Positions 1 through 64,000 of a DNA stretch of 64,000 bases are shown here, piece by piece. A model generated the notes under the pieces. It ran no database searches and was not told the origin of the DNA. It saw nothing but the letters and a program-made list of their open reading frames with translations. The stretch covers positions 119,658 through 183,657 of the forward strand of contig KV908490.1 of the NCBI GenBank assembly GCA_002005505.1, in the 5' to 3' direction. Source of the DNA: Botryococcus braunii (Eukaryota; Chlorophyta; Trebouxiophyceae). A program made the translations under genes and the position numbers. Position 1 is the stretch's first letter, and every line of letters starts with the position of its first letter.

Positions 1-85
1 GTTTCTCAACACACAACAAGAGTGCCGCCGGACTAAACACCCTCGTGCCGGGTCATACAGGAAACGCCAAGCACAGAAGTTTACA
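1..85 (+). repeat. Copia-A 5' LTR, 3' end only
   Basis: These bases match the last part of the Copia-A 3' LTR (32828-32911) almost exactly and end in TTACA directly before the primer-binding site. The segment includes the predicted acceptor CATACAG|G at about 54-61. The rest of the LTR is outside the window. Confidence 0.9.
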
Positions 86-99
86 GGTTATGGGCCCAC
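86..99 (+). promoter_or_regulatory. Copia-A primer-binding site (half-tRNA initiator Met type)
   Basis: GGTTATGGGCCCAC follows the LTR end immediately. Thirteen bases are complementary to the anticodon stem-loop of eukaryotic initiator tRNA-Met, the internal site used by Drosophila copia. It does not match a tRNA 3' end. The same 14-mer occurs at the equivalent place in Copia-B to G. Confidence 0.88.
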
Positions 100-151
100 C
101 GACTCTTATGCGGGGCATGTAAAATGTATGACTCGGGCAAAGTAGTCTGTG

Positions 152-679
152 ATGGCTCGAACGAGGCAAAGTGGACGCATGAGCACAGGCTCAGTTAGAC
201 CTCCTCCTCCTCCTCCACCGCCTCCTCCAACATATAACGAGCGAAGAAAGTCAGGAGGAGAGAAAGGACCACGAACAATTGAAGAACGAGCATTTCTTGT
301 AAAGGACTTCGTCCATGAAGCTCACGGACGGGGAGCACTCACGCCTCCCCAGTGGTTCCAAGAGCGCTTTCCAATATATCCAGCCTATAAATTTACAGTG
401 TGGGAAGTTTCGTTCATCAACGGAGAGCCTGGATTCCTGACACGCGCAATCTTTGAGAGGTGCCTGCAGCTGACGGGAGGACCGTCACACGAAGCATATT
501 GGACAGAGAAAGCGGCCTACGCAGCTATTGAGTTGGCCTTGAGCAGCCTGGGAGACGACTTCATTGACACACTAATTTTTCACGGCCAGGACGAGTTCCA
601 CGTGGACGAGTGGCTCACGGAGACCGACAGTGAGGACGAGGACGGAGACTCCAGACTGTCAGAGAGGAGCGACAACTAA
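152..679 (+). CDS. Leader ORF (ORF0) of Copia-A, function unknown
   Basis: This intact 175-codon ORF lies between the primer-binding site and gag and stops 15 bases before the gag ATG at 695. The ATG at 152 is the start conserved in the other copies. The product has a basic N terminus, a proline run at about residues 20-30, a conserved centre that includes TPPQWFQERFPIYPAYKF, and an Asp/Glu-rich C terminus. No family is recognised. It resembles none of the usual copia domains (gag, zinc knuckle, protease, integrase, RT, RNase H). Homologues are at 27594-28118, 41542-42042, 55721-56245 and 62946-63470. It could be an RNA-binding or assembly accessory, but that is speculation. Confidence 0.8.
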   Translation: MARTRQSGRMSTGSVRPPPPPPPPPPTYNERRKSGGEKGPRTIEERAFLVKDFVHEAHGRGALTPPQWFQERFPIYPAYKFTVWEVSFINGEPGFLTRAIFERCLQLTGGPSHEAYWTEKAAYAAIELALSSLGDDFIDTLIFHGQDEFHVDEWLTETDSEDEDGDSRLSERSDN

Positions 680-694
680 CCAGTACCAAACAGC

Positions 695-978
695 ATGAAG
701 AAGAAGGGTACCTGCACCAGCGTTGAATCGAAATCAGCATATGAGGAGTCTACGTCAACCCCTACCAGGGAACCATGCACTCCCAGTACTTCAAAGGGAG
801 AAGGAGACACCCTTCCCAAAGTCATTGCTACACAAGTCAAGGTCCATATAAAACTGCAGCGTAAAGGTCAGAACTTTGTGGTGTGGGACAATGCATTTAC
901 TGCAGCCAATAATGCAAAGGGTTCTCTACCTGCCATACAAGAAGCTATGCCTGGGACTATCCATAATGCGGCTGCATT
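695..978 (+). pseudogene. Copia-A gag, N-terminal fragment
   Basis: The ATG begins MKKKGTCTS, as in the other members of the family. The copia-type gag core follows (KVHIKLQRKGQNFVVWDNAF) and breaks off after MPGTIHNAAA, where the CACTA element enters at 979. The frame resumes at 21186 with LLLYESVAEDWLGELSS. The last three bases, ATT, are the target duplication. Confidence 0.92.
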
Positions 979-1020
979 CACTAGTAGATTTCGCAACTAT
1001 GATTCGATGCGAATTCGATG
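979..1020 (+). repeat. CACTA left terminal inverted repeat
   Basis: This 42-bp repeat starts CACTAG and is matched by the inverted copy at 21141-21182, with a G/A difference at about position 23. It is bordered on the left by target duplication ATT (976-978). Confidence 0.95.
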
Positions 1021-1245
1021 TCGATTTCGCTGGACAGTCGCTTTCGATTCGAATTCGCTCTGAATTCGGTAAGAAGGGAGCCTGCTTTCGACACGCGTTT
1101 TCCGACTGGCCGAATTCGATGCGGATTCGCATAGGCTCTCGCGATCGATGGCAGCCCGGGGTGAATCCATACCGAATTCGATGTTGTCCCAGCGAGTCAT
1201 GTAGGACAACATCGAATTCAGTACGAATTCGTCCTGGGCTGCCCG
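1021..1245 (+). repeat. CACTA left subterminal repeat region
   Basis: GAATTCG-like units recur in both orientations (for example TTCGAATTCG, CCGAATTCGATG and CATCGAATTC). It contains a 16-bp perfect hairpin, with arms 1174-1189 and 1204-1219 and a 14-base loop. Such arrays are where CACTA accessory proteins bind in maize and snapdragon elements; here that role is inferred from position. Confidence 0.8.
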
Positions 1246-1402
1246 TGTGACTTAATCACCAAGAGGATTGTGCGTTACTTTCTGGCTTAGGTATAAGTAA
1301 CATACTATGACACGGATGTGTTCAAGCCGCCCTCTGCAATAAGCGTTGCTTTGCACGCGAGGGCAAGTTGAAAGCCTATTATGATGTAGATTGATAATCA
1401 TC

Positions 1403-6744
<5,342 letters not shown>

Positions 6745-7495
6745 TGATGTTAAGACATTTCCATGGAGACTGCAAATTCACATATTGTTGTTGAGGAACC
6801 CCTCATTGGTCAAAAGCTGCGTGCACTCTGGCCCTTGCAAACCTTGCAAAGCTGGCTGCCTCTCATATGTGGGTCTTTGGGAAGACTATATTGGTTCACA
6901 ACCGTCTTATCCAGGAACCTATCAGAGTGCAGGCCAAAAGCATGAAAAAATGTCCCTGTTGTTGGACAATTGGCACGTTTGGGCAGTGCAGCAGACACAC
7001 CTGACAGACCCGCAGAGAGGGGTATGTCAAGGCCCAAAGGGTTGCTTGTCATTTTACAAAACAGCTTCGGTGCAGGGCACTATCTTCCAAACCAATGCTC
7101 GGTGCCTGAACAAAAAGAGCAAGCCATGTGTCTTCATGGTAAAGCATGATGGCACATCTTCGTTTGGCCAGGCCCAGAGTTTTGTTGTATGGCACCCTGA
7201 GGAGCACGGCAAGCACGGGAGAGATCAGTGGGCGGTGCAGATGGTGCGCTGCAAATGGTATGTTCGTCCTCGCCTGGCAAACCACTGCAGGAGCCCTCCC
7301 AATCCCAAGTCCGGATTTCTGCTGGACAAATGCACAGGTCTGCCAGTTGTCAAGAGTACCCCTCTGCAAGGTCATGAAGACGGGGACCTGTGGAACATGT
7401 ACGATGTCTCACCCATTCCAATTGGTTTGGTGCCGGATCCTACAGCAGAAAATATGATGATTGTCGTCAGCAAGTCAGCAGAGTTCTGGGAATAG
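6745..7495 (+). pseudogene. Possible transposase C-terminal region (DUF4216-like), frame unresolved
   Basis: Coding-like sequence continues after the exon 10 stop but in a different frame, open to the TAG at 7493-7495. It includes PCVFMVKHDGTSSFGQAQSF and WYVRPRL, weakly reminiscent of the DUF4216 block that ends many plant CACTA transposases. Around 6840-6990 another frame looks better (CPCC then GTFGQC). Introns missed by eye, or small indels, could explain this. Confidence 0.4.
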
Positions 7496-7626
7496 ACTTA
7501 ACAGGTGCGCTCGGACTCTCTATGCATGAACTCAATTGCATTTTCATTAATTGATAATGCTGCAATATAATGTAGTTGGGGCGGTATAATTCTTCAAATA
7601 TTTAGGAGAAGTGTAGCAAATTTATT

Positions 7627-7710
7627 ACACCATAGGGCAAAGATCAAGTGTACTGCAGTACTGTCTTTAAAGACAGTACTGCAGTACACTTGATCTTTGC
7701 CCTATGGTGT
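7627..7710. repeat. Perfect 84-bp palindrome downstream of transposase
   Basis: Arms 7627-7668 and 7669-7710 are exact reverse complements with no spacer (centre TTT|AAA). It starts ACACCATAGGG, about 130 bases after the last coding-like stop. It may act in 3'-end formation or be a foldback insertion; no target duplication is clear. Confidence 0.93.
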
Positions 7711-8860
<1,150 letters not shown>

Positions 8861-10491
8861 ATGATGGACGTTGGTATAAAGAAACGGGCAAGGGAGACAA
8901 ACATCAACCTCAATTCAGTAAGGAAAAAGAAATTAGGACCTGCAGGGAACGGTGTAACAAAGAAACTTAGATCTGTAACGACTCAGGAAGAAAGTTGGAA
9001 GGACTACCTCATTTTAGAGGTGGGTCACCTCAAAACAGGTGACACAGAGAAGGAGTTCGATCAAGACGTTAAATTGGTTGCAGAAAGTCTTGCCCGCATC
9101 ACCAATGTGGTTGACTTCCCTGAGAACTTTCGAACTCGATCGGCGATCATCTCGCGGGGCCTTACTGCCGCGTTCAAAGATGACGAAGAGAAGCGACATG
9201 AATGGCTGACGCTCCTGAGACCTATCTTTTTCAGAGGCATAGTAGCGGGTAAGGGATTCTTTTACGTCAGGATGCACGGTGGCTAGTATAGGGGGGACAA
9301 CTGAGACAATGTTGCGGCCTTGCGCAGATGGCACTCGATTGCAAGCCAAGAAAGCAAACAACGCTCAACAGAATGGTACTTCGGAAACACCTGGCGGGGA
9401 AGTGGACATTGGTGAAGAAGCCGATGATAGTGAACTTGATGACCTGCAGCCCCAGGGGCCAGCAAGTCAGCCCCCCCCCCCCCCCTTGGCCCCTCTCATA
9501 TGTGTATGTGTGGAAAAAGCAGAGAGGAAGAGCAAAGTGAGCGATCATTCCAGATGTGCGATCGTGTGAGCCATAATCTGGACACGATTTTTTTTTTGAC
9601 TGAATGGGGGCTCTTGCAGGCCATGACATCATAGCATGTGCATTGCAATCCACTGCGGGAGAGTTGGTCGAAGGACAGCCTAGGAAGGTTGTCGACAAAA
9701 GAAAAAGACTGGGAGGCAGGTGTCAGAGATGGGACCGAGCTATGAATACCGCATGTCAGAGACATGTATGGAAGTTCTTCTGTGAGAAGCACGTTATTGC
9801 GGAGACAAAGGGAACTTCGCTTAGAATTCAACCACTGTGCTCAAAAGCGTATCCTCACATGGCGCGATATGATTGGGGCCCCACCTTCAAGAATCTTTAT
9901 TATGACAATTCTAGCAAGTATGACATCAAATGCGATGAGAAAAATCAACCATTTTGGGTAAGATGTGATTTTACAACTTCCAAACTCAATTTACAAATTG
10001 GGTGTGAGGTCCAATTTTTTTCGTAAATGCATGCATTCTTTGTAGTGCCGACGTTGATCTTACTGGATTGGTTGCTAGGACGCTGTCGACGAGCACATCA
10101 ACTTTCTGATGAGGGAAATTTTAGATGTAAAACGAAATGATGAGGACGGTTCACAGAGCGACCCCGATGCGGTCCCTGACCACGAAAAGAATGAAGGGAC
10201 AGTCGAGACAGAGCAAGCTCTATTTGAATACTCGTTTCGGAGAATGGAGTCCACATACAATGACGTGCTGAGGGAAAAGGGTCGTAGGGCAAAATCATGC
10301 CATGAACAAGCACCAGGTACGGACCCATCGGTCGGTTGACCAATACCCACTTATCTTTTAAATTGCCTGGTCCATCATGCTTGTACTAGAATTCGAGATT
10401 GATTGGTGAAGCCAAATATTCGTGCCATGCAGGTTCTCCACGTGCCGCAGTATCATCCGTTGCCAACCGAGGTATTTTAAACTACCAGTAG
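8861..10491 (+). CDS. CACTA accessory gene 2, unknown function
   Basis: Multi-exon model: 8861-9248, 9328 to about 9501, 9620-9957, 10079-10316 and 10433-10491 (TAG). The first, third and fourth junctions keep phase; the second donor is ambiguous. The N terminus is very basic (KKRARE, RKKK). The second exon is acidic with a proline run from a poly(C) tract. Exon 3 has GRCQRWDRAMNTACQRHVWK and CEKH, possibly metal-binding. Exon 4 begins DAVDEHINFLMREILDVK. By position it could be the TNPA-like DNA-binding partner of the transposase, but no similarity to TNPA was recognised. Confidence 0.5.
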
Positions 10492-10600
10492 GAGTCATCC
10501 ATAGTGTCAGCAGCCGCTGACTAATAACTGTTGCATAGACCATATTGTCTTCAATTAATGTGTGTCCCATGCTTGACAAAACTGGTGTCATTGCAAGATA

Positions 10601-12678
<2,078 letters not shown>

Positions 12679-13293
12679 GTCCAATTGGACCTAGTGACAT
12701 ACGACTTATTTCAGTACGACTTATCTATGCGGCTGCCCCATGCGCTACCGTGAGCTATGCGCCTGCATTTCGTTTAACATCCTGGCCTGATGTGTCTTCT
12801 TTGAGAGTTTGGGGCATCTTTGGGAGAATTGAAGCTCTCTCCTGGATGCTGCAGGGAGTATGGCAATCCCGTAGGAGACATCGGCAGGCAGGCAGGGAAG
12901 CTTGGGAATGGGGTTAAGGACAGTCCTGGCCGGATGTTGTTGCTGTGGGACAAGAGGCAGCAAGGATGGGCAACCGTGCAAGGTTGGTAGGCCAGGGGGG
13001 ATTGAGCCGAGCAGTTGGCATAAGGTACAGTTTAAATGAGGTACAGTCTAGATACATGAGGCTAAGCATACAACTTGAAAGGTGTAAGTATGCCATGGAA
13101 ACCTGCGAGCGTGCGTAAACACAAAGCCACACACATTAATCATAGTAGGCCAGGATGGGAAGGCCGGGGCAAAGGGCAGGCAGGGATCAGCAATGGAAGG
13201 GGGGATCAGATGGGACCAACAGGGTGCTGGTATCTAATAACGGTTGCATGGAGGATGAGGGAGGATGGTGTATGTCAACAATCGATGTAAACG
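12679..13293. other. Non-coding CACTA sequence left of Copia-C
   Basis: No gene is recognised. 12935-13250 is similar to 19600-19900 and partly to 19285-19400 (shared words such as GCAAGGATGGG, ATAAGGTACAGTTT and GTATGCCATGGAA). This shows that a diverged internal repeat of the transposon was split by Copia-C. Confidence 0.6.
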
Positions 13294-14044
13294 TCTTGCA
13301 TTTAGGTTATGGGCTGAAGACCTGCAAGCACGAGCAGAGCGAGTGATCAGTTGTCTTAGTTGGCTAGGCAGTCCGTGTGACGGCCTTACGCCATAAGCAA
13401 AACACTTGCTGTCTTCACACATGCATCAATCATTGATAGTGCTAGGCAAGTGATTACATTTAGAGTCTTCTTATGCTAACGCAGTTGAGCCTCCATAACA
13501 TAAATCCTTGCATACGGTAACAAATATCTTGCACGACACTTGTCTCCCTGATCTTCACTCATAGGTATGACACCCACAACCGATGAAGATACAGATGTTC
13601 AACAATTAAGTTATAGTAAGCAAGTAACTTGTCCATGCATGTCTTAACATGTCTAACTAGGCCAATCGGCCTTACCTGCAAGCACGAGCAGAGCGAGTGA
13701 TCAGTTGTCTTAGTTGGCTAGGCAGTCCGTGTGACGGCCTTACGCCATAAGCAAAACACTTGCTGTCTTCACACATGCATCAATCATTGATAGTGCTAGG
13801 CAAGTGACATTCAACTCCGCTGCTTGCCTTTCAAATACCAGCGTTGCAAGATCACGCGTTGATCTGGCAACCACGTGCGAATACCGTACGACACTATTCA
13901 TAACATGACCTTGTGCTCAATTACACTTCTCTGTGATAATCGTCTCATGTATGCCTTTGTTCATGCCAATGTTTATCAGTTCCTTTCAAGAGTTCATGTC
14001 TGTTCAAGAGGAAGGCAATCTCACTATATGTCACAAAATGTAAC
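13294..14044 (-). repeat. Copia-C 3' LTR
   Basis: Identical by eye to 18414-19164, offset exactly 5,120. It contains a 133-bp direct repeat at 13321-13453 and 13675-13807. On the minus strand the first copy ends CAG|GTAAGG (donor-like) and the second ends CTGATC...TTGCAG|G (branch-point and acceptor-like), defining a possible intron 13322-13675. Confidence 0.92.
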
Positions 14045-14058
14045 ACTTCCCCTTGTCT

Positions 14059-16860
14059 TCACTCTTGATACAGAGTGAGTAGACCTAGAGCATCGACATG
14101 TTTCCTGAACACGGGACCAACCAATGGCTTGGTCATCACATCTGCACGGTTCTTAGCTGATTCCACATATTGGATATCAACTTGGCACAACTTAATGGCC
14201 TCACGTGCGTAGTGGAATGCCACTGCGATATGCTTTGTGAACTTAGAGTTCACAGGGTTCCTAAGATTGTTGATGCACCCTTGGTTGTCAATGAAAATCT
14301 TAACATTCCAAGGTGGCTCTCCAATCTCCTCCAAGAAGGACCTCAGCCAGTTGGCCTCCTTGATGGCAAGGCTGGAAGCCATGAACTCTGCCTCAACAGT
14401 TGAGGTAGCCACAGAGTTTTGCTTCTTGCTGGTCCATGACACAGCACCGCCAAAGACATAAAATACATACCCAGACGTAGAAAATCTACTATCTAGGTCA
14501 CCTGCAAAATCGGCATCTACATAACCCTCCAAGACTACACTGGAGTTGCCACCTAGTACAAGGACTTTGTCCTTCGTATCCCTAAGGTAGTGCAACACAC
14601 GCATTGCTGCATTCCAATGGGCAGTGGTGGGATTACACCTATAGCGAGAGAGAACGCCGACAGCTTGTGCAATATCAGGTCGTGTTGTATTGGCTATATA
14701 CAGCAGTGACCCAATAAGCTCACAATATCTATGACCTGGATCTAAGGGGACCCCAGCACCCGAACCATCACGCTCATCCTCTACGAAGGGCATCCGAGTA
14801 GGAACGAATCCCTTTTGCATGGGAGTGTCCACTACTCTTCCGCCATCGCTCACACCGAACTTATCTAGCAGAGCCTCAATCTTTGGGATGCAGCTGATAG
14901 AAACTTGCCTATCCTGTCGGTTACGACGGACTTGGCAACCCAAAAAATCTTTGACCTCACCTAGATCATGGATGGTGAATTTGCTCTTTAGGAGCTCCTT
15001 GAACCACTCCACTAGGCTGAGATCTTTACATATGATGAGTAGATCATCCACATACACGAGAATAAACAGGGGCTTCTCTCCTGCTCTCTTCCTCACATAT
15101 ACACCAGCATCGCTTTTACAAGCAACAAAGCCCAGTGCGCACATCTCAGCATCCAGCTTCTTGTGCCATGCACGAGGGGATTGCTTCAACCCATAAAGGG
15201 CTTTGTTGAGCTTGCAAACGACGCGGGAATCACCATTCTCAAACCCAGGAGGCTGTGTTACGTAAACCTCCTCTTCTAAGTCTCCATTCAAGAACGCCGT
15301 CTTGATGTCGACTTGATGGATTTCATAATCCCTCTGGGCAGCCACGCTCAGAATTACACGTCTAGCAGCAAAGCTACTAGTGGGAGCAAATACTTCATCA
15401 ACATCTACTCCAGGAATTTGACGACATCCTTGGGCTACCAGGCGTGCTTTGAATCTAAGGACATTGCCAAAATTATCAACTTTGGCAGAATAGATCCAGT
15501 GCACTGGAATGACCTTCTTGCCCCATGGGCGCTCTACATACTCCATGGTGTCGTGAGCGTCCAATGAGTTCTTTTCCTCATTCATAGCTTGCTCCCAGTA
15601 AGACCACTGGTCTGACTGTCGAGCCTCACGATAATTTCTGGGGACTGAAATTTTGCTGAATTTCACCCCAGGTTCCCCTTCATTGGGTGGCCTGTCTTCA
15701 CATTGAAAGACATAAAATCTTTCTTCGGTGAATCCATCTCTCTCAGCCTCCTCCCCACACATCCTCACAGAGTGTTCTGTAGTAGGCACGTGTCTCTTGC
15801 ACTCCTTGCCAGACTCACACCTGGCAGTTGACAGTCGAGCACTGTGATCTTGTGACAATTGAGATGCTGGCATCTCTCTCTCTGGGCCCATGTGTGCTCC
15901 AGCACCTGGTGCTGTCTCCATTCTCTCACATGTGCTCTCAATTGCCAAGGGGATTGTCTCACTGACTTCCACTGACTCACTCTCGGGATGGGGTAAATGA
16001 GGGGCAGGATGCTCAGCATGTACATCCTGTTGTACCTTATGCTGTACATCCTGTTGTACCTTATTTTCAGGGATGGCTGAAGGCCCCATTTCCCCTTTTT
16101 TAAGGCACCCATGCTGGGAATTCACTTCCCCTGCTTCCTGACTCTCTCTCTCTACACCTTTCCCTCCTCCTGAGCCATGACCTGTGGCTTGTGAAGGGCT
16201 CCCGCTCCCTCTACTCAGGCACTCAGTAATTCTCTCAGAAGGAGATGCAGAGGGAGACATCTGTACTCTGGATTTCAGCTCCCTCACGAGAGTTCGCCTC
16301 TCAGCTCTCTCTTGCCTTTGCTGTGCTTGCACAGCTGACCTTTGGGCTTCCCCTGCTGTAGGAGCCCCTGAAGGGGGTCTGAGCAATTGCTGGGTCGCCT
16401 GCAGACGCTCATCTTGACCCAATTGTCCTTCCCCACCACGTGCACAGTCTCTCAATCTGTCAAGGAAGGACCCCCTCAGGATGTACAGCGGCTTCAGTGT
16501 CAGTCCCTGGTGAGCCTGCAGGCTGAACAGGGGAAGGAGACCTTGTCTCTGGTCCTCCCGTTGAGTGTTGATGTGTGTTGCAGGGCTCTCGTGGTTGCTG
16601 CAGTTCATCGTTGCCAGTTGCAGGTGATCCAGGGGTCCGCTTGGTTGCGCCAGAAGGTCCGGGTGATGGTCCTGCTCCAAGACGTGCTGGGACTTGTGTT
16701 TGCAGAGGGTCCATGGGTCTTGGTCCAGCAGGCGCCTCCACTGCTGGGGCAGTTCTGGAGGCAGGGGACTGATTGCCTTGTGCAGCAGGACCTGGTGGAG
16801 GCTGCGCTTGATGGCGCCCCCATGTGCGAAGGTCCAGGTAGCCCACTGCTGGCGCTCCAA
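14059..16860 (-). CDS. Copia-C pol 3' part: linker, reverse transcriptase, RNase H
   Basis: A 933-codon frame. Roughly the first 380 residues are a hydrophilic linker. The copia RT follows (VIPVHWIYSAKVDNFGNVLR, FAPTSS, VDIKTAFLNGDL, catalytic YVDDLLII), then RNase H (DADFAGD, VEAEFMASS, DNQGCINNLRNP) and the usual C-terminal DVMTKPL block. RT and RNase H catalytic residues are present. It overlaps the upstream frame by about 400 bases in a different phase. In intact relatives both are one frame, so an indel lies at about 16460-16860; programmed frameshifting is possible but unsupported. The true functional start is not the first codon. Confidence 0.88.
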   Translation of the reverse strand: MERQQWATWTFAHGGAIKRSLHQVLLHKAISPLPPELPQQWRRLLDQDPWTLCKHKSQHVLEQDHHPDLLAQPSGPLDHLQLATMNCSNHESPATHINTQREDQRQGLLPLFSLQAHQGLTLKPLYILRGSFLDRLRDCARGGEGQLGQDERLQATQQLLRPPSGAPTAGEAQRSAVQAQQRQERAERRTLVRELKSRVQMSPSASPSERITECLSRGSGSPSQATGHGSGGGKGVERESQEAGEVNSQHGCLKKGEMGPSAIPENKVQQDVQHKVQQDVHAEHPAPHLPHPESESVEVSETIPLAIESTCERMETAPGAGAHMGPEREMPASQLSQDHSARLSTARCESGKECKRHVPTTEHSVRMCGEEAERDGFTEERFYVFQCEDRPPNEGEPGVKFSKISVPRNYREARQSDQWSYWEQAMNEEKNSLDAHDTMEYVERPWGKKVIPVHWIYSAKVDNFGNVLRFKARLVAQGCRQIPGVDVDEVFAPTSSFAARRVILSVAAQRDYEIHQVDIKTAFLNGDLEEEVYVTQPPGFENGDSRVVCKLNKALYGLKQSPRAWHKKLDAEMCALGFVACKSDAGVYVRKRAGEKPLFILVYVDDLLIICKDLSLVEWFKELLKSKFTIHDLGEVKDFLGCQVRRNRQDRQVSISCIPKIEALLDKFGVSDGGRVVDTPMQKGFVPTRMPFVEDERDGSGAGVPLDPGHRYCELIGSLLYIANTTRPDIAQAVGVLSRYRCNPTTAHWNAAMRVLHYLRDTKDKVLVLGGNSSVVLEGYVDADFAGDLDSRFSTSGYVFYVFGGAVSWTSKKQNSVATSTVEAEFMASSLAIKEANWLRSFLEEIGEPPWNVKIFIDNQGCINNLRNPVNSKFTKHIAVAFHYAREAIKLCQVDIQYVESAKNRADVMTKPLVGPVFRKHVDALGLLTLYQE

Positions 16861-18385
16861 GCTCCTCTTCGATGAAGCGCACGTCCCGGGACACCTTTAT
16901 GCCTTGGGCGGTGAGGATGCGATAGGCCTTGGATCCCACCTCGTATCCCACCATCATCCCAGGCAGTGACCTTGGTCCAGTTGCGGTCATGTGTGGCTTC
17001 TGAAGTAGGACGAATGCCTTGCATCCCCAGATCCGAAGGACAGCTGCTGGTGGCTTGATGCCAAAGAAGGCTTCATATGGGGTGACGCTCCTGTTGCTGG
17101 CAGGCACAATGTTGCACAGGAGGACTGCTGCTTGGAGGGCCTCCTTCCATAGCGACTGTTTGGCTTGCGCTGCTGCTAGTAGGGTTCTGACACGCTCCTT
17201 GAGTGTGCGGTTCATGCGCTCCGCTGCTCCGTTCTGCTGGGGCGTTCCAGGCGCAGAGGTTTCCACCTCAATACCCTGGACGATGCAAAATGACCTGAAC
17301 TCCTGGTTGAGGAACTCTGTGCCCCTGTCAGACCGTATGGATTTGATCTGCAGGTTCAGTCGCTTCTGCCAGAATGTGAGCAAGTCCTTCAGCTTCCTGG
17401 GGATCTCTGCCTTGGACTTCACAGGGATAGCTGCAACACAGTGTGACGCTTCATCCAGAACTGTGACCCAGTACTTCTCTCCAGTGAGTGCTCTGACAGG
17501 CAGTTCTCCAACTGTGTCCAGGTGTATGCGTTCTAGGACACGACTGGCAGGCCTTGTGCTGATTGGAAATGGTGGGCGAGGCAGCTTTCCCTGAAGGCAG
17601 GCCTCACAGGCAGAGGAGCAGTCTGCACAGGGTATAAGGGACACAGGGATACCCTTGATCAATCCTTCTCTTGTGATCCTGGACATGGCTGTCTCTCCTG
17701 GATGGCCCAAGCGTCTGTGCCAGAGGTCTCTCTGCTGACAATTGTGAGGAAGCTTTACCGGTCCTTCTGCGCTGTCTGGCAGGGAGGATGCTCTGGGCAC
17801 TGACAGGGATCTGCACTGAACGCGCTGCAGGTAGTAAAGGCCCTTAGACATGGCAACTGCACACTCCCAAGTTTCAGGACCGATCATCTGCACATGTGCT
17901 CCTCTGCTGTCAGTGCGAAACTGGCATCCATCTTTAATAGCTGCTGACACTGAAATGAGGTTTGTCGTTGCAGTTGGTACACACTGTACATCATGGAGCC
18001 AGAGCTGGGACCCACGTGCATCAAGAAGGCAGACTGACCCCTTTGCAATAATCCCCCCCACTGCATCACTGGTCGCCAGGTGGAGAGGTCTGGGGGACTG
18101 GTACACAACTGAATTGTGCAAGTATTGGGGATTGTTCACCAAGTGGATGGATGCGCCACTGTCTAGGAGCCATGCCAGAGCGGTAGGGGACTGGCATCTG
18201 GCATAAAGGGTGGTGGAAACTGCATGAGCTGTGCATCTGAGCTCATCTGAGCTCTGCATATGAGCTGTCATGCTGAGCTGTGCATCTGCTGGCATAAACA
18301 TTGCTCCAGTCGTGTTGGAAGGAGCTGATATAGCGCCAGTGCTTGCTTCATAGTCGATGATCGCGGGCGTCGGCATCACCATCAC
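16460..18385 (-). CDS. Copia-C pol 5' part: protease and integrase, no gag
   Basis: The frame opens 17-18 bases after the primer-binding site (ATG at about 18382). It has about 75 unmatched residues, then the protease (AWLLDSGASIHLV), the GAG-pre-integrase HHCC region (RDLWHRRLGHPGE, CADCSSACEACLQGK), the integrase core (ERIHLDTVGELP, RSDRGTEFLN, TPQQNGAAERMNRTLKER), and a Gly/Pro-rich tail. Catalytic D, D and E are present. No gag capsid or CCHC knuckle exists in this element, so assembly would need Gag from another copy. Confidence 0.9.
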   Translation of the reverse strand: MMVMPTPAIIDYEASTGAISAPSNTTGAMFMPADAQLSMTAHMQSSDELRCTAHAVSTTLYARCQSPTALAWLLDSGASIHLVNNPQYLHNSVVYQSPRPLHLATSDAVGGIIAKGSVCLLDARGSQLWLHDVQCVPTATTNLISVSAAIKDGCQFRTDSRGAHVQMIGPETWECAVAMSKGLYYLQRVQCRSLSVPRASSLPDSAEGPVKLPHNCQQRDLWHRRLGHPGETAMSRITREGLIKGIPVSLIPCADCSSACEACLQGKLPRPPFPISTRPASRVLERIHLDTVGELPVRALTGEKYWVTVLDEASHCVAAIPVKSKAEIPRKLKDLLTFWQKRLNLQIKSIRSDRGTEFLNQEFRSFCIVQGIEVETSAPGTPQQNGAAERMNRTLKERVRTLLAAAQAKQSLWKEALQAAVLLCNIVPASNRSVTPYEAFFGIKPPAAVLRIWGCKAFVLLQKPHMTATGPRSLPGMMVGYEVGSKAYRILTAQGIKVSRDVRFIEEELGAPAVGYLDLRTWGRHQAQPPPGPAAQGNQSPASRTAPAVEAPAGPRPMDPLQTQVPARLGAGPSPGPSGATKRTPGSPATGNDELQQPREPCNTHQHSTGGPETRSPSPVQPAGSPGTDTEAAVHPEGVLP

Positions 18386-18399
18386 TCATGCGGATGAGC

Positions 18400-18413
18400 G
18401 TGGGCCCATAACC
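18400..18413 (-). promoter_or_regulatory. Copia-C primer-binding site with facing LTR complement
   Basis: Minus-strand GGTTATGGGCCCAC. The adjoining LTR end contains GCCCATAACC about 11 bases away, so a 10-bp hairpin can cover the primer site. Confidence 0.88.
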
Positions 18414-19164
18414 TCTTGCATTTAGGTTATGGGCTGAAGACCTGCAAGCACGAGCAGAGCGAGTGATCAGTTGTCTTAGTTGGCTAGGCAGTCCGTGTGA
18501 CGGCCTTACGCCATAAGCAAAACACTTGCTGTCTTCACACATGCATCAATCATTGATAGTGCTAGGCAAGTGATTACATTTAGAGTCTTCTTATGCTAAC
18601 GCAGTTGAGCCTCCATAACATAAATCCTTGCATACGGTAACAAATATCTTGCACGACACTTGTCTCCCTGATCTTCACTCATAGGTATGACACCCACAAC
18701 CGATGAAGATACAGATGTTCAACAATTAAGTTATAGTAAGCAAGTAACTTGTCCATGCATGTCTTAACATGTCTAACTAGGCCAATCGGCCTTACCTGCA
18801 AGCACGAGCAGAGCGAGTGATCAGTTGTCTTAGTTGGCTAGGCAGTCCGTGTGACGGCCTTACGCCATAAGCAAAACACTTGCTGTCTTCACACATGCAT
18901 CAATCATTGATAGTGCTAGGCAAGTGACATTCAACTCCGCTGCTTGCCTTTCAAATACCAGCGTTGCAAGATCACGCGTTGATCTGGCAACCACGTGCGA
19001 ATACCGTACGACACTATTCATAACATGACCTTGTGCTCAATTACACTTCTCTGTGATAATCGTCTCATGTATGCCTTTGTTCATGCCAATGTTTATCAGT
19101 TCCTTTCAAGAGTTCATGTCTGTTCAAGAGGAAGGCAATCTCACTATATGTCACAAAATGTAAC
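18414..19164 (-). repeat. Copia-C 5' LTR
   Basis: Pairs with 13294-14044 without an indel. It holds the same internal 133-bp direct repeat (18441-18573 and 18795-18927). Confidence 0.92.
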
Positions 19165-20815
<1,651 letters not shown>

Positions 20816-21140
20816 CGAATCGACTACATATCGAATTCAGCCTGTTCGCCCCATCAAATCCTCAATCGAATCCGTATCGAATACATATCGAATTCAGCCT
20901 CTATGCCCCATCAAATCCTCAATCGAATCCGTATCGAATTCAGCCTGAATTCGCATTGCCAAGAATACATGAGCGATGCGAATTCGAATCGAATTCAGTC
21001 TGAATTCGCAATATCAAGAATCAAGGAGCGATGCCGAATTCGGCCCGAATCTGGTTTAGAAAACGCGTGGAAAAGGTGTTACAGTCAATTCGGATCGAAT
21101 TTGAAGCGAATACGGCATCCCGACGCCAGGATGAATTCCG
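20816..21140 (+). repeat. CACTA right subterminal repeat region
   Basis: Repeated CGAATTCAGCCTG, ATCGAATCCGTATCGAAT and CGAATTCG units mirror the left end. A block of about 60 bases is duplicated at roughly 20825-20885 and 20886-20945. Confidence 0.8.
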
Positions 21141-21182
21141 CATCGAATTCGCATCGAATTATAGTTGCGAAATCTACTAGTG
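21141..21182 (-). repeat. CACTA right terminal inverted repeat
   Basis: Inverted copy of 979-1020 ending CTACTAGTG, followed by target duplication ATT (21183-21185). Confidence 0.95.
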
Positions 21183-21185
21183 ATT

Positions 21186-21612
21186 GTTGCTATTGTATGA
21201 ATCAGTTGCAGAAGACTGGTTGGGTGAACTGTCAAGTAAACCATCAGCCTACGATTCATATGTGTATATCTGTAAGAAGTTTGTGGGAGGCTACAATCCT
21301 CAGGCCAATGCTGACTGGTTGAAAGAGATGTCACGTGGCATGAAACAAGGTGAGACAATTTCTCAGTATGTCAATCGGATAATCAATCTGAAAGGCTGCC
21401 TGAAACGTTATGGACATGACCTTCTGGATGGGCACGTGGCCACACAGATTGTACAGGGTCTGCCAGCAGCTGCCAGCTCCCCAGGACTACTGCCTACAGC
21501 CGTGGCTCATCCCCTGAACCAGCTGGCAGACCTCATCTCCACCACAGTTGAAGCAATGGGCTACAACGACGACCCAGATCAGCCTGCAGTGGTCATGACT
21601 GCACAGCCAAAC
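21186..21612 (+). pseudogene. Copia-A gag, middle fragment
   Basis: Continues Copia-A gag after the CACTA insertion (LLLYESVAEDWLGELSS, ADWLKEMSRGMKQGETISQY, GHVATQIVQGLPAA). It is cut at 21612 by Copia-B, whose target duplication CAAAC is at 21608-21612 and 28885-28889. The frame is open throughout. Confidence 0.92.
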
Positions 21613-22316
21613 TGTAAACTTTACAGTCGGCGTTCCCTGTATGACCCGGGCACGAAGGGTGATTAGCTCGTCGGTACTCTTGTTGTATGTCGGAGAACAA
21701 GCAGTGACCGAATGTGAATGAGGACTTGATAGGCAACAGTCAAGAGATAAGCACCCGAAGTGCCTTTAATGTCCCAATCAAGTCATTACAATGCTACTTG
21801 CTTTCTCTCATCGCTCCGAAATTCAAACTACTCAATCTACGTAACTACCGATAGTCTGCATTATCAGTGTTCAATGAAGAAAACATTAGCACCAACTTAA
21901 TAACATTACCTAGACCTTTCCTAACCCATTGTCAATGAGGCTTCAGTCCCTTAACGTCAGGTTACCTGTATGACCCGGGCACGAAGGGTGATTAGCTCGT
22001 CGGTACTCTTGTTGTATGTCGGAGAACAAGCAGTGACCGAATGTGAATGAGGACTTGATAGGCAACAGTCAAGAGATAAGCACCCGAAGTGCCTTTAATG
22101 TCCCAATCAAGTGCCTCGTCCTTGCACGCCGGTGTCATAAATCCTTTCTAGCAAACCGTGTCTGATTACCTCATCCTTCCTAATCAACGTACCATTGGTC
22201 TAGATGAGATCTGGCAAAACTCCCAGGTTCTGCCACCTATTATTCATTGAAGCTGATCTGGCCACTATTACTCTTCTGAGGGAAAGGCACCAAAATGTTC
22301 TATCACTATTATAACA
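21613..22316 (-). repeat. Copia-B 3' LTR
   Basis: Contains the duplicated module typical of this family. On the minus strand, donor-like CAG|GTAACC is at about 21965 and acceptor-like CATACAG|G at about 21637. The LTR runs TG...CA in element sense. Confidence 0.93.
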
Positions 22317-22334
22317 CTTCCCCTTGCCTTTTCC

Positions 22335-25300
22335 TCACAAAAACTTGGCCAAACCCAGAGCCTCACGATGTCCCTGAAACACCTGCCTTGTCAAAGGCTT
22401 CGTGAATATATCTGCTACATTCCTTGCAGAAGGAACGTATTTCACATCCACCTGACCCAATGCAATAGCTTCCCGAGCAAAATGGAAGCTGATTGCGATG
22501 TGCTTGGTATGCTTAGAGAACACTGGATTTCTGAGATGATTGATGCATCCCTGATTATCACAGTGGATCTTCACAATCCACGGAGAAATTCCAATTTCTT
22601 CCAGGAATCCCTTCATCCAATTTGCCTCTTTGACAGCTGCACTTGCCGCCATAAACTCAGCCTCTACAGTGGATGTGGCCACTGCAGACTGCTTTTTGCT
22701 TCCCCAAACTACTGCTCCTCCAAACACACGAATTACGTAACCAGTAGTAGAGAACCTGTGATCCTGATCACCACCATAATCTGCATCCACAAAGCCCTCC
22801 AGCTCTGTGTCATTCCCTCCAAGTACTAACACAAGATCCCTGGTAGCCATCAGATATTTCAACACCCTGATGGCTTCATTCCAATGAGCAGTGGTAGGGG
22901 TAATCCTATACCTGGAAAGCACTCCCACAGCCTGGGAAATATCAGGCCTTGTGGTATTGGCAATGTAGAACAGTGACCCAACCAGTTCACAGTATCTGTG
23001 ACCTGGAGGTAAGGGACTCCCAGCTCCAATGCTGGCACTGTTGTCCTTAGACATAGGTTGCTGTGTGGCCACAAAATCCTTAGTCATAGGGGTGTCAGGC
23101 CCCACAGACTCCAGATCCAGCCCAAATTTCTCAACTAGGGCATCAATCTTTGGGATGCAACTCAAATAAATCCACCCTTTCTCTCTATCTCTCATCACTT
23201 GACAGCCCAAGAAATCTTTCACCTCTCCTAGATCATGAATGGTGAACTCCTGCTTCAGCAACTCTTTCACTCTCTCAATCTCGCTCATGCCCTTTGAAAC
23301 TATCAATAGATCATCAACATAAATTAGCACAAAGGATTTCCCTCCATCCACAGAACATTTCACATAGACCCCAGCATCACTCTTGCACACCTCATATCCC
23401 ATGGTATGTAGCTTCTCATTAAGGGTCTTATGCCATGCCCTTGGAGCTTGCTTCAGGCCATACAGTGCCTTCTTCAAGCGACACACAGTGTTCCCATCCC
23501 CATTCTCAAACCCAGGAGGTTGTGTGACATAGACCTCCTCCTCTAATTCACCATTTAGAAATGCAGTCTTGACATCCACCTGGTGAATTTCAAGACCCTC
23601 CTGTGCAGCTACTGACAGCAAAGCTCTTCTAGACCCATAACTGCTGGTGGGAGCAAATACCTCCATTACATCCACTCCTGGAATTTGCCTGCACCCTTGA
23701 GCCACCAGCCGAGCCTTGAATCTGAGCACATTACCGTGAGCATCCATTTTCACTGAGAAAATCCAGTGAACAGGGATTACTTTGTGACCACGAGGTCTTG
23801 GAACAAACTCCATCACCTCATGAGCATCTAAGGAGTTTTGTTCCTCCTGCATTGCAGCCTTCCAATATTCCCACTGTGGGGACTGCTGGGCTTCCTTTAA
23901 ACTGGAAGGCACACTAATCTTCCCAAATCGCACACCAGTGTGCTTCCCCTGATCTTGCTTACTCTTACTCTCACTATCACCCACTACTCTTTCGCTGAAT
24001 GTCGCCGCACTGCATGTAGGGACTGTGGGCATCGATCCAGATCCCCCTCTCTGATCTTTCTCTCTCTTAGACTCACAACTTGCCCTCTCAAGCTTGCTGC
24101 CAGTCACTCTCACATCATCCTCCCAAACACAGGTACCTCTCGGAAAGCTCTTGTAATTGGGAGAGTTCTCACACTGTCTTGGCTTCCGATTCACCTCCTC
24201 AGACACACTCTCACATGGCTGACGGCTTGCAGTCCCGTCAGGACTCTCACAGACAGGTGAACCACTCTGCATTGTATGAGCTCTTGGTCTATCTTGCTGC
24301 TGTGCCCATTTCTCTCTCTCTCTCTGTCTGCTCCCTACTAGACATGAGCGCTGGGGCGCAGGCCCAGCAGCACACTCCCATGCATGGCCCACACTTGCGT
24401 GGCTGGCACCACATTGTCCTTGGGCATCACTGATAGAGTTCTCACCGCTAACATTTCTCTCAGGCACTGAGCAGGTCCCACCCATACAGCTCAGCTCACT
24501 TGGACCATCTGCAGTCTGATCAGAGACTGTCCCCCTCTCATCTCTTACAAGTGAAGCAGATCTCTCGGTGTCCTGCCCCAATTCCTGCGCTTCCCCTGGT
24601 CCCTGTGACTCTGTGTCACCTTCAGTCATCCCCTCTCGCTCACAGCTCTCTCCCTTATCCTGTGCCAGCAGGATATCTCGAGCCGCAGTTCGTTGCTCAT
24701 AGCGTTGAGCCCGCGACAGTCCGTCCGGAGGCGGGATGGTAGTAGCCGGATGCGTGTTACGCAGTGACTGCTGTACTCGCTCTAATATCTGATGGTGTTG
24801 TCCGTTGTCTGCATTTCCTCGCGCCAGTCGTTGAATAGCATCCAGAGCCCCGGACTGATCCAGGTCCGGCTGCTGCTCTCCCGTGCTTGCTTCGGGAGAC
24901 ACGATGAGAATGCCCTCTTCTTGGGAAGGCTTCCCCTGACTATCAGGCTCAGTTGCAGCCTGGTCAGGGGGTACTGGGATGGCGCTGTCAGGTCTACTGC
25001 TGGAGCAAGGGCTGCTGACAGTCTGATTCTGCATACTGCGCTGTGACATTGGCACCACTGGGTTGCTGCTGTGCAATTGCCCTGATAAGTCTTCAGGGTA
25101 TGAGAACTGCTGAGGCTGGTCAGGGAGAACAGCCATTCCCACCCGAGTAGCTCCTCGAATGTGTTCCACAAATTGAACATCTCTGCTCTCTCTCCATATC
25201 CCCCCTCCCATATAGACACGATATGCCTTGGAAACTGGAGAGTAACCAGTAAACATCCCAGCCACAGCCTTTGGTGCAAAGGCCCCCCTCAGCTGGTCAG

Positions 25301-27578
25301 GAATGTGCACAAATGCAAGGCATCCCCATGTGCGCAGCAAGGATACATCTGGCTTATATCCCATGAACATTTCGCAGGGAGATAGGGGCCTGCCTGTGCT
25401 GGGTCCCATGTTTAGGAGGGTGCAGGCTGTCTCCAGGGCTTCCTTCCACATAACAGGGCTTGCTGCAGCAAAATTGAGGAGGGTCCTGGTGCGCTCCTTG
25501 AGGGTCCTGTTGGCTCTCTCAGCAACTCCATTCTGCTGAGGGGTATATGGGGCAGATGTCTCCAGCTTAGTGCCCTGGGATGCACAAAATTCCTTGAACT
25601 TGGCATTTAAGAATTCTGTCCCTCTGTCACAGCGGATGCACTTCACTGTAGTTTCCTTCTCAGTCTGCCAATACAGAATTAGGTCTCTGACAACAGCTCC
25701 GATTACATCTTTTGACTTCACTGGCAGCACTGCCTTCCACCCAGATGCCTCATCAGTTACGGTTACCCAAAAGCGTTCCCCAGTAATGGCTGCTGGTGAT
25801 ATGGGACCCACAGTGTCAATGTGGATTCTGTCAAGGGGTTTCTCAGCAGGTCTAGAGCTTTCCCCAAATGGGGGACGTGCATGCTTCCCCTCAATGCAAG
25901 CTTCACAGTACTTAGGACACTTTTCACAAGGGGGGAGATGTGTGTCTAGGCCAGTGACTAATTGCTCGCTGCTCAGCCGCAGCATCCATGATTCTCCAGG
26001 GTGTCCCAGTCTGCTGTGCCACAGGAACCATCTAGCGCAGTCATGCTTCAGGGTTTTCTTACATTTTCTCTTCAGGACAGCTGTCACTGGGCCTGGGGTT
26101 TGACTGGCAGTCACTGGCAAGCAGTTGTGTACATAATACAGGCCATTCTCTGCACTCACTGGCATCCTCCACCCATTTGGGCCAGTCACTGCTGTAAAGC
26201 TTCCCACACCGTCTGTGGCAAGGCAGGCACCGTCACGAAGGGCAGCAGATACTGACAGGATATTGGTCGTAGCTGAAGGGACACACTGCACATGATGCAG
26301 CCACAGTGGTACGTGCAGTGAGGACAGTAAGCAGACTGAGCCAGTGGCAATGATTCCTCCAGTTGCGTCTGAAGTGGCCAGTTGAAGAGGAATGGGCTTG
26401 GTATGTACAGTGGGGGCATGCAGCAGGGACAGGCTGTTCACAAGATGCACTGACGCTCCACTATCCACAAGCCAAGACTGTTTGGACTGTCTATTGCAGT
26501 GGGAGTCCAGCACATTGTATGACACCACGTATGGCATACCTTCTGAAGGGGGAGAGGGAGGACCAGGTGGAGGATGCAACAGTGGGAATGCTCCAGCTCC
26601 AGGGAAGGCATGCTGCACAGTTGGGGGTGGCTGAAGTGCTCCAGGAAATTGTCCATGAGGCCACATCCCAGCTAGCTGCTGTACAGCTGCAACTACGTTT
26701 CTCTGGGTGTCTGCATCCCTCTGCCTCTTGCGGCAGTCTCGCCAGAAGTGTCCCCTTTTGTGACAGTAGTTGCAGGTCCCCTTTATCTCTCCCTTTGCTT
26801 CTCCCTCTGCTGGCGGCTTGGGTTGGTTCAGCGCACACGCTGTTGGAGCAGTTACAGGAGCAGGTGGGGCAGGCTGAGCCATCATGACCACTGCCTGTTG
26901 CTCCTCATCATCATTGTACCCTGAGGCCTCTGCTGTGGTGGAGATCAGATCTGCCAGTTGATCCAAAGGCTGAGCAACTGCCGTGGGTAGCAATCCTGGG
27001 GGGTTGGCTGCTGCTGGAAGTCCCTGCACTATCTGGGTTGCTACATGACCATCCAGGAGATCATGTCCGTTACGTTTCAAGCAGCTCTTCAGATTGACCA
27101 TTCTGGATACGTACTGGGATATAGTCTCCCCTCTCTTCATACCCCTTGCCATCTCCTTCAGCCAGTCTGCATTGGCTTGGGTGTTGTATCCACCAACAAA
27201 TTTCTTGCATATAAATACATAGGCATCATAAGCAGAGGGCTTGCTGGACAGCTCCCCCAACCATTCCTCTGGTACTGATTCATATATCAGTAACATAGCA
27301 GCTGCATTGTGAATTGTACCAGGCATGGCTTCTTGGATAGCAGGCAGGGAACCTTTTGCACTATTAGCAGCAGTAAATGCATTGTCCCACACTAGAAAGT
27401 TCTGACCATGACGCAATAGCTTGATATGAACCTTCACTTGCGTGGCAATAACCTTGGGAAGACTATCTCCCTCACCCTTGGAGGTACTGGGTGTGCATGG
27501 CTCTCGCGTGGGGGTTGATGTTGATTCCTCGTCCGCTGACTTTGATGCTTCACTGGTGCTCGTACCCTTCTTCTTCAT
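22335..27578 (-). CDS. Copia-B gag-pol polyprotein, intact (1747 aa)
   Basis: A single frame without stop. Gag capsid is about residues 45-200. The CCHC knuckle is CNYCHKRGHFWRDC at about 268-281. Protease is WLVDSGASVHLV at about 368. The GAG-pre-integrase block is at about 515-575. Integrase has DRIHIDT at about 583, CDRGTEF and PQQNGVAE at about 684, so D, D and E are present. A long hydrophilic linker with FPRGTCVWEDDV follows. RT has FKARLVAQG and YVDDLLIV at about 1421; RNase H has DADYGGD at about 1597 and DNQGCINHLRNP. The domain order PR-IN-RT-RH is the copia order. ATG 27578 lies 15 bases after the leader ORF stop. It could supply functions to defective relatives in the window. Confidence 0.96.
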   Translation of the reverse strand: MKKKGTSTSEASKSADEESTSTPTREPCTPSTSKGEGDSLPKVIATQVKVHIKLLRHGQNFLVWDNAFTAANSAKGSLPAIQEAMPGTIHNAAAMLLIYESVPEEWLGELSSKPSAYDAYVFICKKFVGGYNTQANADWLKEMARGMKRGETISQYVSRMVNLKSCLKRNGHDLLDGHVATQIVQGLPAAANPPGLLPTAVAQPLDQLADLISTTAEASGYNDDEEQQAVVMMAQPAPPAPVTAPTACALNQPKPPAEGEAKGEIKGTCNYCHKRGHFWRDCRKRQRDADTQRNVVAAVQQLAGMWPHGQFPGALQPPPTVQHAFPGAGAFPLLHPPPGPPSPPSEGMPYVVSYNVLDSHCNRQSKQSWLVDSGASVHLVNSLSLLHAPTVHTKPIPLQLATSDATGGIIATGSVCLLSSLHVPLWLHHVQCVPSATTNILSVSAALRDGACLATDGVGSFTAVTGPNGWRMPVSAENGLYYVHNCLPVTASQTPGPVTAVLKRKCKKTLKHDCARWFLWHSRLGHPGESWMLRLSSEQLVTGLDTHLPPCEKCPKYCEACIEGKHARPPFGESSRPAEKPLDRIHIDTVGPISPAAITGERFWVTVTDEASGWKAVLPVKSKDVIGAVVRDLILYWQTEKETTVKCIRCDRGTEFLNAKFKEFCASQGTKLETSAPYTPQQNGVAERANRTLKERTRTLLNFAAASPVMWKEALETACTLLNMGPSTGRPLSPCEMFMGYKPDVSLLRTWGCLAFVHIPDQLRGAFAPKAVAGMFTGYSPVSKAYRVYMGGGIWRESRDVQFVEHIRGATRVGMAVLPDQPQQFSYPEDLSGQLHSSNPVVPMSQRSMQNQTVSSPCSSSRPDSAIPVPPDQAATEPDSQGKPSQEEGILIVSPEASTGEQQPDLDQSGALDAIQRLARGNADNGQHHQILERVQQSLRNTHPATTIPPPDGLSRAQRYEQRTAARDILLAQDKGESCEREGMTEGDTESQGPGEAQELGQDTERSASLVRDERGTVSDQTADGPSELSCMGGTCSVPERNVSGENSISDAQGQCGASHASVGHAWECAAGPAPQRSCLVGSRQREREKWAQQQDRPRAHTMQSGSPVCESPDGTASRQPCESVSEEVNRKPRQCENSPNYKSFPRGTCVWEDDVRVTGSKLERASCESKREKDQRGGSGSMPTVPTCSAATFSERVVGDSESKSKQDQGKHTGVRFGKISVPSSLKEAQQSPQWEYWKAAMQEEQNSLDAHEVMEFVPRPRGHKVIPVHWIFSVKMDAHGNVLRFKARLVAQGCRQIPGVDVMEVFAPTSSYGSRRALLSVAAQEGLEIHQVDVKTAFLNGELEEEVYVTQPPGFENGDGNTVCRLKKALYGLKQAPRAWHKTLNEKLHTMGYEVCKSDAGVYVKCSVDGGKSFVLIYVDDLLIVSKGMSEIERVKELLKQEFTIHDLGEVKDFLGCQVMRDREKGWIYLSCIPKIDALVEKFGLDLESVGPDTPMTKDFVATQQPMSKDNSASIGAGSPLPPGHRYCELVGSLFYIANTTRPDISQAVGVLSRYRITPTTAHWNEAIRVLKYLMATRDLVLVLGGNDTELEGFVDADYGGDQDHRFSTTGYVIRVFGGAVVWGSKKQSAVATSTVEAEFMAASAAVKEANWMKGFLEEIGISPWIVKIHCDNQGCINHLRNPVFSKHTKHIAISFHFAREAIALGQVDVKYVPSARNVADIFTKPLTRQVFQGHREALGLAKFL

Positions 27579-27593
27579 GCTGTTTGGACTCTG

Positions 27594-28118
27594 TCAGTCG
27601 TCGCTCCTTTCTGACAGTCTGGAATCTCCGTCCTCGTCCACACTGTCTTCCTCTGTGTCCCACTCGTCCGCGTGAAATTCTCCTCCGCCGTAGAGAATTA
27701 GATGGTCAATAAATTCGTCTCCCAGGCTGCTCAAAGCTAGCTCAATCGCTGCGTAGGCAGCTTTCTCCGTCCAGTAAGCTTCGTGCGACGGACCTCCCGT
27801 TTGCTGTAGGCACCTTTCAAAAATTGCTCGTGTCAGATATCCTGGCTCTCCGTTGATGAAAGAGACTTCCCACACAGTGAATTTGTAAGCTGGGTATATT
27901 GGGAAGCGCTCTTGGAACCACTGAGGTGGGGTGAGTGCTCCTCGTCCGTGTGCTTCGTGGACGAAGTCCTTCACCAGGAATGCTCGTTCGTCTATCGTCC
28001 GCGGTCCTTTGTCTCCTCCTGCCTTTCTTCTCTCGTTGTATGTTGGAGGAGGTGGTGGTGGTGGAGGACGTCTACCTCCGCCCGTGCTCATACGTCCGGT
28101 TTGTCGCGTTCGCGCCAT
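27594..28118 (-). CDS. Leader ORF (ORF0) of Copia-B, function unknown
   Basis: 174 codons between the primer-binding site and gag. The start MARTRQTGRMSTG matches the Copia-A and G copies. It has a proline run, then the conserved TPPQWFQERFPIYPAYKF and the segment ending AYAAIELALSSLGDEF, then an acidic tail DSVDEDGDSRLSERSDD. No domain is recognised. It occurs in an element whose gag-pol is complete, which argues that it is part of the functional element rather than debris. Confidence 0.82.
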   Translation of the reverse strand: MARTRQTGRMSTGGGRRPPPPPPPPTYNERRKAGGDKGPRTIDERAFLVKDFVHEAHGRGALTPPQWFQERFPIYPAYKFTVWEVSFINGEPGYLTRAIFERCLQQTGGPSHEAYWTEKAAYAAIELALSSLGDEFIDHLILYGGGEFHADEWDTEEDSVDEDGDSRLSERSDD

Positions 28119-28170
28119 CGCAGACTACTTTGCCCAAGTCATACATTTTTCATGCCTCAGCAGAAAAGTG

Positions 28171-28184
28171 GTGGGCCCATAACC
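28171..28184 (-). promoter_or_regulatory. Copia-B primer-binding site
   Basis: Minus-strand GGTTATGGGCCCAC directly after the LTR, complementary to the internal anticodon arm of initiator tRNA-Met. Confidence 0.88.
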
Positions 28185-28884
28185 TGTAAACTTCTACAGT
28201 CGGCGTTCCCTGTATGGGCACGAAGGGTGATTAGCTCGTCGGTACTCTTGTTGTATGTTGGAGAACAAGCAGTGACCGAATGTGAATGAGGACTTGATAG
28301 GCAACAGTCAAGAGATAAGCACCCGAAGTGCCTTTAATGTCCCAATCAAGTCATTACAATGCTACTTGCTTTCTCTCATCGCTCCGAAATTCAAACTACT
28401 CAATCTACGTAACTACCGATAGTCTGCATTATCAGTGTTCAATGAAGAAAACATTAGCACCAACTTAATAACATTACCTAGACCTTTCCTAACCCATTGT
28501 CAATGAGGCTTCAGTCCCTTAACGTCAGGTTACCTGTATGACCCGGGCACGAAGGGTGATTAGCTCGTCGGTACTCTTGTTGTATGTCGGAGAACAAGCA
28601 GTGACCGAATGTGAATGAGGACTTGATAGGCAACAGTCAAGAGATAAGCACCCGAAGTGCCTTTAATGTCCCAATCAAGTGCCTCGTCCTTGCACGCCGG
28701 TGTCATAAATCCTTTCTAGCAAACCGTGTCTGATTACCTCATCCTTCCTAATCAACGTACCATTGGTCTAGATGAGATCTGGCAAAACTCCCAGGTTCTG
28801 CCACCTATTATTCATTGAAGCTGATCTGGCCACTATTACTCTTCTGAGGGAAAGGCACCAAAATGTTCTATCACTATTATAACA
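28185..28884 (-). repeat. Copia-B 5' LTR
   Basis: Matches 21613-22316 but lacks 6 bases near the acceptor-like site (about 28210). The predicted intron is 28210-28533. Target duplication CAAAC follows at 28885-28889. Confidence 0.93.
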
Positions 28885-28889
28885 CAAAC

Positions 28890-31800
28890 CCAGCTGCTGC
28901 AGTCCCTGCTCCTGCCGCATGTGCTGCGACTCAGACCAGACAGCCAGCAGACACAGAGGCCAAGGTGGAGGTACGTGGGACGTGCAACTACTGCCACAAG
29001 AAGGGGCACTTCTGGAGAGACTGCCGCAAGAGACAGAGGGACGCAGAGACACAGAGGAATGTGGTGGCAGCGGTGCAGCAACTGGCTGGCATGTGGCCTC
29101 AAGGGCAGCTTCCCGGAGGACTCCAGCCCCCTCCAGCCGTCCAGCATGCCTTCCCTGCAGCTGGAGTCTTTCCACTACTGCACCCACCACCTGGTCCACC
29201 CTCTCCGCCATTAGAAGGTATGCCACACGTGGTATCCTATAATGTCCTCAAACCATGCAAGGGGAGAATATCCAAACACTCCTGGTTGGTAGACAGCGGA
29301 GCGTCTGTTCATCTTGTAAATAATCTGTCACTGCTTCACGCTCCTACAGTACATGCTGCTCCCATCCCTCTGTAGTTGGCCACGTCTGATGCAACAGGAG
29401 GAATTATTGCCACTGGATCAGTCTGCCTCTTGAACCAGCCATGTATCCCACTGTGGCTGCACCATGTTCAGTGTGTTCCCTCTGCAACGACAAACATCCT
29501 GTCTGTTTTTGCTGCCCTTCGTGATGGAGCCTGCTTTGCCACAGACAGCATGGGTGCATTTACCACAGTCTGTGGACCCTCCGAAGAGTCGCAACCGCTG
29601 GACCTGGACCGGTCCGGGATGATGGAGACACTTCGCAACATGGCTAGAGGGAACCAAGATTGTGGACCACATCGACCTCTGCTACAATGAGCACAGCAGT
29701 CGTTTCGAGACGCACCCTCTGACGGTGCAGATCAGCCGCCGGCTAGACAGACTCGGTCACAGCGATACGAAAGACGAAGTACCGTACGTGAAATCCTGCT
29801 GGCACAGGAAAAGGGGGAGAGTTGTGAGCGAGAGGGGCTGACTGAACGTGACAGCCTGTCACAGGGACCAGGGGAAGTGCAGGAAATGAGTCAGGATCAA
29901 GAGAGACCTGCAAGTCATGTGAGTGATGAGAGGGGGACAGTCTCTGAACAGACTGACACTGGTCCAAGTGAGCTGAGTTGCCCGGGTGGGACCTGTTCTG
30001 TGCCTGAGTGCAATGTTAGAGATGTGAGGAGTGCAGAGAATGTGAGCTGCTCGGCTCAGACCCCAAACAGGGAACAATGTGGTGCCAGCCATGAGTCTGA
30101 GGCTTTTGTTTGTGAGAGTGCGGCTGGGCCAGCGCCCCAACGCTCATGTTTGGCAGGAGGACGAAGGAGAGAGAGAGAGAATCTGGCACGTATGCAACAA
30201 GGAAAGTGCACCAGCACAAGTCACTGTGCCAGCCATGTTTGTGAGGGGTCTGATGAGGCAGAGACTCATCAGACATGTCAGGGCGTGAGTGGGGAGGTGA
30301 ATTGGAAGCTTGGACACTGTGCAGCGTCACCTAATTACAAAAGCTTTCCAAGAGGTACCTGTGTCTGGGAGGATGATGTGAGTGTGCGAGGCAGTAAGCT
30401 TGAAAAGGCACACTGCGAGTCAAAAAGAGAGAGAGATCAGAGAGGTAACTCAGAGACAACTCAGTCTGCGCCAGTCTGCAGTGCGGCGTGTGTCAGTGGA
30501 AGAGTAGTGAGTCCTGAGGAGGATAAGAATGGCACTAATGAGGAGCAGAGAGAGGAGGGGAAGCACACTGGGGTACGCTTTAGCAAGATCAGTGTTCCCT
30601 CTAGCTTGAAAGAGGCACAGCAGTCCCCACAGTGGGAATACTGGAAGGCTGCTATGCAGGAGGAGCAAAATTCATTGGATGCTCATGAGGTAATGGAATA
30701 TGTACCCAGACCTCGTGGACATAAGGTGATTCCGGTTCACTGGATATTTTCAGTGAAGATGGATGCTCATGGGAATGTAATCAGATTCAAGGCCAGGCTG
30801 GTTGCTCAGGGATGTAGGCAAATTCCAGGAGTGGATGTCATGGAGGTATTTGCACCAACCAGCAGCTATGGATCAAGAAGGGCTCTACTCGCAGTGGCTG
30901 CCCAGGAGGGCTATGAGATCCACCAGGTGGATGTCAAGACAGCTTTCCTAAATGGGGAGTTGGAAGAGGAGGTGTATGTAACACAACCTCCTGGGTTTGA
31001 GAATGGAGATAGGAATATTGTCTGTCGCTTGAAGAAGGCCTTGTATGGTCTGAAGCAAGCACCTAGAGCTTGGCATAAGACTCTCAATGAGAAGCTTCAT
31101 ACCATGGGCTATGAGGTTTGCAAGAGTGATGCAGGTGTGTATGTGAAGTGCTCTGCAGATGGAGGGAAGTCATTTGTGTTAGTTTATGTAGATAATTTGC
31201 TGATTGTCTCAAAGGGCATGGGAGAGATTGAGAGAGTGAAGGGATTGCTCAAGCAAGAATTCACCATTCATGATTTGGAGAGGTGAAAGATTTCTTGGGT
31301 TGCCAAGTGGCAAGAGATAGGGATAAAGGGCTAATTTCATTGAGTTGTATCCCTAAGATTGATGCACTGGTGGAGAAGTTTGATCAAGATCTGGAATCAT
31401 TGGGACCTGACACCCCAATGACTGAAGATTTTGTGGCCACACAGAGGCCTATGTGTAAGGACAACAGTGACAGTATTGGTGCTGGGAGCTTGTTGCCTCC
31501 TTGTCACAGGTACTGTGAGCTTGTGGGGTCACTGTTGTAAATAGCTAATACCACTAGGCCTGACATATCACAGGCAGTAGGGGTACTCTCTCGATACAGA
31601 ATTAATCCCACGACAGCTCACTGGAATGAAGCCATTCGTGTGCTGAAATATTTAAAGGGAACGAGAGAGCTGGTTCTGGTCCTAGGAGGGAAGGACACAG
31701 AATTAGAGGGGTTCGTAGATGCAGATTATGGGGGAGATCAAGATCATCGGTTCTCCACTACAGGCTATGTAATCAGGGTGTTTGGCGGAGCTGTTGTTTG

Positions 31801-32118
31801 GGGAAGCAAGAAGCAGTCAGCTGTGGCCACTTCCACAGTAGAAGCTGAGTTCATGGCAGCCAGTGCAGCTGTCAAAGAGGCAAATTGGGTGAAAGGCTTT
31901 CTGGAGGAAATTGGAGTTTCCCCTGGATCGTGAAGATTCACTGTGATAATCAGGGGTGTATTAATCATCTCAGAAATCCAGTGCTTTCTAAACACACCAA
32001 GCATATAGCAATTAGCTTCCATTTTGCCCGGGAAGCTATTGCATTGGGGCAAGTTGATGTAAGATATGTCCCATCTGCCAGAAATGTGGCAGACATCTTT
32101 ACTAAGCCTCTAACTTGA
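28890..32118 (+). pseudogene. Copia-A gag end, protease and pol, decayed
   Basis: Continues gag with the CCHC knuckle (CNYCHKKGHFWRDC) and protease (WLVDSGASVHLVNN). There is a TAG at 29373-29375. At about 29577 the frame jumps from GAFTTVCGP to EESQPLDLD, deleting the whole integrase. Another stop is at 29688. RT follows, but the catalytic motif reads YVDN instead of YVDD. Single-base losses at about 31275 and 31920 shift frame, and stops occur at 31538 and 32116. It cannot make a functional polymerase. Confidence 0.93.
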
Positions 32119-32177
32119 CAGGTATTTCAAGGACATCGTGATGCACTGGGACTGACCAAGTTTTTCTGAGGAAAAGG

Positions 32178-32187
32178 CAAGGGGAAG
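32178..32187 (+). promoter_or_regulatory. Copia-A polypurine tract
   Basis: CAAGGGGAAG immediately precedes the 3' LTR. The same core precedes the 3' LTR of every copia element here. Confidence 0.85.
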
Positions 32188-32911
32188 TGTTATATTATAA
32201 ATGAGTGATAGGTGCCTTTCCCTCAGGAGAGTAATAGTGGCCAGATCAGCTCGGATCAACTAGCGGGAACATTCATTAGAATGAGTAATAAGCGGCAGAA
32301 CCTAGGAGTTCTGCCAGGACCAATCTAGACCAATTTCGCGTAGATTAGGGAGAATGAGGTAATCGGACACGGTTTGCTAGAAAGGATATATGTCGCTGGC
32401 TCAAAGGGACGAGGCACTTGATTGGGACTACAAAAGCACTTCGGGTGTTTGTCTCTTAACAATTGCCAGTCAAGTCACCTCACACAGTCGCCACTGCTTG
32501 TTTCTCGACACACAACAAGAGTGCCGCCGGACTAAACACCCTCGTGCCGGGTCATACAGGTAAACTGATGCCATAGCATTAAAGCTACAAGGACAATGGA
32601 TTAGGAAAGGGTCTAGATAATGTGTATTAGGAAAGTGCTAATGTTTTAGCTCATCGAACACTGGTAATACAGACTATCGGTAGTTACGTAGATGGAGTAG
32701 TTTGAATTACTGAGTGATGAGAGAGAACAATAAGCATTGTAAGACTTGATTGGGACTACAAAAGCACTTCGGGTGTTTGTCTCTTAACTGTTGCCAGTCA
32801 AGTCACCTCACACAGTCGCCACTGCTTGTTTCTCGCACACAACAAGAGTGCCGCCGGACTAAACACCCTCGTGCCGGGTCATACAGGAAACGCCAAGCAC
32901 AGAAGTTTACA
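32188..32911 (+). repeat. Copia-A 3' LTR
   Basis: 724 bp, TGTTATA...TTTACA. A TATA-like GATATATG at about 32386 lies about 30 bases before the first direct repeat (32416-32560); the second repeat is 32744-32887. Donor-like CAG|GTAAAC is at 32557-32565 and acceptor-like CTAAAC...CATACAG|G ends at 32886. Confidence 0.92.
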
Positions 32912-33467
32912 CAAACTTATGCAGATATGGCCGGACTATCGTATTCATTGCCGTCTGAAAAGTTGCCGGAGCGTTCATCAATCCGAACGGCAAGACACGC
33001 CAGGGAAACAATCCGTCGGGTGTGCAAAAGGCAGTCTTAGGCACATCCTCGTCGGATATCCGGATCTGATGGTATCCTGATGTCAAGTCCAGACTTCTGA
33101 ACAATGTCGCACCTTGAAGCTGATCCAGTGCATCATCAATGCGTGGCATTGGGTACTTGTTCTTGATGGTGATTTTGTTCAGTGCGCGATAATCTATGAC
33201 CATCCGCAAACCCCCGTCCTTCTTCTGGACAAATAGGATCGGTGCACCGTAAGGAGAAGTCGAAGGTTCTATGAACTTCTTCTCCAGGAGCAGCTTCACC
33301 TGCCTCTCAGCTTCCATCACCTCCGAACGAGACAGTCGGTAGAAGGGTCGTGATGGAGGCTTCGCGTGTGGATCAATCAGAGGGAGAAACCCCAGGACGG
33401 TCAGGGGGCAGCCCTGGCACGTCTTCAGGGAAGACATCTGCAAACTCTTGTAGCAAAGAGTGCACAC
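32912..33467 (-). pseudogene. Ty3/gypsy reverse transcriptase, truncated by Copia-A
   Basis: The minus-strand frame has typical gypsy RT blocks: a Pro-rich start, [40 protein letters not shown] and [11 protein letters not shown], then [11 protein letters not shown]. It ends at PYLHKF, just before the expected YxDD, where Copia-A is inserted; the remainder should lie left of the window. Confidence 0.93.
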
Positions 33468-33999
33468 TCACAGGTACTTCCATAAACGATGCTTCAGAAG
33501 ACAGCAGTTGCGTTACAGATGATAAGAACGTTTTACACCCCGAGCGCGCAAGACGCTTGGCCTGTACCATCGTTATGACTAACTTCTTTACATCTGTACA
33601 ATCAGAGTCAGTCATGGCGATGTTGTCCTTACATCGTAACCGAAAGGGCTTACCCTTCCTAGTGTACCCAGTGACACATTTGTCATCGAAGTTAACACTA
33701 GCGCGAGCTCTGGTCAACCACTGCTGCCCTAACAACACATCCCACTCACAGGGGTGAACATGCATCACTGTACAAGTTACAGCAGCAAAACGGTAACCCT
33801 GGATCGTCACAGAGATTGTAACATGCCCAAGATGATCAACTTCCATGCCATTGGCCATTTGCAACACTGCCTTCTCCGGTGGTGACTCTATTTGTAGACC
33901 AAGTCTATCCGCGAGCGCTGCGCTGATGATGTTGCAGCTAGCTCCAGAGTCAGCCAATACCTGGCAGTGCACGCCCTGCACCTGGCCATCAAAAATCAT
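33373..33999 (-). pseudogene. Ty3/gypsy aspartic protease and spacer
   Basis: Protease motif VLADSGASCNII near the N terminus, then a retropepsin-like fold pattern (WDVLLGQQWL). The frame overlaps the RT frame by about 95 bases in another phase, so at least one shift separates them. The gag stop is about 95 bases upstream. Confidence 0.85.
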
Positions 34000-34095
34000 A
34001 GTCAGCTAATGCACCGCAGCATCTGGGTGGAAAGCATTAGCTATAATCTGCATTGGACTTACATCAGCCCCCACTTGGTCTGAAGGCCCATACCT

Positions 34096-34930
34096 TCAGG
34101 AAGCAGGTGCCTTGCCCTTGCCCTTGTCGTGGGCATCAGGCTTCTTGCAGAACTTGGCCGTGTGGCCCAGTTCCCCGCACTTGTAGCAGCGGCCTTCGCG
34201 CTTCATCTTCGCTGCGTACCCGCCCGGCTGCGTGCCCGAAGGCCCAGCACCAGATCCATTCGAGCCCGGAGGCGTCCCAAAGGCAGCGCGCTTAGGAGGT
34301 GGAATAGCATCCCCGTCTGCCAGGCGCTTGCCCTTGATCAAGGCCTTCAGCTCCTGAGTCTCCTTCTCGTTCGCTGCACCCGGCAACATGGGTAGGAAGG
34401 ATTCAGCTTCCTTTGCAGCTTGAACAACAATGTCAAGGTTACCAAGCTCGTTACCAACGAGTGAATCTCTTGTTAAAGCCTCCAAAATGTTCGGTTTTAA
34501 CCCCGCCCTAAAGTAAGCACAAGCTTCAGGGCCCGAGATAGGATACTTGACAGCTTCAACCATGATAGCACGAAACATAGCATGGTAAGCTGCAACGGAC
34601 TTGGTCTGCCTCAATCGCGCCAACCGAGGCCGCATAGTATTTTCAACTTCCACTTCAACGAAATGTGCGAGAAGGGAGGTCTTGAAAATGGCAAAGTCCT
34701 TCACGTCCTTTCCTTGAACAGAAAGGGACCTTTTCAGGAGCGCCCATTCCTTAGCGGCACGGCCCGTAAGGCAAAGGGAAGCGTGGGACACTAATTCACC
34801 ATCATGAAGGCCCAAAATAGACGAGTAGTCATCAAATTGACCGAACCATGTGATGATATCCGTCCCCTCCTTTTCTCCATTGAATAACGGGGCCGGTGGG
34901 CGCCGAAAGGGCCCACGTGACGGTTCCGTT
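34096..34930 (-). pseudogene. Ty3/gypsy gag with CCHC knuckle
   Basis: A retrotransposon gag domain (ITWFGQFDDYSS, ACLTGRAAKEW-like helix, AYHAMFRAIM) is followed by the CCHC knuckle CYKCGELGHTAKFC and a Lys-rich tail. The frame appears open upstream of the first methionine-like codon to about 34930. It belongs with the protease and RT to its left. Confidence 0.85.
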
Positions 34931-35673
<743 letters not shown>

Positions 35674-36376
35674 TAATATATTCTGAGCTTGGCGTATCCT
35701 GCATGGTGGCGGCGCGGAGGGTGTTAGACGATGTCCCCCTACTTGTACGTTGTTAAGTAGGCAGGGACATATACAAGTCAAGGACTGGTTAGCAACTGAT
35801 TAATAGACACCCGGAGTGCCACTGTAGTTCCAACCAAGTCTTACAATATCTCTCATCTCTCCTAACGAGGTGACGCAGTTCAAACAAGCCTAACCTGCTC
35901 TCACTCAGGTCGTGCTCCTTACTTTGTCCGATGAGCTAAACTCAACTCCATATGTCCAACATGCTCTAACAATGTTTATCTAGATGATAAACCCAGGAAT
36001 ACAATAAGGATTAAGTCACCTGCATGGTGGCGGCACGGAGGGTGTTAGACGATGTCCCCCTACTTGTACGTTGTTAAGTAAGCAGGGACATATACAAGTC
36101 AAGGACTGGTTAGCAACTGATTAACAGACACCCGGAGTGCCACTGTAGTTCCAACCAAGTGCCTTCCCTATCCGTGCTTGCCCCATAAGCCTTCTTTCTG
36201 CAAACGTGTCTGTAACTTGCGTTATGATTGTCTATGTTCAAATGCATGTATTGCCTGGCAGAACCCGGAGTTGTGCCCCTCCTTCCCAACGGGTATTGTC
36301 TTCATCCGGAGACTTGCCATTATTTCTCCTCTGAGGGAAAGGCATAAATATTAATTAACATATATTATTTTTGCCA
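35674..36376 (-). repeat. Copia-D 3' LTR
   Basis: The direct repeat of 142 bp occurs at 35698-35839 and 36019-36160. On the minus strand the first copy ends CAG|GTGACT and the second has CTAAC 25 bases before ATGCAG|G, defining a possible intron 35699-36019. Confidence 0.92.
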
Positions 36377-36394
36377 CTTCCCCTTGCCTTTACC

Positions 36395-37740
36395 TCACAG
36401 GAACTTGGCCAGTCCCAGTGAGTCACGGTGTCCCTGAAACACTTGTCTAACTAGTGGTTTGGTGAAAATGTCAGCCACATTTCTAGCAGACTGAATGTAC
36501 TTGAATTCAACCTGCCCCTCTGCAATAGCTTCACGGGCAAAGTGACAGCTAATTGCAATATGCTTTGTGTGTTTGGAATACATAGGATTCCTCAGGTGGT
36601 TGATACACCCTTGGTTGTCACAATGGATCTTCACTATCCACGGTAACACTCCAATTTCCTCCAGAAAACCTCTCAGCCAATTTGCTTCCTTCACAACAGC
36701 ACTTGCTGCCATGAATTCAGCCTCCACTCTTGAAGTGGCAACAGCAGATTGCTTTTTACTTCCCCACACCACTGCTCCTCCAAACACAGTGAGGACAAAG
36801 CCAGTGGTAGAGAAGCGGTGATCCTAATCACCTCCATAGTCAGCATCCACATAGCCTTCTACCTCTATCTCCTCCCCCCCGAGAGTTAGAACCAAATCTC
36901 GGGTTCCTTTCAGGTACTTCAACACACGGATAGCTTCATTCCAATGTGCTGTGGTGGGAGATATGCGGTAACGAGACAATACACCTACTGCCTGAGCTAT
37001 ATCTGGACGTGTGGTGTTGGCTATATAGAGAAGAGACCCTACTAACTCACAGTAACGATGACCTGGAGGTAGTGGACTGCCAGCACCAATGCTGTCGCTC
37101 CCATCTCTCGGTGCAAGCCTTTGGGACATTACAAAATCTTTTGTCATGGGAGTATCCGGTCCCACTGACTCAAGATCCAAGCCAAATTTCTCCACAGGTG
37201 CATCTATCTTAGGAATGCAACTCAGGGTGATTAGGCCTTTATCTCTATCTCTCATCACTTGACATCCCAAGAAATCCTTCACTTCTCCAAGATCATGGAT
37301 GGTGAACTCTTTCTTGAGGAGTCCCTTCACTCTCTCCACTTCTGACATACTCTTGGAAACTATCAGAAGATCATCGACATAGATCAGCACATATGACTTT
37401 CCTCCATCAGTAGAGCATCTCACATACACTCCAGCATCACTTTTGCATACCTCATACCCCATGACTTCGAGTTTGTCATTCAGGGTTTTGTGCCAGGCAC
37501 GTGGAGCTTGCTTCAGACCATACAATGCCTTTCTCAATCGGCACACAATATTCTTATCACCATTCTCAAAGCCAGGAGGTTGAGTTACATTTACTTCCTC
37601 CTCAAGCTCACCATTCAGAAAGGCGGTCTTAACGTCCACCTGATGAATTTCAAAGCCCTCTCTTGCAGCAACAGCCAGCAGTGCCCTTCTAGCTCCATAG
37701 CTACTAGTAGGAGCAAAAAACACAAGCAACATTGGGAGAT
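36395..37740 (-). pseudogene. Copia-D reverse transcriptase and RNase H
   Basis: Contains FAPTSSYGARR, VDVKTAFLNGELEEEV, YVDDLLIVSK, DADYGGD and DNQGCINHLRNP. The RT N-terminal block (GVRFSKI through DVMEV) is missing: the frame joins upstream linker sequence to FAPTSS at about 37720, a deletion of roughly 330 bases. A stop at about 36824 splits RNase H. Confidence 0.92.
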
Positions 37741-39625
37741 TGCAGAGTGTCTGCATACTTCCCCTGATTTAAGTGATCCAGATGCCTCTCAGACCGACTG
37801 CATGTCACTGTTGGTAGTGACCTCACATCTCTGACATCATTCTCCCAGGCACAGGTACCTCTCAGTGAGCACTTGTAATTTGGTCTGTCTCCACAATGTC
37901 TGTGCTTCTGATTCACCTCCTCCTCTCGTCCCTTACAAGGAGTCAGGGATGCAGACCCTGTCTCCCGCTCACAATCATGTCTGGCTGGTTCAGAGAAAGC
38001 ATATGATGCTTCCTCTGACCGGTGGCTGCCACCACAGTCCCGTCCAGGAATGCTCTGACTGGACGGGTTGCCAATAAAACTCTGCATGGTCACATCACTT
38101 ACATTTCTCTCAGTCACTGAACAGGACCCACCCAAGCTGCTCAGCTCCCTGGGACCATTTACAGCTTTGCATGCAGCTGCCCCCCTCACTGCACTCACAT
38201 GCAATTCATGCCCCTCATGAGAATCACCCTCTAGCTGCACTTCCCCTGGTCCCTGTGACAGAGGGTCACATTCAGTCAACCCCTCTCGCTCTCTGCTCTC
38301 TCCCTTCTCCTGTGGCAGCAGGAGGTCTTTGGCGGCAGTTCGTTGGTCGTGTCGTTGTGCCCGAGTCAGCCCATCCAATTGGCGATTGCAGCATTCAGAA
38401 TTTGTTGGTCTGAGTACCTCCTGGGCTCGCTCCATCTGCGGTCGAAGGTGGGAGTCCCTTCTAACTCCTCTAGCCAGGTCCTGTACTGCCTCCAGGGTTT
38501 GGTCCATCTCCACCGGGTCACACAGTCTTCTGGATTCAGGCTCAGACTTAGCCTTCCTGGAGGGTCCTGTGACAGTCTGCGTGGGGAGGTTACTGGCAGG
38601 TACTCTGGCTCGCTGTCTGGGTCATCAGGGTCTGTCTCAAGGCTAGAGTTGGTTGTGCCAGGGGAGGTGTCAGGAAAGATTGGGGGAGTGTCACTTGCAG
38701 AGGGCTCAGGACACAGGAACTCTGAAGTCTGCGCTCATGCCAACCCGAGAGGCTCCCCTGAGGTGCTCCACGAAAACCACATCTCTGCTCTCCTTCCAAA
38801 TACCCCCTCCCACATAAATCCGATAGGCTTTGGAGGAGGCTGAGTAACTAGTAAGCATCCCTGGCACTGTTTTGGGGGAAAACACAGAGCGCTGGACATC
38901 AGGAATATGCACAAAGGCCAAGCAACCCCAGGTACGTAATGGGGTTACATTTGGTTTGTAGCCAAAAAATAATTCGGAGGGGGTGCGGTCCCTCCCGGTA
39001 CTGGGACCCATGTTTAGTAGGGTGTAGGCAGTTTCCAGGGCCTCCTTCCACAAAGTTGGACTTGCAACAGCAAAAGCGAGAAGGGTCCTGGTACGTTCCT
39101 TGAGGGTGCGATTGGCTCTTTCTGCTGCTCCATTCTGTTGCGGGGTGTAAGGAGCTGAGGTCTCCAATTTAGTCCCCTGGGATGCACAGAATTCTTTGAA
39201 CGTGGCATTCAGAAATTCAGTTCCACGGTCACACCGGACACACTTCACTTTGGTTTTCTTCTGGGTCTGCCAATATAATAGGAGGTCCCGCACAGCAGCA
39301 CTTATGGCATCTTTGGACTTCACAGGCAAGACTGCCTTCAACTGAGATGACTCATCCAAAGCAGTCACCCAGTAACGTTCACCAGTTACTGCAGCAGGGG
39401 ATATGGGACCCACAGTGTCTATATGTACTCTGTCAAGTGGTTCAACAGCTGGTCTACTGCTTACTCCAAATGGGGGTCGAGTAGTCTTTCCCTCGATACA
39501 TGCTTCACAGTACACTGGACAATTGGAGCAGGGGCATAAGGATGTATGAAGTCCTGAGACCAGGTCCTCATTGGTTAGGCGCTGCATCCATGTTTCACCT
39601 GGATGTCCCATTCTGCTATGCCAGA
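37741..39625 (-). pseudogene. Copia-D integrase and linker
   Basis: GAG-pre-integrase (YLWHSRMGHPGETW, NCPVYCEACIEGK), integrase core (DRVHIDTVGPIS, RCDRGTEFLNA, TPQQNGAAERAN) and the hydrophilic linker with a variant LRGTCAWENDV. D, D and E are present. A frame change lies at about 38510-38700. The upstream end is cut by the 39631-39929 insertion. Confidence 0.9.
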
Positions 39626-39630
39626 GGTAT

Positions 39631-39929
39631 TGTAACAGGAATAGTCGCGTGTTATAGGAAAATGACCGGACCACGAGGATTTGGACCTCCATAAAGGTCC
39701 CTTCGTGAGTTATGTTCCTCCACGCCAAGAAGTGGCTACTTCACGCGCCAAGGGAGTGACCCCTTACTTGACAAGGCGCATTGGCGATGGAGACAGGGAC
39801 ACACTTAGAACAGGATAGAATAAGGCTTTGGCAAAGGAAGGACCGGGCCGGACTGGACGGGTACTGAGGTGGAGCCCAAACAACTTGTAACCATTGTTTT
39901 CGCATCCTTTGGCCGTTTCTACTGTATCA
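39631..39929. mobile_element. Solo-LTR-like insertion in Copia-D
   Basis: A 299-bp block starting TG and ending CA, flanked by GGTAT on both sides (39626-39630, 39930-39934). Removing it restores the Copia-D frame between RRY and LWHSR. It has no ORF, and no second copy is in the window. It could be a solo LTR or a very small non-autonomous retrotransposon. Confidence 0.8.
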
Positions 39930-39934
39930 GGTAT

Positions 39935-41490
39935 CGTCTGGCACAGTTGTGTGAGTTTTGGGTGGAGGTTTTGGACTTCACAGCAGCAGAGATTCTTCTG
40001 TGGTTAACACTGGGACTCAGGGCTACAACGTGATGAATGCAAAATAGCCCTTGTTCTGCACTGATCCGAGACCTCCAGCTCTTTGGACCACAGACTTCAG
40101 TGAACGCTCCAACATTATCTGTGCGAAAAACTGCCCCATCCCGCAATGCTGCAGATACTGACAGTATGTTTGAGGTTGCAGAAGGATCACAGTGAACATG
40201 ATGTATCCACAGAGGAACTCCCATACGACTGAGGATGCAGACAGAGCCAGATGCTACAATTCCTCCAGTGGCATCTGAAGTGGCTAGGTATAATGGAATT
40301 GGTTTGGCATGCACAGTTGGATTGTGTAGCAGGGTCACATCATTCACGAGATGTACAGATGCTCCACTGTCCACCAGCCAGGATTGCAGAGTCGAATTTC
40401 TGACAGGAGTCTCCAGGATGTTGAGGGAAATTATGTATGGCATACCTCCAGGTGGTGGAGGTGGGGGAGCTCGGGGTTGAAACCAAGCCGGAAACGCATC
40501 CAGTCCAGGGTGAGCGAGCTGGGCTGCAGGAGGGTGTGGGCCACCCATAGGTGGAGGTCCCTGTGGCAACATTCCCTGCAGTTGTTGGACCGCCGCCACT
40601 ACGTTCCGTTGGGTCTCCTCGTCCCGCTTCCTCTTTCGACAGTCCCTCCAGTAATGCCCCTTCTTGTTGCAGTAGTTGCAGATGCCCTTTGTCTCGGACT
40701 TGGCCTCAGAGACAGTTGGCGGGGCCTGCTGATGGGCTGCACTGGCAGCTGGTGGGGTATTGGTTCCACTGGGACCTTGTCCAAGAGCCAAGACCCTGGG
40801 TTGGCGAGGAGCATATTCATCAAAACCCACTGCAGCTGCGGTGTTGCGCAGAAGACCAGCCAGCTTCTCCAGGGGATGTGCTGCAGCAGTTGTGATCATT
40901 CCTGGCTCTTTAGCTGCATCTGGCAAGCCCTGCACGATCTGGGTTGCAACGTGTGCATCCAGTAAGGCATGGGTGTTCCTGTCAAGGCATGCCTTCAGGT
41001 TGATCATTCTGTTGACATACTGCGAAATCGTCTCATCATGTTTCATTCTCTGACTCATTTCTTGGAGCCAGTCTGCATTGGCCTGGATATTATGTCCACC
41101 AATAAACTTTTTGCAGATGAACTCATATGCATCGTAAACAGAGGGCAGATTAGACAGAGGTCCCAGCCATTCCTCTGGGACTGACTAATAAATGAGCAAC
41201 ATTGCAGCTGCATCATGTGCTGTACCAGGCATAGCCTCCAGGATGGCAGGTAGAGACCCTTTTGACTCGTTTGCTGCCAAAAATGCATTCTTCCAAACAA
41301 GGATATTTGTCCCCCGTTCCTTCAGTTTTATGTGTACCTTGACATTTGTGGGGATAATCTTGGGCAGCTCATCTCCGCTGCCTCTTGAGATGCTGGGAGT
41401 GCACGGTTCTCTGTTGGGCGTGGATGAGGCTGGTTCACTGCTTGACGTTGATGCTCCACTAGCTGATGATCCTTTCTTCTTGGAAGTCAT
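39935..41490 (-). pseudogene. Copia-D gag and protease
   Basis: Starts MTSKKKGSSASG at 41490 and has the capsid core and the CCHC knuckle CNYCNKKGHYWRDC. Protease is SWLVDSGASVHLVND. One stop (after LLIY, about 41187) interrupts gag; otherwise the frame runs to the insertion at 39929. Confidence 0.92.
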
Positions 41491-41541
41491 AATTTCCCAG
41501 TTGTCTTATGGCTCCAGTACTCGCAAGACAGCTGCACGATC

Positions 41542-42042
41542 TTACTCTATGTCCCTCTCCACATCAGAGTCAGACTCCCACTCAGATTCTGAACGCAACT
41601 TCTCCCTTGAATTCTCCAAGTCCTTGAGTAACCCTGATGGCAAAGATGCCAACGCAGACTCAACAGCCAGATACGCAGTGCTTTCAGCTAATTCTTGTTC
41701 ACGATTGATCCACTCGGTTGTGCGGAAGTATGTTCGAAACTTGGCCCGAGTGACAAAACCTGGCTCTAGATTCACAAATGAGATTTCCCACGGAGTGAAC
41801 TTGTATGCAGGATACAGTAGGAATCTCTCTCTGAACCAGGTGGGTTGAGCTAGCGGACAGCCAACGTGAAGGTGAAAGATGTAGTCCTTGACGATAAAGG
41901 CTCTCTCGTCAGGATTGCGGTCTCCACGTTGTCCTCCTTCTCGGATTAGTTCGTTGTATGACGGAGGTCCTGATCTCAAGCGCGCTGGCACGTTGAGGTT
42001 GGTAGTCTTCCGGGCTGTTTGCTTTGTCCGCTTCTTCGCCAT
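41542..42042 (-). CDS. Leader ORF (ORF0) of Copia-D, divergent copy
   Basis: 166 codons, unbroken although gag-pol is damaged. It keeps the basic start (MAKKRTKQTARK), the PPSYNE motif, DERAFIVKDY, WFRERFLLYPAYKFTPWEISFVN and an acidic C terminus, but lacks the long proline run and differs at about half of the positions from the Copia-A/B/E/G proteins. The gap to the gag ATG is about 51 bases, longer than in relatives. The conservation pattern is that of a protein under selection. Confidence 0.8.
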   Translation of the reverse strand: MAKKRTKQTARKTTNLNVPARLRSGPPSYNELIREGGQRGDRNPDERAFIVKDYIFHLHVGCPLAQPTWFRERFLLYPAYKFTPWEISFVNLEPGFVTRAKFRTYFRTTEWINREQELAESTAYLAVESALASLPSGLLKDLENSREKLRSESEWESDSDVERDIE

Positions 42043-42096
42043 TCACAGTCTAGTGAGCTCCGATTCAGGCGCCACCCACATTCAGCATCCGAGCTC

Positions 42097-42110
42097 GTGG
42101 GCCCATAACC
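42097..42110 (-). promoter_or_regulatory. Copia-D primer-binding site
   Basis: Minus-strand GGTTATGGGCCCAC abutting the LTR at 42111. Confidence 0.88.
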
Positions 42111-42800
42111 TAATATATTCTGAGCTTGGCGTATCCTGCATGGTGGCGGCACGGAGGGTGTCAGACGATGTCCCCCTACTTGTACGTTGTTAAGTAGGCA
42201 GGGACATATACAAGTCAAGGACTGGTTAGCAACTGATTAATAGACACCCGGAGTGCCACTGTAGTTCCAACCAAGTCTTACAATATCTCTCATCTCTCCT
42301 AACGAGGTGACGCAGTTCAAACAAGCCTAACCTGCTCTCACTCAGGTCGTGCTCCTTACTTTGTCCGATGAGCTAAACTCAACTCCATATGTCTAACATG
42401 CTCTAACAATGTTCATCTAGATGATAAACCCAGGAATACAATAAGGATTAAGTCACCTGCATGGTGGCGGCACGGAGGGTGTTAGACGATGTCCCCCTAC
42501 TTGTATGTTGTTAAGTAGGCAGGGACATATACAAGTCAAGGACCGGTTAGCAACTGATTAATAGACACCCGGAGTGCCACTGTAGTTCCAACCAAGTGCC
42601 TTCCTTATCCGTGCTTGCCCCATAAGCCTTCTTTCTGCAAACGTGTCTGTAACTTGCGTTATGATTGTCTATGTTCAAATGCATGTATTGCCTGGCAGAA
42701 CTCGGAGTTCTGCCCCTCCTTCCTAACGGGTATTGTCTTCATCCGGAGACTTGCCATTATTTCTCCTCTGAGGGAAAGGCATAAATATAAGTTAACATAA
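42111..42800 (-). repeat. Copia-D 5' LTR
   Basis: Matches 35674-36376 with scattered differences. Its outer 15-20 bases are replaced by or expanded into CA repeats. Confidence 0.88.
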
Positions 42801-42807
42801 CACACAC

Positions 42808-42902
<95 letters not shown>

Positions 42903-43000
42903 CCCAAGCACATATACAAGCAGCCACGCAACACGACACAACATCCCCAAACAAAACATAGCACACAAGCTTACCCACCACCCAAAGAAGCAGACACACC

Positions 43001-43040
<40 letters not shown>

Positions 43041-43061
43041 GACACACAGACACACACACAC

Positions 43062-43106
<45 letters not shown>

Positions 43107-43131
43107 GACACACACACACACACACACACAT

Positions 43132-43162
<31 letters not shown>

Positions 43163-43235
43163 CACACACAAACACACACATACACACACAAGCACACGCA
43201 CAGCCACACAGCCGAGCCCACATAGAAATACAAAG
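42797..43235 (+). repeat. (CA)n microsatellite between Copia-D and Copia-E
   Basis: 42797-42899 and 43000-43192 are CA repeats with ACAT and AAAG interruptions, separated by about 100 bases of unique sequence. Cys-Val frames are artefacts; no gene is seen. Confidence 0.92.
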
Positions 43236-43965
43236 TGTAAACTTCTGAGCTTGGCGTTTCCTGTATGACCCGGCACGAGGGTGTTTAGTCCGGCGGCACT
43301 CTTGTTGTATGTCGATTAACAAGCAGTGGCGACTGTGAGTGAGGTGACTTGACTGGCAACAGTTGAACGACAAACACCCGAAGTGCTTTTGTAGTCCCAA
43401 TCAAGTCTTACAATGCTTATTGCTCTCTCTCATCACTCAGTAATTCAAACTACTCTATCTACGTAGTTACTGATAGTCTGCATTACCGATGTCCGATGAG
43501 CTAAAACATTAGCACTTTCCTAATACACATTATCTAGACCCTTTCCTAATCCATTGTTCTTGTATGTGTGATGCCATGACAACAGTTTACCTGTATGACC
43601 CGGCACGAGGGTGTTTAGTCCGGCGGCACTCTTGTTGTATGTCGATTAACAAGCAGTGGCGACTGTGAGTGAGGTGACTTGACTGGCAACAGTTGAACGA
43701 CAAACACCCGAAGTGCTTTTGTAGTCCCAATCAAGTGCCTCATCCCTTCGAGCCAGCAACATATAACCTTTCGAGCAAACCGTGTCTGATTACCTCATTC
43801 TCCCTAATCAACGTAAATTTGGTCTAGATTGGTTCTGGCAGAACTCCAAGGTTCTGCCACCTATTACTCATTCTAATGAATGTTCCCGCTGGTTAATTCG
43901 AGCTGATCTGGCCACTATTACTCTTCTGAGGGAAAGGCACCAAATGTTCTTTCACTATTATAACA
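43236..43965 (-). repeat. Copia-E 3' LTR
   Basis: 730 bp, with a few differences from the visible part of the 5' LTR. The predicted intron (minus) is 43261-43590, with donor CAG|GTAAAC and acceptor CATACAG|G. TTATATG lies about 30 bases before the first repeat. Confidence 0.92.
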
Positions 43966-43983
43966 CTTCCCCTTGCCTTTTCC

Positions 43984-46540
43984 TCACAAAAACTTGGCCA
44001 AACCCAGAGCCTCACGATGTCCCTGAAAAATCTGCCTTGCTAAAGGCTTGGTGAAGATGTCAGCTACATTCCTGGCTGAGGGAACATATCTCACATCAAC
44101 TTGACCCAATGCAATAGCTTCGCGCGCAAAAAGGAAACTGATTGCAATATGCTTAGTGTGCTTTGAGAACACTGGATTTCTGAGATGATTGATACATCCC
44201 TGATTATCACAGTGAATCTTGAATGTCCACGGGGAAATACCAATTTCCTCGTGGAATCCCTTCACCCAATTAGCCTCCTTGACAGCTGCACTCGCTGCCA
44301 TGAACTCAGCTTCTACAGTGGAGGTGGCCACTGCAGACTGCTTCTTGCTTCCCCAAACTACAGCCCCCCCAAACACGCGGATGACGTAACCTGTAGTGGA
44401 GAAGCGATGATCTTGAGTCACCACCATAATCAGCATCGACAAAACCCTCTAACTATGTATCCTTCCCTCCAAGAATCAGAGCCAGCTCTCTCGTTCCCTT
44501 AAGATATTTCAGCACCCTGATGGCTTCATTCCAGTGTGCTGTGGTAGGATTAATCCTATAACGAGAGAGTACCCCCACAGCTTGAGCTATATCAGGCCTG
44601 GTGGTATTGGCAATATACAATAGAGATCCAACCAGCTCACAGTATCTGTGTCCTGGAGGCAAAATGCTCCCAGCACCAATACTGTCACTGTTGTCTTTAG
44701 ACATAGGCCCATGGGTGGCTACAAAATCTTTAGTCATTGGGGTGTCAGGCCCCAAAGACTCCAGATCCAGCCCAAATTTCTCGACCAGTGCATCAATCTT
44801 AGGGATACAGCTCAACGAAATGAGGCCTTTATCCCTGTCTCTCATCACTTGGCAGCCCAAGAAATCCTTCACCTCTCCCAAATCATGAATGGTGAATTCT
44901 TGCTTGAGCAACCCCTTCACTCTCTCAATCTCTCCCATGCCCTTGGAAACTATCAGCAGATCATCAACATATATTAACACAAAAGACTTTCCTCCATCTA
45001 CTGAGCACTTCACATAGACACCAGCATCACTCTTACCGACCTCATATCCCATGGTATGCAGCTTCTCATTCAGGGTCTTATGCCATGCCCTGGGTGCTTG
45101 CTTCAGCCCATACAAAGCCTTCTTCAAGCGACACACAGTGTTACCATCCCCATTCTCAAACCCAGGAGGTTGTGTGACATACACCTCCTCTTCCAATTCA
45201 CCATTCAAGAATGCTGTCTTGACATCCACTTGGTGGATCTCAAGACCCTCTTGTGCAGCCATTGAAAGTAATGCTCTCCTAGTTGGTGCAAATACCTCCA
45301 TGACATCTACACCAAGGATTTGCCTACATCCCTGAGCTACCAACCTTGCCTTGAACCTTACCACATTACCATGAGCATCCATTTTCACTGAGAAAATCCA
45401 GTGAACTGGAATCACTTTATGACCACGAGGCCTGGGGACATACTCCATCACCTCGTGGGCATCCAACGAATTCTGCTCTTCCTGCATGGCAGCCTTCCAG
45501 TATTCCCACTGGGGAGACTGCTGTGCCTCTCTCAAGCTTGAGGGCACGCTTATCTTGCTGAAACGCACTCCAGTATGCTTCCCCTTTTCTCCCTGGCTCT
45601 CAGCAGTGCTGTTCTCATTCTCTCTCTCACCCACTACTCTTCCACTGACTGTCGCCGTACTGCACGTTGGAACGGCCTGAGCAGTTTCAGATTTCCTTCT
45701 CTGCTCTCTCTCTCTCTCTTTGACTCGCAGTTTGCCTTTTCAAGCTTACTGCTCCGCACGCTTACATCATTCTCCCAGACACAGGTACCTCTCGGAAAGC
45801 TCTTGTAGTCTGGGGTTGTCACACATTGTCTAAGCTTCCGATTCACCTCCTCATTCGCACTCTCACATGTCTGGCGAGTAGCAGTCTCGTCAGTTCCCTC
45901 ACAAGCAGTCTGAGCACCCAGCAGGATTTGTGTGGCTGCTCCTTCTGTGCACTGAGCTAGTGCCTCTCTCTCTCTCTCTCTCTGTCTTCCACCCACTACA
46001 CATGTGCGCTGGGACGCTGGCCCAGCTGCGCGCTCACAAGCATTGCCCCCATTTGTGTGGCTGGCACCACATTGTATCTGGGCTTCATGGAATTGGACTG
46101 TGCAGCTCATCTCACATGATGCATCTCCAACATCACTCTCAGGCACTGTACAGGGCCCACCCAAACAACTCAGCTCGCTTGGACCATCTTCAGTCTGATC
46201 AGAGACTGTCCCCCTCTCATCGCTCACATGTGATGCAGGTCTCTCGTGATTCTGACCTCTTTCCTGCACTTCCCCTGGTCCCTGTGACTCAGTGTCACAT
46301 TCTGTCAGCCCCACTCGCTCACAGCTCTCACCCTTCTCCTGTGCCAGCAGGAGCTCGCGAGCAGCAGTTCGATGCTCGTAGCGTTGCGATCTTGTCACTC
46401 CCTCCGGAGGCTGGCCTTCGTTGTCAGGCCGCGGGTCTCGGAGGGACTGCTGTGCTCGCTCCAAAAACTGTTGATGTCCTCCACCGTCGGGATTCCCTCT
46501 TGCCATTCGACGGAGTGTCTCCATCATGCCGGACAGATCC
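43984..46540 (-). pseudogene. Copia-E linker, reverse transcriptase and RNase H
   Basis: Linker with FPRGTCVWENDV, then RT with YVDDLLIVSK intact but a five-residue loss after VFAPT. A stop follows GGKDT (about 44453), and a single-base insertion in DADYGGD (about 44420) shifts RNase H. The rest of RNase H (VEAEFMAAS, DNQGCINHLRNP) is readable. At 46541 the frame is cut by Copia-F. Confidence 0.92.
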
Positions 46541-46545
46541 AGATC

Positions 46546-47239
46546 TGTGAAAGGTTATGGGCAATCGGCTTTCCCTGTACAAAGCAGACAGGTCGTCAAT
46601 AGACGAAGTTACTCCAGCTACAGTCCGTACGACTGTCTGCTGAGTGCCACACACAACTGTCGGACAAGACTAGCATCTGGTGATGCCCAGCATCTTTCAC
46701 AACCAGTTCCGTTACATCATTATCTTGTACACAAGCACCGATCAAGCAATCACTAGATAAGGCTCTAGACGGCTACGTTCAAGTACATGCCTATACTCCC
46801 TGAAGTCACTGTCCCTTATCTGTTTGAGTGACTACAGGGTACACTAAGCTTGTTCACTCTCACAATAGCAACAATGATACAACACACACTGCCGCACCGT
46901 ACCTGTACAAAGCAGACAGGTCGTCAATAGACGAAGTTACTCCAGCTACAGTCCGTACGACTGTCTGCTGAGTGCCACACACAACTGTCGGACAAGACTA
47001 GCATCTGGTGATGCCCAGCATCTTTCACAACCAGTTGGTATTCACTCCGGTGGGGCAGCCTTAAGAGTTCATCCGACAAACGTGTGATCTAGATAGGATT
47101 GTACCTTATGTTCGAAAACGTCCAGAATCTGCCGTGTCTCAAGGTACCTTATGTTCTCAATGGACCCATATCCTAATAGTGCACACATGAAGATCACTTA
47201 AAGCACAAGGCATTCAATAATAATGTTCAGAACTCAACA
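46546..47239 (-). repeat. Copia-F 3' LTR
   Basis: Direct repeat of 135 bp at 46574-46708 and 46902-47036. On the minus strand, donor CAG|GTACGG at 46902 and TTGAC 21 bases before TTTGTACAG|G at 46575. Confidence 0.93.
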
Positions 47240-47259
47240 CTTCCCCTTGCCTGCATGCT

Positions 47260-50200
47260 TTAAGTGTATCTTCTCAAACCTAGTGAATCACGATGACCAA
47301 CAAACACGGGCTTGGCAAGTGGCTTGGTCATAATGTCAGCCACATTGCGTGCAGATTCCACATAGAGGATATCTACCTGCCCAAGTGCCATAGCTTCCCT
47401 AGCGTAGTGGAAGCTTACTGCAACGTGCTTTGTGAATTTGGAATACAGGGGGTTCCGTAAATTAGAAATGCATCCTTGGTTGTCACAGAAAATTTTGACC
47501 CTCCAAGGTGCAGCCCCTATCTCTTCCAAGAAGCCCCTTAGCCAGTTGGCTTCCTTCACAATATGGCCAGCTGCCATAAACTCAGCTTGCACAGTTGAGG
47601 TAGCAACTGAGCTCTGCTTCTTGCTTCCCCAAACCACGGCACTACCATAGACTGATAGAACATAGCCAGTGGTGGAATACCTGTGGTCCAGGTCCCCAGC
47701 ATAGTCGGCATCAACATAGCCTTCTAGCTCAGGGCCCTTTCCACCCAGAGTAAGAGCTAACTCTCTGGTATCTCTCAAGTACTTCAGCACTCGAATGGCC
47801 TCATTCCAGTGTGAGGTAGTGGGTGTCATTCTATACCTTGACAACACTCCAACAGCCTGAGAAATGTCAGGCCGGGTCGTATTGGCTATGTACAGTAACG
47901 ATCCAATTAACTCGCAGTATCGATGACCAGGTGGCAGAGGGGTACCAGCCCCATGTGACATACCATCTGAGGACTCGGGTCTGCTGCTAGCCACGAAGTC
48001 CTTGGACATGGGGGTATCAACCCCACGTCCATCATCAGCAACGCCAAACTTCTCCACAAGAGCATCAATCTTGGGAGTGCAACTCATGGAAATAGTGCCC
48101 TGAACTCTATTGCGTAGGACCTGACACCCCAGGAAATCATTCACCTCTCCCAAATCATGGATGGTGAAGTCCTTCTTCAATAACTCTTTCCCCCACTCAA
48201 TCTCTGCAACCACTCTGGCAACTATGAGAAGATCATCGACATAAACAAGAATAAACGACAGATTACCATCAGGGGCCCTCCTGATGTATACCCCAGCGTC
48301 GCTCTTGCACACACTATACCCCATCACGCTCAACTTGTCGCTCAAGGTCTTGTGCCAAGCCCGTGGGGCTTGCTTAAGACCGTAGAGTGCCTTCCTGAGC
48401 TTGCACACAACTCTCGTGTTGCCATTCTCAAATCCTGGTGGTTGGGTCACATAGACCTCTTCCTCCAACTCCCCATTGAGAAAAGCTGTCTTGATATCCA
48501 CTTGGTGGATCTCAAGATTTTGTGTGGCAGCCACTGCCAGCACAGCTCTCCTAGCACCATAGCTGCTGGTAGGTGCAAAAACCTCACCAACATCTATACC
48601 AGGAATCTGTCTGCAACCCTGGGCAACCAATCTTGCTTTAAACCGAGTGACATTCCCATGTGCATCGTTTTTTGTAGAAAAAATCCAATGAACAGGGATA
48701 ACTTTCTGCCCATGGGGTCTTTCCACATACTGCATAACCTCATGGGTGTCTAAAGACTCCATCTCCTCTTGCATTGCCTGCTGCCAAAACTCCCACTGAG
48801 GTGAGCGCTGGGCTTCCCTCAAGTTTGAGGGCACGTGAACTTTTCCCAACGTGACAGAAGGTACACTCTGTACCTTATGCTGTGGTGCAGCAGGGCTGTC
48901 AGCCTTACTGATGCTGTTCCCTTCTCTCTCTCTCTCTCCCTGGTTGCCAGAATAAGGTACATTATGTACCTTATGCTGGGACTGGGCAGTACTGCCGGGA
49001 TTATCTGATTCCTTCTCAAGTCTCTCTCTCTCTCCTTGACTACTGGACTCATGTGCAGCACCCTTACATTCTCGCACCTTCCGCAATGCAGAGGGGAGCA
49101 GCAGCTCTCTCTCTCTCCTGGACTCACACTTGGGCACACTACCCAGACTTGCCTGAGCTGCGCCTACAATGTCAGCCTGCACACCATAAGCATGACTAGC
49201 CAGTGACTGGGATTGGGCACCAGCTTCCCCTACTGCTGGCATGTCTAACCCACTGCTCTCATCTCTTACATCTGCACCGAACATAGCCTCGACTGTCTCA
49301 ACCTGCCCCTGCATATCAGGGAGACCAACCATGTTTGGCTCACTCACAATTGCCTGACCTGGGTCAGGGGCATGCAATGGGATGTCAGAATGCTCTCTCC
49401 TAGCCACGCGCTGTACATAACGCTGCTCCCTTGTAAGGGTGGTCCCTGGAGGAAGGGGAATTTGTGACTTCCCCTGCATTCGCAACCCCTCTTGTACCTT
49501 CTGCATTTTTTCTACCTGGGATTGAGTTTCTACACCCCCCCTGGCCAGATTCTGCATATGCTCAAGCACCGACCACGAGTGCTGAGATGGTTCTGGGGTC
49601 CCAACAGTAGAATCCAGGCTGGTGGGGTTTCCTTGGTCATGTGCTGCTGTGGTCCCGTCTCCAGACTGATCCCCAGCACAAAGTCCAGAGGTCCCAGGAG
49701 CCCCAGTGGAAAGCGTCTCCACTCCATGGTCATCCTCCTCATCCCAGAACGTGGGTGGAGCAGCAGAGGGAATTGCTTGAGGCGTTGCCAGATTCTCACT
49801 GCCAAGGGGGGGTGATATCCTAGAATCATAGACAGACCCAGGCTGGACCTTTGATAGACCCACTCTCTCAGCCCCCCTCAAGTGCTCGATAAAGCTGACG
49901 TCTCTACTCTCCTTCCACACTCCATTCCCCACGTACACACGATACGCTTTAGACTGGGGACAATAACCAGTAAACATCCCAGGGATGGTCTTGGGCCCAA
50001 AAACAGACCTTTGGCCACTGGGAATGTGCACATGGGCTACACAGCCAAACGTGCGCAGCACAGACACATCAGGTTTGACACCAAAGAATAATTCCATGGG
50101 GGTCAGGGACCTGCCTGAAGTAGGACCCACATTGTAGAGGAGGGTAGCTGTCTCAAGCGCCTCCTTCCAAAGGGAGGGGTCTGCTGCAGCATGGACCAAC

Positions 50201-52473
50201 AGAGTCCTTGTTCGCTCCTTCAGGGTCCTATTCATCCTCTCCGCCACCCCATTCTGCTGAGGCGTGTAGGGCGCTGAGGACTCCATCTTAGTGCCCTGCT
50301 GAGCACAAAACTCTTTGAATTGCTGGTTCAGGAACTCTGAACCCCTGTCAGTCCTCACACACTTCACAACCGTGCCTCGTTGGGTCTGCCAAAAACGGAG
50401 CAGGTCTATCACAGCCTTTGGGATGCAATCCTTTGACTTCACAGGCAGGGAGGCAACTTGGTGTGAACTTTCATCCACTACAGTGACCCAATATCGTTCA
50501 CCTGTGATGGCAGGAGGTGATATGGGACCCACAGTATCCACATGGACTCTATCGAGTGGGTGATGTGCAGGCCTGGAAGATACAGGGAAAGGAGGTCTGG
50601 AGTGTTTCCCTTGTATACACGATTCACAGTGCTTGGGGCACTCAGAGCAGGGAGCAAGGGAGATATTGATTCCTGTAACCAAATCTTCCTTGGAGAACCT
50701 CTGCATGCTGCTGGCACCAGGATGACCTAACCTAGCATGCCACAGAGATCTCTCGCTACACACGTGTCCTTTCCTAAGATGAGACGCCTCAGCCATGTGA
50801 TCAATATGTCTGCAGCCAACTTGCTGCCCTCTGACAGGACTAACAAACTCCAAAAAAAACAGACCTCGTGCGCGGGTGATATCTCCACACCACCCTTCAG
50901 GTCCCTTCATGGCTGTGTAACCACCTGCAGTGTCAGTCAGGAAAGATGCTCCATCCTGAATTGCACCAGTGACTGAAATGAGGTTGGTATGCGCAGAAGG
51001 AACACACTGCACATTGTGCAGCCAGAATACTTCGTGCCTTGCATTCACAAGGCATACAGACCCAGATGCAATGATTCCTCCCTTGGCGTCTGAGGTTGCC
51101 AAGTGCAGAGGAAGAGGCTGTCTATGCATAACTGGATTATGGAGCAATGAGAGATCATTGACTATATGCACAGAGGCACCACTATCTATTAACCAAGATG
51201 TGCTGCTAACTCCATGCGAAGTTGGGGCAAGCACATTGAGAGAGATAAACATCGCCTCACCAGAAGGAGGGGGTGGAGGTGGTAAATGCCACCCCGGAAA
51301 CGTGTGTTGACTTGTTGGATAGTTATATGCTGAAGGAGGTCCAGGGCTGGAAGCGGATGAAGGCGGGCCACCCCGGCCAGATCCATGGTCCCACCAGGCT
51401 TGAGGAGACGACTGTGGGCCTCCCTGGCCCCAGTAAGCTGCAGGCCCAACGCTTGCCGCTTGCATGTTTTGATGCAGAGCCTGCAGCTGCCTGAGCGGTC
51501 CGCAGTCAGTCATGAAGTGGCCCTTTGCCTTGCAGAAGTGGCATGTAAGCTCCTCTCTGGGCCTTCTTGCCCTGCCAGGTCCACGCCCCCTGCCACCAAA
51601 AGTAGTTGCAGAGGGGCCAGCGGGAGGCTGTTCGTTTGCTGGTAGTGCTGCTCCAACTCCCGGTACTGCTCCCACTCCTGGTGCAGCTCCAGCGCTTGAT
51701 GACGCTCCAGCTACCCCCCCAGAGGGACCAGCCACTGCTGCAGCTGCCATGGCCTGAGGTGTTCCCTCTGCAGGTGGGTCCTTGTACCCACGGCTGGCTG
51801 CGGCGCGCAGGATTCTTTGAATCAGCTCCAATGGCGGCTTGTCGGTTGCCATAACCTCCAGGGACTCGAGCCTCAGCACAGGAGGGAGGCCCTTCACCAT
51901 CAGCTCCCCAACATTGTGGTCCAAGAGGATGAACGCGTTGTTTCTGAGACTTGTAGCCAGATCCATCATTCTGTAGAGGTAGACCTTGAGTGTCTCCCCT
52001 GTCTTGATGCCCTGCTCCATTTCCTTGTACCACTCAAGGTTGATGTCTTGGTTGCTCCCTCCAGTGTGACTGTTCTTCACCCACGCGATGAAGTCGAACG
52101 CTGCTTTGTGGCATGAGATCTGAGAATGCCAGATGACTGGAACTGACTGGATCAGCCACTGCTTGATGGCTGAGTTCTCCACCGACCCTGGCATTGGCCT
52201 CTCCAAAGCCGCTCTGACCCCCTTGGTGTTTGCGCACGCCTCCAAATTTTCATACCAAAATTCAAAATTGCGCCCTCCATCATCAAGCATGACAGTCATC
52301 TTTGGATTAGAGGTATTGGGGATGTAGGCTGCCTTGTCAATCTCCACCTTTGGTTCTGCAGTGGCTGATTGTGTCCCGGTCATAGACTGCCCTGGAGTGG
52401 CCCCACTGACTTCTCCAGGTTGAGACATTGCTGTTTCACTGCTACTTTCCTTTTCTTTGCCCCTTTTTGTCAT
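47260..52473 (-). CDS. Copia-F gag-pol polyprotein, intact (1737 aa)
   Basis: A single unbroken frame. Gag differs strongly from the other families. The CCHC knuckle is CHFCKAKGHFMTDC at about residue 306. Protease is WLIDSGASVHIV at about 424. Integrase has DRVHVDT at about 638, RTDRGSEFLN and PQQNGVAERMN at about 740; all three catalytic residues are present. RT has FKARLVAQG, FAPTSSYGARR and YVDDLLIV at about 1414; RNase H has DADYAGD at about 1590, VQAEFMAAG and DNQGCISNLRNP. The linker holds repeats of HKVHNVP/HKVQSVP. The start is at 52473; the leader to the primer site is about 376 bases. Confidence 0.96.
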   Translation of the reverse strand: MTKRGKEKESSSETAMSQPGEVSGATPGQSMTGTQSATAEPKVEIDKAAYIPNTSNPKMTVMLDDGGRNFEFWYENLEACANTKGVRAALERPMPGSVENSAIKQWLIQSVPVIWHSQISCHKAAFDFIAWVKNSHTGGSNQDINLEWYKEMEQGIKTGETLKVYLYRMMDLATSLRNNAFILLDHNVGELMVKGLPPVLRLESLEVMATDKPPLELIQRILRAAASRGYKDPPAEGTPQAMAAAAVAGPSGGVAGASSSAGAAPGVGAVPGVGAALPANEQPPAGPSATTFGGRGRGPGRARRPREELTCHFCKAKGHFMTDCGPLRQLQALHQNMQAASVGPAAYWGQGGPQSSPQAWWDHGSGRGGPPSSASSPGPPSAYNYPTSQHTFPGWHLPPPPPPSGEAMFISLNVLAPTSHGVSSTSWLIDSGASVHIVNDLSLLHNPVMHRQPLPLHLATSDAKGGIIASGSVCLVNARHEVFWLHNVQCVPSAHTNLISVTGAIQDGASFLTDTAGGYTAMKGPEGWCGDITRARGLFFLEFVSPVRGQQVGCRHIDHMAEASHLRKGHVCSERSLWHARLGHPGASSMQRFSKEDLVTGINISLAPCSECPKHCESCIQGKHSRPPFPVSSRPAHHPLDRVHVDTVGPISPPAITGERYWVTVVDESSHQVASLPVKSKDCIPKAVIDLLRFWQTQRGTVVKCVRTDRGSEFLNQQFKEFCAQQGTKMESSAPYTPQQNGVAERMNRTLKERTRTLLVHAAADPSLWKEALETATLLYNVGPTSGRSLTPMELFFGVKPDVSVLRTFGCVAHVHIPSGQRSVFGPKTIPGMFTGYCPQSKAYRVYVGNGVWKESRDVSFIEHLRGAERVGLSKVQPGSVYDSRISPPLGSENLATPQAIPSAAPPTFWDEEDDHGVETLSTGAPGTSGLCAGDQSGDGTTAAHDQGNPTSLDSTVGTPEPSQHSWSVLEHMQNLARGGVETQSQVEKMQKVQEGLRMQGKSQIPLPPGTTLTREQRYVQRVARREHSDIPLHAPDPGQAIVSEPNMVGLPDMQGQVETVEAMFGADVRDESSGLDMPAVGEAGAQSQSLASHAYGVQADIVGAAQASLGSVPKCESRRERELLLPSALRKVRECKGAAHESSSQGERERLEKESDNPGSTAQSQHKVHNVPYSGNQGEREREGNSISKADSPAAPQHKVQSVPSVTLGKVHVPSNLREAQRSPQWEFWQQAMQEEMESLDTHEVMQYVERPHGQKVIPVHWIFSTKNDAHGNVTRFKARLVAQGCRQIPGIDVGEVFAPTSSYGARRAVLAVAATQNLEIHQVDIKTAFLNGELEEEVYVTQPPGFENGNTRVVCKLRKALYGLKQAPRAWHKTLSDKLSVMGYSVCKSDAGVYIRRAPDGNLSFILVYVDDLLIVARVVAEIEWGKELLKKDFTIHDLGEVNDFLGCQVLRNRVQGTISMSCTPKIDALVEKFGVADDGRGVDTPMSKDFVASSRPESSDGMSHGAGTPLPPGHRYCELIGSLLYIANTTRPDISQAVGVLSRYRMTPTTSHWNEAIRVLKYLRDTRELALTLGGKGPELEGYVDADYAGDLDHRYSTTGYVLSVYGSAVVWGSKKQSSVATSTVQAEFMAAGHIVKEANWLRGFLEEIGAAPWRVKIFCDNQGCISNLRNPLYSKFTKHVAVSFHYAREAMALGQVDILYVESARNVADIMTKPLAKPVFVGHRDSLGLRRYT

Positions 52474-52849
52474 ACTATTGTCACTTCACCAGCCAAACTT
52501 ACTCATAAACTTCTGGAATGCAGCAATACCCTACAATTCCCTCCATGTCATGGAAATTTACCAGCCAGTCTTGCACAGTAGTAGCAGATATGTTCCCCTC
52601 AGAAGTTTGCGCCGGAGTCCGGCCCGACTCACTCAGTGCTTCTAGACAACGTCTATGAATGATAAAGCACAGCTAAAACTTCAATTATGAATTTCCCAGA
52701 AAGGTAAACTGTGAGTAAGATAATGGTCCTGGTGCACTCGAGTTCCCTTGCGCCGCTGCGCCATGCTCGAGCTCCTTTGTTGACGCTTACGTCTGACCCA
52801 TCCGTAGACGACCTTCACTCCTGCTTTTACTTGGCTCACCTGGAAGGGC
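52474..52849 (-). other. Copia-F untranslated leader
   Basis: 376 bases between primer-binding site and gag. No leader ORF comparable to that of Copia-A, B, D, E and G is present; no feature was recognised. Confidence 0.7.
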
Positions 52850-52863
52850 GTGGGCCCATAACC
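52850..52863 (-). promoter_or_regulatory. Copia-F primer-binding site with facing LTR complement
   Basis: Minus-strand GGTTATGGGCCCAC. The LTR end just before it reads GCCCATAACC then 7 bases, so a 10-bp stem with a 7-base loop can form over the primer site. Confidence 0.88.
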
Positions 52864-53557
52864 TGTGAAAGGTTATGGGCAATCGGCTTTCCCTGTACAA
52901 AGCAGACAGGTCGTCAATAGACGAAGTTACTCCAGCTACAGTCCGTACGACTGTCTGCTGAGTGCCACACACAACTGTCGGACAAGACTAGCATCTGGTG
53001 ATGCCCAGCATCTTTCACAACCAGTTCCGTTACATCATTATCTTGTACACAAGCACCGATCAAGCAATCACTAGATAAGGCTCTAGACGGCTACGTTCAA
53101 GTACATGCCTATACTCCCTGAAGTCACTGTCCCTTATCTGTTTGAGTGACTACAGGGTACACTAAGCTTGTTCACTCTCACAATAGCAACAATGATACAA
53201 CACACACTGCCGCACCGTACCTGTACAAAGCAGACAGGTCGTCAATAGACGAAGTTACTCCAGCTACAGTCCGTACCACTGTCTGCTGAGTGCCACACAC
53301 AACTGTCGGACAAGACTAGCATCTGGTGATGCCCAGCATCTTTCACAACCAGTTGGTATTCACTCCGGTGGGGCAGCCTTAAGAGTTCATCCGACAAACG
53401 TGTGATCTAGATAGGATTGTACCTTATGTTCGAAAACGTCCAGAATCTGCCGTGTCTCAAGGTACCTTATGTTCTCAATGGACCCATATCCTAATAGTGC
53501 ACACATGAAGATCACTTAAAGCACAAGGCATTCAATAATAATGTTCAGAACTCAACA
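52864..53557 (-). repeat. Copia-F 5' LTR
   Basis: Same length as 46546-47239; one base differs by eye (G/C in CCGTACGACT). It carries the same internal direct repeat. Confidence 0.93.
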
Positions 53558-53562
53558 AGATC

Positions 53563-54943
53563 CAGTGGATGAGTTCCTCCCGGTGATCCTGTGACTTGGT
53601 CAGGGGCAGCTTCCTCCGGGAGACACTTCCCCTGACCGACAGGCTCGGTTGCAGCCTCGTCAGGGGCTTCTGGGAGGGTGCTGTCAGGTCTGTTGCTGGA
53701 GCAGGTTATGCTGATAGCGCCATTCTGAGTACGGAGTTGGTTGGGACCAGCAGGATGTTCACTGTCCTGCTGCTGGAGTTGCAGGTCTTCAGGGTATGAA
53801 AACTGCTGAGGCTGTCCAGGCAGAATGTGTATTCCCACTCTGGAGGCCCCCCGAAGATGCTCTACAAATACCACATCTCTGCTCTCCCTCCAGACTCCCC
53901 CTCCAAAATAAATCCTGAACGCCTTGGACACCGGGGAATATCCAGTAAACATGCCAGGCACTGCCTTAGGTGCAAACACTCCCCTCTGATGCTCTGGTAC
54001 ATGGACAAAGGCCAGGCATCCCCACGTACGCAAGAGGGAAACATCTGGTTTGTATCCCATAAACATTTCAAAGGGAGTGAGAGGCCTGCCTGTGCTGGGT
54101 CCCATATTCAGGAGAGTGCATGCTGTTTCCAAGGCTTCTTTCCACATGACAGGGCTTGCTACAGCAAAATTAAGTAGGGTTCTGGTTCGCTCCTTCAAGG
54201 TCCTGTTGGCTCGCTCTGCTATCCCATTCTGCTGTGGGGTGTAGGGAGCAGACATCTCCAATTTAGTGCCCTGAGAAGCACAGATCTTCTTGAATCCGGC
54301 ATTAATAAATTCAGTACCTCTGTAGCTCCGGATACACTTTACTGTGACTCCTTTTTCGGTCTGCCAGAACATAATAAGGTCTTTGACAACAGACCAAATG
54401 ACATCCTTAGTTCTCACTGGCAGGACAGCCTTCCATCCAGACTCTTCATCTGCCACTGTCACTCAAAACCGTTCTCCTGTAATGGCAGCTGGGGAGATGG
54501 GGCCCACTGTATCAATATGAATTCTGTCAAGAGGATTTATTGCAGGCCTGGAACTTTCCCCAAATGGAGGACGGGTGTGCTTCCCCTCAATACATGCTTC
54601 ACAATACTTTGGACAGTTCTCACACGTTGACAGGGAAGTGTCAATGCCTGTGACTAGCTGTTCGTTGCTCAGGCGCTGCATCCATGATTCACCCGGATGT
54701 CCCATTCTGCTGTGCCACAGAAATCGTTTCGCACAGTCATGCTGCAGGTTTTTCTTGGATTTGTTCTTCACTGCAGCTGCCACTGGTAACGAGTTTTGCA
54801 CTGGGGCAACAGGTAGGCAGTCATGTACATAATAAAGACCATTTTCTGCTCTGATGGGCATCTTCCAGCCATTCGGGCCAGAGACTGTTGTGAATGCACC
54901 CATGCTGTCTGTGGCAAAACAGGCTCCATCACGAAGGGCAGCA
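53563..54943 (-). pseudogene. Copia-E integrase
   Basis: GAG-pre-integrase (FLWHSRMGHPGESW, NCPKYCEACIEGK), DRIHIDTVGPIS, then a stop at 54463 (Trp to TGA) after GERF. The second catalytic motif reads RSYRGTEF where relatives have RCDRGTEF, so the Asp is lost. TPQQNGIAERAN with the Glu remains. The left side is cut by Copia-F and the right side by Copia-G. Confidence 0.92.
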
Positions 54944-54948
54944 GAAAC

Positions 54949-55654
54949 TGTTATAATAGTGACAGAACATTTTGATGCCTTTCCCTCAGAAGAGTAATAG
55001 TGGCCAGATCTGCTTCAATGAATAATAGGTGGCAGAACCTCGGAGTTTTGCCAGAACCAATCTAGACCAATTATACGTTGATTAGGAAGAATGAGGTAAT
55101 CAGACACGGTTTGCTAGAAAGGATTTATGACGCCGGCATGCAAGGACGAGGCACTTGATTGGGACATTAAAGGCACTTCGGGTGCTTATCTCTTGACTGT
55201 TGCCTATCAAGTCCTCATTCACATTCGGTCACTGCTTGTTCTCCTACACACAACAAGAGTACCGACGAGCTAATCACCCTTCGTGCCCGGGTCATACAGG
55301 TAACCTGACGTTAAGAGACTGAAGCCTCATTGACTATGGGTTAGGAAAGGTCTAGGTAATATTATTAAGTTGGTGCTAATGCTTTTCCTCATTGAACACT
55401 GATAATGCAGACTATCGGTAGTTACGTAGATTAAGTAGTTTGAATTACGGAGCGATGAGAGAAAGCAAGTAGCATTGTAATGACTTGATTGGGACATTAA
55501 AGGCACTTCGGGTGCTTATCTCTTGACTGTTGCCTATCAAGTCCTCATTCACATTCGGTCACTGCTTGTTCTCCTACACACAACAAGAGTACCGACGAGC
55601 TAATCACCCTTCGTGCCCGGGTCATACAGGGAACGCCGAACACAGAAGTTTACA
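54949..55654 (+). repeat. Copia-G 5' LTR with internal duplication
   Basis: 148-bp repeats 55153-55300 and 55483-55630 are identical. The first ends CAG|GTAACC; the second has CTAAT 26 bases before CATACAG|G. The predicted intron is 55300-55629 (330 nt). A weak TATA-like TTTATGA lies about 35 bases before the first repeat. Confidence 0.93.
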
Positions 55655-55668
55655 GGTTATGGGCCCAC
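55655..55668 (+). promoter_or_regulatory. Copia-G primer-binding site
   Basis: GGTTATGGGCCCAC directly after the LTR. Confidence 0.88.
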
Positions 55669-55720
55669 AGCTTTTCTGCTGAGGCATGAAAAATGTATGA
55701 CTTGGGCAAAGTAGTCTGCG

Positions 55721-56245
55721 ATGGCGCGAACGCGACAAACCGGACGTATGAGCACGGGCGGAAGTAGACCTCCTCCACCTCCACCTCCTCCTCCAACATA
55801 TAAAGAGCGAAGAAAGGCAGGAGGAGAGAAAGGCCCACGGACGATAGACGAACGAGTATTCCTAGTGAAGGACTTCGTCCACGAAGCACACGGACGAGGA
55901 GCACTCACCCCACCTCAGTGGTTCAGAGAGCGTTTCCCGATATATCCAGCTTATAAATTCACTGTTTGGGAGATCTCTTTCATCAACGGAGAGCCAGGAT
56001 ATCTGACAAGAGCAATTTTTGAGAGGTGCTTACAGCAAACGGGAGGTCCATCGCAAGAAGCTTATTGGACAGAGAAAGCTGCCTACGCAGCGATTGAGCT
56101 TGCTTTAAGCAGCCTGGGAGACGACTTCATTGATCATCTAATTCTCTACGGCGGAGGAGAATTTCACGCAGACGAGTGGGACACAGAGGACGACAGTGAG
56201 GACGAGGACGGAGACTCCAGACTGTCAGAAAGGAGCGACGACTGA
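55721..56245 (+). CDS. Leader ORF (ORF0) of Copia-G, function unknown
   Basis: 174 codons, starting MARTRQTGRMSTGG and stopping 15 bases before gag ATG 56261. It has nine prolines near residue 20-30, TPPQWFRERFPIYPAYKF, the segment AYAAIELALSSLGDDF and acidic tail DDSEDEDGDSRLSERSDD. Differences from Copia-A and B are mostly conservative or silent. The short gap to gag suggests reinitiation or leaky scanning if both are made from one mRNA. Confidence 0.82.
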   Translation: MARTRQTGRMSTGGSRPPPPPPPPPTYKERRKAGGEKGPRTIDERVFLVKDFVHEAHGRGALTPPQWFRERFPIYPAYKFTVWEISFINGEPGYLTRAIFERCLQQTGGPSQEAYWTEKAAYAAIELALSSLGDDFIDHLILYGGGEFHADEWDTEDDSEDEDGDSRLSERSDD

Positions 56246-56260
56246 CAGGGTCCGAACAGC

Positions 56261-57643
56261 ATGAAGAAGAAGGGTACGAGTACCAGCTCAGAATCGAAGT
56301 CAGCAGGAGAGGAGTCTACATCAACTCCTACCAGGGAGCCTTGCACTCCCAGCACCTCCAGAGGGGAAGGAGACACACTTCCCAAGGTCATTGCCACTCA
56401 GGTCAAGGTACATATAAAACTGCTACGTAAGGGCCAGAACTTTGTGGTGTGGGACAATGCTTTTACTGCAGCAAATGATGCCAAGGGTTCGTTGCCAGCC
56501 ATTCAACAAGCTATGCCTGGGACCATCCACAATGCCGCAGCTTTGTTGCTGCTGTATGAATCAGTACCAGAAGACTGGTTGGGGGAGCTGTCAAGTAAGC
56601 CATCTGCATATGATGCATATGTGTATATCTGTAGGAAGTTTGTGGGAGGTTACAATACTCAGGCCAATGCTGACTGGTTAAAGGAGATGTCCCGTGGCAT
56701 GAAACAAGGTGAAACCATCTCTAAGTATGTCAATAGGATGATTAATCTGAAAGGGTGCTTGAAACGCAATGGACATGATCTTCTAGATGGGCACGTGGCC
56801 ACCCAGATCGTGCAGGGCCTGCCAGCAGCTGCCAATCCCCCTGGACTGCTGCCTACAGCCGTTGCTTATCCCTTGGACCAGCTAGCAGACCTCATCTCCA
56901 CCACAGCAGAAGCAACGGGCTACGATGATGACCCAGAACTGCCTGCAGTGGTCATGACTGCACAACCAGTGCAGGCTGCTGCAGCCCCTGCCCCCACTGC
57001 ATGTGCTGTCACTCAGACCAGACAGTCTACAGACACAGAGACCAAGGGAGAAGTACGTGGTACGTGCAACTACTGCCACAAAAGGGGACACTTCTGGAGA
57101 GACTGCCGCAAGAGACAGAGGGACACCGAAACCCAGAGGAATGTGGTAGCAGCAGTGCAGCAACTGGCAGGCATGTGGCCCCAAGGTCAGTTTCCCGGAG
57201 GACCTCAGCCCCCACCAGCAGTCCAGCATGTCTTCCCTGAAGCGGGAGCGTTTCCACTACTGCACCCACCACCAGGTCCACCTTCTCCCCCACCTCAAGG
57301 TATGCCACACGTGGTATCCTATAATGTTCTCAAACCATGCAAGGGGAACATTTCCAAACAGTCCTGGTTGGTAGACAGTGGAGCATCAGTCCATCTTGTC
57401 AATGATCTGTCACTGTTACATGCTCCTACAGTCCATGCTACACCTATCCCTCTGCAGCTGGCCACGTCTGATGCAACAGGAGGAATCACTGCCACAGGAT
57501 CAATCTGCCTATTGAACCAGCATTCTATCCCACTGTGGCTGCACCATGTTCAGTGTGTTCCCTCTGCAACGGTGAACATCTTGTCTGTTTCTGCTGCTCT
57601 TCGTGATGGAGCTTGCTTTACCACAGACAGCATGGGGCAGTAA
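56261..57643 (+). CDS. Copia-G gag and protease, truncated frame
   Basis: 460 codons: capsid core, CCHC knuckle (CNYCHKRGHFWRDC at about 271), protease (WLVDSGASVHLVND at about 370). The frame ends just after RDGACFTTDSMG because the integrase deletion shifts phase. Gag and protease could still be made from this copy. Confidence 0.93.
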   Translation: MKKKGTSTSSESKSAGEESTSTPTREPCTPSTSRGEGDTLPKVIATQVKVHIKLLRKGQNFVVWDNAFTAANDAKGSLPAIQQAMPGTIHNAAALLLLYESVPEDWLGELSSKPSAYDAYVYICRKFVGGYNTQANADWLKEMSRGMKQGETISKYVNRMINLKGCLKRNGHDLLDGHVATQIVQGLPAAANPPGLLPTAVAYPLDQLADLISTTAEATGYDDDPELPAVVMTAQPVQAAAAPAPTACAVTQTRQSTDTETKGEVRGTCNYCHKRGHFWRDCRKRQRDTETQRNVVAAVQQLAGMWPQGQFPGGPQPPPAVQHVFPEAGAFPLLHPPPGPPSPPPQGMPHVVSYNVLKPCKGNISKQSWLVDSGASVHLVNDLSLLHAPTVHATPIPLQLATSDATGGITATGSICLLNQHSIPLWLHHVQCVPSATVNILSVSAALRDGACFTTDSMGQ

Positions 57644-60600
57644 GCTGGAGATGTCTGCCCCCTACACTCCCCAGCAGAACGGGATAGCAGAGCGAGCCAA
57701 CAGGACCTTGAAGGAGCGAACCAGAACCCTCCTCAATTTTGCTGGTGCCAGCCCTGTCATGTGGAAAGAGGCCCTAGAAACAGCCTGCATCCTCCTGAAT
57801 ATGGGACCCAGTACAGGCAGGCCTCTCACTCCTTGTGAATTGTTCATGGGATACAAGCCAGATGTGTCACTTCTTCGTACGTGGGGATGCCTGGCATTTG
57901 TGCATGTCCCAGATCAGCAGAGGGGGGTATTTGCACCAAAGACTGTGCCAGGCATGTTCACTGGCTATTCCCCAGTGTCCAAAGCATATCGTATTTATCT
58001 GGGAGGGGGGGTCTGGAGAGAGAGCAGAGATGTCCAGTTTGTGGAACACATCCGAGGAGCCTCTCGGGTGGGAATGTCCAACCTCCCTGACCAGCCACTA
58101 CAGTTCACGTATCCTGAAGGTTTGCCAGCTCAGCAGCACCTCAGCAACCCAACAGTCTCCTCACCTCAGTGCAGCAATCAGAATCAGGCTGTCAGAGCTC
58201 CCTGCCCCAGCATCAGACTTGACAGCACCCTCCCAGGACCCCCTGACCAAGCTGCAACCGAGCCTGCATGTCAGGGGAAGTCTTCCCAAGAGGAGGGCGC
58301 TCCAGAAACTGGTCATGGACCAAGTGAGGAACCACTGCAGCTGGATCTGGACCAGTCCGGGGCACTGGACACGCTTCAGCGACTTGCACGTGGAGGCCCT
58401 GACAGTGGGCAGCATCAACGGACATTGGAGCGAGCACAGCAGTCACTCCGGAATACTCTTCCCGCCACTGCATATCCTCCTCTGGATGGACTGTCTCGGG
58501 CTCAACGCTATGAGCAACGAGCAGCTGCTCGTGAAATCCTGCTGGCACAGGATGGGGGAGAGAACTGTGAGAGAGAGGGGCTGACTGATGGTGACACTAA
58601 GTCACAGGGACCAGGGGAAGTGCAGGATTTGAGTAAGGTGCAAGAGGAACCTGTTTCAATTGTGAGTGAAGAGAGGGGGACAGTCTCTGATCAGACTGAA
58701 AATGGTCCAAGTGAGCTGAGATGCATGGGTGGGTCCTGTTCAGTGCCTGAGGGAACTGTTAGAGATGTGAGCTCAGTCTGGAATGCCCAAGGACAATGTG
58801 GTGCCAGCCACACGTGTGTGGGCTATGCTTGTGAGTGTGCTACTGGGCCTGCGCCCCAGCGCTCATGTTTGGCAGGAAGCAGACAGAGAGAGAGAGAGAG
58901 ATGGGCCCAGCACCAAGACAGACCAAGTGCCCAAGCTGCGCATAGTGGTGTAATTGCCTGTGAGAGCTCAGACGTGGTTGAAACCCGTCAGACATGTAAG
59001 AGTGTGGATGAGGAGGTGAATCGGAAGCTTGGACAGTGTGAGAATTTGCCTAATGATAAGAGCTTTCCGAGAGATACCTGTGTTTGGGAGGATGATGTGA
59101 GAGTGCGAAGCAGTAAGCTCGAAAGGGCAAACTGTGAGTCGAAGAGAGAGAGAGAGCAGCGAGGAGGGTCAGAATCCTCACAACCTGCACCCAGGTGCAG
59201 TGCGGCGACATTCAGCGAAAGAGTAGTGGGTGAAGAAGAGAGTGGGAGCAAGCCAGATCAGGGGAAGCACACAGGGGTACGGTTTGGGAAGATTAGTGTG
59301 CCATCCAGCTTGAGGGAGGCACAGAAGTCCCCTCAGTGGGAATATTGGAAGGCTGCTATGCAAGAAGAGCAGAATTCCTTGGATGCCCATGAGGTCATGG
59401 AGTATGTCCCTAGACCTCGTGGTCATAAGGTGATTCCAGTTCATTGGATCTTTTCCGTGAAAATGGATGCACATGGAAATGTGCTGAGGTTCAAGGCTAG
59501 GCTGGTAGCTCAAGGATGCAAGCAAATTCCTGGTGTAGATGTCATGGAGGTCTTTGCTCCAACTAGCAGCTATGGGTCCAGGAGAGCCTTATTGTCAGTC
59601 GCTGCACAAGAGGGCCTTGAAATCCACCAGGTGGATGTCAAGACTGCGTTCATGAATGGGGAATTAGAGGAGGAAGTGTATGTCACACAACCTCCTGGGT
59701 TTGAAAATGGGGATGGGAACACAGTGTGTCGCTTGAAGAAGGCTCTGTATGGCCTGAAACAAGCCCCAAGGGCATGGCATAAGACCCTTAATGAGAAGCT
59801 ACATACCATGGGGTATGAAGTGTGCAAGAGTGATGCTGGTGTCTATGTGAAGTGCTCAGTAGATGGAGGAAAATCCTTTGTGCTGATTTATGTTGATGAT
59901 CTATTGATAGTTTCCAAGGGCATGGGTGAGATTGAGAGAGTGAAAGGTTTGCTTAAGCAGGAGTTCACCATTCATGATCTAGGAGAGGCGAAAGATTTCT
60001 TGGGCTGCCAAGTAATGAGAGATAGAGAAAAAGGGTTGATTTCATTGAGCTGCATCCCCAAGATTGATGCACTCGTTGAGAAATTTGGGCTAGATCTGGA
60101 GTTTGTGGGGCCTGACACCCCTATGACTAAGGATTTTGTGGCCACACAGCAACCTGTGTCTAAGGACAACAGTGCCAGCATTGGGGCTGGGAGTCCCTTG
60201 CCACCAGGACACAGATATTGTGAACTGGTTGGGTCATTGTTGTACATTGCCAACACCACTAGGCCTGATGTTTCCCAGGCTGTGGGAGTGCTGTCCAGGT
60301 ATAGGATCACTCCCACTACTGCTCACTGGAATGAGGCAGTCAGAGTGCTGAAATATCTGAAGGCCACCAGGGATCTTGTTTTGGTGCTTGGAGGGCAGGA
60401 TACAGAGCTGGAGGGCTTTGTTGATGCAGATTATGGTGGTGATCAGGATCATCGGTTTTCCACCACTGGTTACGTAATTCGTGTGTTCGGAGGAGCTGTA
60501 GTTTGGGGAAGCAAGAAGCAGTCTGCAGTTGCTACCTCCACTGTAGAGGCTGAGTTTATGGCGGCAAGTGCAGCTGTCAAAGAGGCCAATTGGATGAAGG

Positions 60601-60875
60601 GATTCCTGGAAGAAATTGGTATTTCTCCATGGATTGTGAAGATCCACTGTGATAATCAGGGATGCATCAATCATCTCAGAAATCCAGTGTTCTCGAAGCA
60701 TACCAAACACATTGCAATCAGCTTTCATTTTGCAAGGGAAGCTATTGCATTGGGTCAGGTGGATGTGAAATACGTTCCTTCTGCAAGGAATGTGGCAGAT
60801 ATATTCACGAAGCCGTTAACAAGGCAAGTATTTCAGGGACATCGTGAGGCTCTGGGATTGGCCAAGTTTTTGTGA
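57644..60875 (+). pseudogene. Copia-G pol: integrase C-terminal part, RT, RNase H
   Basis: Resumes at KLEMSAPYTPQQNG, so the zinc-binding block and the first two catalytic Asp of integrase are gone; the Glu remains. The linker, RT (YVDDLLIVSK) and RNase H (DADYGGD, DNQGCINHLRNP) are unbroken to TGA 60875. The open frame extends back to 57603, overlapping the gag frame by about 40 bases in another phase. The junction has GGG shared by both sides. Confidence 0.92.
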
Positions 60876-60893
60876 GGAAAAGGCAAGGGGAAG

Positions 60894-61599
60894 TGTTATA
60901 ATAGTGACAGAACATTTTGATGCCTTTCCCTCAGAAGAGTAATAGTGGCCAGATCTGCTTCAATGAATAATAGGTGGCAGAACCTCGGAGTTTTGCCAGA
61001 ACCAATCTAGACCAATTATACGTTGATTAGGAAGAATGAGGTAATCAGACACGGTTTGCTAGAAAGGATTTATGACGCCGGCATGCAAGGACGAGGCACT
61101 TGATTGGGACATTAAAGGCACTTCGGGTGCTTATCTCTTGACTGTTGCCTATCAAGTCCTCATTCACATTCGGTCACTGCTTGTTCTCCTACACACAACA
61201 AGAGTACCGACGAGCTAATCACCCTTCGTGCCCGGGTCATACAGGTAACCTGACGTTAAGAGACTGAAGCCTCATTGACTATGGGTTAGGAAAGGTCTAG
61301 GTAATATTATTAAGTTGGTGCTAATGCTTTTCCTCATTGAACACTGATAATGCAGACTATCGGTAGTTACGTAGATTAAGTAGTTTGAATTACGGAGCGA
61401 TGAGAGAAAGCAAGTAGCATTGTAATGACTTGATTGGGACATTAAAGGCACTTCGGGTGCTTATCTCTTGACTGTTGCCTATCAAGTCCTCATTCACATT
61501 CGGTCACTGCTTGTTCTCCTACACACAACAAGAGTACCGACGAGCTAATCACCCTTCGTGCCCGGGTCATACAGGGAACGCCGAACACAGAAGTTTACA
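60894..61599 (+). repeat. Copia-G 3' LTR
   Basis: Identical by eye to 54949-55654, preceded by polypurine AAAGGCAAGGGGAAG and followed by GAAAC. Confidence 0.94.
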
Positions 61600-61604
61600 G
61601 AAAC

Positions 61605-62930
61605 AGACAAGATGTTCGTCGTTGCAGAGGGAACACACTGAACATGATGCAGCCACAGTTGGATACATTGCTGGTTCAATAGGCAGACTGATCCAGTGGC
61701 AATAATTCCTCCTGTTGAATCAGACGTGGCCAGCTGCAGGGGGATGGGAGCAGCATGTACTGTGGGAGCATGTAGCAGGGAAAGATTATTTACAAGATGA
61801 ACTAACGCTCCACTGTCTACCAACCAGGACTGTTTGGATATTCTCCCCTTGCATGGTTTGAGAGCATTATAGGATACCACGTGTGGCATACCTTCTGGTG
61901 GAGGAGAGGGTGGACCAGGTGGTGGGTGCAGTAGTGGAAAGACTCCAGCTGCAGGGAAGGCATGCTGGACTGCTGGAGGGGGCTGGAGTCCTCCGGGAAG
62001 CTGTCCTTGGGGCCACATGCCAGCCAGTTGCTGCACCGCTGCTACCACATTCCTCTGGGTTTCTGCGTCCCTCTGCCTCTTGCGGCAGTCTCTCCAGAAG
62101 TGCCCCTTTTTGTGACAGTAGTTGCACGTACCACGTACCTCCACCTTGGCCTCTGTGTCTGTAGGCTGTCTGGTCTGAGTCGCAGCACATGCAACAGGAG
62201 CATGGACTGCAGCAGCTGGGGTTGGCTGTGCTGTCATGACCATTGCAGGCTGATCTGGGTCATCGTTATAGCCCATTGCTTCTGCTGTGGTGGAGATGAG
62301 GTCTGCCAGCTGGTTCAGGGGATAAGCCACGGCTGTAGGCAGTAGTCCAGGAGAGTTGGCAGTTGCAGGCAGGCCTTGCACAATCTGTGTGGCCACGTGC
62401 CCATCCAAGAGATCATGTCCATTTCGTTTCAGACAACCTTTCAGATTGATCATCCTATTGACGTACTGGGAAATTGTTTCACCTTGTTTCATGCCACGAG
62501 ACATCTCTTTCAACCAGTCAGCATTAGCCTGAGGGTTGTAGCCTCCCACAAACTTCCTACAAATATGCACATACGCATCATACGCTGATGGTTTACTTGA
62601 CAGCTCACCCAACCAGTCTTCAGGAACTGATTCATACAGTAACAACAATGCTGCAGCATTATGGGTAGTCCCAGGCATAGCTTCTTGAATGGCAGGCAAA
62701 GAACCCTTTGCATCATTGGCTGCCGTAAATGCATTGTCCCACACCACAAAGTTCTGACCTTTACGCTGCAGTTTGATATGAACCTTGACTAGTGTAGCAA
62801 TGACCTTGGGAAGGGTGTCTCCTTCCCCCTTTGAAGTACTGGGAGTGCATGGTTCCCTGGTGGGGGTTGATGTAGACTCCTCTCCTGCTGATTTTGATTC
62901 AGAGCTGGTTCTGGTACCCTTCTTCTTCAT
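61605..62930 (-). pseudogene. Copia-E gag and protease
   Basis: Open frame from ATG 62930: MKKKGTRTSSES, capsid core, CCHC knuckle (CNYCHKKGHFWRDC), protease WLVDSGALVHLVNN (Ser to Leu after DSGA). It continues into integrase at 54943 once Copia-G is removed (TNILSV joins SAALRDGACF). This part has no stop of its own, but the polyprotein is broken downstream. Confidence 0.93.
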
Positions 62931-62945
62931 GCTGTTTGGTGCTGG

Positions 62946-63470
62946 TCAGTTGTCGCTCCTCTCTGACAGTCTGGAGTCTCCGTCCTCGTCCTCACTGTCG
63001 TCCTCTGTGACCCACTCGTCCACGTGAAACTCGCCCTCGCCGTAGAAAATTAGTCGGTCAATGAAGTCGTCTCCCAGGCTGCTCAAGGCTAACTCAATGG
63101 CTGCGTAGGCTGCCTTCTCTGTCCAATATGCTTCGTGTGATGGTCCTCCCGTTTGCTGTAGGCACCTCTCAAAGATTGCGCATGTCAGATATCCAGGCTC
63201 TTCGTTGATGAACGAAACTTCCCACACTGTAAATTTATAGGCTGGATATATCGGAAAGCGATCTTGGAACCACTGAGGAGGCGTGAGTGCTCCCGGTCCA
63301 TGGGCTTCGTTGACGAAGTCCTTTACAAGAAATGCTCGTTCTTCAATCGTTCGTGGTCCTTTCTCTCCTCCTGCCTTTCTTCGCTCGTTATATGTTGGAG
63401 GAGGAGGTGGAGGAGGAGGAGGTCTACCTCCGCCCGTGCTCATGCGTCCGCTTTGCCTCTTTCGCGCCAT
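62946..63470 (-). CDS. Leader ORF (ORF0) of Copia-E, function unknown
   Basis: 174 codons, MARKRQSGRMSTGG start, nine prolines, TPPQWFQDRFPIYPAYKF and acidic tail. It is intact although the element's pol is damaged, and stops 15 bases before gag. Closest to the Copia-A copy. Confidence 0.82.
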   Translation of the reverse strand: MARKRQSGRMSTGGGRPPPPPPPPPTYNERRKAGGEKGPRTIEERAFLVKDFVNEAHGPGALTPPQWFQDRFPIYPAYKFTVWEVSFINEEPGYLTCAIFERCLQQTGGPSHEAYWTEKAAYAAIELALSSLGDDFIDRLIFYGEGEFHVDEWVTEDDSEDEDGDSRLSERSDN

Positions 63471-63522
63471 TGCAGATTACTTTGCTCGAGTCATACATCT
63501 TACATGCCCCGCATAAGAGTTG

Positions 63523-63536
63523 GTGGGCCCATAACC
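63523..63536 (-). promoter_or_regulatory. Copia-E primer-binding site
   Basis: Minus-strand GGTTATGGGCCCAC adjoining the LTR at 63537. Confidence 0.88.
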
Positions 63537-64000
63537 TGTAAACTTCTGAGCTTGGCGTTTCCTGTATGACCCGGCACGAGGGTGTTTAGTCCGGCGGCAC
63601 TCTTGTTGTATGTCGATTAACAAGCATTGGCGACTGTGAGTGAGGTGACTTGACTGGCAACAGTTGAACGACAAACACCCGAAGCGCTTTTGTAGTCCCA
63701 ATCAAGTCTTACAATGCTTATTGCTCTCTCTCATCACTCAGTAATTCAAACTACTCTATCTACGTAGTTACTGATAGTCTGCATTACCGATGTCCGATGA
63801 GCTAAAACATTAGCACCTTCCTAATACACATTATCTAGACCCTTTCCTAATCCATTGTTCTTGTATGTGTGATGCCATGACAACAGTTTACCTGTATGAC
63901 CCGGCACGAGGGTGTTTAGTCCGGCAGCACTCTTGTTGTATGTCGATTAACAAGCAGTGGCGACTGTGAGTGAGGTGACTTGACTGGCAACAGTTGAACG
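63537..64000 (-). repeat. Copia-E 5' LTR, inner part
   Basis: The first 464 bases inward from the primer site match 43236-43699 with about four substitutions. It includes the full predicted intron 63562-63891. The outer end lies past the window. Confidence 0.92.

What the first reader, a model, noticed from the sequence alone, without database searches (positions are those of the whole stretch)
54949..55654. A probable spliceosomal intron inside every copia LTR, bounded by a duplicated exon
In five LTR types the two internal direct repeats end exactly where splice signals sit. First-repeat ends: CAG|GTAACC (B, G), CAG|GTAAAC (A, E), CAG|GTGACT (D), CAG|GTAAGG (C), CAG|GTACGG (F). Second-repeat ends: ...CAG|G with a branch-like CTAAT, CTAAAC, CTAAC, CTGAT or TTGAC 21-26 bases upstream. 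Predicted introns are 330 (G), 327 (A), 321 (D), 354 (C) and 328 (F) nt. Because the sequence before the donor equals the sequence before the acceptor, spliced and unspliced RNA give the same junction next to U5. I infer that minus-strand strong-stop DNA from a spliced transcript could pair with the second repeat of the 3' LTR, restoring the intron each cycle.
Basis: partly seen in the sequence, partly recalled or inferred. Interest (0 to 1): 0.92.

Follow-up and report, generated by a model that had tools for sequence, protein, structure and literature searches.

The report
Intron rebuilt by reverse transcription
In a green alga, jumping genes of the copia type appear to carry a removable intron inside their end repeats and to rebuild it each time they copy themselves through RNA, although copying through spliced RNA should normally erase introns.

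Summary
All 12 full copia LTRs located in the window read U3-R1-spacer-R2-U5. R1 and R2 are 98-100% identical; R1 ends CAG|GT, R2 ends CAG|G.

Three LTR lineages (C, F, D/G/E/A) are at or near shuffle-level identity to each other, yet keep this layout. By a matrix from host tubulin introns, the R1-end donor is the best GT of the stretch examined in 6 of 7 types, the R2-end acceptor the best AG in 6 of 7.

In family F the base before R2 takes all four values, while the bases before R1 do not vary (100 of 100 listed); LTR pairs agree in 36 of 36. I read this as the scar of first-strand transfer landing on R2. A 41-bp deletion sits identically in R1 and R2. In family C, 63 of 67 one-sided variants stay in one element. 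TGTAA, a green-algal poly(A) signal, lies 1-3 bases before R2, so the acceptor should be missing from the RNA's 3' end, leaving that intron copy unspliced.

No RNA was seen; splicing is inferred.

The parts
54949..55654 (+). G element 5' LTR (U3-R1-spacer-R2-U5)
   Evidence: direct repeat with 60894-61599; GAAAC flanks both ends of the element (read)
55121..55130 (+). TATA-like stretch (GGATTTATGA), -32 to -23 of R1 start
   Evidence: weak in D and F
55153..55299 (+). R1 = predicted exon 1, start site (A) to splice donor, G 5' LTR
55300..55629 (+). Predicted 330-nt intron (spacer + R2), GTAACC...CATACAG
55476..55480 (+). TGTAA, chlorophyte-type poly(A) signal, 2 bases before R2
   Evidence: only TGTAA in the stretch examined
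55483..55629 (+). R2, identical to R1; ends with the acceptor CAG|G
55655..55668 (+). Primer binding site GGTTATGGGCCCAC
   Evidence: tRNA identity recalled
61098..61244 (+). R1, G 3' LTR
61245..61574 (+). Predicted intron copy in the G 3' LTR (R2 61428-61574)
53221..53354 (-). R1, F 5' LTR
   Evidence: one R1-only substitution
52893..53220 (-). Predicted 328-nt intron, F 5' LTR (R2 52893-53026, TGTAA 53030-53034)
46903..47036 (-). R1, F 3' LTR
46575..46902 (-). Predicted intron copy, F 3' LTR (R2 46575-46708)
18796..18925 (-). R1, C 5' LTR
18442..18795 (-). Predicted 354-nt intron, C 5' LTR (R2 18442-18571)
13676..13805 (-). R1, C 3' LTR
13322..13675 (-). Predicted intron copy, C 3' LTR (R2 13322-13451)
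42457..42597 (-). R1, D 5' LTR
42136..42456 (-). Predicted 321-nt intron, D 5' LTR (R2 42136-42276)
36020..36160 (-). R1, D 3' LTR
35699..36019 (-). Predicted intron copy, D 3' LTR (R2 35699-35839)
32416..32559 (+). R1, LTR A
32560..32886 (+). Predicted 327-nt intron, LTR A (R2 32744-32886)
43591..43736 (-). R1, LTR E
43261..43590 (-). Predicted 330-nt intron, LTR E (R2 43261-43406)
28534..28680 (-). R1, B 5' LTR
28210..28533 (-). Predicted 324-nt intron, B 5' LTR (5-bp deletion in R2 28210-28351)
21966..22112 (-). R1, B 3' LTR
21637..21965 (-). Predicted 329-nt intron copy, B 3' LTR (R2 21637-21783)

Best explanation
These copia elements carry a spliceosomal 5'-leader intron inside the LTR and rebuild its 3' half in every replication cycle. 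Transcription starts at the first base of R1 in the 5' LTR (inferred). The 5' leader is spliced from the end of R1 to the start of U5, so R1 joins U5 directly (inferred). In the 3' LTR the RNA is cleaved about 10 nt into R2, set by TGTAA just before R2; the acceptor at the end of R2 is therefore absent and the intron cannot be spliced there (inferred). Minus-strand strong-stop DNA, primed next to U5, is a copy of R1-U5; its 3' end, with occasional untemplated bases, pairs with the first bases of R2 at the RNA's 3' end and is extended through spacer, R1 and U3. The new LTR is U3-R1-spacer (from the 3' LTR) plus a fresh R2-U5 copied from the spliced 5' leader. R2 is thus a per-cycle copy of exon 1, which is why the two stay identical and why exon 1 must also work as a 3' splice site. 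That R1 and R2 exchange sequence and that transfer lands at R2 is strongly supported by DNA evidence; that the R1-U5 junction is made by the spliceosome is the inferred step.
For: Concerted evolution: C, F and the D/G/E/A/X group compare at 0.51-0.57 identity in U3, R1, spacer and R2 (shuffled 0.49-0.52), but R1 vs R2 is 0.98-1.00 within the LTR of each of 7 types. Differences present in both LTRs of a pair, hence present at integration: 1 site over 15 C pairs, against 24 private sites; 0 over 6 G pairs. C (41 LTRs, 25 groups): 6 variant kinds found in both R1 and R2 recur in 2 or more groups (31 group occurrences); 63 of 67 one-sided kinds stay within one group. D: 0 of 23 and G: 0 of 20 one-sided kinds recur across different elements.
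Indel: two sequenced F LTRs (L141, L142) lack the same 41 bases in R1 and R2 while their 194-base spacer is identical to that of the window copy; 6 of 96 F junctions show the matching shorter period.
Transfer scar: F, three free bases before R2: CGG 70, CGT 23, CGA 5, CGC 2 of the 100 listed (750 matches in all); before R1: ACC in 100 of 100 listed (889 in all). LTR pairs by spacing agree in 36 of 36, 54% expected per pair. C: the base before R2 is the most variable of 751 positions over 25 groups; 15 of 16 pairs share the dinucleotide. D: rank 6 of 720.
Splice sites: ranks; U1 with the usual 5' end; 37 host introns of 74-683 nt.
Poly(A): TGTAA lies 1-3 bases before R2 in all 7 types; UGUAA peaks near -17 from the cleavage site in chlorophytes (PMC1868727, passages).
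Against: No RNA evidence. The TATA-like stretch is weak in D and F. A and E have no YTRAY branch match and the D acceptor is weak. In the G subfamily the base before R2 hardly varies (28 G, 1 C; rank 80 of 707). In C, 4 one-sided kinds do recur in different groups, two in each pair of groups for R1 and two for R2, all at positions 121-130 of 130; because they occur on both sides I take them for mutation-prone sites, but this was not tested. The search for poly(A)-tailed copies that would show the cleavage site gave 0. C, D and G LTRs were taken from the best 40 of 132, 859 and 822 candidates, so single-repeat LTRs are under-sampled there; in F, 1 of 96 lacks the spacer and R2 (L135). The host's use of UGUAA rests on its being a chlorophyte, which tubulin supports but does not prove.
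Confidence: 0.8

Rival explanations
1. No splicing: reverse transcriptase jumps from R2 to R1 on an unspliced leader (direct-repeat deletion), giving R-U5 strong-stop DNA that then lands on R2. The product is the same as that of splicing.
For: Direct-repeat deletion by RT is common in retroviruses (recalled). It would also give the transfer scar before R2 and homogenise part of R. Two R2-only kinds near the R2 3' end (positions 121 and 130) recur in two C groups each, where this rival would expect inherited R2 variants.
Against: It does not explain why R1 ends at the best or second-best splice donor and R2 at a good acceptor in lineages whose LTRs are otherwise hardly alignable. It needs nearly complete jumping, since no triple repeat was seen among 96 F junctions. 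R1-only kinds recur in C at positions 121 and 128 too, and no one-sided kind recurs across elements in D or G.
Confidence: 0.11
2. Ordinary LTR with its start site at R2; R1 is a duplicated upstream element kept identical by DNA gene conversion.
For: The scar before R2 is where any element starting at R2 would show it. Gene conversion between close repeats is plausible.
Against: Conversion does not explain repeat boundaries at donor and acceptor or the TGTAA placement, and R1 and R2 were identical at integration in 14 of 15 C pairs. By eye no TATA-like stretch lies about 30 bases before R2 in the spacers printed (a weak GCATAAG about 20-25 bases before R2 in C).
Confidence: 0.07
3. Chance duplications or assembly artefacts.
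For: None found beyond the repeats themselves.
Against: 768 exact F U3-R1 junctions and 750 spacer-R2 junctions on many contigs; 90 of 96 sampled junctions have the R2 junction at a fixed distance.
Confidence: 0.01

Closest known systems
SIV/HIV-2 intron in the R-U5 leader
   Same: A functional intron within R-U5 of the LTR-derived leader (PMC1766366, one passage, citing Viglianti 1992, which I did not read).
   Different: The passage mentions no duplicated exon and no role in rebuilding the LTR; here the intron includes a copy of exon 1 and a poly(A) signal. Not compared by sequence.
Intron-containing Penelope-like elements
   Same: Retroelements that keep introns (PMC3846280, passages).
   Different: Different RT class; the authors suggest that an antisense template would keep introns, not rebuilding from a spliced leader.
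Ty1/copia LTR retrotransposons
   Same: Integrase before RT, PBS and PPT, 5-bp target duplications.
   Different: Ordinary copia LTRs have one R (recalled); here R1 and R2 bracket a predicted intron.
Retrotransposons with internal introns, e.g. Ogre (recalled, no call)
   Same: Splicing of an LTR element transcript.
   Different: The intron lies outside the LTR; here it lies inside the LTR and the spliced RNA can be the template.

Membership tests
Ty1/copia | Integrase upstream of RVT_2 reverse transcriptase in one polyprotein | tested here: met
   gag_pre-integrs, rve, SH3, then RVT_2 in the B and F ORFs
Ty1/copia | PBS directly after the LTR, PPT directly before the 3' LTR | tested here: met
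   GGTTATGGGCCCAC after the LTR in F, C, G; GGCAAGGGGAAG before the 3' LTR in F and G, GACAAGGGGAAG in C
Ty1/copia | Primer is a half tRNA-iMet, as in Drosophila copia (recalled) | tested here: inconclusive
   PBS fits the recalled iMet anticodon arm; no host tRNA gene was compared (one search found none in the window)
Ty1/copia | 5-bp target site duplication | tested here: met
   CAATC on both sides of one F element on C1; GAAAC (G) and GATCT (F) in the window (read); C was not resolved
Ordinary U3-R-U5 LTR | A single R between U3 and U5 | tested here: not met
   Two copies in all 12 window LTRs located; 1 of 96 F LTRs sampled has a single R
Spliceosomal intron | GT-AG ends that fit host donor and acceptor sites | tested here: met
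   (weakest: D acceptor)
Spliceosomal intron | Removal from RNA | not testable with these tools
   no RNA-seq available
SIV/HIV-2 R-U5 intron | Homology of donor and acceptor with the lentiviral leader | not tested
   functional resemblance only; one passage read

The most novel reading that the evidence does not exclude
A lineage of copia retrotransposons keeps a spliceosomal intron through reverse transcription of spliced RNA. The poly(A) site lies inside the intron, so only the 5' copy is spliced, and the first strand transfer rebuilds the acceptor half of the intron from the spliced exon itself in each cycle. R2 is a heritable structure whose sequence is not inherited from R2.
Probability: 0.75. 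Interest if true: 0.92.

Novelty: new variant of a known kind. Interest (0 to 1): 0.86.

Why it matters
Reverse transcription of spliced RNA is expected to erase introns. Here the layout would let the spliced RNA be the template and still restore the intron. An element could then use a leader intron (for expression, export or control of a promoter-proximal poly(A) signal) without losing it. The layout also gives a simple DNA signature (duplicate exon, poly(A) signal before the second copy, scar before R2) that can be searched for in other genomes.

Tried and rejected
Chance or artefact: rejected. Ancient duplication without exchange: rejected by within-LTR identity of R1 and R2 against near shuffle-level identity between lineages. 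Start site at R2: disfavoured (see rivals).

Led nowhere: relatives in viral contigs (none, then one weak 37-residue match, L148, not studied) and genome contigs (none); poly(A)-tailed copies (0 matches to one pattern); rbcL for naming the organism (none held); L014, L015 and L017 as tubulin genes for introns (poor alignments; the two L015 introns were dropped). No triple repeat was seen among the 96 F junctions compared. L135, the one F LTR without spacer and R2, could come from DNA deletion between the repeats or from reverse transcription; both give the same sequence, and its 5' partner L147 has both repeats, so I do not count it as proof of splicing.

Literature: ten searches were answered. 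In their listings I saw no description of an intron rebuilt this way; only CC-licensed PMC papers are held, and I read passages of six papers, none in full.

Full report
WHAT IS THERE. The window lies in a 176-Mb unnamed assembly. A beta-tubulin put together from exons is 97% identical to that of Tetrabaena socialis, 95% to Haematococcus and up to 95% to listed land plants (Marchantia) (best 120 of 8000 listed), so the host is of the green lineage, most likely a chlorophyte alga; tubulin alone does not prove the class. Twelve LTRs with both repeats were located in the window, and a thirteenth is cut by the window end. Each reads U3 - R1 - spacer - R2 - U5. R1 is 130 to 147 bases; R1 and R2 are identical or nearly so (0.98-1.00 in the seven types compared). 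R1 starts with A after a C (ACTTG in C, D, G, E, A and X; AACTGG in F), about 30 bases after a TATA-like stretch that to my eye is clear in A, E and X, fair in G and C, and weak in D and F. R1 ends CAG|GT and R2 ends CAG|G. TGTAA stands 1 to 3 bases before R2 in all seven types and is the only TGTAA of the stretch examined in six of seven (C has a second, far upstream).

INDEPENDENCE. The elements share one copia pol lineage: RT regions are 69% identical between F and C and 68% between B and C; F and B polyproteins are 48% identical overall. Their LTRs are far more diverged. C, F and the D/G/E/A/X group compare at 0.51-0.57 identity in U3, R1, spacer and R2, against 0.49-0.52 for shuffled sequence; D to G/E/A/X is 0.62-0.66 in R1 and R2. 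So the same layout has been kept while the sequence was replaced.

SPLICE SIGNALS. Spliced alignment of four host tubulin genes gave 37 usable introns, 74-683 nt long (two doubtful introns of L015 dropped). Scored by this matrix over the last 200 bases of U3 through U5, the GT at the R1 end is the best of all GTs in six of seven types and second in G; the AG at the R2 end is top in six of seven and fifth of 55 in D. Because the last bases of R1 and R2 are the same, the acceptor score ties at the R1 end. YTRAY motifs start 25-30 bases upstream in five of seven types and are absent in A and E; 22 of 37 host introns have one. The U1 genes have the usual 5' end.

EXCHANGE BETWEEN THE REPEATS. In 41 C-family LTRs (25 groups), six variant kinds found in both R1 and R2 recur in two or more groups (31 group occurrences). 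Of 67 one-sided kinds, 63 stay within one group; four recur in two groups each, two on R1 and two on R2, all at positions 121-130. In 22 D LTRs, 0 of 23 one-sided kinds recur across contigs; two R2-only kinds are each shared by two LTRs on one contig, probably one element, as a dead-end copy error would be. In 29 G LTRs, 0 of 20 one-sided kinds recur, several of these belonging to one 5-bp deletion. Differences between R1 and R2 shared by both LTRs of a pair: one site over 15 C pairs (the pair on C260 was left out because its LTRs probably belong to two elements), with 24 private sites; none over six G pairs. In 30 fetched F LTRs, 29 have R1 = R2 and the other is the window's own 5' copy (these were best matches). 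A natural experiment: two sequenced F LTRs on different contigs lack 41 bases of R1 and exactly the same 41 of R2, with the spacer 194/194 identical to the window copy; four more LTRs have the matching distance but were not sequenced.

THE PROBABLE TRANSFER SCAR. In family F the pattern with three free bases before R2 has 750 matches; of the 100 listed, the third base is G 70, T 23, A 5, C 2. The same test before R1 has 889 matches; all 100 listed read ACC. Of the listed R2 sites, 36 pairs are LTRs of one element by spacing, and all 36 agree; 54% would be expected per pair. Four F LTRs missed by the pattern have a length change at the same place. In C the base before R2 is the most variable of 751 and 15 of 16 pairs share the two bases; in D it ranks 6 of 720; in G it hardly varies (rank 80 of 707). 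Untemplated bases added when reverse transcriptase reaches the RNA 5' end would leave such a mark (recalled from work on Ty1 and retroviruses; the Ty3 review PMC5371799, searched, does not use the terms). I take it to place the first strand transfer at R2.

PUTTING IT TOGETHER. The strong-stop DNA must end at the start of an R and carry that R joined to U5. If it came from R2 in an unspliced leader, R2 variants would be inherited; with the exceptions told above they are not. So R1 was joined to U5. Splicing from the R1-end donor to the R2-end acceptor does just that. UGUAA peaks about 17 bases before the cleavage site in chlorophytes (PMC1868727, passages; UGUAA is also the main signal in Chlamydomonas, PMC4025486, passages), so the RNA should end about 10 bases inside R2: enough for pairing, and short of the acceptor. 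The 3' copy of the intron is then unspliceable and passes into the new LTRs. These last points are inference.

HOW STABLE IT IS. Of the 100 listed F U3-R1 junctions (768 in all), 96 lay within the range of the R2 list. 90 have an R2 junction nearby (83 at 319, 6 at 278, 1 at 321). Of the six others, four have both repeats with a length change before R2, one LTR is cut off in the spacer, and one (L135) has a single repeat. L135 is the 3' LTR of an element whose 5' LTR (L147) has both repeats, with CAATC on both sides. No triple repeat was seen in this sample.

LIMITS. No RNA was seen. LTR samples for C, D and G come from the best 40 of 132, 859 and 822 candidates; of the rows I read all of C, about half of D and two thirds of G, so intact two-repeat copies are favoured. 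The closest known case that I found is the functional intron in SIV/HIV-2 R-U5 (PMC1766366, one passage); Penelope-like elements keep introns in another way (PMC3846280, passages).

Noticed in passing
window 18414-18441 and 52864-52892 (C and F U5, minus strand): In C and F the end of U5 holds GCCCATAACC, the reverse complement of the first bases of the PBS (GGTTATGGGC) that follows, so the PBS could pair with U5; G and D lack it.
   Followed up: no
L027 (C47), about 829-1502: An F LTR cut 24 bases short of its end is fused directly to a complete F LTR; a third LTR lies 6.3 kb upstream.
   Followed up: partly
G000 C7 and C16 (L141, L142): F variant with a 41-bp deletion in both R1 and R2; 6 of 96 sampled junctions have the matching distance.
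   Followed up: yes
G000 C128:306275-308420: Cluster of four U1 snRNA-like matches within 2.2 kb, one of them below the family cut-off.
   Followed up: no
window, from about 7760 to beyond 8449: Long array of short repeats with spacings of mostly 9-15 bases.
   Followed up: no
window 34096-34992 and 5779-6744: A Retrotrans_gag plus zinc-knuckle ORF and a DUF4218 ORF.
   Followed up: no
whole genome: Family F is very large and has many near-identical copies: 889 matches to the U3-R1 pattern; the 41 best matches listed all read 100% (rounded).
   Followed up: partly
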